From contig NZ_CP009505.1 in the NCBI RefSeq assembly GCF_000970045.1, positions 372,001 through 436,000 on the forward strand: DNA of 64,000 bases, in the 5' to 3' direction. The translations under genes were made by a program, and so were the position numbers. Of the stretch, positions 1-64,000 are shown in pieces. The notes below the pieces were generated by a model. It saw nothing but the letters and a program-made list of their open reading frames with translations, did not search any database and was not told where the DNA came from. Every line of letters starts with the position of its first letter. Position 1 is the stretch's first letter. This stretch comes from Methanosarcina sp. MTP4. Lineage in GTDB: Archaea > Halobacteriota > Methanosarcinia > Methanosarcinales > Methanosarcinaceae.

Positions 1-17
1 AAATAAACACCGGAGAC

Positions 18-1997
18 GTGATCAAAATTTCATCCTCATCTTGCAGTATCCGTGACAAAGAAAATAAAAATTCTTCCTATGACATGACTCTGGCTTTCGT
101 AGGCAACCCCAGTGTGGGAAAAAGTGTTTTTTTTACCCGGCTTACGGGAGTTGGTGTCGAGGTTTCGAATTATCCCGGCACAACGGTAGAGCTTGTCAGG
201 GGTATGGTGAAAGGGAAAGGAAGGACGATAGAAGTGGTGGACCTGCCCGGGATTTATTCCCTGGGAACTTCAAATGAGGATGAAAAAGTAGCAAAAGAGT
301 ATTTGATCCAGGACGAGCCGGATGTGATTATCAACATCCTTGATTCAAGCCGGCTTGCGCGGAACCTTTACCTAACCTTGCAGCTGCTCGAACTCGACAT
401 ACCCATGGTCATAGCCCTGAACCAGGTCGACCTTGCCGAAGAATTGGGATTCAGGGTTGATGCCTCCAAACTCTCGGAAATGCTCGGCCTGCCCGTGGTT
501 CCCACGGTGGCAACCCGGGGAGAGGGGCTTGATGAGGTGGTGCTGGTGGCCATGGAGGAAGCAGGCAAGGTCCAGGACCATCACAGGGCCGAATACAGCC
601 CATGGATCAGGCAGGCTCTAACAGGGCTTGACAAGGCTTTTCCGGACTCTCCGCCGAGGGTGAAGATGGCGGCGCTTTTGAATGATGCGGAGTTTGTCGA
701 ACTCTGCTGTATGCCTCCGGAGGCCAATGCTCTGCTGTCCACCGGCAGGAGGCTCAGGCAGAACCTTGAACTTGAACACAGGATCTCGGTCCCGGATACG
801 GTTGCAAGGGATATTTACGGGGAGTCCGGGCATATTGTGGACAGCGTGGTCTCCAGGTTTGAGCCTAAAAAAAGTCTGAGGGACCGGGTTGACGGGATCC
901 TTACCTCTCCAAACTTCGGGATTGCCGTGCTTATCTCGGCTTTGCTCCTTACTTTCCTCCTGGTCTTCAGGATCGGAGGTTTCCTGGAAGCCTGGATCGT
1001 AGACGATTTATTCGAACCTTACATTATCGAGCCCGTGGAAGCCATGACCCTGGGGATGTCTCCTCTTATCAGGAACCTCATCATCTACTCCCTGCGGGGT
1101 GTAGAGGCCGGGATTGCAATTGCCATCCCCTACATAGCGGTCTTTTACATTATCCTCTCCGTTTTCGAGGACTCCGGCTACCTTACCAGGGCAGCTTTCC
1201 TCCTGGACAACGTGACCCACAAACTGGGGCTGCATGGAAGGGCAGTTATCCCCCTTGTCCTTGGTTTTGGGTGCAACGTCCCCGCGATCATGGCGGTGCA
1301 CTCTCTTGGGACCCGGAGGGAAAAGAGGATAGCTTCCCTTCTGATCTCCCTTGTGCCCTGTTCCGCGCGGACGGTGATTATCCTGGGGCTTGTTGGGACT
1401 TTTGTGGGCTTCTGGCCTGCGGTTTCAATTTACCTTATGGAGGTGGTTATCATTGCCGCCATGGGTTTGATCCTTGCAAGAACGCTCCCTGGAGAACGAA
1501 GCGGCTTTATCATGGAGATGGCTCCCCTCAGGAAACCCAAGCTTAAATCCACCCTCCAGAAGACCTGGCTTAAAAGCCGGGAGTTTGTCTACATTGCCTT
1601 CCCCTTGCTGCTTGTAGGCAGTGCCTTCCTGGGTATCCTAGATGCCCTGGGCCTGCTCACGATCTTCCAGGACTTTGTGGAACCCATTTCCGTAGGCCTT
1701 CTGGGCCTCCCGGCGTTTGCGGCAACAGCGCTGGTTTTCGGAATTCTCAGAAAAGAAATGGCTCTCCAGATCCTTGCCGTGCTTGCAGGCACCGCCAACT
1801 TTGCACTGGTGATGACCCCCCTCCAGATGTACCAGTTTGCGGTGATAACGACCATCTATGTGCCCTGCGTGGCCACGATAGCCGTTTTGAAGCATGAACT
1901 GGGAACAAAGGACACTGCGCTGATTGTGACTTTCACCACTTTCCTTGCCCTCGGGATCGGGGTCCTGATCCGGATGTTCGGACCTGCCTTCCTCTGA
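18..1997 (+). CDS. feoB: Ferrous iron transport protein B (FeoB)
   Basis: Membrane Fe(II) uptake protein with an N-terminal GTPase. The G1 motif GNPSVGKS lies near residues 29-36, G2 YPGTT near 53-57, G3 DLPG near 76-79 and G4 NQVD near 136. A helical spacer follows, then a polytopic membrane domain from about residue 290 to the end with the gate motif region GFGCNVPA and a second CS/gate repeat (VPCSART). The 659 residues are normal for archaeal FeoB. The GTG start at 18 sits just behind a TAA at 4-6, so the window probably opens at the end of a coupled upstream gene, typically feoA, which cannot be seen. An in-frame ATG at 84, directly before the G domain, is an alternative start. Confidence 0.95.
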   Translation: MIKISSSSCSIRDKENKNSSYDMTLAFVGNPSVGKSVFFTRLTGVGVEVSNYPGTTVELVRGMVKGKGRTIEVVDLPGIYSLGTSNEDEKVAKEYLIQDEPDVIINILDSSRLARNLYLTLQLLELDIPMVIALNQVDLAEELGFRVDASKLSEMLGLPVVPTVATRGEGLDEVVLVAMEEAGKVQDHHRAEYSPWIRQALTGLDKAFPDSPPRVKMAALLNDAEFVELCCMPPEANALLSTGRRLRQNLELEHRISVPDTVARDIYGESGHIVDSVVSRFEPKKSLRDRVDGILTSPNFGIAVLISALLLTFLLVFRIGGFLEAWIVDDLFEPYIIEPVEAMTLGMSPLIRNLIIYSLRGVEAGIAIAIPYIAVFYIILSVFEDSGYLTRAAFLLDNVTHKLGLHGRAVIPLVLGFGCNVPAIMAVHSLGTRREKRIASLLISLVPCSARTVIILGLVGTFVGFWPAVSIYLMEVVIIAAMGLILARTLPGERSGFIMEMAPLRKPKLKSTLQKTWLKSREFVYIAFPLLLVGSAFLGILDALGLLTIFQDFVEPISVGLLGLPAFAATALVFGILRKEMALQILAVLAGTANFALVMTPLQMYQFAVITTIYVPCVATIAVLKHELGTKDTALIVTFTTFLALGIGVLIRMFGPAFL

Positions 1998-2311
1998 TCC
2001 CTTTATGCAGGAGGAGACGGTTCAACCGGTTTGCCTGACTTTTGAATGTGTGTCCGGGACGGTTACCTTCCCCCTTCCGAGCCTTCGGTGTGTGTTGGGG
2101 ACGGTTCTGTCTTTTTTCATCCGGCCCTTCCTTAATGGCATGGGTGCATGAAGTATGGGTGTGAGCACCGGCGAATCTCAGATCCATACGGGATAAACGG
2201 TGAACCTCTGTGGCGTAATGTTTATATATTTATATTTTACTATATCCCAGTTCAATCTATTTTTCTCATCACCACAAATTACTTATACTCAGCAATTCCT
2301 GATTACTTCCG
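1998..2311. other. Intergenic spacer with promoter-like AT-rich end
   Basis: No convincing gene is seen. The first 200 bases are GC-balanced, lack good reading frames and may be a 3' untranslated region of feoB. An AT-rich block at about 2219-2245 (tttatatatttatatttt) looks like a TATA element for the small gene that follows. Confidence 0.4.
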
Positions 2312-2551
2312 ATGACCCGAATTACCAATCACCTGCACAAAAACGTGTTTAGTGTTATTATGGATATTTTTGAAATGGATCATTTCCGTGAGCCTGAGCC
2401 GGAAGAGGTGCAGCTTTTCCTGGAAAGCACGGGTACCCATGGTTCCCTGGTCAGTGAAAGTGCCCTGGAAATCGACTGTAGCGAGACCAGAATTCAGTCC
2501 CGCCAGAGTGTATTATTCGATTCCGATGACACTTTCTCATCCCTTAACTAA
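2312..2551 (+). CDS. Small acidic protein of unknown function
   Basis: A 79-residue acidic protein that I do not recognise. The centre reads like a real protein (MDHFREPEPEEVQLFLES) and third codon positions favour G/C as in neighbouring genes, which supports coding. No signal peptide, membrane segment or cysteine pair is seen. The ATG at 2312 has no clear ribosome binding site, and the ATG at 2360 (MDIFEMDH) is an equally good start. It is flanked by long AT-rich spacers and so is probably a single-gene unit. It may be a lineage-specific small protein or a chance frame. Confidence 0.45.
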   Translation: MTRITNHLHKNVFSVIMDIFEMDHFREPEPEEVQLFLESTGTHGSLVSESALEIDCSETRIQSRQSVLFDSDDTFSSLN

Positions 2552-3046
2552 CACTAAATCTTTATAATTTTGAACCTCGGTTCTGGAATCCGACCTCTTT
2601 ATAGGAAGTTTTTCGGGTAATTCTGGATTCATTTTTTGAGTTTTTTTAATTCTTTCTTTATTATTTCTTCATTTATTTTTTTAAAAATGGGGGGATTCTG
2701 ATTCCGGTCCCGGTATTAAGTCAACCTTTATTTTCCCCCTATTTTTTCACATTCTTTTAATGATATTTTCATACTTCTTATGACCTATCCGCAAAATAAG
2801 GCCAATCTTTCTCCCTTTTTCAGAAAGCTTAATAAGCATCCTCTTCTTATATTTTAATTGAAAGTTCTCCCCGCCTGAGAAAAGCCATCGATTACCATTA
2901 TATATAAAGTGGGATTACATGTACTTTGTACACATTATTTAAATTTGTCTAAACAATACCATCTAATTATAGTTACTATGATCTAATCCCATAACCAGAA
3001 ATTTTGCATATTACCCGGGACCCGAATTTATTGCAAGAGGAATTTT
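2552..3046. other. AT-rich intergenic region upstream of the smc cluster
   Basis: Nearly 500 bases rich in T and A with stop codons in all frames. A TATA-like stretch (attatatataaag) lies at about 2896-2909, and AT-rich sequence continues to an AGAGGA ribosome binding site at about 3034. Nothing else could be supported. Confidence 0.4.
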
Positions 3047-3898
3047 ATGAGGACTGGACAGAGGGATCTGAATAATAAGCCGCTTAAAAGGCGTTTGTCG
3101 ATTAGCTATGAAGAGCTTGAGACTCTCAAGAAATCAATTAAGGTTTCGGTTCTCAATGAACTTCGGACCGAAATGGAATGCAGCTCCGACCTGGATTCCC
3201 TGAAGGATCTTATCCTTTCCGATATCAGGACCGAGCTTATGGGGATGCCGAGTCCTGCTTCCCTTAAAGCTTCAGTCCTTAATGAACTGCGCATGGAGCT
3301 GAATCATGCCCCTGTCCATGAGAGAGGGGCGGCTGAAAATAAGTTGAAAGAACTTGCAGGCATCCAGGACGGGCTGGTAAAAGAACTCCTTGACCAGAAA
3401 TCAGTGGTAAGGAGGCTGGAAGCTGATGTTGAAAAACTTTCCCGGAAGCTCGAAGAATTACAGAATTCCACTCCTGATGTTGCTCCTTCGGTCTCCCTTT
3501 CCATGCTCGAAGACCCACTTGACCTCCCTCCCCTTTCCAAAAAGCCTAAACAGAAACCGGAACCCCGGAAAGAAATTCCTTCTCCACGTGCAAGAATCGA
3601 GGTAAGGGAAGTTCCCGCTCCTCTGCCAGGGACCAATGCCAGGGTCAGGTTAAAGGTCCGGGAAGTAGAACCTGAAGAACTCGATGAAGAGGAAGTTGAG
3701 GAAATAAAGTGCGAGTACATCATTGCCGATAGCGGGGAGCTGAAGCGGCAGAAAGTTGCAAGAACTGTGCAGCGGTCCAGAGAAAATAATGATTGCGAAT
3801 ACATCATCGCCGAAAAGTCTGTCACTCATATTGAACGAAACGAGACCGTTGTTGCAAGGGATGACGAAGACGCAGAGATTATCACCTGTGAAAGATAA
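3047..3898 (+). CDS. Coiled-coil protein with internal repeats, upstream of smc
   Basis: A 283-residue charged cytoplasmic protein of unknown function. The first 85 residues contain three related segments: VSVLNELRTEM, ILSDIRTELM and ASVLNELRMEL. Residues about 100-140 form a heptad-like helix (KELLDQKSVVRRLEADVEKL). A proline-rich linker follows, and the acidic tail carries a repeated cysteine motif (CEYIIAD, CEYIIAE, then EIITCER). The start is an ATG behind AGAGGA. It ends about 135 bases before smc in the same direction, so a link with the condensin genes is possible but is only inferred from position. No enzyme motif is visible. Confidence 0.75.
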   Translation: MRTGQRDLNNKPLKRRLSISYEELETLKKSIKVSVLNELRTEMECSSDLDSLKDLILSDIRTELMGMPSPASLKASVLNELRMELNHAPVHERGAAENKLKELAGIQDGLVKELLDQKSVVRRLEADVEKLSRKLEELQNSTPDVAPSVSLSMLEDPLDLPPLSKKPKQKPEPRKEIPSPRARIEVREVPAPLPGTNARVRLKVREVEPEELDEEEVEEIKCEYIIADSGELKRQKVARTVQRSRENNDCEYIIAEKSVTHIERNETVVARDDEDAEIITCER

Positions 3899-4033
3899 GT
3901 CCCAAAGGCGCAGAGATAGCCGAAAATACAGGAATTTCCAGATAAATCTTTTTTGTGGGAACTTTGATCAAATTCTATATAATGTTTTCAATAAATTCTC
4001 TCCAAAAAAAACGCGAAATTGCAGAGGCATCCT

Positions 4034-7000
4034 GTGTATATAAAAGAAATAGAATTCGTTAACTTCAAGTCCTTCGGGAAAAAAGTAAAAATTTCCTTTT
4101 ATAACGACTTCACCACGATTTCGGGACCTAACGGGAGTGGGAAGTCCAATATCATAGACGGGATTCTCTTTGCTCTCGGACTTACAAGTTCCAGGACGCT
4201 CAGGGCCGAAAAACTCACGGACCTCATCTACAATGGGGATGAGAAGAAAAAGCCCGACTTTGCTCAGGTCACTATTCGCTTTGACAACAGCGACCGCAAA
4301 CTTCCGGTGGACCTGGAGGAGTTTACGGTGTCCCGGAAGATCCGACAGACAAAGAGCGGATACTACAGCTACTTCTATTTTAACGGGAAATCCGTCAGCC
4401 TGACTGAGGTCCATTCCCAGCTTGCCAAAGCCGGCGTGACTCCCGAAGGGTACAACGTGGTCATGCAGGGAGACGTAACCCAGATTATCTCCATGACTGC
4501 TGTGGAAAGAAGAAAGATCATTGATGAGATTGCGGGGGTCGCGGAGTTTGACGAGCGCAAACAAAAAGCTCTCGGAGAGCTGGAAGTCGTCAGGCAGCAG
4601 ATTGAGCGGGTGGATATCATTCTGGAAGAGGTGCGTGCCCAGCTTGAAAAGCTGTCAGGGGAGCGTGACCAGGCCCTTAAATACCAGGCTCTCAAGGCCG
4701 AGAAGATAAAATTTGAAGGTTATGTCCTGCTTTCCAAACTGAAAGACGCAAGGACCGAACTGGGAAATGTGGATAAGGAGCTTGTCGGAAAGGAGGAGCA
4801 CCTTGTAAAGATCCGGGCAATCCTTGAAGAGCGGGAACAGGAACTCGAAGCCCTGGATGAAGCCCTGGAAAATCTTTCCCTGGAGATCCGGAAGAAAGGG
4901 GAAGCCGAACAGCTCCAGATCAAAAAGGATATCGAGGGGACAAAAGGGGAGATATCCAGGTGTGTTGACAGCATCGAACTTACCGAAAACGATATCGAAG
5001 AGGGCGATGCGCGGCGCAGGAAAGCTTTTGTGGAGATCGATTCCACCAAAGGAAAGGTCCGGGACCTGGACGAGAAAATCGAAGCCGAACAGATCCGGAA
5101 AGACAGCCTTGAGTCCGAGCTTTCGGAACGCAGGACCGAGCGCATGCTGCTCCAGAGCAAAATCGCCGACGTAGACGTGAAGTTTGCCGAAACAAGGGAC
5201 GAACTTACGGCTGCCAAAGGGAAACTCGAAGGCGTGAAAAACGAAAAGAACGAGCTCATGCGGCATGAGGACCGCCTGCTCGATGCCCTCCGGCGAAAGT
5301 CCGCAGAACTTCGGGATATCGAAAACGAGATCCAGGAAGCAGAGGCTGCGGTTGCGAGTTCGGACAGCGATACCCGTTCGGTCCAGTACGAGCTTGAAAA
5401 GCTTTCCGAAAAGAAGGAGTCTCTCCTGAAGGACCGGGACGATATCGAAAGCAGCCATTTCAGGATTAAGGAAGATCTCAGGAAACTTGAGAGCAAGCTT
5501 CATGGGCTCCAGCAGGAATTTGCCCTCACCGAAGCACGGGTACGGGCTGCGGAACACGGGGGAGGGTATTCAAAAGCCGTGGAGACGGTGCTCGGGGCGA
5601 CCCGGCAAAACGAACTCTACGGGGTGCACGGGACCATTGCCCAGCTCGGGAAAGTTGACCGTCGCTACTCGAAAGCCCTGGAAGTCGCCGCAGGGAGCCG
5701 GATGCAGGCCCTGGTGGTGGACACGGACGCCGACGCCGCGGAAGCCATCGATTACCTGAAGCGGAGAAAGGGTGGAAGGGCTACCTTCCTTCCCCTGAAC
5801 AAGATGAAAGCGGCGGGCAGGCTCGAGAACCTCAATTATGATTCCGGGATTGTAGGATATGCCATTGACCTCATCGAATTCGACCCGGCTTTTGAGTCAG
5901 CCTTCTGGTACGTTTTCCGGGACACCCTCGTGCTTGACACTCTGGAAAATGCCCGGCGCCTTATGGGCAGGTACAGGATGGTCACTCTGGAAGGGGAGGT
6001 CCTGGAAAAGAGCGGGGCAATGGTAGGTGGGTTCCTTTCTTCTAAATCGGGACTTTCTTTTGCGGCGGCGGAAAAGGACAAGCTTCTCAAGCTCAGGGAC
6101 GAGATCCAGGCCCTGGACGCCAGCCGGACTGCTGCAATAGGAAAGCAGGACAACATTGAGAGCCACATTTTCGAGCTGAACCGGAAGGTCCGGGACTGCG
6201 AGGAAGAAATTTCCAGGAAAGAACTCCAGCTCGAAGAAATTGCAGGCAGGGAAGCTAAACTTGAAGGACTCCTGCATTCCAAAAAGGCCGACCTCCAGGC
6301 GATCGAAAAGGCAAGGGGCGAACTTAAAACCGAAATGGACGAGGTCATTGCCGAAAAGGCTGAAATGGACGAAACCGCCTCAATACTCGGGGGGCAGATT
6401 GCCGAACTTGAAGTCAAAATTGCCGATTCCCCGCTTCCGGAGATCAACAGGAAAGCGGAGTTTGCGGACGAGGAAATCCGGCGGCTTGATGGCAGGATCA
6501 GGGACACTGAAGCAGGCCTAAACGCACTGAAACTTGAAAAAATCTATGCCGAACAGAAAATTACCGAATCCAAGGAACTGATTGGAGAGCTTGATTCCCG
6601 GAAAACAACCCTCCGGGAAAAGGTAGGGTCCCTGCGGATAAAGATCGAAGAACTCGAGGCAGTGCTGGAAGAGAAAAAGAAGCGGGAACTTGAACTTTCC
6701 GATGAACTCCTGGAGCTCCAGAAAGAGAGAGAAAAAGTCCAGGAGGGGCATACTGCCGTGAAGCGCAGGGTCAGTGCGGCAAAGACCAGCCTCGAAAAAG
6801 CAAACCAGCAGGTTATGACGCTTACGGCTACCCGGAATGCCCTCTTTGAACAGGAAAAACAGTTCCTTGAAGAAATTGAGCGCAGGGGTATAGAAGAAAG
6901 CGATGAAGTCCCGAGTTATGAGACTGTCTACCTCCGGATCCAGGCGATCGAGGAGGCTTTGCGCAAGCTTGAGCCTGTGAACATGCGGGCAATTGACGAA

Positions 7001-7561
7001 TATAACGAGGTGGAACTCAGGCTCTCTGACCTGCAGGGAAAGCGCGATACCCTCTTTACCGAGCGGGAGCAGCTCCTGGACCGCATCGATCAGTATGAGA
7101 CGCTCAAGCGGGACACTTTCCTGGAGGCTTACGAAGGAATTAATGCCAATTTCAAGGAGATTTTCCACGAGCTTTCCGATGGGATGGGTGAACTTGTACT
7201 GACCGACCCCAATGACCCCTTTGCGGGAGGCATGACTCTGAGAGCCCGGCCCAAGGAAAAAACCCTGCAGAGGATCGAGGCCATGTCCGGGGGAGAAAAG
7301 AGTCTTACAGCCCTTGCTTTTATCTTTGCGATCCAGCAGTACCGCCCTGCGCCCTTCTACGCCTTTGACGAGATCGATATGTTTCTGGACGGCTGGAACG
7401 TGGAAAGGGTTTCGAGAAGGGTCAGGACCTCGGGTTCGAAAGTCCAGTTTATCGTTGTTTCCCTGAGAAAGCCCATGATCCAGGCTGCAAGCCGGACCAT
7501 CGGCGTCACCATGCAGGAAAACAATATTACGAGCATTACAGGGGTAAGGCTGAATGGATGA
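4034..7561 (+). CDS. smc: Chromosome segregation protein SMC
   Basis: Condensin-type ATPase of about 1175 residues that organises the chromosome as a dimer with ScpA and ScpB. Walker A GPNGSGKS lies near residues 31-38. Two long coiled coils flank a hinge at about residues 510-650 (GTIAQLGKVDRRYSKALEVA region). The ABC signature MSGGEKS is near 1083 and Walker B (YAFDEID) near 1107. I chose the GTG at 4034 (MYIKEIEF) because GAGG lies six bases upstream. The TTG at 4019 would add five residues but has no ribosome binding site. The gene overlaps scpA by 8 bases, so the two are probably translationally coupled. Confidence 0.96.
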   Translation: MYIKEIEFVNFKSFGKKVKISFYNDFTTISGPNGSGKSNIIDGILFALGLTSSRTLRAEKLTDLIYNGDEKKKPDFAQVTIRFDNSDRKLPVDLEEFTVSRKIRQTKSGYYSYFYFNGKSVSLTEVHSQLAKAGVTPEGYNVVMQGDVTQIISMTAVERRKIIDEIAGVAEFDERKQKALGELEVVRQQIERVDIILEEVRAQLEKLSGERDQALKYQALKAEKIKFEGYVLLSKLKDARTELGNVDKELVGKEEHLVKIRAILEEREQELEALDEALENLSLEIRKKGEAEQLQIKKDIEGTKGEISRCVDSIELTENDIEEGDARRRKAFVEIDSTKGKVRDLDEKIEAEQIRKDSLESELSERRTERMLLQSKIADVDVKFAETRDELTAAKGKLEGVKNEKNELMRHEDRLLDALRRKSAELRDIENEIQEAEAAVASSDSDTRSVQYELEKLSEKKESLLKDRDDIESSHFRIKEDLRKLESKLHGLQQEFALTEARVRAAEHGGGYSKAVETVLGATRQNELYGVHGTIAQLGKVDRRYSKALEVAAGSRMQALVVDTDADAAEAIDYLKRRKGGRATFLPLNKMKAAGRLENLNYDSGIVGYAIDLIEFDPAFESAFWYVFRDTLVLDTLENARRLMGRYRMVTLEGEVLEKSGAMVGGFLSSKSGLSFAAAEKDKLLKLRDEIQALDASRTAAIGKQDNIESHIFELNRKVRDCEEEISRKELQLEEIAGREAKLEGLLHSKKADLQAIEKARGELKTEMDEVIAEKAEMDETASILGGQIAELEVKIADSPLPEINRKAEFADEEIRRLDGRIRDTEAGLNALKLEKIYAEQKITESKELIGELDSRKTTLREKVGSLRIKIEELEAVLEEKKKRELELSDELLELQKEREKVQEGHTAVKRRVSAAKTSLEKANQQVMTLTATRNALFEQEKQFLEEIERRGIEESDEVPSYETVYLRIQAIEEALRKLEPVNMRAIDEYNEVELRLSDLQGKRDTLFTEREQLLDRIDQYETLKRDTFLEAYEGINANFKEIFHELSDGMGELVLTDPNDPFAGGMTLRARPKEKTLQRIEAMSGGEKSLTALAFIFAIQQYRPAPFYAFDEIDMFLDGWNVERVSRRVRTSGSKVQFIVVSLRKPMIQAASRTIGVTMQENNITSITGVRLNG

Positions 7562-8687
7562 GCTTGCGGAAGATGCCGGGACTGCGCTGGAGATCTTTAA
7601 GTTGAAGGCTCCGGATGTGTCCTTTGAAGTTTCGGAACCGGTTGATGGCGACTCTTCTTTTTCTGACCCCGGGCCGTTCGGGCTTCCTTCCACTCTCTCC
7701 AATATGGGGGTTGACTGGGAGGGGCTTGAACTTTCGGAGTTCGAGACCTACGAACCCCTGGGCATCATGGTCGAACTTGCAAAAAGCGGAAAGATCGATC
7801 CCTGGGATATTGACATCGTGGAACTGACCGATAATTTCCTGGGAAGGGTGGAGGAACTCAAGAAAATGGACCTCCGGATTTCTTCCAGGACGCTTCTCTA
7901 TTCCGCGATCCTGCTCCGCATGAAATCCTCCGGGATTCTTGAGGAAGATGTGCCTGAAGAGGAACCCGACTTTTTCGATTACGATGAATTCCCTGAGCCC
8001 GAAAAATTCCCTATCCCGAAACTCCCTGTCCGCCGCCTGTCCACCCGTCCAGTGACTCTGAACGAATTGATTTCCGAACTCAGGAAAGCTGAAAAAGCCC
8101 TTTCCAGGAAATATGATAAGAAAGCCCGGCAGGCTTCGGAAGCACGTGAAGCGCCGAAAGGGCCACAACTCAGTACCGGGGATGTTCTGGACATCGCTCA
8201 CGATGAAGCTATCAGTGTCCGGCTGGACCTTATCTGGGACAGGCTTTCAAAACTGTTTCAGATGCAGCCTTATGTGGTCTTTTCCGTTCTAATGGAGGAG
8301 AGTGAAGACCGGGTCATGGATTACATTTCTCTTCTCTTCCTGGCTTCCAGCAAGAAAGTCTGGCTCTGTCAGAAGGAACTTTTCGGGGAGCTTTTCATCT
8401 ACCCCGGGGCAGAATCCGGTTTTTCCACTGAACACAACCCGTCCTCCTTCCATGAAAATAGCCTGCAAAACGGGGCGGTTTCAGGGCATGAAGTCCCGGG
8501 AACTGCTGTCTCTCCGGATGCTGCTGTTTCCTCGGATACCGTTGTCTCTCCGGTTATTGCTGTCCTGGCATCTGACGGTAAAGGTTCTGGCGAAAGTTCT
8601 TTAAGGAAGGATGCCCTGAATTCCGAACCTGTAGAGGTTTTCTCCGTCGAAGTAAGTCCGGTAGAATCAAATCCTCTTGAAGACTAA
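7554..8687 (+). CDS. scpA: Segregation and condensation protein A (kleisin)
   Basis: A 377-residue kleisin that bridges the SMC heads. The conserved ScpA core starts near residue 50 (WEGLELSEFETYEPLGIMVELAKSGK region) with the helical N-domain contacting the SMC neck. The winged-helix C-domain is near residues 210-265 (ISVRLDLIWDRLSKLFQ). About 90 further residues form a low-complexity tail rich in Ser, Val and Pro (VSPDAAVSSDTVVSP) that typical ScpA lacks. The start overlaps the smc stop, with GGGGTAAGG just before it. Confidence 0.9.
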   Translation: MDELAEDAGTALEIFKLKAPDVSFEVSEPVDGDSSFSDPGPFGLPSTLSNMGVDWEGLELSEFETYEPLGIMVELAKSGKIDPWDIDIVELTDNFLGRVEELKKMDLRISSRTLLYSAILLRMKSSGILEEDVPEEEPDFFDYDEFPEPEKFPIPKLPVRRLSTRPVTLNELISELRKAEKALSRKYDKKARQASEAREAPKGPQLSTGDVLDIAHDEAISVRLDLIWDRLSKLFQMQPYVVFSVLMEESEDRVMDYISLLFLASSKKVWLCQKELFGELFIYPGAESGFSTEHNPSSFHENSLQNGAVSGHEVPGTAVSPDAAVSSDTVVSPVIAVLASDGKGSGESSLRKDALNSEPVEVFSVEVSPVESNPLED

Positions 8688-8857
8688 ACTACCCTATCTT
8701 CAAAACTAAATTCCCCCTCTATAAAAATAAATGATCTTTCTTAAAAACTAAACTGATATTTTAAAGAGTAAGTCTCCTCTTTAAACTAAAAGAACCCTCT
8801 TGAAGAGTAATTCTTATCTTTCTATGACATTTATCCTTTTTCCGGAAGTGAAACCTT

Positions 8858-9973
8858 ATGAGTGAGCTTGAAATCATTGAAGCGGCCCTCTTTGCCGCGG
8901 GAAGGGCAGTAAGCCTTGAAAAGCTTGCGAAAATAAGCGGCAAACCCAAAAAAACCATACTTTCCGTTCTCAGGGAGTTAATGGAGGACTATGCTTCCCG
9001 GGAAACCGGGATGGAGATTGTGGACCTAGGGGAACGCTATGTCATGCAGGTCAAACCTGAGTATTCCGAGCTTATACGGATGGTCGCCCCGAAAGAACTT
9101 TCCGCGCCTAAACTCCGGACCCTTTCCATGATCGCCTATCACCAGCCTCTGCTCCAGTCTGACCTTATAGAAATGCGGGGCAGTGGGGCTTACGAGCATA
9201 TCAGGGACCTGATAGAGCGGGGTTTTGTCGATTCCGTGCCCTGCGGGAGGAGCCGACAGCTTTCCACAACCCTGCTTTTTGCGGATTATTTCGGGCTCAA
9301 GCGAAACGACCCTCAGGCTATAAAGGAAAAAATCATCGGGCTTTTGAAAGAGGACGCCGGGCAGAGTGAAATCAACCGGTGGATCGGAAAAAAGACCGTT
9401 GCCGTAACTCCCATGTACGAGTCCCTGATGGGGATGTGCGGGATTAAGGACTACCTGGTGATAAACGCCTATTCCCCCTCTAAAGAAGATCTCTCCCGCC
9501 TGCTTGAAGTGGATGTCCTGGTCATTTCGGCCGGCTACCTGGAGGAGGTGCGGCAGCACTGCGATGGAGAGATTCTTGAGATGCACTCCACGACCTTTGA
9601 AGACCTGATCGAGGCAGTTTCCACAATTGCTGAAGAACTTCAGGATGAAGTGAATCCGGAAACCGTGGAAAAGACTCTTGATAATCTCAGGGAGACAAGG
9701 GGAAAATACCTGTCTTCAACCCTTCTTATCAAAAAGAAGGTTCAGCCTGCCACGGACATGGTCTCGAAAATCGTAAATGACCTGAATCTGGGGGTTTCGG
9801 CGGACGGGGTCCTGATAGCCCCTGATTACGGGACCTCGAAAAGTGGGGCAAAAATCGGAAAAGGGGCGGAAATCCTTCTTCCCACTCACCGCACTGTGGA
9901 AGGAGACCTTTTCCGGCGGGTCTGTTTGAAGTACGATGCTGTGCTCGATGGCCTGAAAAAAATTGAGGACTGA
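8858..9973 (+). CDS. scpB: ScpB with a C-terminal extension
   Basis: The second non-SMC condensin subunit. Residues 1 to about 165 match the paired winged-helix ScpB fold (IIEAALFAAGRAVSLEKLA; the conserved LRTLSMIAYHQPLLQSDL region; a second wing to GLKRNDP). Usual ScpB is about 180-200 residues and this protein has 371. The extra 190 residues (from about INRWIGKKTVAVTPMY) are well-formed globular-looking sequence that I cannot assign. The ATG at 8858 lies 170 bases after scpA in the same direction, behind a T-rich spacer, so it may have its own promoter. Confidence 0.88.
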   Translation: MSELEIIEAALFAAGRAVSLEKLAKISGKPKKTILSVLRELMEDYASRETGMEIVDLGERYVMQVKPEYSELIRMVAPKELSAPKLRTLSMIAYHQPLLQSDLIEMRGSGAYEHIRDLIERGFVDSVPCGRSRQLSTTLLFADYFGLKRNDPQAIKEKIIGLLKEDAGQSEINRWIGKKTVAVTPMYESLMGMCGIKDYLVINAYSPSKEDLSRLLEVDVLVISAGYLEEVRQHCDGEILEMHSTTFEDLIEAVSTIAEELQDEVNPETVEKTLDNLRETRGKYLSSTLLIKKKVQPATDMVSKIVNDLNLGVSADGVLIAPDYGTSKSGAKIGKGAEILLPTHRTVEGDLFRRVCLKYDAVLDGLKKIED

Positions 9974-10055
9974 ATGATCCTGTAATCGGCTCTTCTCCTC
10001 CCTTTCTTTTCTAAATTTCTTTGTTCCTCTTGCGCCTTCGATTTAAGTTTTTCCG

Positions 10056-10159
10056 TAGTATATATACTCTCTTTATATATCATTTATATAGGATGCGTGT
10101 CATTTAACTATAGCTTTATATACTGGTTAGAGGATATTACTTTTGCTTTATATACCGAG
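10056..10159 (+). promoter_or_regulatory. Cluster of five TATA-like elements upstream of tbp
   Basis: TATA-like motifs occur at about 10056-10068 (tagtatatatactc), 10071-10082, 10083-10092, 10113-10126 (gctttatatactgg) and 10145-10159 (gctttatataccgag). The last two are near-identical, and the last ends only about 10 bases before the tbp start codon. Because the product itself binds such elements, autoregulation is plausible but not shown. Confidence 0.55.
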
Positions 10160-10168
10160 GGTTGTCCA

Positions 10169-10720
10169 ATGAGTGAATCTAGCATCAAGATCGAAAACGT
10201 GGTTGCATCCACCAAACTTGCTGAAGAATTCGACTTAACCGTAATCGAATCCGAGTTCGAAGGGGCCGAGTATAACAAGCAGAAATTCCCGGGGCTTGTC
10301 TACAGGGTTTCTGACCCCAAGGCCGCATTCCTTGTCTTCACCTCAGGGAAAGTGGTCTGCACCGGGGCAAAGAACGTGGCTGACGTACACACCGTTATAG
10401 GCAACATGGCAAAGAAGCTCAATGGCATAGGGATCACGACTATAGAGAACCCGCAGATAACGGTGCAGAACATTGTCGCCTCAGCTGACCTGCACACAAT
10501 CCTTAACCTTAACGCCATTGCAATCGGGCTCGGGCTTGAAAACATTGAATATGAACCTGAACAGTTCCCCGGACTTGTATACAGGATCGATGTGCCAAAG
10601 GTGGTAGTCCTGATCTTCAGTTCCGGAAAACTGGTGGTAACCGGCGGCAAATCCCCCGAAGACTGTGAAAAGGGTGTGGAAGTCGTCCGCACACAGCTCG
10701 ACAACATGGGGCTTTTATAA
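10169..10720 (+). CDS. tbp: TATA-box-binding protein (TBP)
   Basis: General transcription factor of 183 residues with the two imperfect direct repeats that form the DNA-binding saddle (about residues 8-95 and 99-183). Paired landmarks include [20 protein letters not shown] and FPGLVYRID, and [10 protein letters not shown] and [11 protein letters not shown] longer reading frame opens upstream at 10097, but it runs through the TATA-like promoter. The ATG at 10169 has GAGG nine bases before it and gives the standard archaeal N-terminus ([15 protein letters not shown]). Confidence 0.96.
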
Positions 10721-10848
10721 GAACAATTCCTTACCTTTACAAAAATCCCGCCTCCTTTCCGACGGTTACCATTTGCGGAAAGGAGTTTTTTAATAAAAAC
10801 GGATTCCACATTTATATGTAGAGGTCCGGCAAAGGATATGTGTGAACC

Positions 10849-11757
10849 TTGAACAGCGCAGACGTTTGCATCCTGATTCCCACCCTGAACGAAGCCGCCA
10901 CCATCGGCCAGCTCATTAAGGATTTCAAAGCAGAAGGCTTTTCCAATATTCTGGTAATTGACGGAAATAGCAGGGATAGAACGAAGGAAATTGCAGAGGC
11001 CGAAGGGGCAAAGGTGGTCCTGCAGACCGGGAAAGGCAAGGGGCAGGCAATGATCCAGGCCTTTCGGCTTATAAAAAGCCCGTATGTCCTTTTGATTGAC
11101 GGGGACGGGACCGAACTTGCCAGTGATGCCCATTCCCTGCTTGCCCCGGTTCTTGAAGGCAGGGCTGATCATGTGGTAGGGAACCGGCTTGTAAACTATG
11201 AGTCAGGGGCCTTTACAAAACTAAACCTCGTTGGCAACCACCTGATAAACATGCTTTTTGATCTTGCTTACGGGGCGCAGCTAAAGGACATCCTTTCAGG
11301 CTACAGAGCCTTTACCCTGGAAAGCATCAGGGAACTGGAACTGAACAAGACAGGGTTTGAAATCGAGACCGAAATCTCGGTTGAGTGTGTTCTGAAAAAC
11401 CAGAGGATTCAGGAAATTCCCATAACCTATCTCCCGAGAAGCGAGAAAGGTGCAACCAAACTAAATCCCCTGAAAGACGGGCTCCGGATAGGCTCCACGA
11501 TCTACAGGCTTGCCAAAGTCCATAACCCCATGTTCTATTTCGGAATCCTTGGCTCCTTTTTTATCCTGGCAGGGCTTTTCACGGGGACCTTCGTGGTCTT
11601 TCAGTGGTTCCAGGGAATCACCCGCATCCCCCTTTCAATCCTCACGACCCTGCTTATTATCTTCGGCCTGCAGATGTTTATTTTCGGGATGCTTAGCGAC
11701 CTGATAGTTTCCCTGCACCGGCAGACCCTCCGTTTAATCAAAGAACAAAATAAGTGA
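10849..11757 (+). CDS. Membrane-anchored family 2 glycosyltransferase (dolichyl-phosphate sugar transferase type)
   Basis: A GT-A fold transferase of 302 residues, probably moving a sugar from a nucleotide donor to a polyprenyl phosphate for surface glycans. The N-terminal donor site reads PTLNEAATIG (residues 11-20), and the metal-binding DGDG is at 84-87. The acceptor-side motif SGYRAFT is near 150. Two membrane helices end the protein (about residues 226-250 and 258-282). The TTG at 10849 is the first possible start because a stop codon lies two codons upstream. It lies 128 bases after tbp and probably forms its own unit. Confidence 0.88.
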   Translation: MNSADVCILIPTLNEAATIGQLIKDFKAEGFSNILVIDGNSRDRTKEIAEAEGAKVVLQTGKGKGQAMIQAFRLIKSPYVLLIDGDGTELASDAHSLLAPVLEGRADHVVGNRLVNYESGAFTKLNLVGNHLINMLFDLAYGAQLKDILSGYRAFTLESIRELELNKTGFEIETEISVECVLKNQRIQEIPITYLPRSEKGATKLNPLKDGLRIGSTIYRLAKVHNPMFYFGILGSFFILAGLFTGTFVVFQWFQGITRIPLSILTTLLIIFGLQMFIFGMLSDLIVSLHRQTLRLIKEQNK

Positions 11758-12139
11758 GGATTCAAATTCTCTTCTTTTTTGGGAATTTACCAATTATTAT
11801 AGGTGGTGCTAATATTTTTCTTCCTTTTTTTCTTTTTCTTCCCTTTTTTCATCTGTTTTCACTGCTTTTTCTTCTTTTTTCCCCCACCTCTCTCCTTCCT
11901 CTTTCTCTCTTGAATAAATCAATTTTACTTGATTTGACGCCTTCTTGGTTTTCAATTTCGGAATCATGTGGCTTTAAACTCAAGTTAATTTGTCTTTGAT
12001 TAAAGTTTATCTTTTAACAATTGTTATATATAATTACGCACTTTCTATGTTCAAAGATCCTTACCTACGCTTATACAACTGATATTACAGCTGATATTAC
12101 AGCTGATATTACAGATGAAACTAACTTGAGGTTATAAAT
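11758..12139. other. T-rich spacer and thiC leader with three 12-bp repeats
   Basis: A strongly pyrimidine-rich stretch (11770-11910) follows the glycosyltransferase and could act as a terminator. A TATA-like ttatatataatt lies near 12024. Three copies of ctgatattacag occupy about 12079-12114, just upstream of thiC. No TPP riboswitch core was recognised. Confidence 0.45.
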
Positions 12140-13426
12140 ATGACAATTGTGGAAGATGCCAAAAATGGAATAATCACCGAAGAGATGAAGATCGTTGCAA
12201 AGGAAGAAGGTCTTGACCCTGAATTCATCCGCCGCGGGATCGCAGCCGGAAGAGTCGTAATCCCCACCTCCCCCTACAGGGACGTTAAGCTCTGTGGGCT
12301 TGGAGAAGGCCTGAGGACCAAGATCAACGCTTCTATCGGTGTGTCCTCTGACATCGTTGACGAAGATATGGAAGTTCAGAAGGCAATCGCTGCCGAAAAA
12401 GCAGGCGCTGACACCCTCATGGAGCTCGGTACCGGTGGAGACTTCCTCGGAATCAGGAAAAAAGTCATTGACAGCATTTCCCTTTCAGTCGGTTCAGTGC
12501 CTCTTTACCAGGGTTTCATTGAAGCCGCAAGGAAGTACGGTTCAATCGTGCACATGACTGAAGACGAGCTCTTCAATGCAACCGAAGCCCAGGCAAAGCT
12601 CGGAACCAACTTCATGGCAATCCACACAGGTGTCAACAACATCACTCTTGACAGGCTCAAAGCCCACGGCAGATACGGTGGTCTCTGCTCCCGTGGCGGG
12701 GCTTTCATGAGCGCCTGGATGATGCACAACGAAAAGGAAAACCCTCTTTACGCCAACTTCGACTACCTTGTTGAGATCCTCAAGGAACACGAAGTAGTCC
12801 TCTCAACCGGAAACGGGATGCGCGCAGGAGCAACCCACGACGCAACCGACCGTGCCCAGATCCAGGAACTGATCATCAATACCGAACTTGGCCAGAGAGC
12901 CCACGACGCAGGCGTGCAGGTCATCATCGAAGGTCCGGGTCACATCCCCCTCGACCAGATCGAGACCAACGTCAAGATCATGAAGGAAATGAGCGATCAC
13001 AAGCCCTTCTACATGCTTGGCCCTCTTGCAACTGACATCGCTCCTGGCTACGACCACATCGTAACCGCAATCGGGGCATCCCTTGCAGCCTCCTATGGTT
13101 GTGACTTCCTCTGCTACGTGACCCCTGCAGAGCACCTTGCTCTCCCGAACCTTGAAGACGTGATCACCGGAGTCAAGACCTCCAAGATCGCAGCCCACAT
13201 CGGAGACATGGTCAAGTACCCTGAAAGAGCAAGACAGTGGGACCTTGACATGGGCCGTGCCAGAAGAGACCTCGACTGGGAAAAGATGTACTCCCTTGCA
13301 ATCGACCCCGAACACGCAAGGAATATCAGGAACGACAGGGCACCCGAAGACACCGATGCCTGCACAATGTGCGGCAACTACTGCGCCCTGAAGATCGTCA
13401 ACCAGAACTACAACCTCGCAAAATAA
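12140..13426 (+). CDS. thiC: Phosphomethylpyrimidine synthase ThiC
   Basis: Radical SAM enzyme that rearranges aminoimidazole ribotide into HMP phosphate, the thiamine pyrimidine. At 428 residues it is the short form found in archaea and anaerobes. The C-terminal cluster motif is CTMCGNYC near residue 408, with spacing CX2CX3C rather than the CX2CX4C of the long enterobacterial form. Other landmarks are the TGGDF near 95 and the EGPGHIPLDQ segment near 260. The ATG is preceded by GAGGT. It stands alone, with no other thi gene beside it. Confidence 0.96.
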   Translation: MTIVEDAKNGIITEEMKIVAKEEGLDPEFIRRGIAAGRVVIPTSPYRDVKLCGLGEGLRTKINASIGVSSDIVDEDMEVQKAIAAEKAGADTLMELGTGGDFLGIRKKVIDSISLSVGSVPLYQGFIEAARKYGSIVHMTEDELFNATEAQAKLGTNFMAIHTGVNNITLDRLKAHGRYGGLCSRGGAFMSAWMMHNEKENPLYANFDYLVEILKEHEVVLSTGNGMRAGATHDATDRAQIQELIINTELGQRAHDAGVQVIIEGPGHIPLDQIETNVKIMKEMSDHKPFYMLGPLATDIAPGYDHIVTAIGASLAASYGCDFLCYVTPAEHLALPNLEDVITGVKTSKIAAHIGDMVKYPERARQWDLDMGRARRDLDWEKMYSLAIDPEHARNIRNDRAPEDTDACTMCGNYCALKIVNQNYNLAK

Positions 13427-13620
13427 ACCTTGTTGAGAAGCCCTGCAAAGCACGTCTCGCAATAAGCAGGCAGGGCAGCTCGCAAAAAAGCAGGATGGGG
13501 CTTTTGCCTTCCCCTGCTTTACTTTTGATTTTATCTTGATAGAATCTTTTGTATTTGTGTTTGTATTTGTATTTGTGTTTCGTTAATGTTGTTGTTTCCT
13601 TTGTATTTCTCATAATTTTT

Positions 13621-13648
13621 GCCGGTCATGGTTACGACCGGCTTTTTT
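13621..13648 (+). terminator. Hairpin plus T-run between thiC and a lipoprotein gene
   Basis: GCCGGTC at 13621-13627 pairs with GACCGGC at 13636-13642 and is followed by six T. The orientation suits thiC, but the hairpin starts nearly 200 bases after its stop. Confidence 0.5.
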
Positions 13649-13659
13649 CTGGTTCACTT

Positions 13660-14757
13660 TCAGGCATTTTCCCGTACGGACTCTGCAATTTTCAGCAGCT
13701 CGGCTTTTTCAAGGGAGGCGCTAAGGCCCAGACCAATATCCCCTATCTCCCAGCTCAGGATTTTCATGTCCCCCAGGGTAAGGTACTTTCCTTCCGCCCC
13801 ATTGATAGAAACATCTTCGGCAGTATTCATGATTGGAGCTTCCGGGGCCTCAGTTTCGTATACGGTCTCCGAAAGGGAAATGATATCTCCCTCTTCGTTT
13901 TCGTATGTCAGGGAGACGGTCTCGCAGGCATGCCCTTCAAAAGCTATCCAGCTGTTGTTGGAGACTGTTGAATGGTTGAAGGCATATCCTTCGGGCAGGT
14001 ATTCCGGAACCAGGATTTCAAATCCTGCGGATTCTCTGGCTTCTTCGAGGGTCATTTCTTCGGGAAGTTCAAAAGAGTCCAGGTCTACGGTCTTTACGGT
14101 TGCCCCTTCCGGCACCTCGAATACAAACTCGGAGTCCGGGATCCCCTGGTTGACTTTTAGGTCACGGATCTCGAGTTCTATCATCAGGCTCCCGTCACTG
14201 TCATACATCTCATACCGAAGGGGCATCCAGGTTTCTTTGTCCACCCAGAGTTTCATCCCGTCTACAAGCTGGATTCCTTCTCCATCCCCTTTCGGGCTGG
14301 TCTCCAGCAGGTATGCGGACCTTCCGTCGATTTCCTCCATCCCAAGCAAAGAGACATCCGTTTCGTTCAGGAACTCGCCAATAATTCCGGCGTAATCCAT
14401 CTCCCCTAAAACCGGAGTATCCGGCATTTCCATTTTCATGACCGTATTTGTCTTCGGGTCATAGGTCCACATGACCTCCCCGTCCGAAACTACCATGGTT
14501 CCTGCTTCTTCTTCAGGTTTGATTGCAATGGTTTTTACCTTGTTTGGCTTCTTCTGCAGGGTCAAGATCTCGTTTTCCAGGGTCTGTTCCCCGAAGTGTG
14601 AAGTTATGTGCATCGTATACGAATAGTCCTGAATACTGGATTCTTTTTCCTGCATCTGTTCTGCGATCTCTTCCGCGCTGAGTTCCTCGGTACAGCCCGA
14701 TACAAAAAGGGCCGATACCAGCAGGAGCAGCACTGCAAGGGTTTTTCTTGCTGTCAT
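13660..14757 (-). CDS. Lipoprotein, LolA-like fold plus DUF4367-like C-terminal domain (paralogue 1)
   Basis: Exported lipoprotein of 365 residues. The signal peptide ends in the lipobox VSGC. The middle resembles the outer-membrane-lipoprotein-sorting (LolA-like) family: AEQMQEKESSIQDYSYTM, MWTYDPKTN, the LWVDKETWMPLRYEMYD strand pair and IPDSEFVFEVPEGA. The C-terminal third (AGFEILVPEYLPEGYAFN to the end) resembles DUF4367. I chose the ATG at 14757 because GGAGGA lies nine bases upstream. It is the last of three tandem minus-strand paralogues. Function is unknown; a role in surface lipid or envelope handling is an inference. Confidence 0.85.
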   Translation of the reverse strand: MTARKTLAVLLLLVSALFVSGCTEELSAEEIAEQMQEKESSIQDYSYTMHITSHFGEQTLENEILTLQKKPNKVKTIAIKPEEEAGTMVVSDGEVMWTYDPKTNTVMKMEMPDTPVLGEMDYAGIIGEFLNETDVSLLGMEEIDGRSAYLLETSPKGDGEGIQLVDGMKLWVDKETWMPLRYEMYDSDGSLMIELEIRDLKVNQGIPDSEFVFEVPEGATVKTVDLDSFELPEEMTLEEARESAGFEILVPEYLPEGYAFNHSTVSNNSWIAFEGHACETVSLTYENEEGDIISLSETVYETEAPEAPIMNTAEDVSINGAEGKYLTLGDMKILSWEIGDIGLGLSASLEKAELLKIAESVRENA

Positions 14758-14893
14758 TCTTTTTATTCCTCCGTTTGTGTGTTCCATCTTCCAATAAAAG
14801 TTATATTTTTTCATCACGGTGCCATGTCTGGACTAATGGTTATACTTCTCCGTTCATTTTTTTCGTTCATTTCTTCCGTTCATTTTTTTCCGT

Positions 14894-16114
14894 TTATTCT
14901 TTCGCTGAGGTGGATTCCGCAATTTTCAGCATTTCAGCTTTATCAAGAGCGGCCATTATGCTAATTTCAAGTTCCCCGTTTGTCCACTCAAGTTCTTTCA
15001 TATTCCCCCCAAATACCGGATAGAGCACTCCTTCCCTGCCGTTTACCGTGATGTTTTCTCCTTCTTCTTCAAAAAGCCGGTATGTGTATTTGCCTTCTTC
15101 ATACAGGGTTTCGGTGATTCTTATCCGGTCGTTCTCTCCGATATATTCGAGAGTAACCCTCCTGTAGCAGGGCATTGCCGCAAATGTGCTAAGGTCGCTG
15201 TTAATTACCGTGAAATATGCCCTGTCCCTGCTGTTAAAAACCGTTGAGTGATTGAATGCGTAGCCTTCGGGCAGGTACGCCGGGGCAAGGATTTCAAACC
15301 CTGCCCGCTGCTCGGCTTCTTCAAGTGCCAGTTTCTCCAGGTCGATTTTATAGTCTTCAGGACTCAGGGATTTTACCTCTGCGCCCTCAGGAACCTCGAA
15401 TTCAAACTCGGAATCCGGGATGCCTGAATTTATTTTCAGGTCAAGAATATCAATTTCAACCGCCCCCCTGTCCCTGTTATCGTACAGCTCGTATCGGGTG
15501 GGCAGCCAGGTCTCTTTGTCAATCCAGATTTTTGTTCGCAGGAGGTATAATTCATGCTCTTCTTTAGGGGTAAACTCAAGCAGATACGCGTCTTCCCCTT
15601 CGATTTTCTCTGTCCCCCACAGGAATACCTTGCTATTGTTCCCGTTCAGGTTTTCCCCAAAGAAGAGGGGGCAGGCCTCAGTGTCTATCCTATCCGGTTC
15701 TTCAGAAAGCTCTGTCTTCAGGACGATATTTGATTCGGAGTTATATATCCACTGGAACTTCCCGTCCGAAGCTATTACTGACTCTGTGCCTTTCTCCGGT
15801 ATCCGAATCGTATTTTTCATAAGGTCCGGTTTTTTCCACAGGACCTCATATGTTTCCTCTTTTTGTTCAAGGAATGAATATTTCATATGTGCTGTATAGG
15901 AACAGTCTTCTATACTCGCCTGTTTTTCCCGCATCTTTGTTACAATTTCTTCTGCGCTTTGTTTCTCTTCATAATCAGGGATAAATTTCCGTTTATCCGG
16001 CATCTCCACTTCCTTTTCTTCTGCGTTGTTTTTTTCCTCACAACCCGATACGAGGAGAGCCAGTGTCAGCAGGGGCAGTAATGTAAGTGTTGTAAGTGCT
16101 TTCCTCTTTGTCAT
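14894..16114 (-). CDS. Lipoprotein, LolA-like fold plus DUF4367-like C-terminal domain (paralogue 2)
   Basis: Full-length paralogue of the next gene downstream, about 406 residues from the ATG at 16114. The signal peptide has lipobox VSGC. It shares the family landmarks MREKQASIEDCSYTAHM, IWIDKETWLPTRYELYD, IPDSEFEFEVPEGAE and the C-terminal AGFEILAPAYLPEGYAFNHSTV block. It carries an extra charged stretch after the lipobox. The frame extends upstream to 16195, but that part would overlap the neighbouring gene and lacks a signal sequence, so it is not used. Confidence 0.83.
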   Translation of the reverse strand: MTKRKALTTLTLLPLLTLALLVSGCEEKNNAEEKEVEMPDKRKFIPDYEEKQSAEEIVTKMREKQASIEDCSYTAHMKYSFLEQKEETYEVLWKKPDLMKNTIRIPEKGTESVIASDGKFQWIYNSESNIVLKTELSEEPDRIDTEACPLFFGENLNGNNSKVFLWGTEKIEGEDAYLLEFTPKEEHELYLLRTKIWIDKETWLPTRYELYDNRDRGAVEIDILDLKINSGIPDSEFEFEVPEGAEVKSLSPEDYKIDLEKLALEEAEQRAGFEILAPAYLPEGYAFNHSTVFNSRDRAYFTVINSDLSTFAAMPCYRRVTLEYIGENDRIRITETLYEEGKYTYRLFEEEGENITVNGREGVLYPVFGGNMKELEWTNGELEISIMAALDKAEMLKIAESTSAKE

Positions 16115-16185
16115 TTTCTTCACCACTCTGTTTCCCGGACCTTCTGAATTCTTCTCTCCTGAAAGTTGAATCCTGCCGATTCCCT

Positions 16186-17052
16186 TCAGGGCCAAAGGCC
16201 TATGATGAGGCTTGAGGCAATCTGCCTGTCTCCGTCAGGGGGTGTCAGGTTTTCAGGGGGATAGCGTTTCCCGAACTCCCTGGTTTCTACCGTTACCCCT
16301 TCCGGGACCTCAAATTCAAATTCTGAATCCGGGATGTCCGTGTTGATTTTCAGGTCTCGTATTTCGTATTTTACTGTCAGGTTTCCGCTGCTGTCATAAG
16401 TCTCATACCGGAGAAGCATTCCTGTCTCTTTGTCTATCCAGAACTTTTCTCTATATCCCGGAAGGGCTCCTTCTTCTTCTTCTTCTTCTTCTCCTTCTCC
16501 TTCTTCATTTTCGTCTCTTTCTTCTTCGGGGTTCTTCCCCAGCAGATATGCAGGCCTGCCGTCTATTTCTTCTGTCCCGAGAAGGGTTGTCCTGTTTTCA
16601 TTCAAGAGCCCTCCAATGAGCCCGATTTCGCTGTTTTCTCCGGAATCTTTCTCTGCAGGTTCTTTTTCTTCAGGTTCGGAAGTTTCAGGCAGTTTTACTT
16701 CTATAGCGGTATTTTTCCAGGGGTAGTAGGTCCACATGTACTCCCCGTTTGAGACCTCTACTTTCTCTGGTTCTTTCCCCGGCTTTTTTGTAAGAATCCT
16801 GTACATGTCCGGTTTCCTGGCCAGAACCTCAAATTCATTTTCCAGGGTTTCCCCCTCAAAATCCAAATTCAGGTTAAGGGTATAAGAATAATCATTGATA
16901 TTGTCCTCTTTCTGCTGCATCTGGGCTGCTATCTCTTCTAAAGTAAGTTCCTTTTCTGCGGCGAGTCCCTTATCTTCGCAGCCCGATGCAAAAAGGGCCG
17001 GGACCAGCAGGAGCAGTAATATAAGTGTTGTAAGTCTCTTTCTTGTAGTCAT
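16186..17052 (-). CDS. Lipoprotein, LolA-like, lacking the C-terminal DUF4367-like domain (paralogue 3)
   Basis: First of the three paralogues in transcription order. Signal peptide with lipobox ASGC, then the LolA-like core (AAQMQQKEDNINDYSYTL, MWTYYPWKN, FWIDKETGMLLRYETYD, IPDSEFEFEVPEGVT). It stops about 35 residues later, where the other two continue into a further domain, so it looks C-terminally truncated. A run of glutamates near residue 200 is encoded by a GAA/GAG microsatellite (about 16460-16510). The ATG at 17052 fits the family pattern MTxRKxLTTL; an ATG at 17061 is possible. Confidence 0.8.
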   Translation of the reverse strand: MTTRKRLTTLILLLLLVPALFASGCEDKGLAAEKELTLEEIAAQMQQKEDNINDYSYTLNLNLDFEGETLENEFEVLARKPDMYRILTKKPGKEPEKVEVSNGEYMWTYYPWKNTAIEVKLPETSEPEEKEPAEKDSGENSEIGLIGGLLNENRTTLLGTEEIDGRPAYLLGKNPEEERDENEEGEGEEEEEEEGALPGYREKFWIDKETGMLLRYETYDSSGNLTVKYEIRDLKINTDIPDSEFEFEVPEGVTVETREFGKRYPPENLTPPDGDRQIASSLIIGLWP

Positions 17053-17373
17053 CTCTTTCATCCATTAATCTTCATTTTCGATTCTCTTTCAAGTTCTAAC
17101 TTTCCATCATTTTAATTTTATTTAATATATCTCTTCTGGCCCAATCTTCCAACTGTTTTGATGTTCCTGATAATTCCTTCTTACCGATTGGGAATTTTTC
17201 GCTTCAGAACTTCAACTCCTCTTTTGAAATCCTGTTTTATTCAAAATAGGAAGTTTTTTACCCCGTTCCGGAAATTACTTCCTATCTTTCTAACTATTTC
17301 TTTAAAAGTTTTGACTAACTCTGGCAGGAAATGGTAATTAATAGATTTTCATGCAAATCGAGGCGGTATTTTT
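17053..17373. other. Divergent promoter region
   Basis: About 320 AT-rich bases between a minus-strand lipoprotein gene and the plus-strand peptidase. It should hold both promoters (for example the AT-rich tatttaatatat block near 17115-17135). No gene was seen. Confidence 0.35.
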
Positions 17374-19401
17374 ATGAAAAAGAAAATAGTTGCGGGATTC
17401 ACAATTCTCGGAATGCTCTTATTGTTTGCTTTTTTCTCGGGGTGCAGTGCCCCTGGGGACAGCGAGGAAGCTTCTAAAAGCGTAGGTGAGGGATACAAAT
17501 TTGAAGAAATCGATCCCGATGAGATTACGACGGAATGGGACGAATCCTATCTCTTCAGCAGCAGGGAAGATGCGCAGGAAGAGCTTGAGGAATTGAGACA
17601 AAGATCGGTGGAGATAAGCGAAACCTTCCGCCCGGAATTCGAGGAGCTTTCGGGGCTTGCTTTGCTGGACTACATTGAAACCAATAAGGAGTTTTCAAGG
17701 TCCTTTGAAATCCTGTATATTTACGGGTATACCGGGCTCAGCAAAAACGTAAATGATCCGTTCTTTGCTTCTCTCCTTGCAGACGCCCAGGACCTCGCTA
17801 CGGAACATGGAAAAGCCACCTCCTTTGCCACTATAAAGCTGACCTCGCTTTCAACTGAGGAATGGGAGCAGCTCTTTTCCGAGGAGTCGGGGCTTGAAGA
17901 GTACCGCCCCTATCTCGATGGCTATATCAGGTTTGCAGAACACAGACCCAGGGACGAGGCGCAGGCTGCATACCTTGCGGATATCGGAAACCAGCGCATG
18001 AAACTCCAGACCGAGGCATTTTCGAAGATTACGAACAATGTCACCAGGTCAGGGAACATAACCCTCGAGAACGGGGAAGAATATGCAGTCAACTCCCAGT
18101 CCTCCTATACTCTGCTTTCAACGGACCCTAACCGGGGCAACAGGAAAACATGTTATGACCAGAGGTTTTACCACCTGATTGACGAATCGGATTCAATGGC
18201 GGCTCTCTATTCCGAAAAAATCCGGCTTGATGACCTTTCTGCCCGGGAACTTAACTACTCCGACTCCTATGAATCCTGCCTCTATGCCCTCTATCTTACC
18301 AGCTCCCAGGTTGATGAGATGAATGCGGTCTTCAAGGATCGAAAAGACGTATTTGAAGGCTATAACGATTTCAGGAAAACAAAGCTCGGGCTTGAAACCC
18401 TGAAACCTTACGACCTCCACCTGCAGTTGACAGGGCAGCCCGGAAAAGATTATGCTTATGAGGATGCGCTCAATAGCATCCAGAAGTCCTATGCAGGAAT
18501 GGCCCCCTGTTTCAATGAAATCTTTTTAATGATGGTGACAGGGAATTTCATAGACGTTTACCCTGATCCTGAAAATGGGAAACAGCCCGGAGGTTACTGT
18601 TACGAGCTCCGTGCCCTGCAGTCCCCTGCCCTGATCTTCATGAACTATAACGGCCTGATCTCGGACCAGAAGGCTCTCACCCATGAACTGGGGCACGGGA
18701 TCCATTTCTATCTGATGGGCCAGTCCGTTGATTACCTTTACTGCAATGCTCCGGTCTACGAAATGGAGGTCCCTTCCACTTTCAATGAAGAACTCTTTGT
18801 CGATTACGTGGTCGAAAACTCCGATCGGGATACCGCTGTTGCGGTGCTCTCCCAGCATGTAGGGGAATACCAGAACTACTTTGGCTTCCAGCCCATGATC
18901 ACGGAATTCGAATATAAGGCACACAGCTTATGCGCTGAAAACGGTAATGCCAGCGGAGCGGAACTCAATGCCCTCTGGACCGAAATCTTTAAAGAGTACA
19001 GGAGCGATTCCATCGAATACTATGCCGAAGATTCTGCAGGGTGGACCTACATCAACCACATCTACCTGACAAATAACTACTATACCTTCAATTACGCAGT
19101 TTCGAAGGCAATAACTCTCTCCCTCTTCAAGCAGTACAAGGAAGATCCGGAATCTTTCAATGAAAACTACATAGACTACCTTTCGGCAGGCAGTACAATG
19201 ACTCCCGAAGAAAAACTGGTAAAATACTTCGGGATCGAAATCAACAGGCAGCTCTTTGAAGATGCCATGGACGTCGTGGAGTTGAGGATTCAGCAGCTTG
19301 AGGAACTCGATCGAGAAGCCAATAGCCCTGAAACGAAGTCTGCCGTGGAAAGCCTGAATGTCTATTCGGGTTCGTTCTGGGAGGTTCCGGTGGGAGAATG
19401 A
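17374..19401 (+). CDS. Lipoprotein M3-family zinc oligopeptidase (oligoendopeptidase F type)
   Basis: A 675-residue surface-anchored metallopeptidase. The signal peptide (MKKKIVAGFTILGMLLLFAF) ends in lipobox FSGC. The helical M3 body follows, with the zinc motif HELGH near residue 438 and the third ligand region PSTFNEE about 25 residues later. The C-terminus keeps the family's NNYYTFNYAVSKAI block. Most M3 enzymes are cytoplasmic; the lipobox puts this one on the outer face of the membrane, where it could digest imported peptides. The start is an ATG behind GAGGCGG. Confidence 0.9.
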   Translation: MKKKIVAGFTILGMLLLFAFFSGCSAPGDSEEASKSVGEGYKFEEIDPDEITTEWDESYLFSSREDAQEELEELRQRSVEISETFRPEFEELSGLALLDYIETNKEFSRSFEILYIYGYTGLSKNVNDPFFASLLADAQDLATEHGKATSFATIKLTSLSTEEWEQLFSEESGLEEYRPYLDGYIRFAEHRPRDEAQAAYLADIGNQRMKLQTEAFSKITNNVTRSGNITLENGEEYAVNSQSSYTLLSTDPNRGNRKTCYDQRFYHLIDESDSMAALYSEKIRLDDLSARELNYSDSYESCLYALYLTSSQVDEMNAVFKDRKDVFEGYNDFRKTKLGLETLKPYDLHLQLTGQPGKDYAYEDALNSIQKSYAGMAPCFNEIFLMMVTGNFIDVYPDPENGKQPGGYCYELRALQSPALIFMNYNGLISDQKALTHELGHGIHFYLMGQSVDYLYCNAPVYEMEVPSTFNEELFVDYVVENSDRDTAVAVLSQHVGEYQNYFGFQPMITEFEYKAHSLCAENGNASGAELNALWTEIFKEYRSDSIEYYAEDSAGWTYINHIYLTNNYYTFNYAVSKAITLSLFKQYKEDPESFNENYIDYLSAGSTMTPEEKLVKYFGIEINRQLFEDAMDVVELRIQQLEELDREANSPETKSAVESLNVYSGSFWEVPVGE

Positions 19402-19433
19402 TTGATTGATTGATTGATTGACTGATTGATTGA
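19399..19433. repeat. TGAT tandem repeat at the stop of the peptidase gene
   Basis: About eight copies of a 4-bp unit (ttgattgattgattg), beginning within the stop codon. A simple-sequence repeat with no other apparent role. Confidence 0.8.
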
Positions 19434-19601
19434 ATGTTGAACTGTTAGAATTTGATCGATTGGAAGGCTCAATGAATTGAAAACTTTGGGGCTTTCGAGG
19501 GCATTTAAGTGCCCTCTTCATCCCTCTAACTTTTTTTCCTATCGCTTATTTTTGCCCCATGAAAGGTTTTTTTTCGGCTTTTAGCACTACCCCGCACTCT
19601 C

Positions 19602-19630
19602 ACCGGTCGTGCCTGAACGACCGGTTTTTT
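19602..19630 (+). terminator. Perfect 9-bp hairpin with T-run
   Basis: ACCGGTCGT at 19602-19610 pairs perfectly with ACGACCGGT at 19617-19625, followed by six T. It lies downstream of the M3 peptidase gene and has the form of an intrinsic terminator. Confidence 0.65.
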
Positions 19631-20166
19631 CCTGAATTCTAAAAGGGGAGTACAGAAAACAACAAATGAAAAGTATTGTTTTTCGTTAGTTTGAGATATG
19701 TTGAGTCCAGGAAATGTTTAACTTGACCTGTTTCACATTATTCCGGAAACCGTTTTTCCCGCAGAGGGATCAAAGGCCTCCGCCAGCTTGTCTGGCGGCC
19801 CTCACCAAAAGGAATTAAAAAATAAAAAAATTGTTTTTTCTCTTCTTTCTTCTTTTTTCAATTTTTATTTTGTAAAGGCCGGGCTCCTTCGTCGCCCGTG
19901 GACAAGAACGACATGATACGGCTATTTCAGGTTGTATGGGGGCATAGTTCGGAGTTTAGAGCCAGCCCCTTTCTTTTTTTACTTAATAATCTCAACCGGA
20001 TCACGCAGGAATATTAAAAAGAATGTACACAGAAACCTGGTCGTCCACGAGTCCAAACTCCTGGCTGTTTAACTATTTTCCTGCTGTTGTCCGGTATTCC
20101 AGGCATTAAATAAACATTTTTACCGGAAGCAATAGAACTACCAGTAACCGGCAGGAGAATACAAAT
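19631..20166. other. Long spacer with a GC-rich hairpin; possible non-coding RNA
   Basis: More than 500 bases without a supported gene. A hairpin at about 19785-19803 (CCGCCAG, loop cttgt, CTGGCGG) stands out in AT-rich sequence. Pyrimidine runs follow near 19840-19870. A small GC-balanced block at 19877-19975 could be a non-coding RNA, but I cannot name one. The ribosome binding site of the next gene (GGAGA) lies near 20152. Confidence 0.3.
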
Positions 20167-20631
20167 ATGTATTATCACATAATCGAATCCCCAATCGGCC
20201 CCATACTTCTTGCAGGGGATGAAGAAGGACTGAAATACGTAAACATCCGGAATGGTAAAAAGAAAGTCGAAATTCCTGACGACTGGCTGGAAAACAAAGA
20301 GTTTTTCAGGGACGTTTCCGGGCAGCTTGGAGCTTATTTTGCAGGGGAACTCAAATCCTTTGACGTTAAACTGGCTCCGGAGGGAACGGAGTTCCAGAAA
20401 TCCGTCTGGAAAGCCCTGAAAGAAATTCCTTATGGGGAGACCAGGACTTACGGGGAGGTTGCAAAAAGCATCGGAAACCCGAAGGCTTCCAGGGCTGTGG
20501 GGCTTGCAAATAACAGGAACCCTATTTCGATAATCGTTCCCTGCCACAGGGTAATCGGGGCAAACGGAAAACTTACGGGCTATGCCAGCGGGCTTGATGT
20601 AAAAGAATTTTTATTAAGGCTTGAAGAATAA
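20167..20631 (+). CDS. ogt: Methylated-DNA-protein-cysteine methyltransferase
   Basis: Suicide repair protein that removes alkyl groups from O6 of guanine onto its own cysteine. The active site PCHRV is at residues 125-129, so Cys126 is the acceptor. The helix-turn-helix recognition segment precedes it (YGETRTYGEVAKSIGNPKA, residues 89-107) with the conserved NRNP arginine finger near 116. Its 154 residues are normal for the family. The ATG follows GGAGA at suitable spacing, and the gene stands alone. Confidence 0.95.
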   Translation: MYYHIIESPIGPILLAGDEEGLKYVNIRNGKKKVEIPDDWLENKEFFRDVSGQLGAYFAGELKSFDVKLAPEGTEFQKSVWKALKEIPYGETRTYGEVAKSIGNPKASRAVGLANNRNPISIIVPCHRVIGANGKLTGYASGLDVKEFLLRLEE

Positions 20632-20843
20632 TATGTAAGGAAGAATAGTTAGAAGATCTAATAGTTAGGGTGTAATAAGGACTCGTCACAGAATAACCTA
20701 TGCATATTTCAGATTAGATATATTGATTTTCAATATCAAGAGCACCAATCAAAGTTATAATTGAATGATATGTTGCATAGTTTATTTCGCTGCGGGTCCT
20801 AAGTGGAAACACCTGTACAAATCTGCTGCCTGGAGAACAAAGC

Positions 20844-21635
20844 ATGCACTTAAAAAAGAACAAGGACTCGAATAGTACGGACCTACATAACACGGATCTC
20901 AAAAACAGAATCGAAAAAATCATCAAAAGCACCGCCGCAAATCCAGGGACTGAAACCCGTTACAGGGAGCCACTTGTCGGTTTTGCCTCCTCCGAGGACC
21001 CGATATTTGATGAAATGAAGAAAACCATAGGCCAGCACCACATGCACCCGAAGGAGGCTTTTCCCGGGGCAAAAACCGTGGTATCTTTTTTCCTGCCCTT
21101 TGAAGAGAAACTGGTGGGCCTGAACCGAAAATCCCCCGGCCCGGTAAGGGAATGGATTCAGGCAAAGAGTGAAACTGAAAGCCTGATCAAAAAAATCAAT
21201 GAAAAACTCACTGTCGAACTGGCTGGAGAGGGAATAAATGCCGTGGTTCCGGAAGCTGCTTTCAATTATGCCAAATCTGATTTTGACGTTGCCTGGTCCC
21301 ATAAGAGCGCCGCTTACGCTGCGGGCCTGGGTACTTTTGGCGTCCATCACATGCTGATTACAAAAGCCGGATGTGCAGGTAGATTCGGGACTCTCCTGAT
21401 CTCTGCTGAAGTTCCTCCTACTCCCCGGCCCACCGAAGAGTTCTGCCGGTATAAGAAAGGGGAGAGGTGTCTTATCTGCGTGGACCGCTGCCCTGCAGGG
21501 GCTCTTACAGTCACAGGGCTTGATAAGGAAAAATGTCTCAGGTATCTTCAGAAAAACGCCAGGGCATTTCCCGAACTGCAGGATATGGCTTGCGGGAAAT
21601 GTGCAACCGGGCCCTGTGCCCTGAGATCTCGCTGA
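20844..21635 (+). CDS. Iron-sulfur protein related to epoxyqueuosine reductase (QueG-like)
   Basis: A 263-residue cytoplasmic protein. The N-terminal two thirds resemble the QueG/DUF1730 fold (VVSFFLPFEE; KSAAYAAGLGTFGVHHMLIT, the usual substrate-side segment). A ferredoxin-like motif follows near residue 210 (CLICVDRCPAGAL), with extra cysteines at the C-terminus (CGKCATGPC). True QueG has two complete 4Fe-4S motifs and HEAT repeats; here the second motif is abbreviated. Archaea make archaeosine rather than queuosine, so the substrate is probably different. The start is an ATG behind GGAG. Confidence 0.8.
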   Translation: MHLKKNKDSNSTDLHNTDLKNRIEKIIKSTAANPGTETRYREPLVGFASSEDPIFDEMKKTIGQHHMHPKEAFPGAKTVVSFFLPFEEKLVGLNRKSPGPVREWIQAKSETESLIKKINEKLTVELAGEGINAVVPEAAFNYAKSDFDVAWSHKSAAYAAGLGTFGVHHMLITKAGCAGRFGTLLISAEVPPTPRPTEEFCRYKKGERCLICVDRCPAGALTVTGLDKEKCLRYLQKNARAFPELQDMACGKCATGPCALRSR

Positions 21636-21750
21636 AGAAAAGACGTCCGGATAAATTCCCGTGAAAAAAATGGCATCCCGGATTTTCGCCGTTGTATCCG
21701 GCTGAAATAGATTTTATAGTTTGAAGGCTGAATTAAAACCGGGGAGCAAT

Positions 21751-22539
21751 ATGTCTGTCATCACACTTACCACTGATTTTGGGGACCTTTACCCTGCAGC
21801 CATGAAAGCCGTTATCCTGGGTGTCAATCCCGGGGCTCAGATCGTTGACATAACTCACCGTATTTCTCAGGCCGGAATCCGGGAAGGGGCTTTTGCCCTT
21901 TATTCTCTTGTGCCCTATTTTTCTGCGAAAACCGTGCATGTGGGAGTTGTAGATCCCGGGGTCGGGACTGCCCGCCGGGCTCTTGCCGTGAAAGCCGGTT
22001 CCGCAGGGAATGAACAGTTTTTTGTGGGCCCTGATAATGGCCTCCTGATCCCTGCAGCCCGCCGGCTGGGGGGTATGGAAGTGTATGAGATTACGAACCT
22101 GGACCTGATCCTCCATTCCGGAGTCTCCGCAACCTTCCACGGCCGGGACATCTTCGCACCGGTCGGAGCCCACCTTTCCATGGGTGTCCCTATGGGGGAG
22201 GTCGGACCAAAGACCGGGGATTTTGTAGACCTTGACTTCGGGAACTTTGGAATCGACGGGCGTTTTGTTTTCGGGGAAGTGCTCTTTTCCGACAGCTTCG
22301 GAAATGTTGTGACAAACGTCCCTGAAGACTTGATCCTGGAACTATGTGATTACGGTTCTTTGTTTGAAGTAAACGGCAGGAAGGTGCCCTTCATGCAGAC
22401 CTACGGCCTGGCAGGAAAAGGAGAACCTCTTGCTCTCATAGGCAGCCACGGTTTTCTCGAACTTGCGGTTAATCAGGGGAGTGCTGCGCATTATTTCGGG
22501 ATTGTAGGCGGGGACCCCGTGGAAATAAGAGTGGTTTGA
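21751..22539 (+). CDS. SAM hydrolase / SAM hydroxide adenosyltransferase (DUF62 family)
   Basis: A 262-residue enzyme of the fluorinase-related family that cleaves S-adenosylmethionine to adenosine and methionine with water. Family landmarks are the N-terminal LTTDFGD, the VHVGVVDPGVGT segment near residue 65, FVGPDNGLL near 90 and FHGRDIFAPVGAHL near 130. The C-terminal beta domain contains SDSFGNVVTN. I use the ATG at 21751, preceded by GGGGAG, rather than the upstream TTG at 21721. Confidence 0.92.
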   Translation: MSVITLTTDFGDLYPAAMKAVILGVNPGAQIVDITHRISQAGIREGAFALYSLVPYFSAKTVHVGVVDPGVGTARRALAVKAGSAGNEQFFVGPDNGLLIPAARRLGGMEVYEITNLDLILHSGVSATFHGRDIFAPVGAHLSMGVPMGEVGPKTGDFVDLDFGNFGIDGRFVFGEVLFSDSFGNVVTNVPEDLILELCDYGSLFEVNGRKVPFMQTYGLAGKGEPLALIGSHGFLELAVNQGSAAHYFGIVGGDPVEIRVV

Positions 22540-22740
22540 AAAGGTGAAGCAACCGTTTTTTACTGGACATCTCGGAATTCGAGGTCGGGTTTTTAGAATA
22601 GGGTGATCGGAAACCGACGCATCCGGATTTTCTTATTTCCTTCTGTTTTTTCCTTCTGTTTTTTCCTTCTGTTTTTCCTTCTTTTTGTTTTCCGGGCAGA
22701 GTTTTTATATAATGTCTAAAATACAAAATGCTCATTAGGA

Positions 22741-24261
22741 ATGAAACTCAGCTACCTGAAAACGTACAAACTGGAATTCTTTTTCTTCCTGGTTCTGTTT
22801 TTTCTGAGCTACGCCGCTCTTTCCGGAAATGATTCCGGGGCCGGAGCCGGGACTACTGACAACTACTTCTGGGTACCCTCTGCAGTGATGCAGTCGATAG
22901 CCGCAGTATATGCCGTGTTCATTGCCATTTTTGCCCTGTCCCTGCAGAAGACCCAGGACAGCATCCACTCGATTGCAAACAGGTTAAAGCCCCCCCTGAA
23001 ACTCGTATCCTACACCGCAGCCGGGAGCATATACTTAAACGGGCTTGTGCTCATCATTTTCAGCATATATTCTCCTTCGGAAACAAAGGCAAAGCTCCTG
23101 CTTTTCGCATCCCTGCTCTCATTGATAGCCTCCCTCATCGCGATTGTCTACCTGTCCCTGGAGATGTTGAGCGACGTTTCCGGGCTGAAGACTTCGTCGG
23201 AAAAATTCGCCCATATCTCCTCCCTTCTCAGGGACCTGAAAGAAGGAAACCTTTCGGAAACGGAGGGACTCAGCGCCGGGGATACGGAGTTGTGCACCCT
23301 GGCCCTTCACGATGAAAAACCCGAAGTCCGCCTGGCTGCAGCCGAATTGCTGGGCCGCATAGGGGATGAAAGGGCAGCAGATGCCCTGCTCTCCTGCCTG
23401 AAGGACAAAAATTCCCGGGTCAGGGAAGCTGCAGTTGAAGCCCTTGGCAGGATTGGGGCCGAAGATACGGTCGGAGAACTCATTGAATGCCTGGAGGACA
23501 AAGACCGGAGGCTCAGGCTTCAGGCGGTACGCGCCCTTGCCAGGCTCGGGGACGAAAGGGCAGTTGACCCTATAATCCGGAAGCTGGACGACAAATCCCC
23601 CGAAGTCCAGGCTACTGCAGCCGAAGCTCTCGGAAACCTGGGCAGCCGGAGTGCGGTAGATGCTCTTCTCAAAAAACTGGAAGAAACTCAGGTAGATACC
23701 CGGGAAGGCAGCCGGATGGCAGGCACTTTTCCGGAACTCCAGAAGCAAATCCTTTCCGCTCTTGGGAAAATAGGAGATAAAAAAGCCCTGGAACCCCTTC
23801 TTTCCAGCCTGGATTCCCCCTTCCCGGAAATCAGGAAGTATGCAGCCGAAGCCCTCGGAAGCTTGGGAGACGAAAGGGCAGTTTCCCCTCTGGTCAAAAA
23901 GCTCTCCGATCCCGGCCCCGAAGTAAGAAACGCTTCAGCATACGCTCTCGGAAACCTCGGGGACAAACGGGCGCTTGTCCCTCTCCTGGGGATGCTTGAA
24001 GACCCCGACCCCGAACTCAGGATCACTGCCGTATATGCTCTTGGAAACCTCAGAGCTCCGCAGGTAATAGACCCGCTAATCAAAATGCTGGATGACAGTA
24101 ACTTCTGGGTAAGAAAGTGTGCTGCTGAGGCTCTTGGAAAAAGCGGGGATAAAAAGGCAGTCGAAGTCCTCGTAAATAAGCTGAATGACATGGATCCCGA
24201 GGTCAGGAGAGTTGCAGCCGGAGCTCTGGGGATAATTTCCGAAAACCGGGATTTCAGGTAA
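22741..24261 (+). CDS. Membrane protein with C-terminal HEAT (PBS lyase) repeats
   Basis: A 506-residue protein. Four likely membrane helices occupy about residues 11-28, 46-67, 78-100 and 118-140. A linker follows, then roughly ten HEAT repeats of about 31 residues, recognised by recurring forms of AAEALGNLGDERAVDPLI. The repeats would form a cytoplasmic scaffold tethered to the membrane. The partner is unknown. In Methanosarcina such repeats are common, so the annotation rests on fold only. The gene stands alone. Confidence 0.85.
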   Translation: MKLSYLKTYKLEFFFFLVLFFLSYAALSGNDSGAGAGTTDNYFWVPSAVMQSIAAVYAVFIAIFALSLQKTQDSIHSIANRLKPPLKLVSYTAAGSIYLNGLVLIIFSIYSPSETKAKLLLFASLLSLIASLIAIVYLSLEMLSDVSGLKTSSEKFAHISSLLRDLKEGNLSETEGLSAGDTELCTLALHDEKPEVRLAAAELLGRIGDERAADALLSCLKDKNSRVREAAVEALGRIGAEDTVGELIECLEDKDRRLRLQAVRALARLGDERAVDPIIRKLDDKSPEVQATAAEALGNLGSRSAVDALLKKLEETQVDTREGSRMAGTFPELQKQILSALGKIGDKKALEPLLSSLDSPFPEIRKYAAEALGSLGDERAVSPLVKKLSDPGPEVRNASAYALGNLGDKRALVPLLGMLEDPDPELRITAVYALGNLRAPQVIDPLIKMLDDSNFWVRKCAAEALGKSGDKKAVEVLVNKLNDMDPEVRRVAAGALGIISENRDFR

Positions 24262-24300
24262 AAAATGGTGAATCTGAAATTTATATGGTTTTATGGTCGT

Positions 24301-24376
24301 TTGAGGGGCATTAGTTAAAATTGACTATTAAATTAGTAGTCAAATTTGAATATCGTTAAATTTAACTAATCCTCAA
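24301..24376. repeat. Nested inverted repeat at the edge of the accessory island
   Basis: Outer arms TTGAGG...TTAGTTAAA (24301-24319) pair with TTTAACTAA...CCTCAA (24361-24376). An inner pair TTGACTA (24321-24327) and TAGTCAA (24337-24343) forms a second stem. It lies between the HEAT-repeat gene and the AT-rich HEPN gene. It could be a terminator, a small mobile element or an island boundary. Confidence 0.6.
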
Positions 24377-24594
24377 ATCTAACCAAACACTTTTGATATG
24401 ATATTCTAGTCTCCCTGTTTTCTTTTCACAAAACTTATGCCCACAAATCCTTAGGTTAGCATCAGTGAAGCGTAATGTAGCGAAATAGGCAAAACTCACT
24501 GCTGAGACGCAGCTCAGTTGGTGAAACTCTGCCGTCACATCCATCTGTTGCACATAAATTAAAAATCAATGTGATCTTATTAAATAAAGATAAA

Positions 24595-25362
24595 ATGAAC
24601 GATAATGAGATAACAAAAGAAATTGAAAGGCTGACTGCCGAAGGTATTAATTTATTACTCAAAATTGATAACTTAAAAATTAACGAAGTTTTAATTCATT
24701 CTTTGGACTATCAGAATTGGTATACTGAATCACTTGCTATTGTAAGGCAGTTATTTCCTGAGAGGGCTCAAGAATTCATCGAGTTTTACGAATTAAAAAA
24801 GACTTCTGATGACTTTAATCTTGATTGTTACACTATCAAGGATTTCTTCCGGGGAATTACTTTTACTACTTGGGGTGGAAAGGAAGTTTTTGATCCTAAA
24901 AACAGCTTCAGGATTAATTTTATGCAGCAAATTGGAATCTTAAATTCCTTAAAACCATTGATTGAAAAGAAATTGTCCTATATAAGGGGACTGCTTAAAG
25001 CGGAATTATATGATAGTGAAATCGATAAAGCTAGAGACCTTTATGATAAAGGCTTTTTAAGATCTGCTGGCGTAATTGCAGGGGTTATTTTAGAAGGTCA
25101 TTTAAACTCTATGTGCGAGAATTACAACATAATTGTTGGTAAGAAAAATCCTACTTTGTCTGACTATAATGAGGCTCTGAAAAGAGAAAACATAATTGAT
25201 GTTCCTCTCTGGAGACATATTCTATGGCTTGGAGATGTCAGAAATCTTTGTGCACATCAAAAGGAAAGAGAACCAAAACCTGAAGAGGTTTTGAAATTAA
25301 TAGATGACGTTTCAGAGTTCATAAGCACTTCTGATTCTGCGTTCGATCTTGGTAAAATTTGA
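24595..25362 (+). CDS. AT-rich HEPN-like protein
   Basis: About 255 residues, with no full-length family recognised. The C-terminal part (about residues 150-245) is helical: AGVIAGVILEGHLNSMCENY, then RNLCAH at residues 216-221, which is the Rx4H signature of HEPN domains, many of which are RNases in toxin or antiviral systems. Codon use is AT-rich (many TTA, ATT, AAA), unlike the GC-balanced genes to its left, which suggests acquisition by transfer. Neither start has a clear ribosome binding site; GTG at 24571 is the alternative. It is followed on the same strand by the KAP NTPase gene. Confidence 0.7.
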   Translation: MNDNEITKEIERLTAEGINLLLKIDNLKINEVLIHSLDYQNWYTESLAIVRQLFPERAQEFIEFYELKKTSDDFNLDCYTIKDFFRGITFTTWGGKEVFDPKNSFRINFMQQIGILNSLKPLIEKKLSYIRGLLKAELYDSEIDKARDLYDKGFLRSAGVIAGVILEGHLNSMCENYNIIVGKKNPTLSDYNEALKRENIIDVPLWRHILWLGDVRNLCAHQKEREPKPEEVLKLIDDVSEFISTSDSAFDLGKI

Positions 25363-25614
25363 TTTTATTGTCCTTTAGCAGTAAGGCTTTTCTGGAATAC
25401 ATAATAAGAGAAAATCATGAGAATGTGCCTTAAATTTTGATTTTTCTCTCTTATATCCGGCTGGATATTTCAGTAAATATTTATACAGCTTTCCGGTAAA
25501 CAATCTTACAATATTGACATCCTCCGGAATATATTGTTTAAAAATACTTATCTTCCGCATAAATTTATTCGGAATCTGTTCAGAAAATTGAACTAAAGAT
25601 GGGGCTAAATTCTT
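25363..25614. other. AT-rich spacer upstream of the KAP gene
   Basis: About 250 bases rich in A and T, probably holding the promoter of the KAP-FGE gene. No gene was supported. Confidence 0.3.
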
Positions 25615-28188
25615 TTGGCAGGCGATAAATCGAACTCAGCTTCTAACTGTATGCGTCGTGACACTGCAGCAGAGGATGATTCACTCGGATTCAAACCTTA
25701 CGTCGAGGCTATCGCAGAATTTCTTACCAATGAGGACACTTTAGCTCCGATCACTCTTTCTATTGAGGGGCAGTGGGGATGTGGCAAGTCTTCTTTCATG
25801 CAACAATTGAAAAAGAAAATCGAAGAGGGAAATGACCGCAAAAGTAAAAGAAAGAGATATTTCACGGTGTGGTTCAATTGCTGGAGATATGAAAAAGAAG
25901 ATGAGTTATGGGCTGCTTTTGCCCTTAATTTAATGGAGAAGCTGTCGGAACAGCTTTCTTGGAGGGGGCGTCAGTGGGCAAAGATAAACCTGGTATGGCT
26001 AAGACTTAAGTTTAAGTGGAAAAATGAAAGTTCAATCATTCTTCATATTCTTTCACGTGTAATTTTTATCTTAATTATTTTAGCACTTTGGGCTTCATTT
26101 ATTTTATCCATTCCGCATTTGATGGAGCGCTTATTCTCATATTCTATGGGTATATCATTCTCTGTTTCTCCATTTACAGGCCCAATAGATCTTTTTTTAA
26201 ATCTGGTAAATCCTTCAAATTCTACCTCTTCTATTGATGCTAACCTAGTAAATAATTCGACCTCCGTTGGTTTAGTTGATGCTAAATTCAGGACATCTGT
26301 TAATGTTTTGTTAATGTTGGCCGGAATTATTGGTCTTTTACTTCAATCATTTTATCTTATTAAAGAAATTAAAAATTTTGTTGGAAATCCTTTTGATTTC
26401 AGTGAATTTATATCCAATCCGAATTACACGGCACACATATCTTTCATAGAGCACTTCCATTCTGATTTTGACAAGATAATTGAATCCTATGTAGGAAATT
26501 CAAGGGTTTATGTCTTCGTTGATGACCTTGACCGTTGCGAAGTCCCAAAAGCGGCAGAACTCATGCAGGCGCTTAACCTCATGATCTCGGATAAAGCAAA
26601 TGTTTATTTTTCCATAGGTATAGATCGCAAAGTCATCTCTGCAGGACTTGCAGCTAAAAACGAAAAAGTCCTCGGGTACCTGGGTGTCAAGGGACTTAAA
26701 TACGGTTATGATTATATTGAAAAATTCATCCAGCTTCCTTTTAAAGTGCCCAGTCCCAAAAATGAGGATTTTAAGGAATTTATGAATCCTCAAAAGAAGC
26801 AGGATCCTCCCTCAAAAAAGTCCTGGCTATCTGATAATCCATTGAGTAATAATTTAAAGAAAGTATTCAGTAAATTTAAGATTACCCACTCCGGTTCGCA
26901 GACCGATGAAGAAAGCATCCCTCAGGAAAGTACTGAAAGTGCCAAAACCGAGGAAGGGGTTCCTGAGGGTACTGCAAAGGAAGAACCTGAAAAAGAGGAG
27001 AAGATCCTGAACGACAAGGACTGTGATGAAAAATCAGGGGAATGGGATCACATTCTGGAAATGGTTGCTCCAGCTCTTGATAGAAACCCTCGTCGTATGA
27101 AACAGTTCTTCAACCTGTTCCGTTTTCAGAGAACTATAGGCAAAAGAACGGAACTCCTTTCCTATGATCCAGGCACAAATCCTGAAAACAGGTGGAATTG
27201 CAGAAAACTTGCAAAATTTGTGGCAATAAGCATGAATTGGCCTTCCCTGATTTCTGCTCTCAGTTCTAACAGTGAGCTTCTCAACCAGTTACAGGCATAT
27301 GCACTGGATCCGAAAGGTGAAAATAAAAACTTGGAGGAATGGACCAAGGATGAAAAGTTGATCCGCTTATTGAAGTACGGTTGCGTAGAAGAGGGCAATC
27401 TCTCAGAAGAGAAAGCTAACTATACCCTTTCAGGTCTTGACTTTAGTAAGTTGTTGCAGATCTCTCCTGTGGTTGAACCTCCTGATGAGAATTTGTCTAG
27501 TTCGCTATCTGATATGGAATTTGTGCGGATTTCTGCGGGAGATTTCATGATGGGGTCACCTGATGGTGAAGACGGGAGGCGGGATAACGAAGGTCCTGTC
27601 CATAAAGTAACCATTAAAAATCTATTTTACCTTGGTAAATACCCGGTTACTCAGAAACAGTGGAAAAAAGTTATGGGCAATAATCCTTCTCGTTTCAAAG
27701 GTGATACCCTGCCTGTAGAATCTGTTTCCTGGAATGACGTTCAGGAATTTATCAAAAAACTCAATAAAATGGAAGGCACTGACAAGTACCGCCTTCCTTC
27801 TGAAGCTGAATGGGAATATGCCTGCAGGGCTGGTACAACCACCAACTTTTATTTTGGCGACGACGAGTCAAAACTTGGAGACTATGCTTGGTATACAGGT
27901 AACTCCGGTGGGAAGATTCATCCAGTTGGTGAGAAGAATCATAATTCTTGGAACCTTTACGACATGCATGGAAATGTCTGGGAATGGGTTCAGGACAGAT
28001 GGCATGATAACTACGAAGGTGCTCCTTCCGATGGTAGTGCCTGGGAAAATGGAAATGGCTCCTACCGTGTGGTGCGGGGCGGCGGCTGGCACTACGGCTC
28101 CATGAACTGCCGGTCGGCAATCCGCAACGGGCTCGACCTCGACAACCGCGACAACAACGTTGGCTTCCGTCTTCTGAGGAAACCGTAA
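25615..28188 (+). CDS. KAP-family P-loop NTPase fused to an FGE-sulfatase domain; DGR target
   Basis: An 857-residue two-part protein. The KAP NTPase has Walker A GQWGCGKSS at residues 52-60 and Walker B YVFVDDLDRCE near 298-308. Membrane helices are inserted between them (about 141-165 and 229-250), as is typical of KAP. A charged linker (about 385-480) follows. From about residue 634 lies a formylglycine-generating-enzyme/sulfatase-modifying domain (MEFVRISAGDFMMGSP; LPSEAEWEYACRAGTTT; DMHGNVWEWVQDRW). This C-type-lectin-like fold is a standard scaffold for DGR variable regions, and the last 45 residues (RGGGWHYGSMNC onward) are encoded by a variable repeat. The start is uncertain: TTG at 25615 or ATG at 25651. 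It probably acts as a membrane-bound sensor whose lectin-like face is diversified. Confidence 0.88.
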   Translation: MAGDKSNSASNCMRRDTAAEDDSLGFKPYVEAIAEFLTNEDTLAPITLSIEGQWGCGKSSFMQQLKKKIEEGNDRKSKRKRYFTVWFNCWRYEKEDELWAAFALNLMEKLSEQLSWRGRQWAKINLVWLRLKFKWKNESSIILHILSRVIFILIILALWASFILSIPHLMERLFSYSMGISFSVSPFTGPIDLFLNLVNPSNSTSSIDANLVNNSTSVGLVDAKFRTSVNVLLMLAGIIGLLLQSFYLIKEIKNFVGNPFDFSEFISNPNYTAHISFIEHFHSDFDKIIESYVGNSRVYVFVDDLDRCEVPKAAELMQALNLMISDKANVYFSIGIDRKVISAGLAAKNEKVLGYLGVKGLKYGYDYIEKFIQLPFKVPSPKNEDFKEFMNPQKKQDPPSKKSWLSDNPLSNNLKKVFSKFKITHSGSQTDEESIPQESTESAKTEEGVPEGTAKEEPEKEEKILNDKDCDEKSGEWDHILEMVAPALDRNPRRMKQFFNLFRFQRTIGKRTELLSYDPGTNPENRWNCRKLAKFVAISMNWPSLISALSSNSELLNQLQAYALDPKGENKNLEEWTKDEKLIRLLKYGCVEEGNLSEEKANYTLSGLDFSKLLQISPVVEPPDENLSSSLSDMEFVRISAGDFMMGSPDGEDGRRDNEGPVHKVTIKNLFYLGKYPVTQKQWKKVMGNNPSRFKGDTLPVESVSWNDVQEFIKKLNKMEGTDKYRLPSEAEWEYACRAGTTTNFYFGDDESKLGDYAWYTGNSGGKIHPVGEKNHNSWNLYDMHGNVWEWVQDRWHDNYEGAPSDGSAWENGNGSYRVVRGGGWHYGSMNCRSAIRNGLDLDNRDNNVGFRLLRKP
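28054..28178 (+). repeat. DGR variable repeat 1 (VR1), 3' end of the KAP-FGE gene
   Basis: This 125-bp segment aligns without gaps to the template repeat at 31036-31160. I count 18 differences, 14 of them at positions where the template has A. The 3' portion from 28149 (gttggcttccgtcttctgag, plus the preceding 10 bases) is identical to the template. Confidence 0.88.
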
Positions 28189-28382
28189 CCACTTTCCACT
28201 TTACTACTTTACCACTTTACAATGGATGTAGAAAATAACCCCGGCGAAGCCCGAAGCTCGAAGCGTGCGAAGCCGCCGAGCCTGAGGTGCTGAGCCATCC
28301 CACTTTATATATAATCTCATTAAATTTTTCAGTAGTGCTTTTATTGATTTCTTACTGATGAAGTATAGGGCTAGCGATCGTC
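28189..28382 (+). repeat. Downstream flank of VR1, duplicated behind the caspase gene
   Basis: Begins with taaccacttt and repeats of accactttac, passes through a GC-rich stretch (gaagccgccgagcctgagg) and ends in an AT-rich leader (attgatttcttactgatg, gggctagcg) just before the decayed template. The same order occurs at 30719-31035. It is non-coding and may be the leader of the template RNA. Confidence 0.75.
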
Positions 28383-28457
28383 AATAGCTCTTCCCGTGTA
28401 ATATGGGGTAGTAGCTGGATCAACAACGCCAGGAATTGCCGGTCAGCAAACCGCAAA
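28383..28457 (+). repeat. Decayed, truncated DGR template repeat
   Basis: Aligns with about the first 75 bases of the intact template at 31036 (aatagctc..., gtagctgg, caacaacgccaggaa) but has scattered changes, mostly toward A/T, and then loses similarity before the 3' homing end. It follows the KAP-FGE gene as the intact template follows the caspase gene. One base it shares with VR1 but not with the intact template (A instead of T, in the aaccgc segment near 28448) suggests it once templated VR1. Confidence 0.75.
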
Positions 28458-28567
28458 TCGAAGCTATAACACTAAAACTGAAAATTTAATATCTGTAAAA
28501 GAGTAAATCATATATTATATTGTATTATACAGTATTGTAATTCCTGGTAATGTGGAGCTGTTGGCAA

Positions 28568-28966
28568 ATGGAGAATACCTCTGAAAAATTTGATTTTCAA
28601 ATCATCCTTGAATCCGAAGAAGTTGAGGAATCTTCGACTTATTGGCAAAAACAGTGCCATATGCTCTATGATCAGATTCGTAAGAAACTTCCTGAAGGTT
28701 CAATTGACCCTTCAAGTCGTAAGGGTCGAGAGGGAGAAAAGGCTGATATAATCATCTCATTTGATGTTCTTACGTTTACAGGTGTTACTTTAAACTCTTT
28801 TTACGTTCTCATTAAATTTATTGATGTCTGGGAAAGAAACCGGAAAAAGGCAAATGTAAAGCTTAATTCCCGGAATGGGGACGAGTTTGTTCTCTCTAAT
28901 TTGTCTGTTGATGAAGCCCTCGAAATATACCGAAATCTGCAGCAGGAAGATAATGAGCAAGAGTAA
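28568..28966 (+). CDS. Small protein between the KAP and caspase genes, possibly effector-associated
   Basis: About 132 residues. The N-terminal half is charged (LESEEVEESSTYWQKQCHMLY). The second half has a beta strand, a long helix and a beta hairpin (VLTFTGVTLNSFYVLIKFID; VKLNSRNGDEFVLSNLS) and ends in a helix. The layout resembles the small constant components (EACC1-like) reported next to caspase and trypsin effectors in NTP-dependent conflict systems; this is inference from shape and context. It is not a reverse transcriptase and does not look like the DGR accessory protein Avd. ATG at 28568 was chosen; ATG at 28550 is an alternative. It ends five bases before the caspase gene. Confidence 0.7.
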   Translation: MENTSEKFDFQIILESEEVEESSTYWQKQCHMLYDQIRKKLPEGSIDPSSRKGREGEKADIIISFDVLTFTGVTLNSFYVLIKFIDVWERNRKKANVKLNSRNGDEFVLSNLSVDEALEIYRNLQQEDNEQE

Positions 28967-28971
28967 GTACT

Positions 28972-30720
28972 ATGGCTGGAAAAAAGTTTGGGATTGTCAT
29001 AGGTACTAATGAGTATTCCGACAGCAAAATCCCCAATTTACGCTTTGCACAAAAAGATGCAAAAGAAATAAAAAATATTCTTCTTGACTCTGATATCTGT
29101 GGATTTGATAAAGTTGTAGATTCCACAGACAAAACTAGCGTACAGACTTTTTGTGACATTGAGGGATTACTTAATAAAGCGGAGTACGACGATTCACTCC
29201 TTATTTATTTTTCAGGGCATGGTGAACCTGACACGCAGCATGATCTCTGTTTGTTGTTTAACAACACCAGAATGGACCGGTTGCTTGCTACTTCGTTAAA
29301 CTACTCAATGATCAGGAAGTGTATAGATGCTTCAAAGTGCAAGACATTTGTTGTCATTCTCGATTGCTGTTACAGCGGGGCTGCAGGCATAAAAGGTAAT
29401 AATCTAAAAAAAATCCTTGCCAGGTCTTCCGGTTCGGGTACGGCTATACTATCCGCATCAAGTGAATTTGATGTAGCCAAAGAGGATGAAAAACTGGAAC
29501 ATGGTGTTTTTACACATTATCTGGTCGAAGGACTGAGGAGTGGGGCAGTTGCAGGTGACAGAAACGGAGACATATCTCTTGTAGACTTGTATAATTATGC
29601 TCATAAAAATACTACAGCCAGATGCTCTCAAACTCCATATATAAAAGTGGAAGGTGAAGGCAGGATCATTATCGGGAAGAACCCTTTGAAGGTTAAAGAG
29701 AAGGAGTTCATTCAGAAAAAGAACAAATTGGTTAAAAAAATCAGAAAAGAACTCCCTGCCAGTGTTTATGATATATCTATGATTGTTCTCATTGATGCCT
29801 ATGAAAAACCAGAGGAATTAACAGAAAATGATGAAGAAATAAGGAGTTCTCTGGAAGATCTTCTGGCTGGCAGAATTAGTGTTAAGACCTATATTCCTAC
29901 TGTTCAATGCTACTTGGAAAATGAAGATATTGAAAAATCGTATGTTCTGGAAAAATATCGGGAACAAGAAATTCCAAAAACCTTCACCAGTCCTTTTACT
30001 GGAATGGAATTTATATTAATCCCTGCAGGCGAGTTTGAGATGGGCTCCCTTCTTGATGAAAAGGACAGGTACGACTACGAAATTCCGGCTCATAATGTAC
30101 AATTTAAGAATCCTTTCTACATGGGCAAGTATCCGGTTACTCAAAAACAATGGGTAGCAGTAATGGGTGATAATCCTTCCAGTTTCAAAGGTGATGATAG
30201 ACCTGTAGAATCTGTTTCCTGGAAGGATGTTCAGGAATTTATCAAAAAACTCAATGAAAAGGAAGACACGGATAAGTACCTTTTACCCTCTGAAGCTGAA
30301 TGGGAGTATGCATGCCGTGCCGGAACGACCACTAAATATTCTTTTGGTGATGACGAGTCAAAACTTGGGGATTATGCATGGTACAGTGGTTATTCAACTT
30401 TCGAAGAATGGAAGGAAAATCGGGACAAAATTTTGAAAGAAGGTAAAACTCATCTAGTTGGACAGAAGAAGCCTAATCCCTGGGGCCTTTACGACATGCA
30501 CGGAAATGTGTGGGAATGGGTTCAGGACAGATACCATTCAGATTATAATGGTGCTCCTTCTGATGGTAGTGCCTGGGAAGATGGAAATAGCTCCAACCGT
30601 GTCATTCGGGGCGGCAGCTGGGGCGACCTCGCCAGGTACTGCCGGTCGGCTTCCCGCGCCGGGCCCGGCCCCGACTCCCGCGTCAGCTACGTTGGCTTCC
30701 GTCTTCTGAGGAAACTGTAA
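28972..30720 (+). CDS. Caspase-like protease fused to an FGE-sulfatase domain; DGR target
   Basis: A 582-residue protein. The N-terminal peptidase C14 (metacaspase-like) domain has the catalytic histidine in SGHGE (His83) and cysteine in DCCYSG (Cys133), and both are intact. A helical middle section (about 240-340) leads to an FGE-sulfatase domain from about residue 343 (FTGMEFILIPAGEFEMGS; LPSEAEWEYACRAGTTT; DMHGNVWEWVQDRYH). The last 45 residues are encoded by a DGR variable repeat. Caspase-FGE fusions are established DGR targets in bacteria. The likely role is a protease whose lectin-like domain recognises a changing ligand, followed by proteolysis or cell death. It is five bases from the small upstream gene and probably co-transcribed. 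Confidence 0.9.
   Translation: MAGKKFGIVIGTNEYSDSKIPNLRFAQKDAKEIKNILLDSDICGFDKVVDSTDKTSVQTFCDIEGLLNKAEYDDSLLIYFSGHGEPDTQHDLCLLFNNTRMDRLLATSLNYSMIRKCIDASKCKTFVVILDCCYSGAAGIKGNNLKKILARSSGSGTAILSASSEFDVAKEDEKLEHGVFTHYLVEGLRSGAVAGDRNGDISLVDLYNYAHKNTTARCSQTPYIKVEGEGRIIIGKNPLKVKEKEFIQKKNKLVKKIRKELPASVYDISMIVLIDAYEKPEELTENDEEIRSSLEDLLAGRISVKTYIPTVQCYLENEDIEKSYVLEKYREQEIPKTFTSPFTGMEFILIPAGEFEMGSLLDEKDRYDYEIPAHNVQFKNPFYMGKYPVTQKQWVAVMGDNPSSFKGDDRPVESVSWKDVQEFIKKLNEKEDTDKYLLPSEAEWEYACRAGTTTKYSFGDDESKLGDYAWYSGYSTFEEWKENRDKILKEGKTHLVGQKKPNPWGLYDMHGNVWEWVQDRYHSDYNGAPSDGSAWEDGNSSNRVIRGGSWGDLARYCRSASRAGPGPDSRVSYVGFRLLRKL
30586..30710 (+). repeat. DGR variable repeat 2 (VR2), 3' end of the caspase-FGE gene
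   Basis: Aligned base for base over 125 bp with the template at 31036-31160, it has 21 substitutions and every one falls on a template A (A to G, C or T). No C, G or T of the template is changed. The first 15 and last 20 bases are identical. This is the adenine-specific signature of mutagenic retrohoming. Confidence 0.95.
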
Positions 30721-31035
30721 CCACTTTCGACTTTACCACTTTACCACTTTACGGTGGCCATAGAAAATAACCCCGGTGAAGCCCGAAGGCCCGAAGCGTG
30801 CGAAGCCGCCGGGCCTGAGGTGCTGAGCCGCGCCTGAGTCTTCCTCGTTTTTTTAAGTCCTCTTGAGGGAGCGCAGCGAGCGAAAAGGACGCGTGCTCCC
30901 GATGCGCAATTCGGGTGCGCAAGCCGCCGAGCCTGAGGTGCTGAGCCACCCCACTTTGTAAATATAATTCCCTTAAATTCTTCAGTAATGCTTTTATTGA
31001 TTTCTTACTGATAAAGTACAGGGCTAGCGGTCGTC
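30721..31035 (+). repeat. Downstream flank of VR2 and leader of the template repeat
   Basis: Second copy of the flank seen behind VR1: accactttac repeats, the GC-rich gaagcccgaag...cctgaggtgctgagcc block, and the AT-rich leader ending gggctagcggtcgtc. It contains an extra insert of about 120 bases (roughly 30832-30953) carrying a 61-bp repeat at 30855-30915 and a second copy of the gccgagcctgaggtgctgag block. Confidence 0.75.
30855..30915. repeat. 61-bp dispersed repeat, copy 1
   Basis: Begins aagtcctcttgagggagcg and ends caattcggg. A near-identical copy lies at 31489-31549. It sits inside the insert that distinguishes the second flank from the first. Confidence 0.8.
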
Positions 31036-31160
31036 AATAGCTCCAACCGTGTAATACGGGGCGGCAGCTGGAACAACAACGCCAGGAACTGCCGGTCGGC
31101 TAACCGCAACAGGAACGACCCCGACAACCGCGACAACAACGTTGGCTTCCGTCTTCTGAG
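31036..31160 (+). repeat. DGR template repeat (TR)
   Basis: Non-coding 125-bp copy of the 3' ends of both FGE genes, beginning aatagctccaaccgt and ending gttggcttccgtcttctgag. It is rich in AAC codon positions (translated in the target frame: RGGSWNNNARNCRSANR...), the usual template design because A-directed changes of AAC give many residues and no stops. After the common 3' end the sequence diverges (ttcaccgcc here, gaaa in both targets), as between the template and target homing sites. No reverse transcriptase gene follows. Confidence 0.93.
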
Positions 31161-31551
31161 TTCACCGCCACTGCCCGAAGTTACAGTGTTTACGGATGCT
31201 GTGCCAGTGCCCCGGCGGTGACCAGACCGCAGTCCTGCGCCGGTGTCTGCCGGACAAAGAGAATTCGAACCGCTGCCTCTGGTAGGGCTAAATGCTGATT
31301 ATGCTGAGGTTTCGAAGGCGGTAGCGGTTCATATAGTCAGGTGCTTCTTCTGGTTTACACACTTTTTTTTCTTGCTGCTTCATTATATTCTACTTTGGAG
31401 AAATGCCGCACCGAAAGTGCGGGACAAGACAGACGGAAGATGATATTCAAGGTTGCTCCGGCTCCAATTTCTCCCCTCACCGAACTTCAAGTCCTCTTGA
31501 GGGAGCGCAGCGACCGAAAAGGACGCGGGCTCCCGAATCGCAATTCGGGCG
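31161..31551. other. Template 3' flank with inverted repeats
   Basis: CACCGCC at about 31163-31169 can pair with GGCGGTG at 31214-31220. A second imperfect pair joins gaaccgctgcc (about 31267) with ggtagcggttc (about 31321). These could fold the 3' part of the template RNA. No convincing gene is present. Confidence 0.45.
31489..31549. repeat. 61-bp dispersed repeat, copy 2
   Basis: Direct copy of 30855-30915 with only a few differences. It ends immediately before the stop of the radical SAM gene. The two copies bracket the template repeat. Confidence 0.8.
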
Positions 31552-32544
31552 TTACATCCACTCATAGCACATCAAAACTTCCGGATTAAACCCCTGCATC
31601 AAACTATTTTCCGCATACCCGAAAAAGAGGCACCCATCACAGTTCCTCACAAGTTCTTCCCGCCTGGCTTTCGAATCTCTCCACACCTTTTCAAACCCGT
31701 CCCTCATCACATTCCCGAGCGGCTCGTGCTGCACCCGGCAGGTTTCCGCCGTGCCGTCGTGGGTGACGTTTATGATTACGCTGCTTGCCCGGCATTTGTA
31801 GTTCATGTCCCCGTCCCTGACCATGCGCAGGTATGTTTTGGAGTTGATGATGGGGTAGCCCTGTTTTTTCAGCTCGATTATCCGGTCAACGGTACGGCGG
31901 AATTTTTCTTTGTCTCGGATTCCGAACTCTTCCCAGGTTCCGTCTTCGATTTTGGGGAATTCGTGGACCGGCTCGAAGGAGATTTTTGTGCCCAGGTCTT
32001 TTGCAAGCAAAATGAGGTCTTCGATGTCGTCGAGGTTTTTGTTGCTGAGCACGCAGTTCATCAGGATTGGGTGTTCTTTGTTTTGCTGCTTTCGGACTTC
32101 TATGGCTTTTTTCAGTCCTTTCATCAGGTCTTCGAAGTCCATGTTCCGGATTTCTTTGTAGCTTTTTGTGCCGTCCACGGAGACGGAGAGAAAGTCCACG
32201 TCCTTTAATTCGTGCGCCCGCTTGAAGAGGAGTTTGCCGTTTGTGACCATGGAGGTTATCATGCCGAGTTTTTTGGCGTGAGCCATGATCTCGGGGAGGT
32301 CTTTTCGGAGGAGGGGTTCGGTTGTCCAGGCGTTGTAGACTCCTATCCCGAAGGCTTTTGCGTCCTCGAGCAGTTTGAAGACTTCTTCACGGCCCGGGTC
32401 TTCGCCCGTTTCCTTCCAGTATTCGCAGAAACTGCAGCGCATGTTGCAGCGGGCGTTTACGCCGTGGGAGATTACGAAGGGGCGTTTTTTGATTCTTATC
32501 TGCCAGAGAGCTCTTGCTGCGAGGAGGGGGTCGAATCGGGACAT
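31552..32544 (-). CDS. Radical SAM protein with C-terminal cysteine-rich (SPASM-like) region
   Basis: A 330-residue radical SAM enzyme. The cluster motif CNMRCSFC places cysteines at 33, 37 and 40 (CX3CX2C). A TIM-barrel follows (TTEPLLRKDL; SVSVDGTKSYKEIR). The C-terminal region has further cysteines (YKCRASSVIINV, AETCRVQHEPLGNV, CDGCLFFGY), as in SPASM-type auxiliary cluster domains. The substrate cannot be told. HpnH-like and peptide-modifying enzymes share this layout. Its stop lies two bases from the 61-bp repeat of the accessory island, and it is convergent with the island genes. Confidence 0.85.
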   Translation of the reverse strand: MSRFDPLLAARALWQIRIKKRPFVISHGVNARCNMRCSFCEYWKETGEDPGREEVFKLLEDAKAFGIGVYNAWTTEPLLRKDLPEIMAHAKKLGMITSMVTNGKLLFKRAHELKDVDFLSVSVDGTKSYKEIRNMDFEDLMKGLKKAIEVRKQQNKEHPILMNCVLSNKNLDDIEDLILLAKDLGTKISFEPVHEFPKIEDGTWEEFGIRDKEKFRRTVDRIIELKKQGYPIINSKTYLRMVRDGDMNYKCRASSVIINVTHDGTAETCRVQHEPLGNVMRDGFEKVWRDSKARREELVRNCDGCLFFGYAENSLMQGFNPEVLMCYEWM

Positions 32545-32777
32545 GGGAGATCATTTTTCTGGTTTTAACAAAATTTTGTTTTTAACAAAAGAATGTCTTC
32601 TATTCATGGGCTTTTTTATTATAGCTTTTTTGTAATCTGTAAGCTAAAAAGGTAAGGCGGATTTGAAAAAGTTGAGGAACTTAAGTGTGGGGATGCCGTA
32701 ATAATTAAAATTATTCTAAAGTTCACAAAACCAAAAAAAAAGTGTGCTCGCCCTGAGGCGAGCACCTTGTATCGAAT

Positions 32778-33095
32778 TTAGCCAAAGAGGGCGCCGAGAC
32801 CGGCCATGCCGTCTTCTTCGGAGGAGTCGTCTTCCTCTTCTTCCTCTTCTTCTGCAGGAGCTTCTTCTGCTGCTGCGGGTGCTGCTGCTGCGGGTGCTGC
32901 TGCTGCTGCGGGTGCTGCGAATGCTGCCTGTGCAATTGCTTCTTCGATGTCCACGCCTTCAAGGGCTGCGACAAGTGCCTTTGCTCTGGCTTCGTTCACT
33001 TCGATACCTGCTGCCGCAAGGACGGCAACGATTGCGTCTTCAGTAACTTCCTTACCTGCGTTGTGCAATAAGAGTGCTGCGTATATGTATTCCAT
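32778..33095 (-). CDS. rpl12: Ribosomal protein P1 / L12 (archaeal stalk protein)
   Basis: A 105-residue acidic stalk protein that recruits translation GTPases. The helical N-domain ([16 protein letters not shown]) is followed by an Ala/Pro hinge, a run of glutamates and the conserved tail [15 protein letters not shown]. It is last in the rpl11-rpl1-rpl10-rpl12 series. I chose the second of two adjacent ATGs (33095) because GGTGA lies six bases before it; 33098 is the other. Confidence 0.95.
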
Positions 33096-33145
33096 CATTG
33101 ATCACCTAGATTTGTATTAGCGTAAATTGTGAATTTCAAATTTGT

Positions 33146-34192
33146 TCATCCGAAAAGGGCTCCGAGGCCTGCCATTCCGTCTTCTTCGGAACTGTCGTCC
33201 TCTTCCTCTTCTGCTTCTTCCTCTTCAGTCTCAGTAGCTTCCTCAACCGGGGCGCTTGTGGCGGCCACAGCGGCTGCGCTTGCGGCGGCTCCGAGAGTTT
33301 CTCTCAGTTCGTCGTCCACTGCGTTTGCGTCCTTGTCTGCGGCTTTGGATGCTACAGAGGTCATCTGGGCATGTGCCTTGCCGAGCAGGGCGTCCATGAC
33401 TCCCGGTTCAAGGATAACAGCATTGACACCCAGGTTCTTTGCTTCTGCAAAGGCTTTCGCAAGCAGGGTGCTGACGGTTGCGCCAGTCGGGAATGCCGTG
33501 TTGACAGAGAGGTTGAATGCGTTCTGAGCTGCCCTTGTGATGTCGGCAAAGTACTTGCTTTCATCAATTTCAAGGAGTTCCGGCTTGTAAATAGTCCCGG
33601 CATCGTAAACCGCCCTCAAGTCCAGACCGACTATAAGGGGGTAGATTTCCAGTTTTGCAAGCATTGTTGCAAGCTTCTGGGGGACGGCTTCGCCTTCCTT
33701 ACAGACCACTTTCTTTTCCTTAATGGCAACCTTTCCCGCTTCGATTGCTGCGGGGATCCCGGCACTCTGGAATTCACCGAGGATCGGGCCAGGGGGGAAA
33801 CTGGTCGGGCCCTTCTGGACAATAATGTCACTGGGGGCGATCGCGCCTCCTTTTATTGGAGACGGGGTCTTGGTACTTTCGAGCAGTTTGTAAAGCTTGA
33901 AGGGGCTTTCGTTCGTGAAAACCAGGGCGGTCTGGCTGTCGATGTGATTTTTCATCTCGGGAATATTTTCCCCGAGTTCGCTTAAAGCCCGCTCGATGAG
34001 GGTGTTTCTGGAAACCTTAAGCACTGCAACGTCCTTCAGGTCTCTGCGCATCTTCTGGATCTGGGCTGCAAAGATACCTTCAATCCCCACCATTCCGAAA
34101 ATGCTGTGGGACTGGATGAGTTCTTTTATGTTCTCTATTTCATCCTTTTTCCACTGCGGGATATGTTCGGTATGATGCTTCTCCTCAGCCAT
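33146..34192 (-). CDS. rpl10: Ribosomal protein P0 / L10
   Basis: A 348-residue stalk base protein that anchors P1/L12 dimers to 23S rRNA. It has the L10 N-domain (HIPQWKKDEIENIKELI; KVSRNTLIERAL), the archaeal insertion domain (PGPILGEFQSAGIPA) and C-terminal helices for L12 binding. The tail [15 protein letters not shown] is identical to that of P1. Its start codon directly abuts the rpl1 stop, so the two are coupled. Confidence 0.96.
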   Translation of the reverse strand: MAEEKHHTEHIPQWKKDEIENIKELIQSHSIFGMVGIEGIFAAQIQKMRRDLKDVAVLKVSRNTLIERALSELGENIPEMKNHIDSQTALVFTNESPFKLYKLLESTKTPSPIKGGAIAPSDIIVQKGPTSFPPGPILGEFQSAGIPAAIEAGKVAIKEKKVVCKEGEAVPQKLATMLAKLEIYPLIVGLDLRAVYDAGTIYKPELLEIDESKYFADITRAAQNAFNLSVNTAFPTGATVSTLLAKAFAEAKNLGVNAVILEPGVMDALLGKAHAQMTSVASKAADKDANAVDDELRETLGAAASAAAVAATSAPVEEATETEEEEAEEEEDDSSEEDGMAGLGALFG

Positions 34193-34834
34193 TTACACCA
34201 CCCTCTCAGATTTGCCCATAGTTGTCGTGACATAGACCGATCTCACGTTGTGCTTACCCTTTTCAAGGGCACGCTCCAGTCTGGTCACAATAGTCTCGAC
34301 ATTCTCTGCCAGGGCATCCGAGTCCATGTTTCTCCTGCCGACAGCTACGTGGAAAGTGAGCTTGTCCTTTGACCTGAGCTTTACTGCATTTTGCTTGCTC
34401 TGGATCAGTTCCCCTATGTCCTTGTTTGGCAGGAGTGGGATCGGCATTTTTCCCCTGGGTCCAAGTACGACACCAAGGTTCTTACCGATTATCGGCATGA
34501 ACTGGGTTTCTGCGATAAAAAGGTCACATTCGTTTGCAAGAGACCTTGCCTTTGACTTGTCGCCGACAAGTTCCTCAAGCTCAATATCAGAAATAACGTA
34601 CGCGGCACCGGCATCCTTTGCCCTGAGTCCCACGTCACCTTTTGCAAAAACGCCTATCTTAAGGTCTTTTCCGAGCCCGTGCGGAAGAATAATCTCTTCG
34701 TCGACTCTATTCTTTGGTTGGTTCATGTCAAGGTTCCTTAAGTTAATCGCTACGTCCACGCTTTCCGAAAAATTGCGCTTCGGCGACTCCTCAAGTACTT
34801 TCTTGACGACTTCCAGTATATGATCTTCTACCAT
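34193..34834 (-). CDS. rpl1: Ribosomal protein L1
   Basis: A 213-residue protein of the mobile L1 stalk. Landmarks are NLRNLDMNQPKNRVDEEI, the VGDKSKARSLANECDLFIAE segment and GPRGKMPIPLL near residue 131. In several archaea L1 represses its own operon by binding the mRNA near its start. The 290-base leader between rpl11 and rpl1 could carry such control, but I could not identify the site. The ATG follows GGAG. Confidence 0.96.
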   Translation of the reverse strand: MVEDHILEVVKKVLEESPKRNFSESVDVAINLRNLDMNQPKNRVDEEIILPHGLGKDLKIGVFAKGDVGLRAKDAGAAYVISDIELEELVGDKSKARSLANECDLFIAETQFMPIIGKNLGVVLGPRGKMPIPLLPNKDIGELIQSKQNAVKLRSKDKLTFHVAVGRRNMDSDALAENVETIVTRLERALEKGKHNVRSVYVTTTMGKSERVV

Positions 34835-35124
34835 CTTGCTCCTCTCCGTAGTGTTGAACTTAATTGTCCATCAGCCGCTACGGCTTACTACGGTTTGTCG
34901 ATAGTTGGCTGCCCGGGATTTCGGGCCCTCTTACTGTTAATTTATATAATTCCTATAATTTGTATCATTTATATAATTCACATAACAGTAAGCCACTTAT
35001 AGCTCTCTAGCTTTCACACTGTCCCGGGGGATGCTGGTCAAAGCTTCTGAGCTATTAGTGGTATCCCATTTAAAACTATTGGTGTGGATTGGGTGTCCCG
35101 GATAAAAAGGAAGGGTTGAAGGTT
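34835..35124. other. Leader between rpl11 and rpl1
   Basis: About 290 non-coding bases on the minus-strand ribosomal transcript, including AT-rich segments (ataattcctataatttg near 34943) that could be an internal promoter for rpl1-rpl10-rpl12. No gene was seen. Confidence 0.35.
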
Positions 35125-35610
35125 TTACCACTCTTCGCCAGCAAGTACGTCATCGAACTTGCCTTCGTCGAGTGCCTTCTGGCATTCCCTGGCTTCCGTC
35201 TCTTCAATGGTTACGCCCATTGGAACACAGGTGCCCATAACCTCTTTCATTGCAGCTTTGAGGTCGTAGGAAAGGATATCTTCCTTTTTCATGCGGGCAA
35301 TCTTCGCAACCTGCTGGATGCTCAAGTTGCCAACAACTTCGCTTCCCGCAGTCCCCGATCCTTTCTTGATCCCGGCTTCCTGCATTACCAGGGCCGAGGT
35401 CGGAGGGGTACCAACTTCGATCTCAACGTTTTTCTTGTCATCAACGATTACCTTTACAGGGACCTGCATCCCGTTGTAATCCCTGGTTTTCTCGTTGATC
35501 TTGTCGACTACTTCTTTTATGTTGACCCCGAGGGGACCAAGTGCCGGACCTAAGGGGGGTCCTGGGTTTGCTTTTCCACCCGGGACAAGTGCTTCAACAA
35601 TACTTGTCAT
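35125..35610 (-). CDS. rpl11: Ribosomal protein L11
   Basis: A 161-residue protein of the GTPase-associated centre. The N-domain holds the conserved VPGGKANPGPPLGPALGPLG, and the C-domain binds rRNA (SGTAGSEVVGNLSIQQVAKIA). The ATG follows GGTGA at seven bases. It is separated from the upstream spt5 gene by a 378-base spacer filled with a tandem repeat. Confidence 0.96.
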   Translation of the reverse strand: MTSIVEALVPGGKANPGPPLGPALGPLGVNIKEVVDKINEKTRDYNGMQVPVKVIVDDKKNVEIEVGTPPTSALVMQEAGIKKGSGTAGSEVVGNLSIQQVAKIARMKKEDILSYDLKAAMKEVMGTCVPMGVTIEETEARECQKALDEGKFDDVLAGEEW

Positions 35611-35675
35611 CTGAGTATCACCGGTTTTGATAAGTATAATTATAATTTTGCTTGAATTTACCTTTATTTTCCTAT

Positions 35676-35925
35676 TGAGTACTGATTATCAAATACTGAT
35701 TATCAAATACTGATTATCAAGTACTGATTATCAAGTACTGGTTATTAAGTACTGGTTATCAAGTACTGGTTATCAAGTACTGGTTATCAAGTACTGATTA
35801 TCAAGTACTGATTATCAAGTACTGATTATCAAGTACTGATTATCAAGTACTGATTATCAAGTACTGATTATCAAGTACTGGTTATTAAGTACTGGTTATC
35901 AAGTACTGGTTATTGAGTACTGGTG
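35676..35925. repeat. 14-bp tandem repeat array between spt5 and rpl11
   Basis: About 17 head-to-tail copies of attatcaagtactg with a few variant units (gttattaagtactg). It lies in the spacer that should carry the rpl11 promoter or leader. Confidence 0.9.
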
Positions 35926-35988
35926 AGTAATTAATAAGCGGAATATTTCGGGCTTTTAACTTTCGATAGTGCCCTGTGTCCTTTTTCC

Positions 35989-36450
35989 TTAATTTTCAAA
36001 CTCTTTTTTCAGTACCCTCACGGTATCCCCGCGGATTGTAATGGGGATTGGGACCACTGCGTCAAAGAGTTCCACCGTAATTTCTTCATGCCCTTCGTCA
36101 ACCCGCTTGACCCGGGCTTTCTCACCTTTAAAGGGTCCTGAGGTTACTTCTATTATGGCCCCTTCTTTGATGCCGGTCACCACTGGCTTCGGTTTCAGGA
36201 AGTGCTCGATTTCGGCAATCGTGGAACTTCCCCTGACAAGAGCTCTTGCATGGGGGATAGTCTGGATTGCCAGTTCCACTATCCCGGATTTCGGGGCCTC
36301 TACAAGGACATATCCCTTCAACTCATCCGGAGCTAGGATTGCCCTTATGTCGGACTTTTCTTTCTTCACAACTCTTGCAAGGGCTGTCGCTACCGATCTT
36401 TCCTGGTTTGCCGTGGTCTTGATTACGAATATCTGGGACTCCTCACTCAT
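35989..36450 (-). CDS. spt5: Transcription elongation factor Spt5 (NusG family)
   Basis: A 153-residue archaeal Spt5. The NGN domain (FVIKTTANQERSVATALAR; KGYVLVEAPKSGIVELAI) is joined to a KOW domain (GAIIEVTSGPFKGEKARV). It binds the RNA polymerase clamp and couples to the ribosome. The ATG at 36450 overlaps the secE stop as ATGA, which indicates translational coupling. A GTG at 36462 would add four residues but is less likely, because GGTGG is well placed for the ATG. Confidence 0.95.
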   Translation of the reverse strand: MSEESQIFVIKTTANQERSVATALARVVKKEKSDIRAILAPDELKGYVLVEAPKSGIVELAIQTIPHARALVRGSSTIAEIEHFLKPKPVVTGIKEGAIIEVTSGPFKGEKARVKRVDEGHEEITVELFDAVVPIPITIRGDTVRVLKKEFEN

Positions 36451-36650
36451 TGAGCCACCCACTGGGGCAACATTGTTAACAGTACATAGATAATAAAGCC
36501 TATTGCACCCACAGCCAGGATCCCGGCACCTGCAACTTTAGCAATGGTCAAGAACTCTTCCCTGGACGGTTTTTTTGTAAGTTTCAGGACCCTCAGGTGT
36601 GCCCGGATTACCTGACCGATGCGTTCTGTACTTATTTTCTGTTCAAACAT
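36447..36650 (-). CDS. secE: Preprotein translocase subunit SecE
   Basis: A 67-residue single-span subunit of the SecYE translocon. An amphipathic N-terminal helix (RIGQVIRAHLRVLKLTKKPSREEF) precedes one membrane helix (AGAGILAVGAIGFIIYVLLTML). The gene order secE-spt5-rpl11 is conserved in Euryarchaeota and supports the call. The ATG at 36650 gives the usual length; a GTG at 36671 would add seven residues. Confidence 0.93.
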   Translation of the reverse strand: MFEQKISTERIGQVIRAHLRVLKLTKKPSREEFLTIAKVAGAGILAVGAIGFIIYVLLTMLPQWVAQ

Positions 36651-37107
36651 GGATTCTGCCAAACGATTCACATCCAGGTTTTCTGTACTACTCTTTGATA
36701 ATCGGAATTGTTATATAAATACGCTTCCGGCTCCTTCCCTTACGCCCCATGACAGGATATGTTTGCCCTGTACGCAAGGATGTCCGGGCTCTGTTCGGGA
36801 TGAACCGAGCGGGTAATATTACTAATTCCTCTTATTTTAAGATATCACTGATTCAGGCCTTAAAACATCAGATGGTTTCGATTTTCGGACCTTCCGTCTA
36901 CTTTAAATTCGAAACCGCATCAGTATCCGCATCAGTATCCTGAAATGTTTTTTTGATGCCGAGTCGTATCGGCATCATACGTTATTTACCATAAAAATAG
37001 TTTTCGATTGGATTTTTACCCTTTATTTTTTTCCCTTAAGGAGAGGAAAACAGTACGTCTATCCAATCGGCCTTTTTTATCCCTGATCTTCTGCTTTTTA
37101 AGCCCTA
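36651..37107. other. Spacer between ftsZ and secE
   Basis: About 450 bases. A minus-strand TATA-like element (read on plus as ttatataaata near 36711) fits a promoter for secE-spt5. A small hairpin-like gatgccgagtcgtatcggcatc occurs at 36955-36976 and could terminate ftsZ-distal transcription. No gene was supported. Confidence 0.4.
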
Positions 37108-38232
37108 TCACTCTACGAAGTCAATCCCGTATTTGAGGGTGACATTTTTGTCGTTTCCGTGCCCGTAAATCTGGGCGGAGGTAACTCCGGTGACCACGAT
37201 CATTGTGCGCACGGTCTGTTCAAGTTCGGGGTCGACCTGGGCACCCCAGATCAGGCGGGCATTGGTGTCGATCCGGTTGTAAACTTCCTGGACCACGTTC
37301 TCTGCTTCGGCTATGGTCATGTCAGGGCCTCCGACCACATTCACGAGGGCAGAGGTCGCGCCTGAGATGTCAACGTCAAGAAGAGGGCTCCTGAGGGCTT
37401 TTTGCACGGATTCTACCGCCTTGTTCTCGCCATCGGATTCCCCGAGTCCTATCATAGCAACGCCTCCGTTCTGCATGACAGTCCTGATATCCGCAAAGTC
37501 AAGGTTGACAAGCCCCGGCTTTGTGATAAGCTCAGTGATACCTTTTACGGCCCTCATCAGGATTTCGTCCGATACCTTGAAAGCCGCCTGAAGCGGAAGT
37601 CTCGGGACAACTTCTATCAGTTTGTCGTTGGGAACCACGATCACGGTGTCGGCAACGTCCCTAAGGCGTTCGAGCCCTGCTTCTGCATTGGTTCGGCGGA
37701 TGTGCCCTTCCACACTGAAGGGGAGGGTGACTACTGCGATTGTAAGGGCGCCTGCGTCCCTGGCAGCTTCGGCAACGACCGGGGCGGACCCTGTTCCGGT
37801 TCCTCCTCCCATACCTGCCGTTATGAAGACCATGTCAGCGCCTTCGACAATTCTGTTAATCTCATCGATGCTCTCGATTGCAGCATCTTCTCCTATCTGG
37901 GGGAGGCTGCCAGCTCCAAGTCCGCGGGTCTTCTTTTTCCCTATAAGGATCTTTTTGTTAGCGTGTACATGGAGGAGGTGCTGGGCATCAGTGTTCAGGG
38001 CAACCATTTCCGCTCCCTGGATTCCTTCCCCCAGCATGCGCTGGATGCTGTTCGAACCGCCGCCTCCGCAGCCAACGACCTTGATGGTTGTTTGAAGGCT
38101 TTTCAGGATCTCTTCGAGTTCGGCGTTGATTTCGTCGTTTTCGTTCGAGTCATCAGGGTTTACATACTCTCCCTGCCCGCCACGTCCTTCCTGGGCAGAT
38201 CGAGCAAGGGCTTCTTCCACAATGGATCTCAT
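37108..38232 (-). CDS. ftsZ: Cell division protein FtsZ
   Basis: A 374-residue tubulin-family GTPase that forms the division ring. The nucleotide-binding loop [10 protein letters not shown] is near residues 54-63, and the tubulin signature GGGTGTGS is at 142-149. The T7 region [13 protein letters not shown] is near 240. An acidic N-terminal extension of about 48 residues precedes the core, as in archaeal FtsZ1-type proteins. The ATG follows GGAGG. It lies upstream of secE-spt5 on the same strand. Confidence 0.96.
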
Positions 38233-38737
38233 GCTACTGTTTTCCTCCGACCTGTAGGGTAATCGCTTAGTGAATAGTATTGAAGGATAAAATTATTTTT
38301 AAACATCACATATACAGTTTCCAATTTAAGAGTTTTCCTTTTCCGGGTTTCTGGTTTAGATGTTCATTGTTTAAAAATTTTGCCAATGTTTTCGGATTTC
38401 TCTCTCTAAATTGTTTTTTTCTTGCCTCTTGCCCGTCTTATGATGTCTTTTTTCTCCCTACTCTCTCCGGGATCTTCTCTTATTTTTTTCGGCAAGCTGT
38501 ATATTTTTTTAGATTTTATATTTTTTGAAGACGCCCTTCTATTTTTATTTTTCCCTTTTGCCCCGGATTTTTTCTTCCTTTTCTTTTTTATGAACCCTTC
38601 TTAACCTGTTACGGCTTCTAATGTCCAGGGCCTGGCTTCTAGTGTTTCATACCTGGTTTCTATAATCTCAGGCCCGGCTTTGTGAGCCCTGCAAGGTTTT
38701 TTGTAAGGTTGTATCCTTCGGGTTTTTGCCCTGCGTG
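38233..38737. other. T-rich spacer downstream of DUF99, upstream of ftsZ
   Basis: About 500 bases dominated by T-rich runs (38380-38600), which on the minus strand means A-rich sequence upstream of ftsZ. Imperfect repeats of a cctggctt/ggcctggcttct type occur at about 38620-38680. No gene or RNA could be identified. Confidence 0.35.
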
Positions 38738-39328
38738 TTATGCTTTTCCCCTTGATTCCCCTAAAATAATTCCCGTGGCAATCAGATGGGCTACTCGCAG
38801 GGGTTCCGGGATATTGCTTCTTATTGCTGTGAGCCTGACTATTTTCTCCGCGCTTTTGAGCCCGATTCCCTTTTTCTGGATATACACGGGATTTTCCCGG
38901 TTTCTCGTGACGACCTTTTCTATCTTCCCGGCTTTCTCTATTATATTCCAGCGTTCTTCCCCGTCAGGGAAGTGCTTAAGTGCGGCTTTTATTTTTTCAA
39001 AGTCCGGGTACGAGCGCATGACCACTATTACGGGAAGTCCTGTTTCTTCGTGAAGCTTCACAATGTCAACGACGTTGAAGCCTCCGTATGTGACCCCGTC
39101 CAGCATGATAACCCTGAGCTGCCCGTAGTGCTTGCTTTCCTTTGCCATCCGGCTGATGACCTCGGTTGCATCAAGCCCGTCCCGGGTGATTTCCGAACGC
39201 AGGACCCCGTCCATCCAGTCCCCTCCCCTGAAAACAGTTCCGACTATCATTATTTTTTCTGTAATGAGGGCCGAGTCATCTATCCCGAGGACCCGGATCT
39301 CGGGTTTGACATGAAAATCCGATTCCAC
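38738..39328 (-). CDS. DUF99 family protein (endonuclease V-like fold)
   Basis: A 196-residue archaeal protein. It has the family N-terminus (KPEIRVLGIDDSAL) with acidic residues at the positions of an endonuclease V-like site, the VIMLDGVTYGGFNVVDI segment near residue 75 and PVIVVMRSYPDF near 100. The C-terminus ends in the helix VAHLIATGIILGESRG. The activity has not been established for the family as far as I know. Confidence 0.88.
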   Translation of the reverse strand: MESDFHVKPEIRVLGIDDSALITEKIMIVGTVFRGGDWMDGVLRSEITRDGLDATEVISRMAKESKHYGQLRVIMLDGVTYGGFNVVDIVKLHEETGLPVIVVMRSYPDFEKIKAALKHFPDGEERWNIIEKAGKIEKVVTRNRENPVYIQKKGIGLKSAEKIVRLTAIRSNIPEPLRVAHLIATGIILGESRGKA

Positions 39329-39378
39329 GCTTTTCTTTACGTTGAAATTGCAAAAATAGTTTACCGGTTTTCAAAAGC

Positions 39379-39435
39379 AGTTTTACAGGAATAGTTTTAC
39401 AGGAATAGTTTTACAGGAATAGTTTTACAGGAATT
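39379..39435. repeat. 14-bp tandem repeat upstream of DUF99
   Basis: Four copies of aggaatagttttac, the last one diverging. The unit length equals that of the arrays near 35.7 and 41.5 kb, but the sequence is unrelated. Confidence 0.85.
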
Positions 39436-39615
39436 GTTTTTTATGTTCGTTTTCCCAAAATAGTTTCCCCCTAATATTTTTCAAGATCCGTTTTTCAGGA
39501 TATTTTTCAGGATATTTTTTCCGGAAACTGCTTTTTTTAGAGGACGTGCTGTTGTCGATATCCATCAGGCCCTGAATTTAAAAAATACCCCTGGGGGCTT
39601 TCTTCCCCCCCGGTT

Positions 39616-40911
39616 TCAGACGAACATTGTTTCGGCCAGCTCGATCTGGTTCATTTTCTGCGTACTTGCGGCCATTGAGACCTTATCTACCGCTTCCAGG
39701 AAGTCTTCCATCTCCACTGCCTGCCCGTCCTTCCGGACTGCAAGCATCCCCGCTTCCGTGGCAATTGCCTTCAGGTCCGCTCCGCTCATGCCCTCGGTGA
39801 GTTTTGCGAGCTTCTTGAAATTGATGCCTCCGGTAAGGGTCATGTTTTCACTGTGGATCTGGAGGATCTTTTCTCTGGCTTCTGGTCCGGGCATCGGAAC
39901 GTTCACCAACCTGTCAAAGCGCCCTGGCCTGAGAATTGCCGGGTCAAGGACGTCCGGGCGATTAGTTGCTGCAATGATCCGAACGTTCTTCCGCTTGTCA
40001 AAGCCGTCCATTTCCGCAAGGAGCTGCATGAGCGTCCTCTGGACTTCCCGGTCCGCGCCGGTAGTTTCGTTCAGACGCCTGGCTGCAATCGAGTCCAGTT
40101 CGTCAATAAATATAATACTCGGGGCTTTTTTCCGGGCCATTTCGAAGATTTCCCGGACAAGCTTGGAACCGTCCCCTATGTACTTTTGCACAAGTTCCGA
40201 GCCGACTACCCTGATGAAGGTTGCTTTCGTCCTGTGAGCCACGGCTTTTGCGAGCAGGGTTTTACCTGTCCCCGGGAGACCGAAAAGAAGCACTCCCTTG
40301 GGAGGTTCTATCCCTATGCGGGAAAAGCGTTCCGGGTCGATAAGCGGCAGTTCCACTGCTTCTTGAAGTTCCTGAATCTGCTCCTCTAGCCCACCGATCT
40401 GGCCGTAGTCCACTTCCACTGTTTCGAGGACTTCCATCGCAGCTACAAAAGGCTCTTACGTAGAGGGAATCACCTCAGCAATGGCAAGGGTATGCTGGTT
40501 CAGGGCGACTTTTGCCCCTGGGGCCAGTTTTTTCTCGTCAATGTACTGGGACACGTTTACCAGAAACTGGGGTCCGTTGCTGCTCCTCACAATGATCCGA
40601 TCGTTTTTGATCACATCGATAACCGTACCAATGATCAGAGGAGAGGTCTTCATGCGATCCAGTTCAGACTGCAGCTTCCGGATTTCCCTTTCATATTTGA
40701 TCTTCTGGTTTTCCAAATAGCGCTTTTCTGATTCGATCTGGCTACACTGCTCTTCCAGATAGGTGTTGCGGCTTTCAAGCTGTCTCATGCGGTCCTGAAG
40801 GTTCTCTGATGACTCTTCCATCCCGCCAGTCTCGATTCCGTCATACACAGGTCCGGACTTCACAACGTGACTGCGCATGTTTTCATCCTTACTTTTGGTA
40901 CTTTCCGTCAT
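39616..40911 (-). pseudogene. pan: Proteasome-activating nucleotidase (PAN), interrupted by an in-frame TAA
   Basis: AAA+ ATPase that unfolds proteins for the 20S proteasome. The whole frame would give about 430 codons, the normal PAN length, but a TAA at 40456-40458 divides it. The first part (40456-40911) holds the coiled coil and OB domain and ends in AIAEVIPST. Codons EPFVAA follow the stop in the same frame and lead straight into [12 protein letters not shown]. The second part (from ATG 40437) is a complete AAA+ module: [17 protein letters not shown], the [20 protein letters not shown] segment, and a C-terminal MFV in place of the HbYX motif. No frame shift is needed. It could be a real nonsense mutation, split subunits, stop readthrough or a sequencing error. 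TAA is not the pyrrolysine codon (TAG). Confidence 0.8.
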
Positions 40912-40968
40912 GGAGCTCCGAATAATATTTAAGTTCGTACCGTATATAGCGTTTTCGAAGTGATCAAT

Positions 40969-41454
40969 ATGCAGTGCGAAATATGTGGTGCAGAGATCCG
41001 TGAAAAGCCGATAAGCGTTACCATAGACAATAGTGTACTTCAGGTATGCCCTAAATGTGCTCCATACGGGCAGCCTGTCAATAAGAGGGCACCTGTTTCC
41101 AGGAAAGTCTCTCCGGTGGCTCGAACGGCACCACGGGTTACAAAGAGGCCCCAAAAGAATTACTTTGACATTCTAAAGGATGAACTTGTAGAAAATTATG
41201 AACATCTTCTCCGGGAAGCCCGGGAATCTCATGGCTGGTCTCAGGAAGAGCTGGCTGTCAAAATTAAAGAAAAAGCATCCCTCATTAAGAAAATAGAACG
41301 AAAAGAGATCGTGCCCGAAGACTCCGTGCGCAAGAAACTTGAGCACACCCTCAACATCAAGCTAACGGAGCGGGTTTCCAGTTCGGATCAGGAGGTCTCC
41401 CACTTTAAGACGGATACGACCCTCGGGGATATCGTTAAGATCAAGAGGAAGTAA
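40969..41454 (+). CDS. Multiprotein-bridging factor 1 (MBF1) homologue
   Basis: A 161-residue transcription-associated protein. The N-terminal zinc ribbon has CEICGAEI and a second pair CPKCA. A basic linker follows, then a Cro/C1-type helix-turn-helix at about residues 75-130 ([31 protein letters not shown]). The ATG at 40969 has GTGATC just upstream; a GTG at 40960 is the alternative. It is divergent from pan with a 57-base shared promoter region (tatatag near 40940). Confidence 0.9.
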
Positions 41455-41470
41455 TTCTCCGCTGAGACAT

Positions 41471-41585
41471 GGTAATTAGGTTACGGTAATTAGGTTACGG
41501 TAATTAGGTTACGGTAATTAGGTTACGGTAATTAGGTTACGGTAATTAGGTTACGGTAATTAGGTTACGGTAATTAGGTTACGGT
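41471..41585. repeat. 14-bp tandem repeat array after MBF1
   Basis: About eight perfect head-to-tail copies of ggtaattaggttac. The rest of this 440-base spacer (to 41893) is AT-rich and then pyrimidine-rich, with no gene seen. Confidence 0.92.
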
Positions 41586-41893
41586 ATTACATATCAGGTA
41601 TTAAAGTTGGGTAAGTAAAATAAGGTACTAAGATAAGGTAATTAAAATAGATAAATCAATATAAAGGTGAATTCCGGGGTATCGGTTTTCAATCCTGACA
41701 CCTCAGTAATCCAGACTGGAATGTAGGCTGGAGAGTTCTTTATCTCTCCTTTTTCTCATTTCCCTTTATTTTTTACTCCCTTATGTCATCCCTTTTTCTT
41801 CTCTTCTTCTCTCCTCTATTTTTTTTCTGCTTTTTCTCTTCAATTAGGTCCTGGTCTGTACAGTTTCCTACCTGCCTGCCTTTTGCCTTCCCT

Positions 41894-42736
41894 TTACATT
41901 TCGATCTCAATGTCGTACACTTTTTCAGGATTTTCCTTGTGGATGGTCCAGAAAGGTTCTTCCCCGTGCTTTTCTACCAGTTTTAATGTTCTGCGAGGGA
42001 TTGTTTTCGGGCCAAGTACCGCGCCGGGCCTTTCAGGGTCATCGATATAGTCTGTTTCCATCATGAAACGGGTACCTTCTTCAAGGGCCTTTTCAATCGC
42101 TCCTTTGGAACAGATCACTCCGGGAAAGACTCCCAGTTTCTCGCAGGCGTTAACGAGAGGCGGGGCATAGTGCTTAACCACCCTGTACATTTTGATCCCG
42201 GTTTTCCTTGCCCTCTCCGCAATATCGGTGAGTTCCGGCTCTTCGACGCTTTCTGTGTGGAGCTGGACTGCACAGTCCTGGTCTCTTCCCAGGGAAAAGG
42301 CGTGTTCCATGATCTCGTTTGAGGCTTCCCAGACCTCTCCGGGAACGGGGTAGTGCGGGCGCCCTGATTTAATTCCCACCGCAAGACCTTTTTCCACGTA
42401 GTCTGCCGCAAGCTCAAGGCCTTTTTTCATGGTCTCGGCAGCCTCTCCTAGTTCCATGTACTCCGTGAGTTTTGAAATCTCTGCAGGGTGTACCCCAAGC
42501 ACGGGAAATGCCCCAACTCCCATCTCCCGGATTTTTGCGGCGATTTCCACTGTCTCATCAAAGACGGGCAGGTAATCTTCGGGCTTTTTTACAGTGATCC
42601 CCAGGGTCCAGGTCGGCTTGGTCACCAGGATAATGTGGGTTCCCCCTGCGTTCTGGAAGTCTTTTACGGCGGCAAGCCCCCTGGCTCTCGGGTCGATGTG
42701 CATGTGGTTGTCGGTAATCGGAATTTTTGCGGGCAT
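41894..42736 (-). CDS. TatD-related metal-dependent hydrolase
   Basis: A 280-residue amidohydrolase-fold protein. The first metal-binding pair HMH is at residues 11-13 (ITDNHMHIDPRA). FPVLGVHPAE lies near 98, an HTE motif near 160 and METDYIDDP near 230, giving the expected His and Asp ligands along a TIM barrel. Homologues in methanogens are annotated as TatD-like deoxyribonucleases, but the real substrate is unknown. It is divergent from the isocitrate dehydrogenase-like gene. Confidence 0.85.
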   Translation of the reverse strand: MPAKIPITDNHMHIDPRARGLAAVKDFQNAGGTHIILVTKPTWTLGITVKKPEDYLPVFDETVEIAAKIREMGVGAFPVLGVHPAEISKLTEYMELGEAAETMKKGLELAADYVEKGLAVGIKSGRPHYPVPGEVWEASNEIMEHAFSLGRDQDCAVQLHTESVEEPELTDIAERARKTGIKMYRVVKHYAPPLVNACEKLGVFPGVICSKGAIEKALEEGTRFMMETDYIDDPERPGAVLGPKTIPRRTLKLVEKHGEEPFWTIHKENPEKVYDIEIEM

Positions 42737-43146
42737 TTTTTCTTCCTCAAATTTGCTTTAGCCTTGCTTTAGCCTTGCTTTAGCCTTGCTTGAATCTTTC
42801 TCAAAAAGGGTTTTCCGAAAGTTCTTTTTTTCATCTTGAATATTTTTATGTGTTTTCACGGCCTGTAAATTTTCCGGTTTTTCAGGTCTGCGGCCTCTTT
42901 CGCTACACTTTCGCAGAAGGCTTGTCCCCGATATATTAGCACCCAAAACTTGAAATAGATAGCCTGCTGTTGAGTACCCGGGAAGCAATCAAGTAATTTT
43001 TAGTCAAATTTTTTGAAAGGTCTTTTTCCCTTTTCCAGCTTATCAAGCGCTACCATTCTTCAAATAAGAAACCAAACGCATGGTTACCTGATACACGGTG
43101 ACCTGAAATGGCAACCTGATATACGGTGACCTGAAATGGTGATAAT
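42737..43146. other. Divergent spacer with short repeats
   Basis: Three copies of gctttagcctt lie at about 42755-42788. A duplicated cctgatayacggtgacctgaa element lies at about 43087-43136, just before the dehydrogenase gene, and ends in a GGTGAT ribosome binding site. The middle is unremarkable. Confidence 0.45.
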
Positions 43147-44175
43147 ATGAGCAAAACCGCAGCAGTAATAAAAGGTGACGGGGTTGGCCCCGAACTTGTC
43201 GACGCAATGCTTAAAGTCGTGGAAGCCGCAGGTACGGACGTCGAATTCGTGATGTGTGAAGCCGGTGCCACCTGGTGGGAAGAACACGGTGGAAATTCCC
43301 TTATCCCTGACGAGACCTGGGACATCCTGGACAGCTCCGACGCCTCCTTTAAGGGGCCTACCACCACTCCCGGGGGGATCGGTTCCCCGAGAAGTGTGGC
43401 CGTGTCCATCAGGAGGAAGTACGACCTCTATGCAAACGTGCGCCCCATAAAGACTTTCCCGAATTCCAATGCCCCCCTGGGAGACGTTGAACACATCTGT
43501 GTCAGGGAAGGGACGGAAGGCCTCTACATCGGCGAAGAAGTCGCACTTACGGATGATGTTTCGATAGCTATCCGCAAAATCACCCGTACTTCCTCAGGTA
43601 AGATTGCTCGCTACGCCTTTGAAGAAGCAAAGCGGAGAGGCTACGACACTGTTGTCCCAATCCACAAGAGCAACATCCTCAAACAGACCTGTGGTACCTT
43701 CCTCGAAGAGGTCGAAAAGGTCGGAAAAGAATTCCCTGACATCGAGATCTGGCCCTACCATGTAGACAACATCGCTATGCAGCTTATTAAGAACCCGCAG
43801 ATCTTCGACAAGAAGATCCTCCTGTCTACCAACCTCTTCATGGACATTATCAGCGAGGAATGTGCGGCTCTGGTCGGCAGCATCGGGATGATCTACTCCG
43901 CCAATATCGGGGACTCTTTTGCCATGTTCGAACCCGCCCACGGCTCAGCCCCCAAATATGCAGGTCTGGACAAAGTCAATCCGGTTGCAACCGTCCTTGC
44001 AGGGGCCTGGATGCTTGACTACCTGGGTGAAAAGGATAAGTCCGAAGCCATCTTCAAAGCCACGGAGCGCGTGGTCTCCGAAGGCAAGTACGTCACCTAC
44101 GACCTAGGCGGAAACGCAAAACTCAGCGAGATGGCCGACGAGATCGCAAAGTACACGGCAGAAATCTTGAAGTAA
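43147..44175 (+). CDS. Isocitrate/isopropylmalate dehydrogenase family enzyme
   Basis: A 342-residue beta-decarboxylating dehydrogenase. Landmarks are IKGDGVGPELV at the N-terminus, FKGPTTTPGG near 75, the substrate arginines in RRKYDLYANVRPIKTFP near 95, and the metal and coenzyme region GDSFAMFEPAHGSAPKYAG near 262. Substrate preference (isocitrate, isopropylmalate or homoisocitrate) cannot be fixed by eye. The convergent neighbour, a citrate/homocitrate synthase-like enzyme, favours isocitrate in the oxidative branch to 2-oxoglutarate. The ATG follows GGTGAT. Confidence 0.88.
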   Translation: MSKTAAVIKGDGVGPELVDAMLKVVEAAGTDVEFVMCEAGATWWEEHGGNSLIPDETWDILDSSDASFKGPTTTPGGIGSPRSVAVSIRRKYDLYANVRPIKTFPNSNAPLGDVEHICVREGTEGLYIGEEVALTDDVSIAIRKITRTSSGKIARYAFEEAKRRGYDTVVPIHKSNILKQTCGTFLEEVEKVGKEFPDIEIWPYHVDNIAMQLIKNPQIFDKKILLSTNLFMDIISEECAALVGSIGMIYSANIGDSFAMFEPAHGSAPKYAGLDKVNPVATVLAGAWMLDYLGEKDKSEAIFKATERVVSEGKYVTYDLGGNAKLSEMADEIAKYTAEILK

Positions 44176-44333
44176 AAAAGTAATTCTGATGCACAAAGTG
44201 CAATAACGCGGAATAAGGTCTCTGAAAGAGTTTTTGAGAGAATATCTCAGAGAGTTCTCCTACTTTAGAGCCTTGTTCTGTTCCTTATTTTTCTTTTTTT
44301 CGTGTTCCTATATTCCGGTTTTCGGTCTCAGTT

Positions 44334-45629
44334 TCATCTCTTTTTCGCAAACTTCCCTCTGCCTCCTGCGTGTACAGGGTCACAGATCGACTGGCAAAGG
44401 AAATACTTCTCCACGTAGGCCAGGAGTTCTTCGTCCGAGATGGAGGAGACCCGCTCTTCGTTGTCGTAGAGTTTCTGGATTTCTTGCTGGATGTTGAGGA
44501 GCCTTTCATCGTCTTTTTCTACGGCTGTTTCGACTCCCAGCAATTCGTTTAAGGTTTCCTGGACCTTATGTCGGATTATTTCCAGGCCCGAGGAATCCCC
44601 AATTAGGAGCAACCTTTCTCTTCCTATCAGTTCCGGAGGATAGGGTTCGTAGTTGAAGGGGTTTTTCAGGATGCCTGCGGCGTGTATCCCTGATTCGTGG
44701 GCGAAGATATTTTTCCCCACAACCGGTTTGTTTCTCGGGATCCGGAGTCCCAGGGCTTTTTCCATGAAGTCCGTGAAACGGGAAATGGGTTCGAGGTTGT
44801 ATTTCTCAAAGCCTTCCACGCGGTCTGCCAGGAAAAGGAGGATTTTTTCCATCCCCGTATTTCCTGCACGCTCTCCTATTCCGAGGAAGGTTACACTGCT
44901 CCAGTTAGCTCCATACCAGTATCCTGCAATGGAACTTGCTGTCCCCATCCCGTAATCGTCATGAATATGGGTCTCGATGTTCTTGACTTTTATCTCTTTT
45001 TTCAGATGTTCCATTATTTTCGGGATCCCGTAAGGTTCATCAATTCCTATGTACGGAAGCCCGTACCCTACTGTGTCGCAGACCCTGATAATGCAGTCAG
45101 GATCGATTTCCATGATTTTTTCGATAAGTGGGAAGACGAAGTTGTAGTTGTCAGCTCTTGTCATGTCTTCCAGGTGAGCCCGGGTGCGAAGCCCATGGTC
45201 AACGGCGTACTGGAGGGCATCAAGGTATTTCTCCTCTGCTTCCTCCCTTCCTGAAAGCCGCATTTTGGACTTTATGTGGGTATCCGAGACCGACATTAAT
45301 ATTCCTGTTTCTTCGAGCCCGTCAACTTCCAGGATCTTATCAATGTCCCCGCGAGAAGCCCTTGACCAGCCCGTGATCTCGGGGCACTCGTATCCCCTGT
45401 CAAACATGAGCTTTACGGCGTCCTTATCTCTCTGGTTGAAGACAAAAGCTTCCAGTTTTTCAATTCCTATCTCGTGGAGGTACTCGTAGATCTGAAGCTT
45501 GTGGTCCCTTTTCAGGACTATCCCCGGCATCTGGGAGCCGTCGCGGATTGTGCTATCACTGATGAAAATCTCATTTCCGTAGGGCAGCTTTAACTTGGGT
45601 AAATCGTCATATGATTCGTAAACCTTCAT
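44334..45629 (-). CDS. DRE-TIM acyltransferase, possibly Re-citrate synthase or homocitrate synthase
   Basis: A 431-residue member of the isopropylmalate/homocitrate synthase superfamily. The metal and acetyl-CoA motif is SDSTIRDGSQMPG near residue 25. Other barrel landmarks are VCDTVGYGLP, the metal histidines in IETHIHDDYGMGTA, LGIGERAGNTG and the NIFAHESGIHAAG segment near 300. It is too short for LeuA with a regulatory domain. Next to a convergent isocitrate dehydrogenase-like gene, a Re-type citrate synthase is attractive; homocitrate synthase is the main alternative. The ATG at 45629 follows GGAGG at eight bases; a frame extending to 45704 has no such site. Confidence 0.8.
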   Translation of the reverse strand: MKVYESYDDLPKLKLPYGNEIFISDSTIRDGSQMPGIVLKRDHKLQIYEYLHEIGIEKLEAFVFNQRDKDAVKLMFDRGYECPEITGWSRASRGDIDKILEVDGLEETGILMSVSDTHIKSKMRLSGREEAEEKYLDALQYAVDHGLRTRAHLEDMTRADNYNFVFPLIEKIMEIDPDCIIRVCDTVGYGLPYIGIDEPYGIPKIMEHLKKEIKVKNIETHIHDDYGMGTASSIAGYWYGANWSSVTFLGIGERAGNTGMEKILLFLADRVEGFEKYNLEPISRFTDFMEKALGLRIPRNKPVVGKNIFAHESGIHAAGILKNPFNYEPYPPELIGRERLLLIGDSSGLEIIRHKVQETLNELLGVETAVEKDDERLLNIQQEIQKLYDNEERVSSISDEELLAYVEKYFLCQSICDPVHAGGRGKFAKKR

Positions 45630-46474
45630 CACTTTTCCTCCTGTATTTGTAGATAACAGTGGCCTGCATAGGGGGAGCGGGCTTACACTGTTGGGGGTCC
45701 CCATCTTCTATTAAAAAATGTCGTTACATGATATAAAGTCGGAAAAACCAGTCTAAATAAGCGAGAAATTATCCCGTTTCTAACCTGAAAATCCCCTTTT
45801 CAGGTGTATCTGAGTCGACGTTTGCTTTTTCAGGTCAAGTTGTCAGCATAAATATATGCGTTTATGGTTAAAATGTTTTTCTTCTATTTAAAAAATATAT
45901 TTCTATTTATAAAAACCCATTTTTCAAGAATACCCGGTTAATATTCACAAATCTTTCCCATCATATTGTTTTTCACTTTTAACTTAAAGGGGCAAGTCCT
46001 ATCATTAATAATACATATTTTCTTAATGTGTCCCCCCCACGATCAGTGATTTGCCAGTAGATACAAACTTTCCCATGGATAATTTTTCCGAACACTTTTT
46101 TGTCGCATGAAAGTTTACTTTCCTGACAAGCCCCTACTGCTGATAATAAGGTATATCTAGAACAAATTATATTTATATCTCCGCAGATTTCAGGTGTATG
46201 ATTTATATTTATTGTTGTATAATATCACATGCCTGACTTGCTCAGAATTATATAATGTTAATTTGCTGTATAAAGTGAATTGCTGTATGAAGTGAATTGT
46301 TGCATGAAGTGAATTGTTGCATGAAGTGAATTGTTGCATGAAGTGAATTGTTGCATGAAGTGAATTGTATAGTTAATTTGTTTCAATTTAAATTCGCATC
46401 CGGCACATATTTAATTTACATTTGATATTTAATTTACATTTGGTATATTTGCATCACTTTTACCCAGGTGGAAC
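45630..46474. other. Long AT-rich spacer with a 17-bp tandem array
   Basis: About 845 bases without a supported gene. At 46275-46370 there are about six copies of tgaagtgaattgttgca. The matching segments ggggcaagtcctatcattaataat (about 45988) and gacaagcccctactgctgataataagg (about 46127) contain the complementary pair ggggc and gcccc. TATA-like ttatatttatatc lies near 46167. A ribosome binding site AGGTGG precedes cbiT. Confidence 0.4.
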
Positions 46475-47020
46475 ATGTCCGAAATAGTAGGTGTTAGCGG
46501 CGGTCCGACAAAACCGGAAATCATTGTGGTGTCCCTCTCAAAGCTCGGGCTTCGAGACGGGGACCGGTTTGCAGATGTAGGCTGCGGTACGGGTTCGGTA
46601 TCAATTGCAGCAACCCGGCTGGTCAGGGGGCTCACGATCTATGCAATCGATGCCCGGGAAGAGGCTCTCAGGGCTACAGAAGCGAATTTTAAAAATTTCA
46701 ATATTGAGAACGGCAGGATTTTTGCCGGAGAAGCCTCGGAAATCCTGGGTGGAGAACTCATTGATTCTGTTGACTGCGCTTTTGTCGGTGGGACAAAGAA
46801 CATTGGCACCGTGCTAGAAAAACTGGTGCAGAAAAATGCCAGGAGCATTGTGGTAAATGCCGTCCGGATCGAGACTGTTGTCAGGACAATCGAGGCCATG
46901 AAGAAACTCGAGATTTTTGATGAAGTCATCCACCTGGTGGTCTCAAGAAGCGCCCCGATTGCAGGGGAGACCATGTTCAAGCCTGAAAACCCGGTGTACA
47001 TTATTGTCGGAAAAAGCTGA
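46475..47020 (+). CDS. cbiT: Cobalt-precorrin C15-methyltransferase/decarboxylase subunit CbiT
   Basis: A 181-residue class I SAM methyltransferase acting late in corrin ring synthesis (C15 methylation with decarboxylation of the C12 side chain). The N-terminus GGPTKPEI is typical of CbiT, and the SAM motif ADVGCGTGSVSI is near residue 30. The catalytic-region segment DCAFVGGTKN is near 94. The CbiE partner is not fused here and is not in the window. It leads the cbi series. The ATG follows AGGTGG. Confidence 0.94.
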   Translation: MSEIVGVSGGPTKPEIIVVSLSKLGLRDGDRFADVGCGTGSVSIAATRLVRGLTIYAIDAREEALRATEANFKNFNIENGRIFAGEASEILGGELIDSVDCAFVGGTKNIGTVLEKLVQKNARSIVVNAVRIETVVRTIEAMKKLEIFDEVIHLVVSRSAPIAGETMFKPENPVYIIVGKS

Positions 47021-47039
47021 ATAACTGAATTTCATGCTT

Positions 47040-47235
47040 TGTGTTAATCTTTGATGATTTACGTTTAATCTGGTAATTTATGTTTACCTGATGATTTACG
47101 TTTAATCTGGTAATTTACGTTTAACGTGACAATTTACGTTTAATCTGGTAATTTACGTTTACCTGATGATTTGCGTTTACCTGATGATTTGCGTTTAATC
47201 TGGTAATTTATGTTTACCTGATGATTTACGTTTAT
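47040..47235. repeat. Interspersed tandem repeats between cbiT and cbiL
   Basis: Alternating units of the types atttacgtttaatctggta and atttatgtttacctgatg, about ten in total, fill the spacer up to the cbiL leader. Confidence 0.8.
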
Positions 47236-47260
47236 ATTTAACAGTTTATGGAGCGATAAG

Positions 47261-47869
47261 ATGTTAATAGGAGTAGGACTTGGTCCCGGAGACCCTGAAC
47301 TTCTGACCCTGAAAGCAGTGAATGTTTTGAAAAACAGTGATAAGGTATACGTGCCCGGGCGCATGGCACAGGAGCTTGTGGCCCCTTACGCGGATTCTGA
47401 AATTCTGGAGTTTCCCATGATCAGGGACCTTGAGGCGTTAAACGCTCTCTGGAAAGAAAATGCCGACAAGGTTGCGGAGCAAGCCCGGAATGGGACCGTA
47501 GCTTTCGGGCTCATAGGTGATCCCAACTTTTTCTCTACCTTCACCCACCTGAAAAAGGTCATGCGCAGGTATTATCCGGATGTCGAAGTCTCAACCATCC
47601 CGGGCATCAGTTCTATCACATCTTTTGCTGCCAGGACCGATGTGGCGGTTGAAACTTCCTTCGAGGTCAGCGACGGCTCGGAAATCGGGTATAAGATCCA
47701 CCTGAAAGCCACAAAACCGAAACAGATAATCGAAACGCTTGAAGCCGAAGGTTACAGGGAATTCATCTTTGCGGAAAAACTTTTTTCGGATGATGAAGTG
47801 ATTATCGACAAGAAGGAAGAGATCCCTGAAAAGGGGAACTATTTCAGCATTGTTTACGGGAAGAAATGA
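47261..47869 (+). CDS. cbiL: Cobalt-factor II C20-methyltransferase CbiL
   Basis: A 202-residue tetrapyrrole methylase (class III SAM fold). The N-terminal [16 protein letters not shown] binds SAM, followed by [13 protein letters not shown] near 90 and [14 protein letters not shown] near 112. It adds the C20 methyl group in the anaerobic pathway. CbiL is usually 220-240 residues, so this is a slightly short form. The ATG follows GGAGCGATAAG. Confidence 0.92.
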
Positions 47870-47949
47870 TTGAATTTTTGCGCCGGGGCTCTGAAATTAC
47901 GGTCTCCGGGCAAGTTTTAATTTACCAAGAATGCTAAGGGAATGGTCAG

Positions 47950-48678
47950 ATGGAAAGGAAAGTGTATGTTGTAGGAGCAGGTCCCGGAAACCCCAAACTA
48001 ATTACCGTTCTGGGGCGCGAACTGCTTGAGAAAGCGGACCTTGTAATGTATGCAGGGTCCCTTGTAAACCCCATAGTTCTGGACTATACGAATGGGGAGA
48101 CCGTGGACAGTTATGGGCTTACCCTTGACGAAACCACGAAGATTATCGTGGACGCCGTCGACGCAGGAAAATTCGTGGTACGCCTCCACAGCGGGGACCC
48201 CTCCCTCTACGGGTCCATCGTGGAGCAGATGGAAGAGCTGAAGAAATTCGATATAGAGGTCGAAAGGGTCCCGGGAGTTTCCTCGGTCTTTGCAACTTCA
48301 GCCGCCCTGAACACCCAGCTGACCTTAAACGGGGTGTCCGACACCCTGATTATCACCCGGCCGGCAGGCAAGACCCTGGAAAAGGACCTGATCCCCGAGC
48401 TTTCCTCTTACGGAACAACAATGGCGATCTTCCTTGGCACCCAGAAAATCAAGGAGATCATGGAAAAGGTCCAGTGCCCGAAAGACACCCCCGTGGCGGT
48501 CGTATTCCATGCCTCCTGGGAAGATGAGGAAGTTATCACCGGTACCGTGGAAGATATCGCGGAGAAGGTGAAGGATGCCGGGATCAAGCGTTCGGCAATG
48601 ATCCTCATCGGCGGGGTAGTCGACCCAAAGAACTACAGGAGGTCACACCTATACGGAGTGCCCCAGGAACCGCTGTAA
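47950..48678 (+). CDS. cbiF: Cobalt-precorrin-4 C11-methyltransferase CbiF
   Basis: A 242-residue tetrapyrrole methylase. The SAM-site motif is [13 protein letters not shown] near residue 6, with the CbiF marker MYAGSLVNP near 35, [14 protein letters not shown] near 77 and [14 protein letters not shown] near 103. The ATG at 47950 lies 80 bases after cbiL. Its 3' end carries the GGAGG (48638-48642) that seems to serve cbiG. Confidence 0.95.
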
Positions 48679-49190
48679 TTACTTTTGAAAGGAACCGGGA
48701 AGTCGCTTCCAGAATAGCGGAGCATTTGGGCGCAGACCTGCTCCTCTACGAAAAGGGCATATTCGAAACCGCCTTTGAGAAATATGGGGCAATCGTAGCC
48801 GTCTTTGCCTCGGGCATAGTGATCAGGGACATCGCTCCTCTCCTCAAGGATAAGTGGTCGGACCCCGGGGTAGTTGTTGTGGACTCGAACCTGAACTTCG
48901 CAATCCCTATCCTTGGCGGGCACCACGGGGCAAACGAAATCGCAAAGAAACTGGCGGAACTGGGCGCCGTCCCGGTCCTGACCACTGCCACGGAAGTGCA
49001 CGGGAAACCATCCGTTGAGGGAATTGCCGACAGGCTTGGCTGCGATATTTTCAATAAGGAATCCACGGTAGCCGTAAACTGCGCTCTCCTTGACCAGGAT
49101 GTCGAGGTCCTTGAACTTAAGGGCCCGAAGATCGTTGTCGTGGACGAGGACGTATCCGTGCTGGTCAGGAAAAAGCAGGATAACGGCTAA
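48651..49190 (+). CDS. cbiG: Cobalamin biosynthesis protein CbiG, N-terminal part; no canonical start codon
   Basis: CbiG opens the lactone ring of cobalt-precorrin-5A, releasing acetaldehyde. This piece holds the CbiG N-domain: [40 protein letters not shown] and LTTATEVHG. The conserved frame clearly reaches upstream through [20 protein letters not shown], but no ATG, GTG or TTG precedes that part. The only one, TTG at 48726, would cut it off. A strong GGAGGT sits seven bases before an ATA at 48651, so I place the start there as a possible AUA start. The central and C-terminal CbiG domains are missing; the C-terminal one is a separate gene at 49544. Confidence 0.75.
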
Positions 49191-49292
49191 TCCCGTTAAC
49201 GTAACGGATCAGGTTATCTGAATGGGTAATCAGGTTTCCGGCAATAATGTTAATGGGTTACCAGGTTAAGGTTACGGATACTAAGGTTAACT

Positions 49293-49452
49293 TATAGTCA
49301 AGGACCCAAATTCCTTTACCAATCTCAAGCAAAAGTTTAAGCATCGAAAGCACGGAAAACACGGAAGGATTGTGCCCTATTTCCTTTATTCCGTGTCTTC
49401 CGTGTCTTCCGTGGTTATAATGTAAGTGTAAATATTTACGTTCAGGACTATA
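49293..49452. mobile_element. MITE-like palindromic element, copy 1
   Basis: About 160 bp bounded by the inverted pair TATAGTC (49293) and GACTATA (ends 49452), with a large internal palindrome of cacggaa/ttccgtg units. A copy in the opposite orientation lies at 53403-53573. It carries no gene. It lies in the gap between the two cbiG genes, amid gttaac/ggttac repeats. Confidence 0.8.
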
Positions 49453-49543
49453 AATCATCAGTTAACCGTTAATTCGCTACGGTTACGGATAATAAGGTTA
49501 ACGAATACTAAAGTTAACAGGTTAATTCAGGTTACGATTACGG

Positions 49544-49897
49544 ATGATCATAGGAATCGGAACCCGCAGGGGTATAACAAAAGAAGAAGTCATTGAGGCT
49601 GTGGGGCAAGCCCTCGAAGAGTGCGGGGCAGACCTGGAAGAGGTCACAGCCTTTGCCTCTGCGAAACTCAAAGAAAATGAACAGGGGCTGCTGGAAGCGG
49701 TCGAACTGCTGGGCATCCCGATTGAATTTATGCCGGATGAAGTGCTGAACAGTTACAACCCGCCTTCGGCGTCCCAGGCATCTCGCTTCGGGCTTAAAGG
49801 GGTAGCAGAACCGGCTGCTCTGGCCCTTTCGGAAAAAAAGGAATTGATTTGCAGGAAGAAAGTCTATGGCAGAGTCACAATCGCAATCGCAAGGTAA
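49544..49897 (+). CDS. CbiG C-terminal domain protein
   Basis: A 117-residue protein matching the C-terminal domain of CbiG (also called CobE-like). Landmarks are MIIGIGTRRGITKEEV, the ASAKLKENEQGLLEA segment near residue 45, FMPDEVLNSYNPPSAS near 66 and VAEPAALALS near 92. In most organisms this is fused to the N-terminal domain; here it is separated by 353 bases containing a MITE-like element. It overlaps the cbiH start by about 32 bases. Confidence 0.9.
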   Translation: MIIGIGTRRGITKEEVIEAVGQALEECGADLEEVTAFASAKLKENEQGLLEAVELLGIPIEFMPDEVLNSYNPPSASQASRFGLKGVAEPAALALSEKKELICRKKVYGRVTIAIAR

Positions 49898-50666
49898 GGA
49901 AACCGGTGGAAAACTCTACGTTGTGGGGATCGGACCGGGTTCCGTGGAACAGCTGACTATCAAGGCCCGGGAAGTGATCCTCAACGCTGATTACGTGCTC
50001 GGGAACAGTACATACCTGGACCAGATGGAAAGCCTTCTCGGCACCCAGGAAGTAATCCGGAGTTTCATGGGAAAAGAGGTCGAAAGAGCCCGAAAAGCCG
50101 TGGAACTCGCAAAGGACGCAAATGTGGTCATGGTCAGCGGGGGCGACACCAACGTCTACGGCATGGCAGGCATAGTGCTGGAGGTTGCCGAACACGAGAA
50201 CCTTGACGTGGACATCGAGATCCTTCCAGGGGTAACGGCGGTCCTTGCAGGAGCAAGCCTGCTCGGGGCTCCCGTGGTAACGGACTTTGCGGTGATCAGC
50301 TTAAGCGACCTCCTGACGCCCTGGGAAGTCATCGAAAAGAGGCTTAACCTGGCAGCAGAGGCTGATTTCGTTATCGGGCTCTACAACCCGAAGAGCCGGA
50401 AGAGAAAGTCCAACTTTGCAAGGGCAATCGAGATCATCCGCAAGCATAAGGCTGACTCCGTGCCGGTCGGGCTTGTCAAGAACGCCATGAGAGGCGAAGG
50501 TGAAGACCAGATCGTGACAACCCTCGGGGAAGTCATGGAATACGAGGACTGGGTGGACATGAGCACCGCCATTCTCGTCTGCAACGGGGAGTCCAGGATC
50601 TGGAAGTCTCCGAAAAAGGATATCATCATCACACCCAGGGGGTATCATAAGAAATATGACTACTGA
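49866..50666 (+). CDS. cbiH: Cobalt-factor III C17-methyltransferase CbiH
   Basis: A 266-residue tetrapyrrole methylase that contracts the ring with C17 methylation. Motifs are VVGIGPGSVEQLTIKA near residue 19, MVSGGDTNVYGMAG near 90 and LPGVTAVLAGASLLGAPV near 120, then the CbiH marker DFAVISLSDLLTPWEVIEKR and YNPKSRKRK near 178. A short hydrophilic N-terminal extension (AESQSQSQGKETGG) arises because the start lies inside the upstream gene. It overlaps cbiC by 11 bases. Confidence 0.95.
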   Translation: MAESQSQSQGKETGGKLYVVGIGPGSVEQLTIKAREVILNADYVLGNSTYLDQMESLLGTQEVIRSFMGKEVERARKAVELAKDANVVMVSGGDTNVYGMAGIVLEVAEHENLDVDIEILPGVTAVLAGASLLGAPVVTDFAVISLSDLLTPWEVIEKRLNLAAEADFVIGLYNPKSRKRKSNFARAIEIIRKHKADSVPVGLVKNAMRGEGEDQIVTTLGEVMEYEDWVDMSTAILVCNGESRIWKSPKKDIIITPRGYHKKYDY

Positions 50667-51384
50667 AAAAAGTTCCGAAAAAGCCGGGTCTGTGGACGAC
50701 CTGGAAGAGTTTACCGAACTCACCGTGGATGTTGACCCCGAACTCGTGAGCATCTGCAAGGATTCCGGGGCAAGGACCGAGGAAGCCAAAGCTATCTACA
50801 TGAAGAGCCGGACCATGATCCAGGAACTGGTCGGGAACAACACCCTTGAAGACCGTTTCCGCCAGCGCTGCGTGATTGCTACAGGCGACCTCTCCGTAGC
50901 TGACATCATGCGCTTTTCGCATGACCCCATTCCCGCAGGCGTCGAAGCCATCAAGAAAGGTGCCCCCATCTTCGTGGACATCAATATGGTAAAAGCCGGG
51001 ATCACAAAGGTCGGGCACTCCTCCGAAGTGATCTGCGTCCTCGACGAGGACCCGAACTCGGAAATCGCAAACAAGTTCGGGATTACCCGGACCTCCGCAG
51101 GCTACCTGGCAGCAAAGGACAAACTGGACGGGAGCATCATTGCAATCGGAAACGCCCCTTCAGCCCTTATCATGGTCTGCAAAATGATTGAAAAAGGGGT
51201 CAGGCCTGCTCTCATTATCGGACTTCCCGTCGGCTTCGTAAACGCAGCCGAGTCCAGAGAACTTGTCAGAAACCTGAAAATCCCGGTCCCTTCCATAAGC
51301 TGCGTCGGGACCAGGGGCGGAACTCCGATGGCTGTTGCCTGCGTAAACGAGCTTGTGGCAATCGCAAGGGAAAGTGAAGAATAA
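50656..51384 (+). CDS. cbiC: Cobalt-precorrin-8 methylmutase CbiC
   Basis: A 242-residue mutase that moves the C11 methyl group to C12, giving cobyrinate. Landmarks are the RCVIATGDLSVADIMRFSH segment near residue 75, FVDINMVKAGI near 108 and IAIGNAPSALIMVCKMIE near 160, with LPVGFVNAAESRELV near 195. The N-terminal 25 residues are a charged extension. It ends the cbi series, and pyrimidine-rich sequence (51388-51440) follows that may end transcription. Confidence 0.95.
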   Translation: MTTEKSSEKAGSVDDLEEFTELTVDVDPELVSICKDSGARTEEAKAIYMKSRTMIQELVGNNTLEDRFRQRCVIATGDLSVADIMRFSHDPIPAGVEAIKKGAPIFVDINMVKAGITKVGHSSEVICVLDEDPNSEIANKFGITRTSAGYLAAKDKLDGSIIAIGNAPSALIMVCKMIEKGVRPALIIGLPVGFVNAAESRELVRNLKIPVPSISCVGTRGGTPMAVACVNELVAIARESEE

Positions 51385-51481
51385 GCTTTTCTTTTCTTTT
51401 TCCTTTTTTTTCTTCTTCCTTTTTTTTCTTCTTCCTTTTTTAAACCTGATTCTTCACTGGTTTATCTCTCTTAATTAGCCC

Positions 51482-52024
51482 TTATCCTTCTGTCTTATTG
51501 TTCCGCTCTTCAAATTCTTTCAGGAAATCTTCTTCCCTGAGCCTGACTGCATGGTCCAGGGTTCTTTCAAGGACTTCTTTTTCCGTAAACCCTGAAAAAC
51601 TTGCAGACGGGTATTCAGGGGTTACGTCTCCATCCTCTAGCATGTAAAGGTACATGCCGCGTCCTATGTTCAGGATTACGCAGGATGCCAGTTTTTTCTC
51701 GTCCTTTCTCCCCAGAAAACGTTTGGCAAGATCAGGGTCCTGGTCGGAGTCGACGCATAAGACCGTTGCTCTGCCTTCATATTCCTCTGCAAGCTCTTCG
51801 AAAACCGCTGCCTGTGCCATGTACTCCGGGTCCTTTGAAGAGCCTGCCATAAGGAGTACAGGTCCTTGCTGAGTAGCTTCTTTGATTTGCCCGGGTTCCG
51901 TTACCTGGACAATCCGTTCGAAGCCGCATCCGGAACTGTTCGGGTTGTTTTCATTTTCTTCAATACAGCCGCAGGCTATAAGGAAAAACAGGATCATGAG
52001 CAGAATTGCGGCATTTCCCTTCAT
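51482..52024 (-). CDS. Thioredoxin-fold lipoprotein lacking the CXXC motif
   Basis: A 180-residue lipoprotein. The signal peptide ends in a lipobox-like IACGC. Its body is a paralogue of the thioredoxin-like lipoprotein at 52856: matching segments are EPGQIKEATQQGPVLLMAGS, FEELAEEYEGRATVLCVDSDQDPDLA and MYLYMLEDGDVT. Where that protein has CGPC, this one has SKDP, so it cannot do dithiol chemistry at that site. A binding or chaperone role is possible. It is the downstream gene of a minus-strand group with ccdA. Confidence 0.8.
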   Translation of the reverse strand: MKGNAAILLMILFFLIACGCIEENENNPNSSGCGFERIVQVTEPGQIKEATQQGPVLLMAGSSKDPEYMAQAAVFEELAEEYEGRATVLCVDSDQDPDLAKRFLGRKDEKKLASCVILNIGRGMYLYMLEDGDVTPEYPSASFSGFTEKEVLERTLDHAVRLREEDFLKEFEERNNKTEG

Positions 52025-52153
52025 AAATTCCCCCGTAAATAAAAAGGCGGGGATGAATAAAAAAGTAGGGTTTCGATTAAAAATTTCGAGGGTGGCAGTG
52101 AGTGTGCCAGTTTAAGGTGCAGAGTTTGGCGGTCTGGCAGCTTGTGTGGCTTT

Positions 52154-52804
52154 TCAAAAAATACTGACAAGGTGGTTCTGGTATATCATCCAGAGCCCTA
52201 TCAGGATAAGCACAATTCCGGCGCCCTTCTTAAAGGCTGCATCGTACTGGGAGATCGTCCTTAGTTTTGTGGAGGAAAGATGCGTCGAATAAGCCAGCAA
52301 GAGCATCGGGACCGCAAATCCCAGGGAATAGATGAAAAGCATCAGTGCTCCGTATAAAGTGTCTCCTTCCAGGGCCACAAGGGTCAGGATTGAGGCAAGG
52401 ATTGGTCCCACACAGGGAATCCAGATAATTCCCAGGGAAAGTCCCAGCAGCAGGCCTGAGATCAGGCCGCCTTCCCTTAATCCCGCAAGGAGAGGGAACC
52501 TTGCAAAGGCATTGAAGAGGGAGAGATCAAGGAGCATTGCCACTCCCATTATGATAATCAGGATTTCCGCGAGGATTTTAAGATGGCCAATATAGGCCTG
52601 GGCAGTCGCTCCGAATGTAGAAGTCACCACACCCATGAGTGTAAATGTCATGGAAAGCCCCAGGACTATTGCAAGCGGCCTTAACTTCCCTTTCTCTGTA
52701 GATGAGGCCAGGACGGCCGGCAGCAGGGGCAGGATGCAGGGGGAGAGGATACTGAGGACCCCTGCCCCAAAAGCAGCCAGGGGGGAAATCGCTTCATTGA
52801 ACAT
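52154..52804 (-). CDS. ccdA: Cytochrome c biogenesis/thiol transport protein CcdA (DsbD membrane domain)
   Basis: A 216-residue membrane protein with six hydrophobic helices. It passes reducing equivalents from cytoplasmic thioredoxin to the outer face of the membrane. The redox cysteines appear in LSILSPCILPLLPAVLAS (helix 1) and in IIWIPCVGPILASIL (helix 4), the standard proline-flanked pair. It sits between two thioredoxin-fold lipoproteins, which are its likely partners. Confidence 0.92.
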   Translation of the reverse strand: MFNEAISPLAAFGAGVLSILSPCILPLLPAVLASSTEKGKLRPLAIVLGLSMTFTLMGVVTSTFGATAQAYIGHLKILAEILIIIMGVAMLLDLSLFNAFARFPLLAGLREGGLISGLLLGLSLGIIWIPCVGPILASILTLVALEGDTLYGALMLFIYSLGFAVPMLLLAYSTHLSSTKLRTISQYDAAFKKGAGIVLILIGLWMIYQNHLVSIF

Positions 52805-52855
52805 GTTTCATCCGGGATTCGGGTTTTGAGTTGTTCTCTCTACTTTTATTATTTT

Positions 52856-53332
52856 TCATTCTGTCTGCGGCAGGGCAAGTTCCAGGCGGGCTTCAAAGGT
52901 TTCTTTGTCCCTGAGTCCGATCATCCTTGCCTGCATCCTGTCTTCCGTGACGCTTCCATCCTGCTGCATGTACAGGTAATTTCCATTTTCAAGGCCTGTG
53001 ATCACGCAGGAGTCCGGAATGTAGCCCACATTGAAATAGGCTGCGAGGTGTGGACTCTCATCTATATCGACGGACATAATTGTAGCCCTTCCTTCGTATT
53101 CTTCTGCCATTTCAGCCATTATAGGTTTCATTTCCCTGCAGGGTCCGCACCCTTCAGATCCCAGTTTCAGGAAGACAGGGCCTTTCTGAATGGCTTCGTT
53201 TATTTGCTCCAGGTCGTTTACTTCGACAACAAGGTTTTTCCCCGAGTCTACGGCTTCCGGGGTCTCTTCCGTACAACCTGCCGTAAAAAGGAAGGCTGAA
53301 ACAAGGATCAGGAGTAAAACAATTTTATTCAT
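52856..53332 (-). CDS. Thioredoxin-like lipoprotein with CGPC active site
   Basis: A 158-residue surface thioredoxin. The signal peptide ends in lipobox FTAGC. The redox motif is CGPC near residue 62 (FLKLGSEGCGPCREMKPIM), followed by YEGRATIMSVDIDESPHLAAYF and a cis-proline region YIPDSCVI. With CcdA just downstream on the same strand it probably forms an extracytoplasmic thiol-reduction pathway. Confidence 0.92.
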   Translation of the reverse strand: MNKIVLLLILVSAFLFTAGCTEETPEAVDSGKNLVVEVNDLEQINEAIQKGPVFLKLGSEGCGPCREMKPIMAEMAEEYEGRATIMSVDIDESPHLAAYFNVGYIPDSCVITGLENGNYLYMQQDGSVTEDRMQARMIGLRDKETFEARLELALPQTE

Positions 53333-53402
53333 ACTGCCCCAATGCGCTGGTTTTGGTTTTGGTTTTTCTTCTTCTTCTTCTTCTTCTTCTTCTTCTTGTA
53401 TA
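53333..53402. repeat. CTT microsatellite near the thioredoxin promoter
   Basis: A (ttc)n run of about ten units at about 53366-53395 follows short ggtttt repeats. It is a simple-sequence tract. Confidence 0.6.
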
Positions 53403-53573
53403 TTGTAGTCCCGAACGTAAATATTTACACTTACATTATAACCACGGAAGACACAGAAAGCACGGAAGGATTGTGCCCCTATTTCATTTATTTCATTTAT
53501 TCCGTGTTTTCCGTGCTTTCTGTGGTTAAACTTTCACTTGAGATTGGTGAAGGAATTTGGGACCTTGACTATA
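53403..53573. mobile_element. MITE-like palindromic element, copy 2
   Basis: Inverted copy of the element at 49293-49452, with the same accacggaagacac / ttccgtgctttctgtggtta palindrome and ends close to TAGTC and GACTATA. The remaining bases to 53717 hold no gene. Confidence 0.8.
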
Positions 53574-53717
53574 ATTTCTATTTCTTCCCTGAATGGTTAT
53601 GACCAATGCTAATAAATTCCTTTTCAAACAAATAATTTTGTTTCTACTTCTCTGAATGACCTGAATCTTGCAGTTGCGCAGACAGAAAATATAGAAAATC
53701 CGGGTGTGAAAATAGCT

Positions 53718-54668
53718 TCATCTTAGTTTTTTGCACCGGACGGAGTGGTCTCTTCCGGTTTGCAGCATTTTCGGGGTTTCAGCCCTGCATTCCGGGTCTG
53801 CATAAGGGCATTCTGCATAAAATACACAACCTTCAAAACCAGGGGTAATGTCTGTTTTTGCTTCAAAATTTGCTTCAAAATCAGGCCCTCTGATTTCCTT
53901 TCCCCCCTGTTCCTGAATCTTATCCGATAGAAGCTGCCGGGTATAAGGGTGTTGGGGATGGGAAAAGACTTCTTCTACGGCTCCGATCTCCAGGACCTTT
54001 CCGGCATACATTACAGCTACCCGGTCGCACATATACCTTACAACTTCGAGGTCGTGAGAAATAAAAAGCATACCCAGGGAATGTTCTTCTTTCAGGTTTT
54101 TTATTAGATGCAGGATCTGCGCCTGTACAGATACGTCCAGGGAAGCTGTAATCTCGTCCGCAATCAGGAACTTCGGCCTCAGTGCTAGAGCCCTTGCTAT
54201 GGCAGCCCTCTGGTTTTGCCCCCCGCTCAACTGGTGGGGATACCTGTTTTCATGTTCCGGGGAAAGCCCTACTGTTTCCAGAAGGTGCGGAACCTCGGCA
54301 TAAGCCGCTTTTCTTTTGACGCCCTGAAGCCTGAGGGGCTCGGAAATGCTTGTCTTTAGTTTCATTTTAGGGTCAAGAGAAGAATAAGGGTCCTGAAAGA
54401 TCATCTGCATCCGGGGCTGCACTTTTGAAAACTCTTTCTTCGTGAGCCCTGCCAGGTCTTTCCCTTCAAAAGATACGATCCCGGAGTCCGGCTCCGTAAA
54501 ACGCAGGATGCACCTGCCAACAGTGCTTTTTCCGGACCCGCTTTCTCCCACAAGCCCGAGGGTTTTTCCTTCCCTTACCTCAAAAGAAATGTCATCTACT
54601 GCCTTTATAATTTCTTTTTTGAAATGTCCCGAAGAAAAGTATTTTTTCAGTCCCCGGACTTCAAGCAT
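53718..54668 (-). CDS. dppF: Oligopeptide/nickel ABC transporter ATP-binding protein (DppF type)
   Basis: A 316-residue ATPase of a peptide/nickel importer. Walker A GESGSGKST is near residue 40, the ABC signature LSGGQNQRAAIARAL near 143, Walker B FLIADEITASLD near 160, and the switch histidine is in FISHDLEVV. The C-terminal oligopeptide-transporter domain with cysteines (CVFYAECPYADPEC) may bind a cluster or ligand. It overlaps dppD by 8 bases. The signature uses GGQNQR rather than GGQQQR. Confidence 0.93.
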   Translation of the reverse strand: MLEVRGLKKYFSSGHFKKEIIKAVDDISFEVREGKTLGLVGESGSGKSTVGRCILRFTEPDSGIVSFEGKDLAGLTKKEFSKVQPRMQMIFQDPYSSLDPKMKLKTSISEPLRLQGVKRKAAYAEVPHLLETVGLSPEHENRYPHQLSGGQNQRAAIARALALRPKFLIADEITASLDVSVQAQILHLIKNLKEEHSLGMLFISHDLEVVRYMCDRVAVMYAGKVLEIGAVEEVFSHPQHPYTRQLLSDKIQEQGGKEIRGPDFEANFEAKTDITPGFEGCVFYAECPYADPECRAETPKMLQTGRDHSVRCKKLR

Positions 54669-55644
54669 ACTTAAAACACCTCACCTGCCGCTTCCCCTCC
54701 ACAGAATATAGTTCCGGATGCCTGGTTTTGCAAACCTCCATTGCATGCCTGCACCGTGGGAAAAACCTGCACCCCGTCGGTAGGGCAAGCAGGGAAGGGC
54801 TTGACCCCGGGATCGGTTGCATCCCCCTCGAGGGAAGAGAATTCAGAAGCCCCTCTGAAAAAGGGTGCATGGGGGCCTGGAAAAACTCTTTGCAGCTTGC
54901 AATTTCGACAATTTCTCCAGCATACATCACAGCAAGGGTTTCAAAGAGTTTTTCCGCAAGTTCCAGGTCATGTGTGATAACAAACATTGCCGTATCCTGG
55001 CTGATTTCCTGCAGGAGGGATATGACTCTGCGCTTAACCCTGAGGTCTAGCCCGCTTGTGGGTTCGTCTGCAACGATAAGCGAGGGCTCGGCTGCAATTC
55101 CCATGGCAACCATCACCCTCTGTCTCAGGCCCCCGCTCAGCTCGTGGGGATACTGCCTTATGCGGAGGGCCGGCTCTTTGATGCTGACCCTGTCCAGGAG
55201 CTGCATCACATTTTTTTTCATATCCGTCCCTGAAACTCCTGCACCTCTGCCCAGGGCTTCCGAAAGCTGGTTCCCTACCGTAAATACGGGGTCAAGGGAA
55301 GCTGCGGGGTTTTGAAAAATTGCCCCTATTTCCCTTCCGTGAAGTTCCCTGATCCCTGGGGCAGACATAGAAAAAAGTGTTTTCCCCCTGAACAGGACCT
55401 CTCCTGAACAGGACGCATCTTCGGGAAGGAGTCCTAGAATCGCCAGACAAAGCACCGTTTTTCCTGATCCTGATTCCCCGATGATTCCAAAGCACTCCTT
55501 ATCCCTGACTGTAAGGTCGATCCTGTCAACGGCTTTTACGGGACCGGCGCCGTCAGGAAAATGGACTTTCAAATCCCGGATCTCAAGTAGGGGTGGAGAG
55601 ACCCCCTGGACGCCGGGGTTACAGGCCGTAAGGATCCGGGTCAT
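54661..55644 (-). CDS. dppD: Oligopeptide/nickel ABC transporter ATP-binding protein (DppD type)
   Basis: A 327-residue partner ATPase. Walker A GESGSGKTV is near residue 56, the signature LSGGLRQRVMVAMGIA near 167, Walker B LIVADEPTSGLD near 185 and the switch region VITHDLELA. The C-terminal cysteine motif is CRFFPRCRHAMEVC. Its ATG overlaps the dppC stop as ATGA, indicating tight coupling. Confidence 0.93.
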   Translation of the reverse strand: MTRILTACNPGVQGVSPPLLEIRDLKVHFPDGAGPVKAVDRIDLTVRDKECFGIIGESGSGKTVLCLAILGLLPEDASCSGEVLFRGKTLFSMSAPGIRELHGREIGAIFQNPAASLDPVFTVGNQLSEALGRGAGVSGTDMKKNVMQLLDRVSIKEPALRIRQYPHELSGGLRQRVMVAMGIAAEPSLIVADEPTSGLDLRVKRRVISLLQEISQDTAMFVITHDLELAEKLFETLAVMYAGEIVEIASCKEFFQAPMHPFSEGLLNSLPSRGMQPIPGSSPSLLALPTGCRFFPRCRHAMEVCKTRHPELYSVEGKRQVRCFKYA

Positions 55645-56471
55645 AAAGATTCCTTCCCTTGCTTTGATTTCGGGTCCATGCAGTCCCTAAGCCCGTCTCC
55701 CAGGAAATTAAACCCGAGGACGGTAAACATTATCGAAAGCCCCGGGAAGATCATAAGGTAGGGGGCCGTGCGGAGAAAATACCTCCCGTCATTTAGCATG
55801 GCCCCCCATTCCGGGAGGGTTTGCACCCCAAACCCGAGAAAGCTCAGGCCCGCAGATGCGAGGATCACATATCCGATCCCGAGGGTCCCCATCACAAGGA
55901 GAGGGGATGAAGCATGTGGGAGGACATGGCGGATGATCACGTACAGGTCGCTTCCTCCGAACCCTTTTGCTACTGTTACGAATTCCCGGTTTTTAACCGT
56001 AAGTACCGAAGCCCTGACCACTCTTGCATAGCCTGTCCATTCAACCAGGACAAGGGCCAGCACCAGGTTCGTAAGGCTCCCTCCGAAAAGCCCCACTATC
56101 GCCAGGGCTAGAAACATGCTGGGGAACGCCAGAAACCCGTCTACGAGTCGCATCAGGACTTCATCCGCAAACCCTCCGAAGTAGCCGGCAGTGGTGCCAA
56201 CGGCAGTTCCTATAAAAAGGGATAGCATCACAACCGAAAACCCGATTAAAAGGGATATGCGGCTCGCAAACAGTACCCTGCTAAGTACACATCTCCCCAG
56301 GTGGTCGGTGCCGAAAGGGTATTCGGAGTTTGGGGGAGTCAGCCTCAAGTCCAGGTTTATTGCTTCCGGGTCGTGGGGGACAAGCCAGGCTGCAAAAAGG
56401 GCTATAAAGCCGAGGAAGCCGAGAATAATTAGCCCGGCAAGCAGGCTCCTGTTTTTAATTCCGCATTTCAT
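55641..56471 (-). CDS. dppC: Oligopeptide/nickel ABC transporter permease (DppC type)
   Basis: A 276-residue permease with an N-terminal helix (LLAGLIILGFLGFIALFAAW), the HPFGTDHLGR-type loop (here YPFGTDHLGRCVLSR) and five further helices. The EAA loop region is VRASVLTVKNREFVTVAKGFGGSDLYVIIRH. The ATG at 56471 lies inside the end of dppB and has GAGG in front; a frame to 56513 would overlap more. Confidence 0.92.
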   Translation of the reverse strand: MKCGIKNRSLLAGLIILGFLGFIALFAAWLVPHDPEAINLDLRLTPPNSEYPFGTDHLGRCVLSRVLFASRISLLIGFSVVMLSLFIGTAVGTTAGYFGGFADEVLMRLVDGFLAFPSMFLALAIVGLFGGSLTNLVLALVLVEWTGYARVVRASVLTVKNREFVTVAKGFGGSDLYVIIRHVLPHASSPLLVMGTLGIGYVILASAGLSFLGFGVQTLPEWGAMLNDGRYFLRTAPYLMIFPGLSIMFTVLGFNFLGDGLRDCMDPKSKQGKESL

Positions 56472-57402
56472 CTCGAATCCTCGGGTCAAGGCAGCTGTAA
56501 GAAAGGTCAACAAGCAGGTTTATGGCAACAAAGAGGACAGCCACAAAGAGAAGGGTTCCCTGGATCATAGGATAGTCCCGGTTGTAGATCGAACTGACAA
56601 TAAGGTTTCCAAGCCCCGGCCAGGCAAATACGGTTTCAACCACCGCGGAACCGTTTAACAGGTATCCGAAATTCAGGCCCGCCATGGTCAGCACGGGAAT
56701 TATGGAGTTTTTAAGGGCATGTTTTCCGATCACAACCTTTTCCGAAAGCCCTTTTGCCCTGGAGGCGTAGATGTAGTCTTCCTGAAGTACCTCGAGGAGG
56801 CTTGCCCTCATAAGGCGCATTGTCACGGCTGCGGAACTTGTCCCGAGAGTCAGCATGGGTAAGATGAGGTGTGAAAAGTCTCCGTTCTCCCCAAACCCTC
56901 CTGCAGGAAGAATACGTAAGAATACGGAAAAAACCAGTATCATAAGATACCCCTGCCAGAAATTTGGCATGGAAACCCCAAGGAGGGCAAGAAACCTGCT
57001 CAGGTCGTCAATCCAGGTATCATGTTTCAAAGCTGCAAGGATGCCTGCGGGAATCGAGATTGCAAGCGAGACCAGGAAACTTGCAAAGGCAAGCTTGAAA
57101 GTGGCGGTAAAGGCTTGCAGGATTGCCTCAGAGACCGGGCGTTCGCTCATATAGGAATAGCCAAGCTCCCCCCGCAGCACGGCTCCTAGCCAGTTCAGGT
57201 ACTGCACATACAGGGGCTTATCAAAGCCTTCCTTGATCCTGAATTCTTCCACAGCGGCAGGGTCAGCCCCTCCCGATGAACTTGTCAAGATAATTTCGGC
57301 GGGGTCTCCGGGGGCTATATAAATTAAAGAAAAACTAACAATTGAAATGAAAAGAAGCACTGGTGCCATCAACACGATCTTTTTTAACATATATGTTATC
57401 AT
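56455..57402 (-). CDS. dppB: Oligopeptide/nickel ABC transporter permease (DppB type)
   Basis: A permease of about 315 residues with six membrane helices. The family N-terminus is ISIVSFSLIYIAPGDPAEIIL, followed by YLNWLGAVLRGELGYSYMSERPV. The EAA loop is MRASLLEVLQEDYIYASRAKGLSEKVVIGKHALKN, and the C-terminus ends LSYSCLDPRIR. The start is uncertain among several ATGs (57426, 57402, 57390); GGTG is best placed for 57402. It is the first gene of dppBCDF; the binding protein lies apart at 59503. Confidence 0.9.
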   Translation of the reverse strand: MITYMLKKIVLMAPVLLFISIVSFSLIYIAPGDPAEIILTSSSGGADPAAVEEFRIKEGFDKPLYVQYLNWLGAVLRGELGYSYMSERPVSEAILQAFTATFKLAFASFLVSLAISIPAGILAALKHDTWIDDLSRFLALLGVSMPNFWQGYLMILVFSVFLRILPAGGFGENGDFSHLILPMLTLGTSSAAVTMRLMRASLLEVLQEDYIYASRAKGLSEKVVIGKHALKNSIIPVLTMAGLNFGYLLNGSAVVETVFAWPGLGNLIVSSIYNRDYPMIQGTLLFVAVLFVAINLLVDLSYSCLDPRIRDEMRN

Positions 57403-57699
57403 TTTGAAGTACACCATTTTTAGCATTAATTTTTATTTTTTTATGATTTATTGTTATCCTTTTGTTAATTTGTCTCTCTATTATTCATATATATTTTTTT
57501 CGATTTGTTCCGGGATTTCCGGATTTCAAAGAGCCCTAAAAATGGTTATTAGGCTCGGGAGTATCTTTTCATGGTATACTTATGAGTGATTTTTCCATAC
57601 TGATGAAAAGCTCAATATGCTGAATCTGTTTAAAAGGTAGTATATGCGAGTTGCCGGAATACCTGGAATAATGAGCAAAAAAGAGAAGAGGGTAAATTG

Positions 57700-58506
57700 G
57701 TGGACGATAGTAAATTAGCGGACGATAGTAAATTAATGAATGATAGTAAATTAATGAATGATAGCAAATTAATGAATGATAGCAAATTGACGGACGATGA
57801 TATAACTGCTGACGTTATAGCTTATCTTCGTGGAAATGGGGCTTCCCTGGTAGGGGTCGCCGGGCTTGATTCACTGGATTCTAATCCTTATTCTGACCTG
57901 CATAAGGCGGTAGTTTACGGGGTTGCACTGGACCCTGGGGTTCTCGGGAATCTCGTCAATGGGCCTGATTCTGGTTATTCTGCCGAATGCACACGGGCAA
58001 ACGGGAAACTTCGGGAACTGGGCACAAAGCTTGTAACTTACCTTGAAGAGAGGGGGTTTGAGGCAGTTTCCCTCGGTCCGACCACTGAAAACTTTGATAA
58101 GGAAAAATTATCCGTGGCTTTTCCCCACAAAACTGCAGCCACAAGGGCGGGCCTGGGCTGGGTTGGCAAATGCGATCTCCTGGTCACAAGGGAGTTCGGT
58201 TCGGCTCTTCGCTTTAACACGGTCTTTACCAGTGCGCCTCTCAAACCCGGCAAACCTGTAGGGCGTTCCTTCTGCGGGGAATGTACCCGGTGTGTAGAAG
58301 CATGCCCTGTCGGTGCCATTTCAGGCAAAGAATGGTGTCCTGGGCTTTACAGGGATGAGTTTCTGGACATAAAAGCATGCTACGAGGAATGCAATAACAA
58401 TTTTGAAAAAAGGGACGTCCAAGCCTCAATATGCGGGATTTGCATTGCTGCCTGTCCGTGGACTCTGAAATACCTAAAAAAGGCGTCCACAAAAAGCAAA
58501 ACTTAA
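57700..58506 (+). CDS. Iron-sulfur QueG-like protein with an N-terminal hexapeptide repeat
   Basis: About 268 residues. The C-terminal half resembles epoxyqueuosine reductase-type proteins: HKTAATRAGLGWVGKCDLLVT and two 4Fe-4S motifs, CGECTRCVEACP near residue 190 and CGICIAACP near 248. The first 30 residues are five near-identical DSKLMN units encoded by an 18-bp tandem repeat (about 57703-57795) and are unlikely to belong to the fold. A GTG behind GAGGG was chosen; ATGs within the repeats could also serve. It lies opposite in strand to the transporter genes around it. The substrate is unknown. Confidence 0.78.
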   Translation: MDDSKLADDSKLMNDSKLMNDSKLMNDSKLTDDDITADVIAYLRGNGASLVGVAGLDSLDSNPYSDLHKAVVYGVALDPGVLGNLVNGPDSGYSAECTRANGKLRELGTKLVTYLEERGFEAVSLGPTTENFDKEKLSVAFPHKTAATRAGLGWVGKCDLLVTREFGSALRFNTVFTSAPLKPGKPVGRSFCGECTRCVEACPVGAISGKEWCPGLYRDEFLDIKACYEECNNNFEKRDVQASICGICIAACPWTLKYLKKASTKSKT

Positions 58507-58542
58507 GCTTGAATACAAAAAATTTAGGAATCAGGGGGCTCA

Positions 58543-59298
58543 TTAGGCCGTTTTTTGCCCCGTAATCAGGAAGATTGAGGTGTCCCTGAGAAATCTTTGG
58601 GTGAATGAAAGCTTGCTTTTCTTAAATTTTTGCACTTCTTGAAGGGGATTTACAGCAGTGTTTGCAAAACCCATTTTGGAAAAGACAATAGAGATGTTTT
58701 CCGGGCTTATATCTTCATAAAGGGGAAGGGAATTTCGGATCGGCTCGTAAAACTCGTCGAAAAATGATCTTGGAGGGTTTTTATTCATGTCCGTGTTCAC
58801 CACGCCGGTAATCCAGCGTTTGATCCTCTTGTCCGGGCGGGGGTTAAACCAGTTGCCGTCGATGGCAAAAACCTTGCCCCCTGGTTTGAGGACTCGCTTC
58901 CACTCCTGAACAGCCGCGGTGGGTCGGGGGAGGGTCCAGAGCAGGTATTTGTTCACAACAAGATCGAAATAGCAGTCCTCAAATGGCAGGTTTTCCGCAT
59001 CCCCCTGAAAGAAATCAACCTTAATTCCCAGGCTCTTCGCATTGTTCCGTGCTTTTTCGAGCATGCCTAGGGAAATATCTACGGCCGTCACCTCGTGCCC
59101 CATTTCGGAAAAGAGAAGTGCAAGAAAACCAGGCCCTGTTCCCACATCCAGTACCTTTAACTTTTGCCCTGAAGGCAAGGAATTTTCAAGCATACGCCTC
59201 CAGACAATCCGCTCTTCTTCATCAAAGCCATTCTCCCCATTTGTATATGTGGAAGACCTGAGGTTCCAGTAATCGGCAATAACTTTCTTGCAGTCCAT
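58543..59298 (-). CDS. Class I SAM-dependent methyltransferase
   Basis: A 251-residue methyltransferase. Motif I VLDVGTGPGFLALLFSE is near residue 48, an acidic residue ends strand 2 (VTAVDIS), GDAENLPFEDCYFDLVV carries motifs II-III near 98, and VLKPGGKVFAIDGNW is near 137. The substrate is unknown. It lies between the dppBCDF genes and the binding-protein gene on the same strand, so the product may relate to the transported ligand; this is only positional. The ATG at 59298 follows GGGGAG. Confidence 0.88.
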   Translation of the reverse strand: MDCKKVIADYWNLRSSTYTNGENGFDEEERIVWRRMLENSLPSGQKLKVLDVGTGPGFLALLFSEMGHEVTAVDISLGMLEKARNNAKSLGIKVDFFQGDAENLPFEDCYFDLVVNKYLLWTLPRPTAAVQEWKRVLKPGGKVFAIDGNWFNPRPDKRIKRWITGVVNTDMNKNPPRSFFDEFYEPIRNSLPLYEDISPENISIVFSKMGFANTAVNPLQEVQKFKKSKLSFTQRFLRDTSIFLITGQKTA

Positions 59299-59502
59299 AA
59301 AATTACTCCCCATCATAAATCTTTAAGAGAAATGCAGTTTCTGCTTTTTCGTTTTCATGAGTTTTCTTTTCACAACTTTCCATTTTCATAAGCCTGTTTT
59401 TCCCGGGTCGGCCATTGACCTGAAAAGCAGGGAGAAACCCCTCCATCAGGAGCTTTTCCTGTGAATTTCTCCCTGCGAATTTCTCCCTGCAAAGTTTTCT
59501 AA

Positions 59503-61125
59503 TTATTCTTCAATGTAGATGTCCTTCGTTATGAAGGAAATGTCATTAGGGTAAATCTCATATCCTTTTACCCGTGTGTTTATTCCATCAAGTTCCTTAT
59601 AGTAAAATACAAATATTTCCGGAGAGTCGGCAAGGACCCGGGCCTGGACGAGGTCGTAGTATTCCTGCCTTTCCTCAGGGCTCGTGCTTTCCCTAGCTTC
59701 TTTGATCCATTCGTCAACCTCACTGTCAGAGTACCCTGTCCAGGCTGCCTGTACGCCGGTGGACTCAAAGTGGTAGGAGAGGAAATAGTCGGGGTCTCCG
59801 GCAGGCGCAACGTTCCAGGCATAAAGGGAAAGGTCATAGTTCCCATCACTGGTGTCTGCGCTCAAAGCCCCTGTTTCAAGGACAATTACCTCGGTTTTGA
59901 TGCCGATTTTCTCAAACTGGGAGGCTATGACTTCAGCCGTGGGTTTAAGCTCAGCCCTTTTTTCATAGGTGCGGATGGAAAGTTCGAACGGCTTTCCTCC
60001 ATATTCAAGCCAGCCGTCTCCGTCAGTATCGGAAATTCCTGCCTCTGAAAGCATTTCCTTTGCTTTTTCGGGGGAATAATCGTAGCTTTCGAGCTTTTCA
60101 TTGGCTGACCAGGGAAGAGTTGACGGGAACACTCCCTTTGCAGGCCCCCCTGCCCCCTCGAGAGCAGCGCTTACAACCTGGTCACGGTCGATTGCATAAT
60201 TAAGGGCCTGCCTGACACTCACATCGCCAAGGGGTGCTTTGTTTGTATTGACATACATAAAACAGAGTCTCAGGGTTTCCTTACTCGGGACTTCAAGGTC
60301 CGGGCTTTTGCTGATAAGTCCGGATTCCGTGGCCGGGACACCCCGGACAAGGTCGCAGTCGTCTGCCTGGAGTTTGAACGACCTTGTAAGAGGATCGGAA
60401 ACGTAGTCAATGGTCACACTTTCAAGCTTAACATCCCCCCTCCAGTATGCCTCGTTTCGCAAAACCGATAGTCTGAGGCCGTCTTCGTAGCTTTCAAACT
60501 TAAAAGGCCCCGTCCCCACGGGTTTATGGGTAAGGTCTTCTGCTTTCGGGCTTACAATTGAAAGCAGGGGGTCGGATAGGCTTGCAATGGTCGGTGCATA
60601 AGGTTCTTTCGTCCTGATGAGGACCTTCAGGTCTTCCGGGGCTGATACCGATTCGATAAAATCATACTCAGTATGCCTGACGTTTTCAGGGTCCAGGGCC
60701 CTGTTTATCGAATATACCACCGCTTCGGCATTAAGGGGAGTTCCGTCATGGAACCGTACCCCCGGCCTCAGGTCGATTTGCCAGGCGGTATCATTGAGCC
60801 TTTCGTAGCCTTCCGCAAGTTCAGGCTTGAGGTTCATATCGGAATCATAAGCAAAGAGGGTCTCATATATCCCGGCTTCCCGGACGTACCAACCCACCCA
60901 TTTGTAAGCAGGGTCAAGGGACTCATCCGGTCCGAAAATCATAACAGCCCGAAGGTTTCCACTCTTTCCGGAGGAAAGGTCTTCTCCAGCTACCTCTGAA
61001 TCATTAAGTGAAGATGCTTCAGCCTTATCGGAATCGACACAGCCGGAAAAAAACACTGATATCAGCACAATGCAAATCAATGCAATATATATGGAATTCC
61101 TTTCTTTTTTGTTAATTGGTAACAC
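59503..61125 (-). CDS. dppA: Extracellular solute-binding lipoprotein of a peptide/nickel ABC transporter (DppA type)
   Basis: A binding protein of about 540 residues, family 5. The signal peptide ends in lipobox FFSGC. Landmarks are GYERLNDTAWQIDLRPGVRFHDGTPLNAE (the family signature region), LTHKPVGTGPFKFESYEDG, the VRQALNYAIDRDQVV segment and DGDGWLEYGGKPFELSI. It should feed DppBCDF, 2 kb downstream on the same strand. I chose GTG at 61125 (GTGATT just upstream); a TTG at 61155 would add ten residues. Peptide or nickel chelate cannot be distinguished. Confidence 0.9.
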   Translation of the reverse strand: MLPINKKERNSIYIALICIVLISVFFSGCVDSDKAEASSLNDSEVAGEDLSSGKSGNLRAVMIFGPDESLDPAYKWVGWYVREAGIYETLFAYDSDMNLKPELAEGYERLNDTAWQIDLRPGVRFHDGTPLNAEAVVYSINRALDPENVRHTEYDFIESVSAPEDLKVLIRTKEPYAPTIASLSDPLLSIVSPKAEDLTHKPVGTGPFKFESYEDGLRLSVLRNEAYWRGDVKLESVTIDYVSDPLTRSFKLQADDCDLVRGVPATESGLISKSPDLEVPSKETLRLCFMYVNTNKAPLGDVSVRQALNYAIDRDQVVSAALEGAGGPAKGVFPSTLPWSANEKLESYDYSPEKAKEMLSEAGISDTDGDGWLEYGGKPFELSIRTYEKRAELKPTAEVIASQFEKIGIKTEVIVLETGALSADTSDGNYDLSLYAWNVAPAGDPDYFLSYHFESTGVQAAWTGYSDSEVDEWIKEARESTSPEERQEYYDLVQARVLADSPEIFVFYYKELDGINTRVKGYEIYPNDISFITKDIYIEE

Positions 61126-61155
61126 TTCAATCACTAAAAATGTGTAATTGAACAA

Positions 61156-61502
61156 AGTATATTAACATTCTCATTTGTTCTATTAAATGTTACGATTATA
61201 TTTTTATTTGCTACTATATCCGATACATGGCTTATAAATTCTCACAATATATCTATAAAACATTTTTTTTTCAGAAATATCTTACTCATTTTGTTCCATG
61301 AACTTCTATGTGATATTGAATTAATTTGAACATTTCTCATGTAGCGACATCATAATGCATCAGGTCAAACATAACTTAAATGCTAATTTTCAGGTGTGAT
61401 AGGATATGTTCCACACCCTGAGGCATAAAAGGAAATTAAAAAGAAGATGAATGAAAAATAGATAAATAAATGAAAAGAAAAAAAGAAATAAATTTATTTT
61501 TT
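61156..61502. other. AT-rich spacer between dppA and the Mrp gene
   Basis: About 350 AT-rich bases containing the dppA promoter on the minus strand. A purine-rich A/G tract at 61420-61500 reads as a T-rich tail on the minus strand just after the Mrp gene and may end its transcript. No gene was seen. Confidence 0.4.
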
Positions 61503-62336
61503 TTAGAGGATCTTTTCGACTGAGTTTACTACGAGTTCGAAGTTCTTCTGCCACTCGGTGCTGTGGTCGAGGCCCTGGAGGACTGTGCCTTTGTCTTCCA
61601 TTTCGGCTACTTTGGGCTCGATCGGGAGTTCGGCAATGACGGGGACGTTGAAGTCCTGTGAGGCTTTTTCCACGCCTCCGCTTCCGAAGACATTGATCAT
61701 CTCGCCGCAGTGGGGGCAGACGAGGCCGTTCATGTTGTCCACGATCCCGATTACAGGGACGTTGAGTTTGGACGAGAAGTTGATGGACTTCCTGACGCTG
61801 ACCAGGGCTACGTCCTGGGGGGTCGTGACGATCACGGAGCCGTCACAGTTGGGGATGAGCTGGGCTACGCTGAGGGGTTCGTCTCCCGTGCCTGGAGGAA
61901 GGTCGATTATCAGGTAGTCAAGTTCGCCCCAGTATACCTCTTCCAGGAACTGCTTGATTGCTCCCATCTTGGCAGGGCCTCTCCAGATTACGGGGGAGTC
62001 CTTGTTTTCGAGCAGGAAGCCCACGGACATAACGGACAGGTTGGAAAAGACTCGTACCGGGATAATTCCCTGTTCGTTGACCTCAGGCCTTGAGGATTCG
62101 AGTCCGAAGATGGTTGGGACTGTCGGCCCGTGGATGTCGCAGTCAAGGAGCCCTACCCTGTACCCGCGCAGGGCCAGGCCTGCAGCAAGGTTTGCGGCAA
62201 TGGTGCTTTTTCCCACTCCCCCTTTTCCGCTCATGACCATAATCTTGCGCTTGATACGACGTAGATTGACAACGATTTTTGGTTCTTCGGGCTTTGTCTT
62301 CGATAATGTTTCTAATGGTTGAACCTTATCTGTCAT
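61503..62336 (-). CDS. Mrp/NBP35-family iron-sulfur carrier ATPase
   Basis: A 277-residue P-loop protein that binds and delivers Fe-S clusters. The deviant Walker A GKGGVGKST is at residues 37-45, with the Mrp segments VIWRGPAKMGAIKQFL, YLIIDLPPGTGDEPLS and VTTPQDVALVSVRK. The cluster-binding CPHC is near residue 208. An N-terminal ferredoxin-like cysteine motif, present in some NBP35 proteins, is absent. It precedes the DUF134 and NifX-like group, as in other methanogens. Confidence 0.94.
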   Translation of the reverse strand: MTDKVQPLETLSKTKPEEPKIVVNLRRIKRKIMVMSGKGGVGKSTIAANLAAGLALRGYRVGLLDCDIHGPTVPTIFGLESSRPEVNEQGIIPVRVFSNLSVMSVGFLLENKDSPVIWRGPAKMGAIKQFLEEVYWGELDYLIIDLPPGTGDEPLSVAQLIPNCDGSVIVTTPQDVALVSVRKSINFSSKLNVPVIGIVDNMNGLVCPHCGEMINVFGSGGVEKASQDFNVPVIAELPIEPKVAEMEDKGTVLQGLDHSTEWQKNFELVVNSVEKIL

Positions 62337-62418
62337 ATTTGATCGCCTTTGTGATATCTATTATGATTTTTTAAACAGTATCCACTATCCATGTACCTAT
62401 TAATTCTCTATATCCCTT

Positions 62419-62757
62419 TCACGTTTCATCATTTTTGATGTTATCTGTACTCTCTGCCTCGATATAGTTCCCGCCCTTTATTTCTATTGCTTTGCCCCGG
62501 CTAAGGGCCAGAGCGACTTTCATGCGGGCGGCTTTCAGGTCTTCCCAGAAAGCTCTTCTCGAGATTCCTACCCTGGTCGCGGCATCTTCCTGCCGCAGGT
62601 CTTCAAGGTCCACCAGTCTGAGGGCTTCGAGTTCTTCTATTGTGAGGGATACCACTTCAAGTTCGGATAGAGGGACTCCTCTTGGCTTGAAGTACGTGAT
62701 ATCAGGCGTCTGTGATACGCGCCTGGGGCACTTTGGTCTTCCTCTGCATTTTTTCAT
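62419..62757 (-). CDS. DUF134 family predicted DNA-binding protein
   Basis: A 112-residue protein with the family N-terminus [23 protein letters not shown] and [24 protein letters not shown] helix-turn-helix follows ([30 protein letters not shown]). Members usually sit beside Mrp and NifX-like genes and are thought to regulate them. It is divergent from the NifX-like genes, with a 230-base promoter region between. Confidence 0.92.
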
Positions 62758-62989
62758 GGTAATTACTTATGCACATTGCGGAGTAAATATATAATTATTT
62801 CTCTTTCCACACAGAAAAGTATAAATATTTATGTACTATTGAGTTAAATTAGTTATTATGGATGTACCCGAGTCCCGACAGGTTCCGGTTGGAATCCGGG
62901 AACTCGTCATTGCCGGCAAAAATCCTGTTTCCGGGAAATGAGCCTGGGTGCAGGCTTGGAAATGAGCTGTCGGAGACGGAGAAATTAAT

Positions 62990-63355
62990 ATGAAAATTTG
63001 CGTAACAGCTAAAGATAAAGGCATGGATTCAGGGATTGACCCACGTTTTGGAAGATGCGCGTATTTCGTAATCGTTGATTCCGAATCAGGTTCTGTGAAC
63101 TCTTTTGAAAATACAGCGGTAGGTGCATCAGGTGGAGCTGGCATACGAGCTGCGGAAGCCGTGGCAAACCTGGGAGCCGAAGCCCTCCTGACAGGCTCGG
63201 TAGGCCCGAATGCATTTTCCATCCTTTCCGAGGTTGGAATCGATGTCAGGGTCGGCATAAAAGGCACAGTTGAAGATGCCTTGAATGCATATCGAGAAGG
63301 GAAACTTGAAGCAATAGACTCTCCGAATGCCTCTGCCCATGCGGGAATGAAATAA
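62990..63355 (+). CDS. NifX/NifB-C-terminal-like (dinitrogenase iron-molybdenum cofactor family) protein 1
   Basis: A 121-residue protein of the NifX/NafY-like cofactor-binding family. Landmarks are MKICVTAKDKGMDSGIDPRFGRCAYFVIVD, FENTAVGASGGAGIRAAE, LTGSVGPNAFSIL and a C-terminal YREGKLE. Such proteins carry Fe-S or FeMo-type clusters. There are no nif genes in view, so general metal-cluster handling is likely. The ATG follows GGAGA. Confidence 0.9.
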   Translation: MKICVTAKDKGMDSGIDPRFGRCAYFVIVDSESGSVNSFENTAVGASGGAGIRAAEAVANLGAEALLTGSVGPNAFSILSEVGIDVRVGIKGTVEDALNAYREGKLEAIDSPNASAHAGMK

Positions 63356-63465
63356 AGCAAAGGAAATAAGCCGGAAAACAAAAAAAACGTGTAAATTACA
63401 CGATAACTCTCAAATAGCTCTCAAACAACTCTCAATTATATATAAAACAATTTAAGGTGACTCCT

Positions 63466-63831
63466 ATGAAGGTATGCGTTCCCACCAGGGATGAAAACGG
63501 TATGGAAGGAATTGTTGAACAGCACTTTGGAAAAGCTCCCACATATACTATCCTTGACACCGATACGAGGGAAGTTGTGGTGATCCCCAACACCAGTGAA
63601 CACCTGGGCGGTGTGGGGCTGCCCCCTGAGTACCTCCACCAGCAAGGCGTAGATATCATGCTCTGTGCAGGGCTAGGGTTCAAAGCAGTTCAGATGTTTG
63701 AATCCTACGGGATTAAAGTCTTCGTAGGGGCTGGCGGTACGGCCAGAGACACTTTCGAAGCCTGGGAGGCAGGCAAGCTGCAGGACGCAAATGCTAGCAA
63801 TTCCTGCGCCGATCACGGACACAACCATTAA
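63466..63831 (+). CDS. NifX-like protein 2 with a His-rich tail
   Basis: A 121-residue paralogue of the preceding gene: MKVCVPTRDENGMEGIVEQHFGKAPTYTILD, LCAGLGFKAVQMFESYGIKVFVGAGGTARD, and a metal-binding-looking tail CADHGHNH. The ATG at 63466 has GGTGA six bases before it; a GTG at 63457 is less likely. It is followed by a CDF transporter, so a link with metal homeostasis is plausible. Confidence 0.9.
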   Translation: MKVCVPTRDENGMEGIVEQHFGKAPTYTILDTDTREVVVIPNTSEHLGGVGLPPEYLHQQGVDIMLCAGLGFKAVQMFESYGIKVFVGAGGTARDTFEAWEAGKLQDANASNSCADHGHNH

Positions 63832-63877
63832 AAGGGTTCTGAAAAACTTGCTTTGATATTCTAAAAGGACTTTCCAA

Positions 63878-64000
63878 ATGACTGTACAGGAGAAGCTGAG
63901 ACTCGGGATCACGGCCTCCAGAAACGCCATCTTCTCCCTGGTCCTGCTGGCCCTGGTTAAAGGTTCTGTCGGGCTTTATTCTGGAAGCACGGCTCTGCTG
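63878..64000 (+). CDS. Cation diffusion facilitator family transporter, 5' part
   Basis: Only the first 41 residues are in the window. The sequence SRNAIFSLVLLALVKGSVG followed by YSGSTALL is typical of the first membrane helix of CDF metal exporters. AAGGA lies nine bases before the ATG. It is cut by the window end. Confidence 0.75.
   Translation, partial: MTVQEKLRLGITASRNAIFSLVLLALVKGSVGLYSGSTALL

Follow-up and report, generated by a model that had tools for sequence, protein, structure and literature searches.

Diversity-generating retroelements (DGRs) are systems that randomise one patch of a protein at the adenines of a template. They are almost always detected through their reverse transcriptase (RT), and because of this RT-less cassettes escape surveys. 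Degenerate DGR loci without an RT and/or a template repeat (TR) have been described in Thiohalocapsa PB-PSB1 (Dore et al. 2024, PMC10907252); the CLec targets of these loci are putative conflict-system sensors and are still diversified, some of them apparently in trans (PMC10907252). Cyanobacterial remote variable proteins are CLec targets located at a distance from the RT, and orthocaspase-CLec targets are known as well (PMC7517822). More generally, the proposed DGR-diversified conflict systems typically comprise STAND/KAP NTPases and caspases fused to CLec sensor domains (PMC10907252, PMC7159879, PMC7517822). For the template RNA the reference is the Sp RNA of Bordetella phage BPP-1, which adjoins the TR on its 3' side, folds into a structure, recruits the bRT-Avd complex and primes cDNA synthesis (summarised in PMC12875486). 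Here we present a locus from a 64-kb stretch of the genome of Methanosarcina sp. MTP4. The whole stretch is referred to as the window, and the genome from which it was taken consists of one contig of 4.21 Mb and is 99.9% complete.

A scan of both strands of the whole window for template-type repeats returned a sole credible pair, VR2 and TR2. The other match of the scan, with 5 mismatches, belongs to a tandem array and not to a pair of template and variable repeat (VR). VR2 (30586..30710, plus strand) is the variable repeat of target gene 2 and covers residues 539-580 of its 582-aa product. It aligns without gaps over 125 bp to the intact template repeat TR2 (31036..31160, plus strand), and the two copies differ by 21 substitutions. 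All 21 occurred at adenines of TR2, the downstream copy, with A->C, A->T and A->G observed seven times each, and 0 of the 90 non-A positions were changed. The probability that all of these changes hit the 35 adenines by chance is 6.5e-15. The first 17 and the last 22 bases are identical and the likeness ends exactly at each end of the block. VR and TR thus have a common 3' end, as expected of an IMH: the 22 terminal bases agree and the divergence begins directly afterwards. A previous sequence-only reading of this DNA had reported the gapless alignment with its 21 substitutions, the restriction of the changes to adenines and the divergence right after the common 3' end. The recount over all 125 positions gave the same result for each of these. 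The same reading had put the identical ends at 15 and 20 bases; they are indeed identical and slightly longer than claimed.

The TR2 copy is non-coding while VR2 forms the end of the 582-aa open reading frame. In the reading frame of the target gene, TR2 contains 12 AAY codons and none that could become a stop by a change at A, and 19 of the 21 changes in VR2 are found at codon positions 1 or 2. Judged by this codon make-up, AAY-rich and without stop-capable codons, TR2 is of the design of a DGR template. We found A-only TR/VR pairs three times, in three genomes, with 0 exceptions among 55 substitutions. As far as certainty can be had from sequence, the pattern in VR2 and TR2 represents adenine-specific DGR mutagenesis (mutagenic retrohoming).

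Target gene 2 (28972..30720, plus strand) encodes a caspase (peptidase C14; PF00656, 7.5e-11) with a C-terminal FGE-sulfatase domain (PF03781, 7.3e-55), and the caspase catalytic motifs SGHG and DCCYSG are both present. These matches bear out the assignment of the VR2 copy to a caspase-FGE gene in the earlier reading, which had also described the downstream copy correctly as non-coding. VR2 lies inside the FGE-sulfatase domain, at the 3' end of a target with a C-type-lectin fold. When the protein was compared to solved structures the second-best match was the DGR variable protein TvpA (2y3c, E 2e-28), with an alignment that spans the variable region. The caspase fusion had been singled out as notable; it is present, but less special than assumed because cyanobacteria also have DGR targets of the orthocaspase-CLec type (PMC7517822).

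Target gene 1 (25615..28188, plus strand) encodes an 857-aa KAP-family P-loop NTPase (PF07693, 4.6e-36) in which the Walker A motif GQWGCGKS is intact. Its C-terminal FGE-sulfatase domain, again of the C-type-lectin fold (PF03781, 8.7e-52), is paralogous to that of target gene 2. VR1, the variable repeat of this gene (28054..28178, plus strand), was located by comparison with TR2 and shows 18 differences from it. Of these, 14 fall on adenines of the TR and 4 on non-adenines, so that 86 of the 90 non-adenine sites match. By this comparison the KAP-NTPase-FGE gene is an older DGR target and VR1 the trace of an older diversification. TR1 (28383..28456, plus strand) is a truncated and decayed template repeat of 74 nt. 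It departs from TR2 at 11 positions, and most of these changes are C>T or G>A. Between both targets a 138-aa protein is encoded (28550..28966, plus strand). Its match to the EACC1-like family PF19953 is sub-threshold (E 0.23, 11.9 bits, cut-off 23.6), and an EACC1-like identity would be a lead only. We rejected a named defence system at the locus, as PADLOC gave general NTPase and caspase matches only and no complete named system. Two other repeats were observed in the window. A 64-nt non-coding repeat (TCCTCTTGAGGGAGCGCAGCGAGCGAAAAGGAC...) occurs in two copies with 92% identity (30852-30915 and 31486-31549) which flank the unit of TR2 and RNA, and it is also found in related genomes near FGE genes. 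A tandem array at 35678-35922 contains 17.5 copies of the 14-nt unit AGTACTGATTATCA with 95% matches; it is intergenic and located upstream of a minus-strand 161-aa open reading frame, apparently ribosomal protein L11.

A DGR RT and Avd are absent from the 64-kb window. The RT search across the whole genome returned two RTs only: a 591-aa intron maturase with an HNH region and a 438-aa group-II-like RT that adjoins type III CRISPR-like genes. Both score above the curated group II maturase cut-off and bear QGG.ISP, not the DGR motif 4 ([ILV]GxxxSQ), and neither is a dedicated DGR RT. With the BPP-1 RT and a same-family DGR RT as queries we detected no DGR RT or RT fragment in the genome. There was no PF22296 match, and hence no Avd accessory, in the genome either, and the accessory HRDC is represented by fragments elsewhere in the genome only (37- and 46-residue matches). 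Among 112 Methanosarcinaceae genomes a DGR RT and Avd were found in a single one, that of Methanolobus psychrotolerans YSF-03. Since the genome has no DGR RT, the window cassette must, as far as its sequence tells, either have lost its enzyme or have been served by an enzyme acting from elsewhere. The 'archaeal DGR' of the sequence-only reading is thus borne out in part: the A-specific hypermutation, the caspase-FGE target and the TR of DGR design are strongly supported, but as RT and Avd were not found, the cassette is RT-less and not a complete archaeal DGR. That reading had noticed neither the lack of the enzyme nor the truncated TR1 nor the structured RNA downstream of TR2. A viral origin of the RT was considered and rejected, the closest IMG/VR and phage RTs being at most 48% identical. 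Separately, we noted that Caudoviricetes sp. vir525 (host Methanosarcinales) carries a DGR-like RT beside a tail gene, which is 37% identical to the Methanolobus RT. Searches with TR2 and the RNA in plasmid and phage collections gave only short TR-like matches, on plasmids of Nostoc, Acaryochloris and Prosthecochloris.

The 171 nt that follow TR2 (31161..31331, plus strand) are conserved, and an alignment of ten relatives supports a structured domain of four helices with 37 pairs. Compensatory changes on both sides were observed for 24 of the 37 pairs and 92% of the cells pair. Sliding the helix partners by one base lowers the pairing to 34-35%, and in the shuffle test 0 of 500 shuffles reached the observed values. 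A covariance model built from this alignment was matched at 26 places in 13 of the 112 Methanosarcinaceae genomes. It also matched directly after the TR in RT-bearing DGRs outside the training set (e.g. L099, L131, L108). Further matches lie downstream of the RT on plasmids of Prosthecochloris (a conjugative one), Anabaena and Nostoc. In bacterial as well as archaeal DGRs that possess an RT the element comes after the TR, the place of a 3' spacer RNA, and because of this an independent mobile repeat is unlikely as the main explanation. The model had no match in the vir525 DGR, the IMG/VR locus L146 or the BPP-1 region searched. No Rfam family matches the domain; an sR14-like identity was rejected, as it was suggested by a lone weak match with a score below the cut-off. 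The domain is likely the counterpart of the DGR spacer (Sp) RNA in another DGR lineage and, judged by its position and by analogy with BPP-1, should recruit RT-Avd.

Upstream of TR2 lies a leader of about 95 nt with a TATA-like box, TTTGTAAATATAAT (30955..30968, plus strand), which recurs in conserved form before TR1 and before the TR of the sister species. We infer that this box is the promoter of a stand-alone template RNA. The leader is 89% identical to that of TR1 (28290..28382, plus strand) and 76% identical to that of the sister-species TR. In complete cassettes the end of the RT gene occupies the position of the leader. The 9-nt CAGGGCTAG (31019..31027, plus strand) aligns with the end of the Methanolobus psychrotolerans RT (Gln-Gly-stop) and may be a scrap of such a gene end; being short, it is suggestive only.

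The cassette of Methanolobus psychrotolerans YSF-03 (NZ_MBKP01000045.1) has the order FGE target, HRDC, Avd, RT, TR and RNA. Its RT is of the DGR type (IGNLTSQ, YMDD), and its TR and VR differ by 17 changes, all of them A-only. The archaeon LFW-280_2_2 shows the same order of genes, and our literature search found no description of either DGR. In the sister species (G001) there is an RT-less TR/VR pair with 17 changes, all at A; RVT_1 gave no match at all in this draft genome, which is 97% complete and in 70 contigs. The position of the locus, from a HEAT-repeat gene to a radical-SAM/ribosomal-protein cluster, is kept in several related genomes. The RNA is found at this place in the window genome, in G083, which belongs to another genus, and in G096; G001 has a KAP-FGE gene and a truncated HRDC gene there. 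G083 contains a single repeat (L060:7302-7597) in which VR-type sequence on the upstream side is joined to TR-type RNA on the downstream side; it appears to result from a VR/TR recombination that deleted the intervening space. G096 carries an RNA copy without a TR, and at other places HRDC is fused to the end of the RNA. The RNAs of G083 and the window are 97% identical although the flanking genes differ at 38-54% of the four-fold sites, which suggests either that the RNA was under strong selection up to recent times or that it was transferred. Further RNA copies were observed on the minus strand of the window genome at L050:4030-4186 (G000:C1:3211029-3211185) and L050:5950-6097 (3212949-3213096). 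One is without a TR, one is fused to the first 37 HRDC codons, and two FGE target genes adjoin; by this make-up the copies are remnants of other DGR cassettes.

The explanation towards which we lean, if only by a little, is an RT-less (split) DGR whose template RNA was served in trans by a DGR RT-Avd. The template would be a stand-alone RNA gene of ~350 nt, composed of the TATA-like leader, TR2 and the structured Sp-like domain. A DGR RT-Avd complex would bind the 3' RNA domain, the RT would copy TR2 into cDNA with errors at adenines, and this cDNA would take the place of VR2 in the terminal part of the caspase-FGE gene. In the protein, a putative intracellular sensor with the caspase as its effector, the new VR2 would alter the patch that binds the ligand. 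The RT presumably worked in trans on a unit that was already RT-less, and its source would be a locus, plasmid or virus outside this assembly, or one that has since been lost. Because there is no RT in the sequenced genome, the cassette is probably idle in the sequenced strain unless an RT is resupplied.

The leaders carry much of this argument. As TR1, TR2 and the TR of G001 have a leader in common, the RT-less arrangement appears to be older than the split of these units. Furthermore, every non-A difference between TR2 and the TR of G001 is mirrored in the respective own VR, except at sites that are A in the template, which indicates that copying from TR to VR continued after the units had diverged. 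Retrohoming thus apparently outlasted the loss of the RT from these units, either with an RT in trans or by the import of whole packages. The window pair has no non-A differences (0/90, 95% upper bound 3.3%) compared to a divergence of 11-20% at four-fold sites between the window and G001 species. Assuming near-neutral drift of non-A sites, the last retrohoming would be much younger than the species split. VR1 with its 4 non-A differences and the dead TR1 point against the trans reading and fit decay.

Decay is central to the alternative that survives best, which we nonetheless consider doubtful. According to it the DGR is recently dead: it was cis-complete up to recent times, this lineage and, independently, relatives of it then lost RT, Avd and HRDC by deletion, and the A-only pattern is a fresh fossil with nothing acting in trans. 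RT and Avd are missing from 111 of the 112 genomes, and decayed pieces are common, namely the RNA copies without a TR, the HRDC-RNA fusions, the VR/TR recombinant of G083, the truncated TR1 and the truncated HRDC in G001. However, a single RT-less leader precedes TR1, TR2 and the TR of G001, so that the loss appears older than their divergence, and neither VR2/TR2 nor the G001 pair contains non-A differences, compared to the 11-20% at four-fold sites between the two species.

We regard it as unlikely that target, VR2, TR2 and RNA were recombined in together and that all retrohoming took place in an RT-active donor. The RT-less leader common to the units could indeed reflect the transfer of a target-TR package from an RT-bearing donor, conjugative plasmids, pPAES01 for example, transport DGRs of this clade, and the near-identity of the RNA with that of another genus is compatible with import. 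Vertical descent with purifying selection explains this identity equally well, though, the RNA occupies the same chromosomal place in the window genome, G083 and G096, and no donor was found in phage or plasmid collections. That a group-II-type RT of the genome was recruited as the mutagenic enzyme seems very improbable to us. The two RTs described above are the only ones present, but both score as group II maturases with QGG.ISP in place of the DGR motif, and G001 shows the same hypermutation without an RVT_1 match, which is not absolute in a draft genome. Finally, an ordinary gene-fragment duplication with random divergence, conceivable in principle given the paralogous FGE domains and named in the earlier reading as what would overturn it, is refuted by the pattern (P ~6e-15 for the adenine confinement; 0/55 exceptions over the three A-only pairs), as is conversion without reverse transcription, since plain gene conversion would copy adenines as well.

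Should the RT act in trans, as in the split DGR that we favour, a DGR could consist of two parts, a template-target unit that is not autonomous and a source of the enzyme elsewhere, similar to satellite mobile elements. A borrowed enzyme could then randomise caspase and NTPase sensors inside archaeal cells. We tentatively put forward as a possibility that Methanosarcinaceae maintain satellite DGRs, that is, autonomous template-RNA genes which are under selection in spite of the lack of a DGR RT in their genomes and which are diversified in trans by an RT-Avd supplied only intermittently, by plasmids, viruses or complete cassettes in passage. On the conjugative plasmid pPAES01 of Prosthecochloris aestuarii a DGR is present in the order FGE, HRDC, Avd, RT and RNA, and this could be a route by which an RT arrives. 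The RNA model finds RT-less cassettes by their template RNA instead of the RT. The alignment yields a structure, backed by covariation in archaea and in several phyla of bacteria, of the RNA domain which by the BPP-1 analogy should recruit RT-Avd.

Compared to the known systems, the cyanobacterial remote variable proteins differ from the window in being bacterial and in occurring in genomes with an RT. The Sp RNA of BPP-1 resembles the window RNA as a structured RNA immediately 3' of the TR; the model covers another DGR lineage and is without a match in the BPP-1 region searched. Thiohalocapsa PB-PSB1 has a complete RT locus in the same genome and its degenerate loci may use a remote TR, whereas the TR of the window is local and an RT was not found in the genome; both have RT-less loci with diversified CLec targets. 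In the DGRs of Methanolobus psychrotolerans and LFW-280_2_2 HRDC, Avd and RT lie between the target and the TR, whereas the window has none of them there, but these DGRs agree with the window cassette in an FGE target with an A-only VR/TR pair, in a TR that is 84% identical and in the homologous RNA after the TR.
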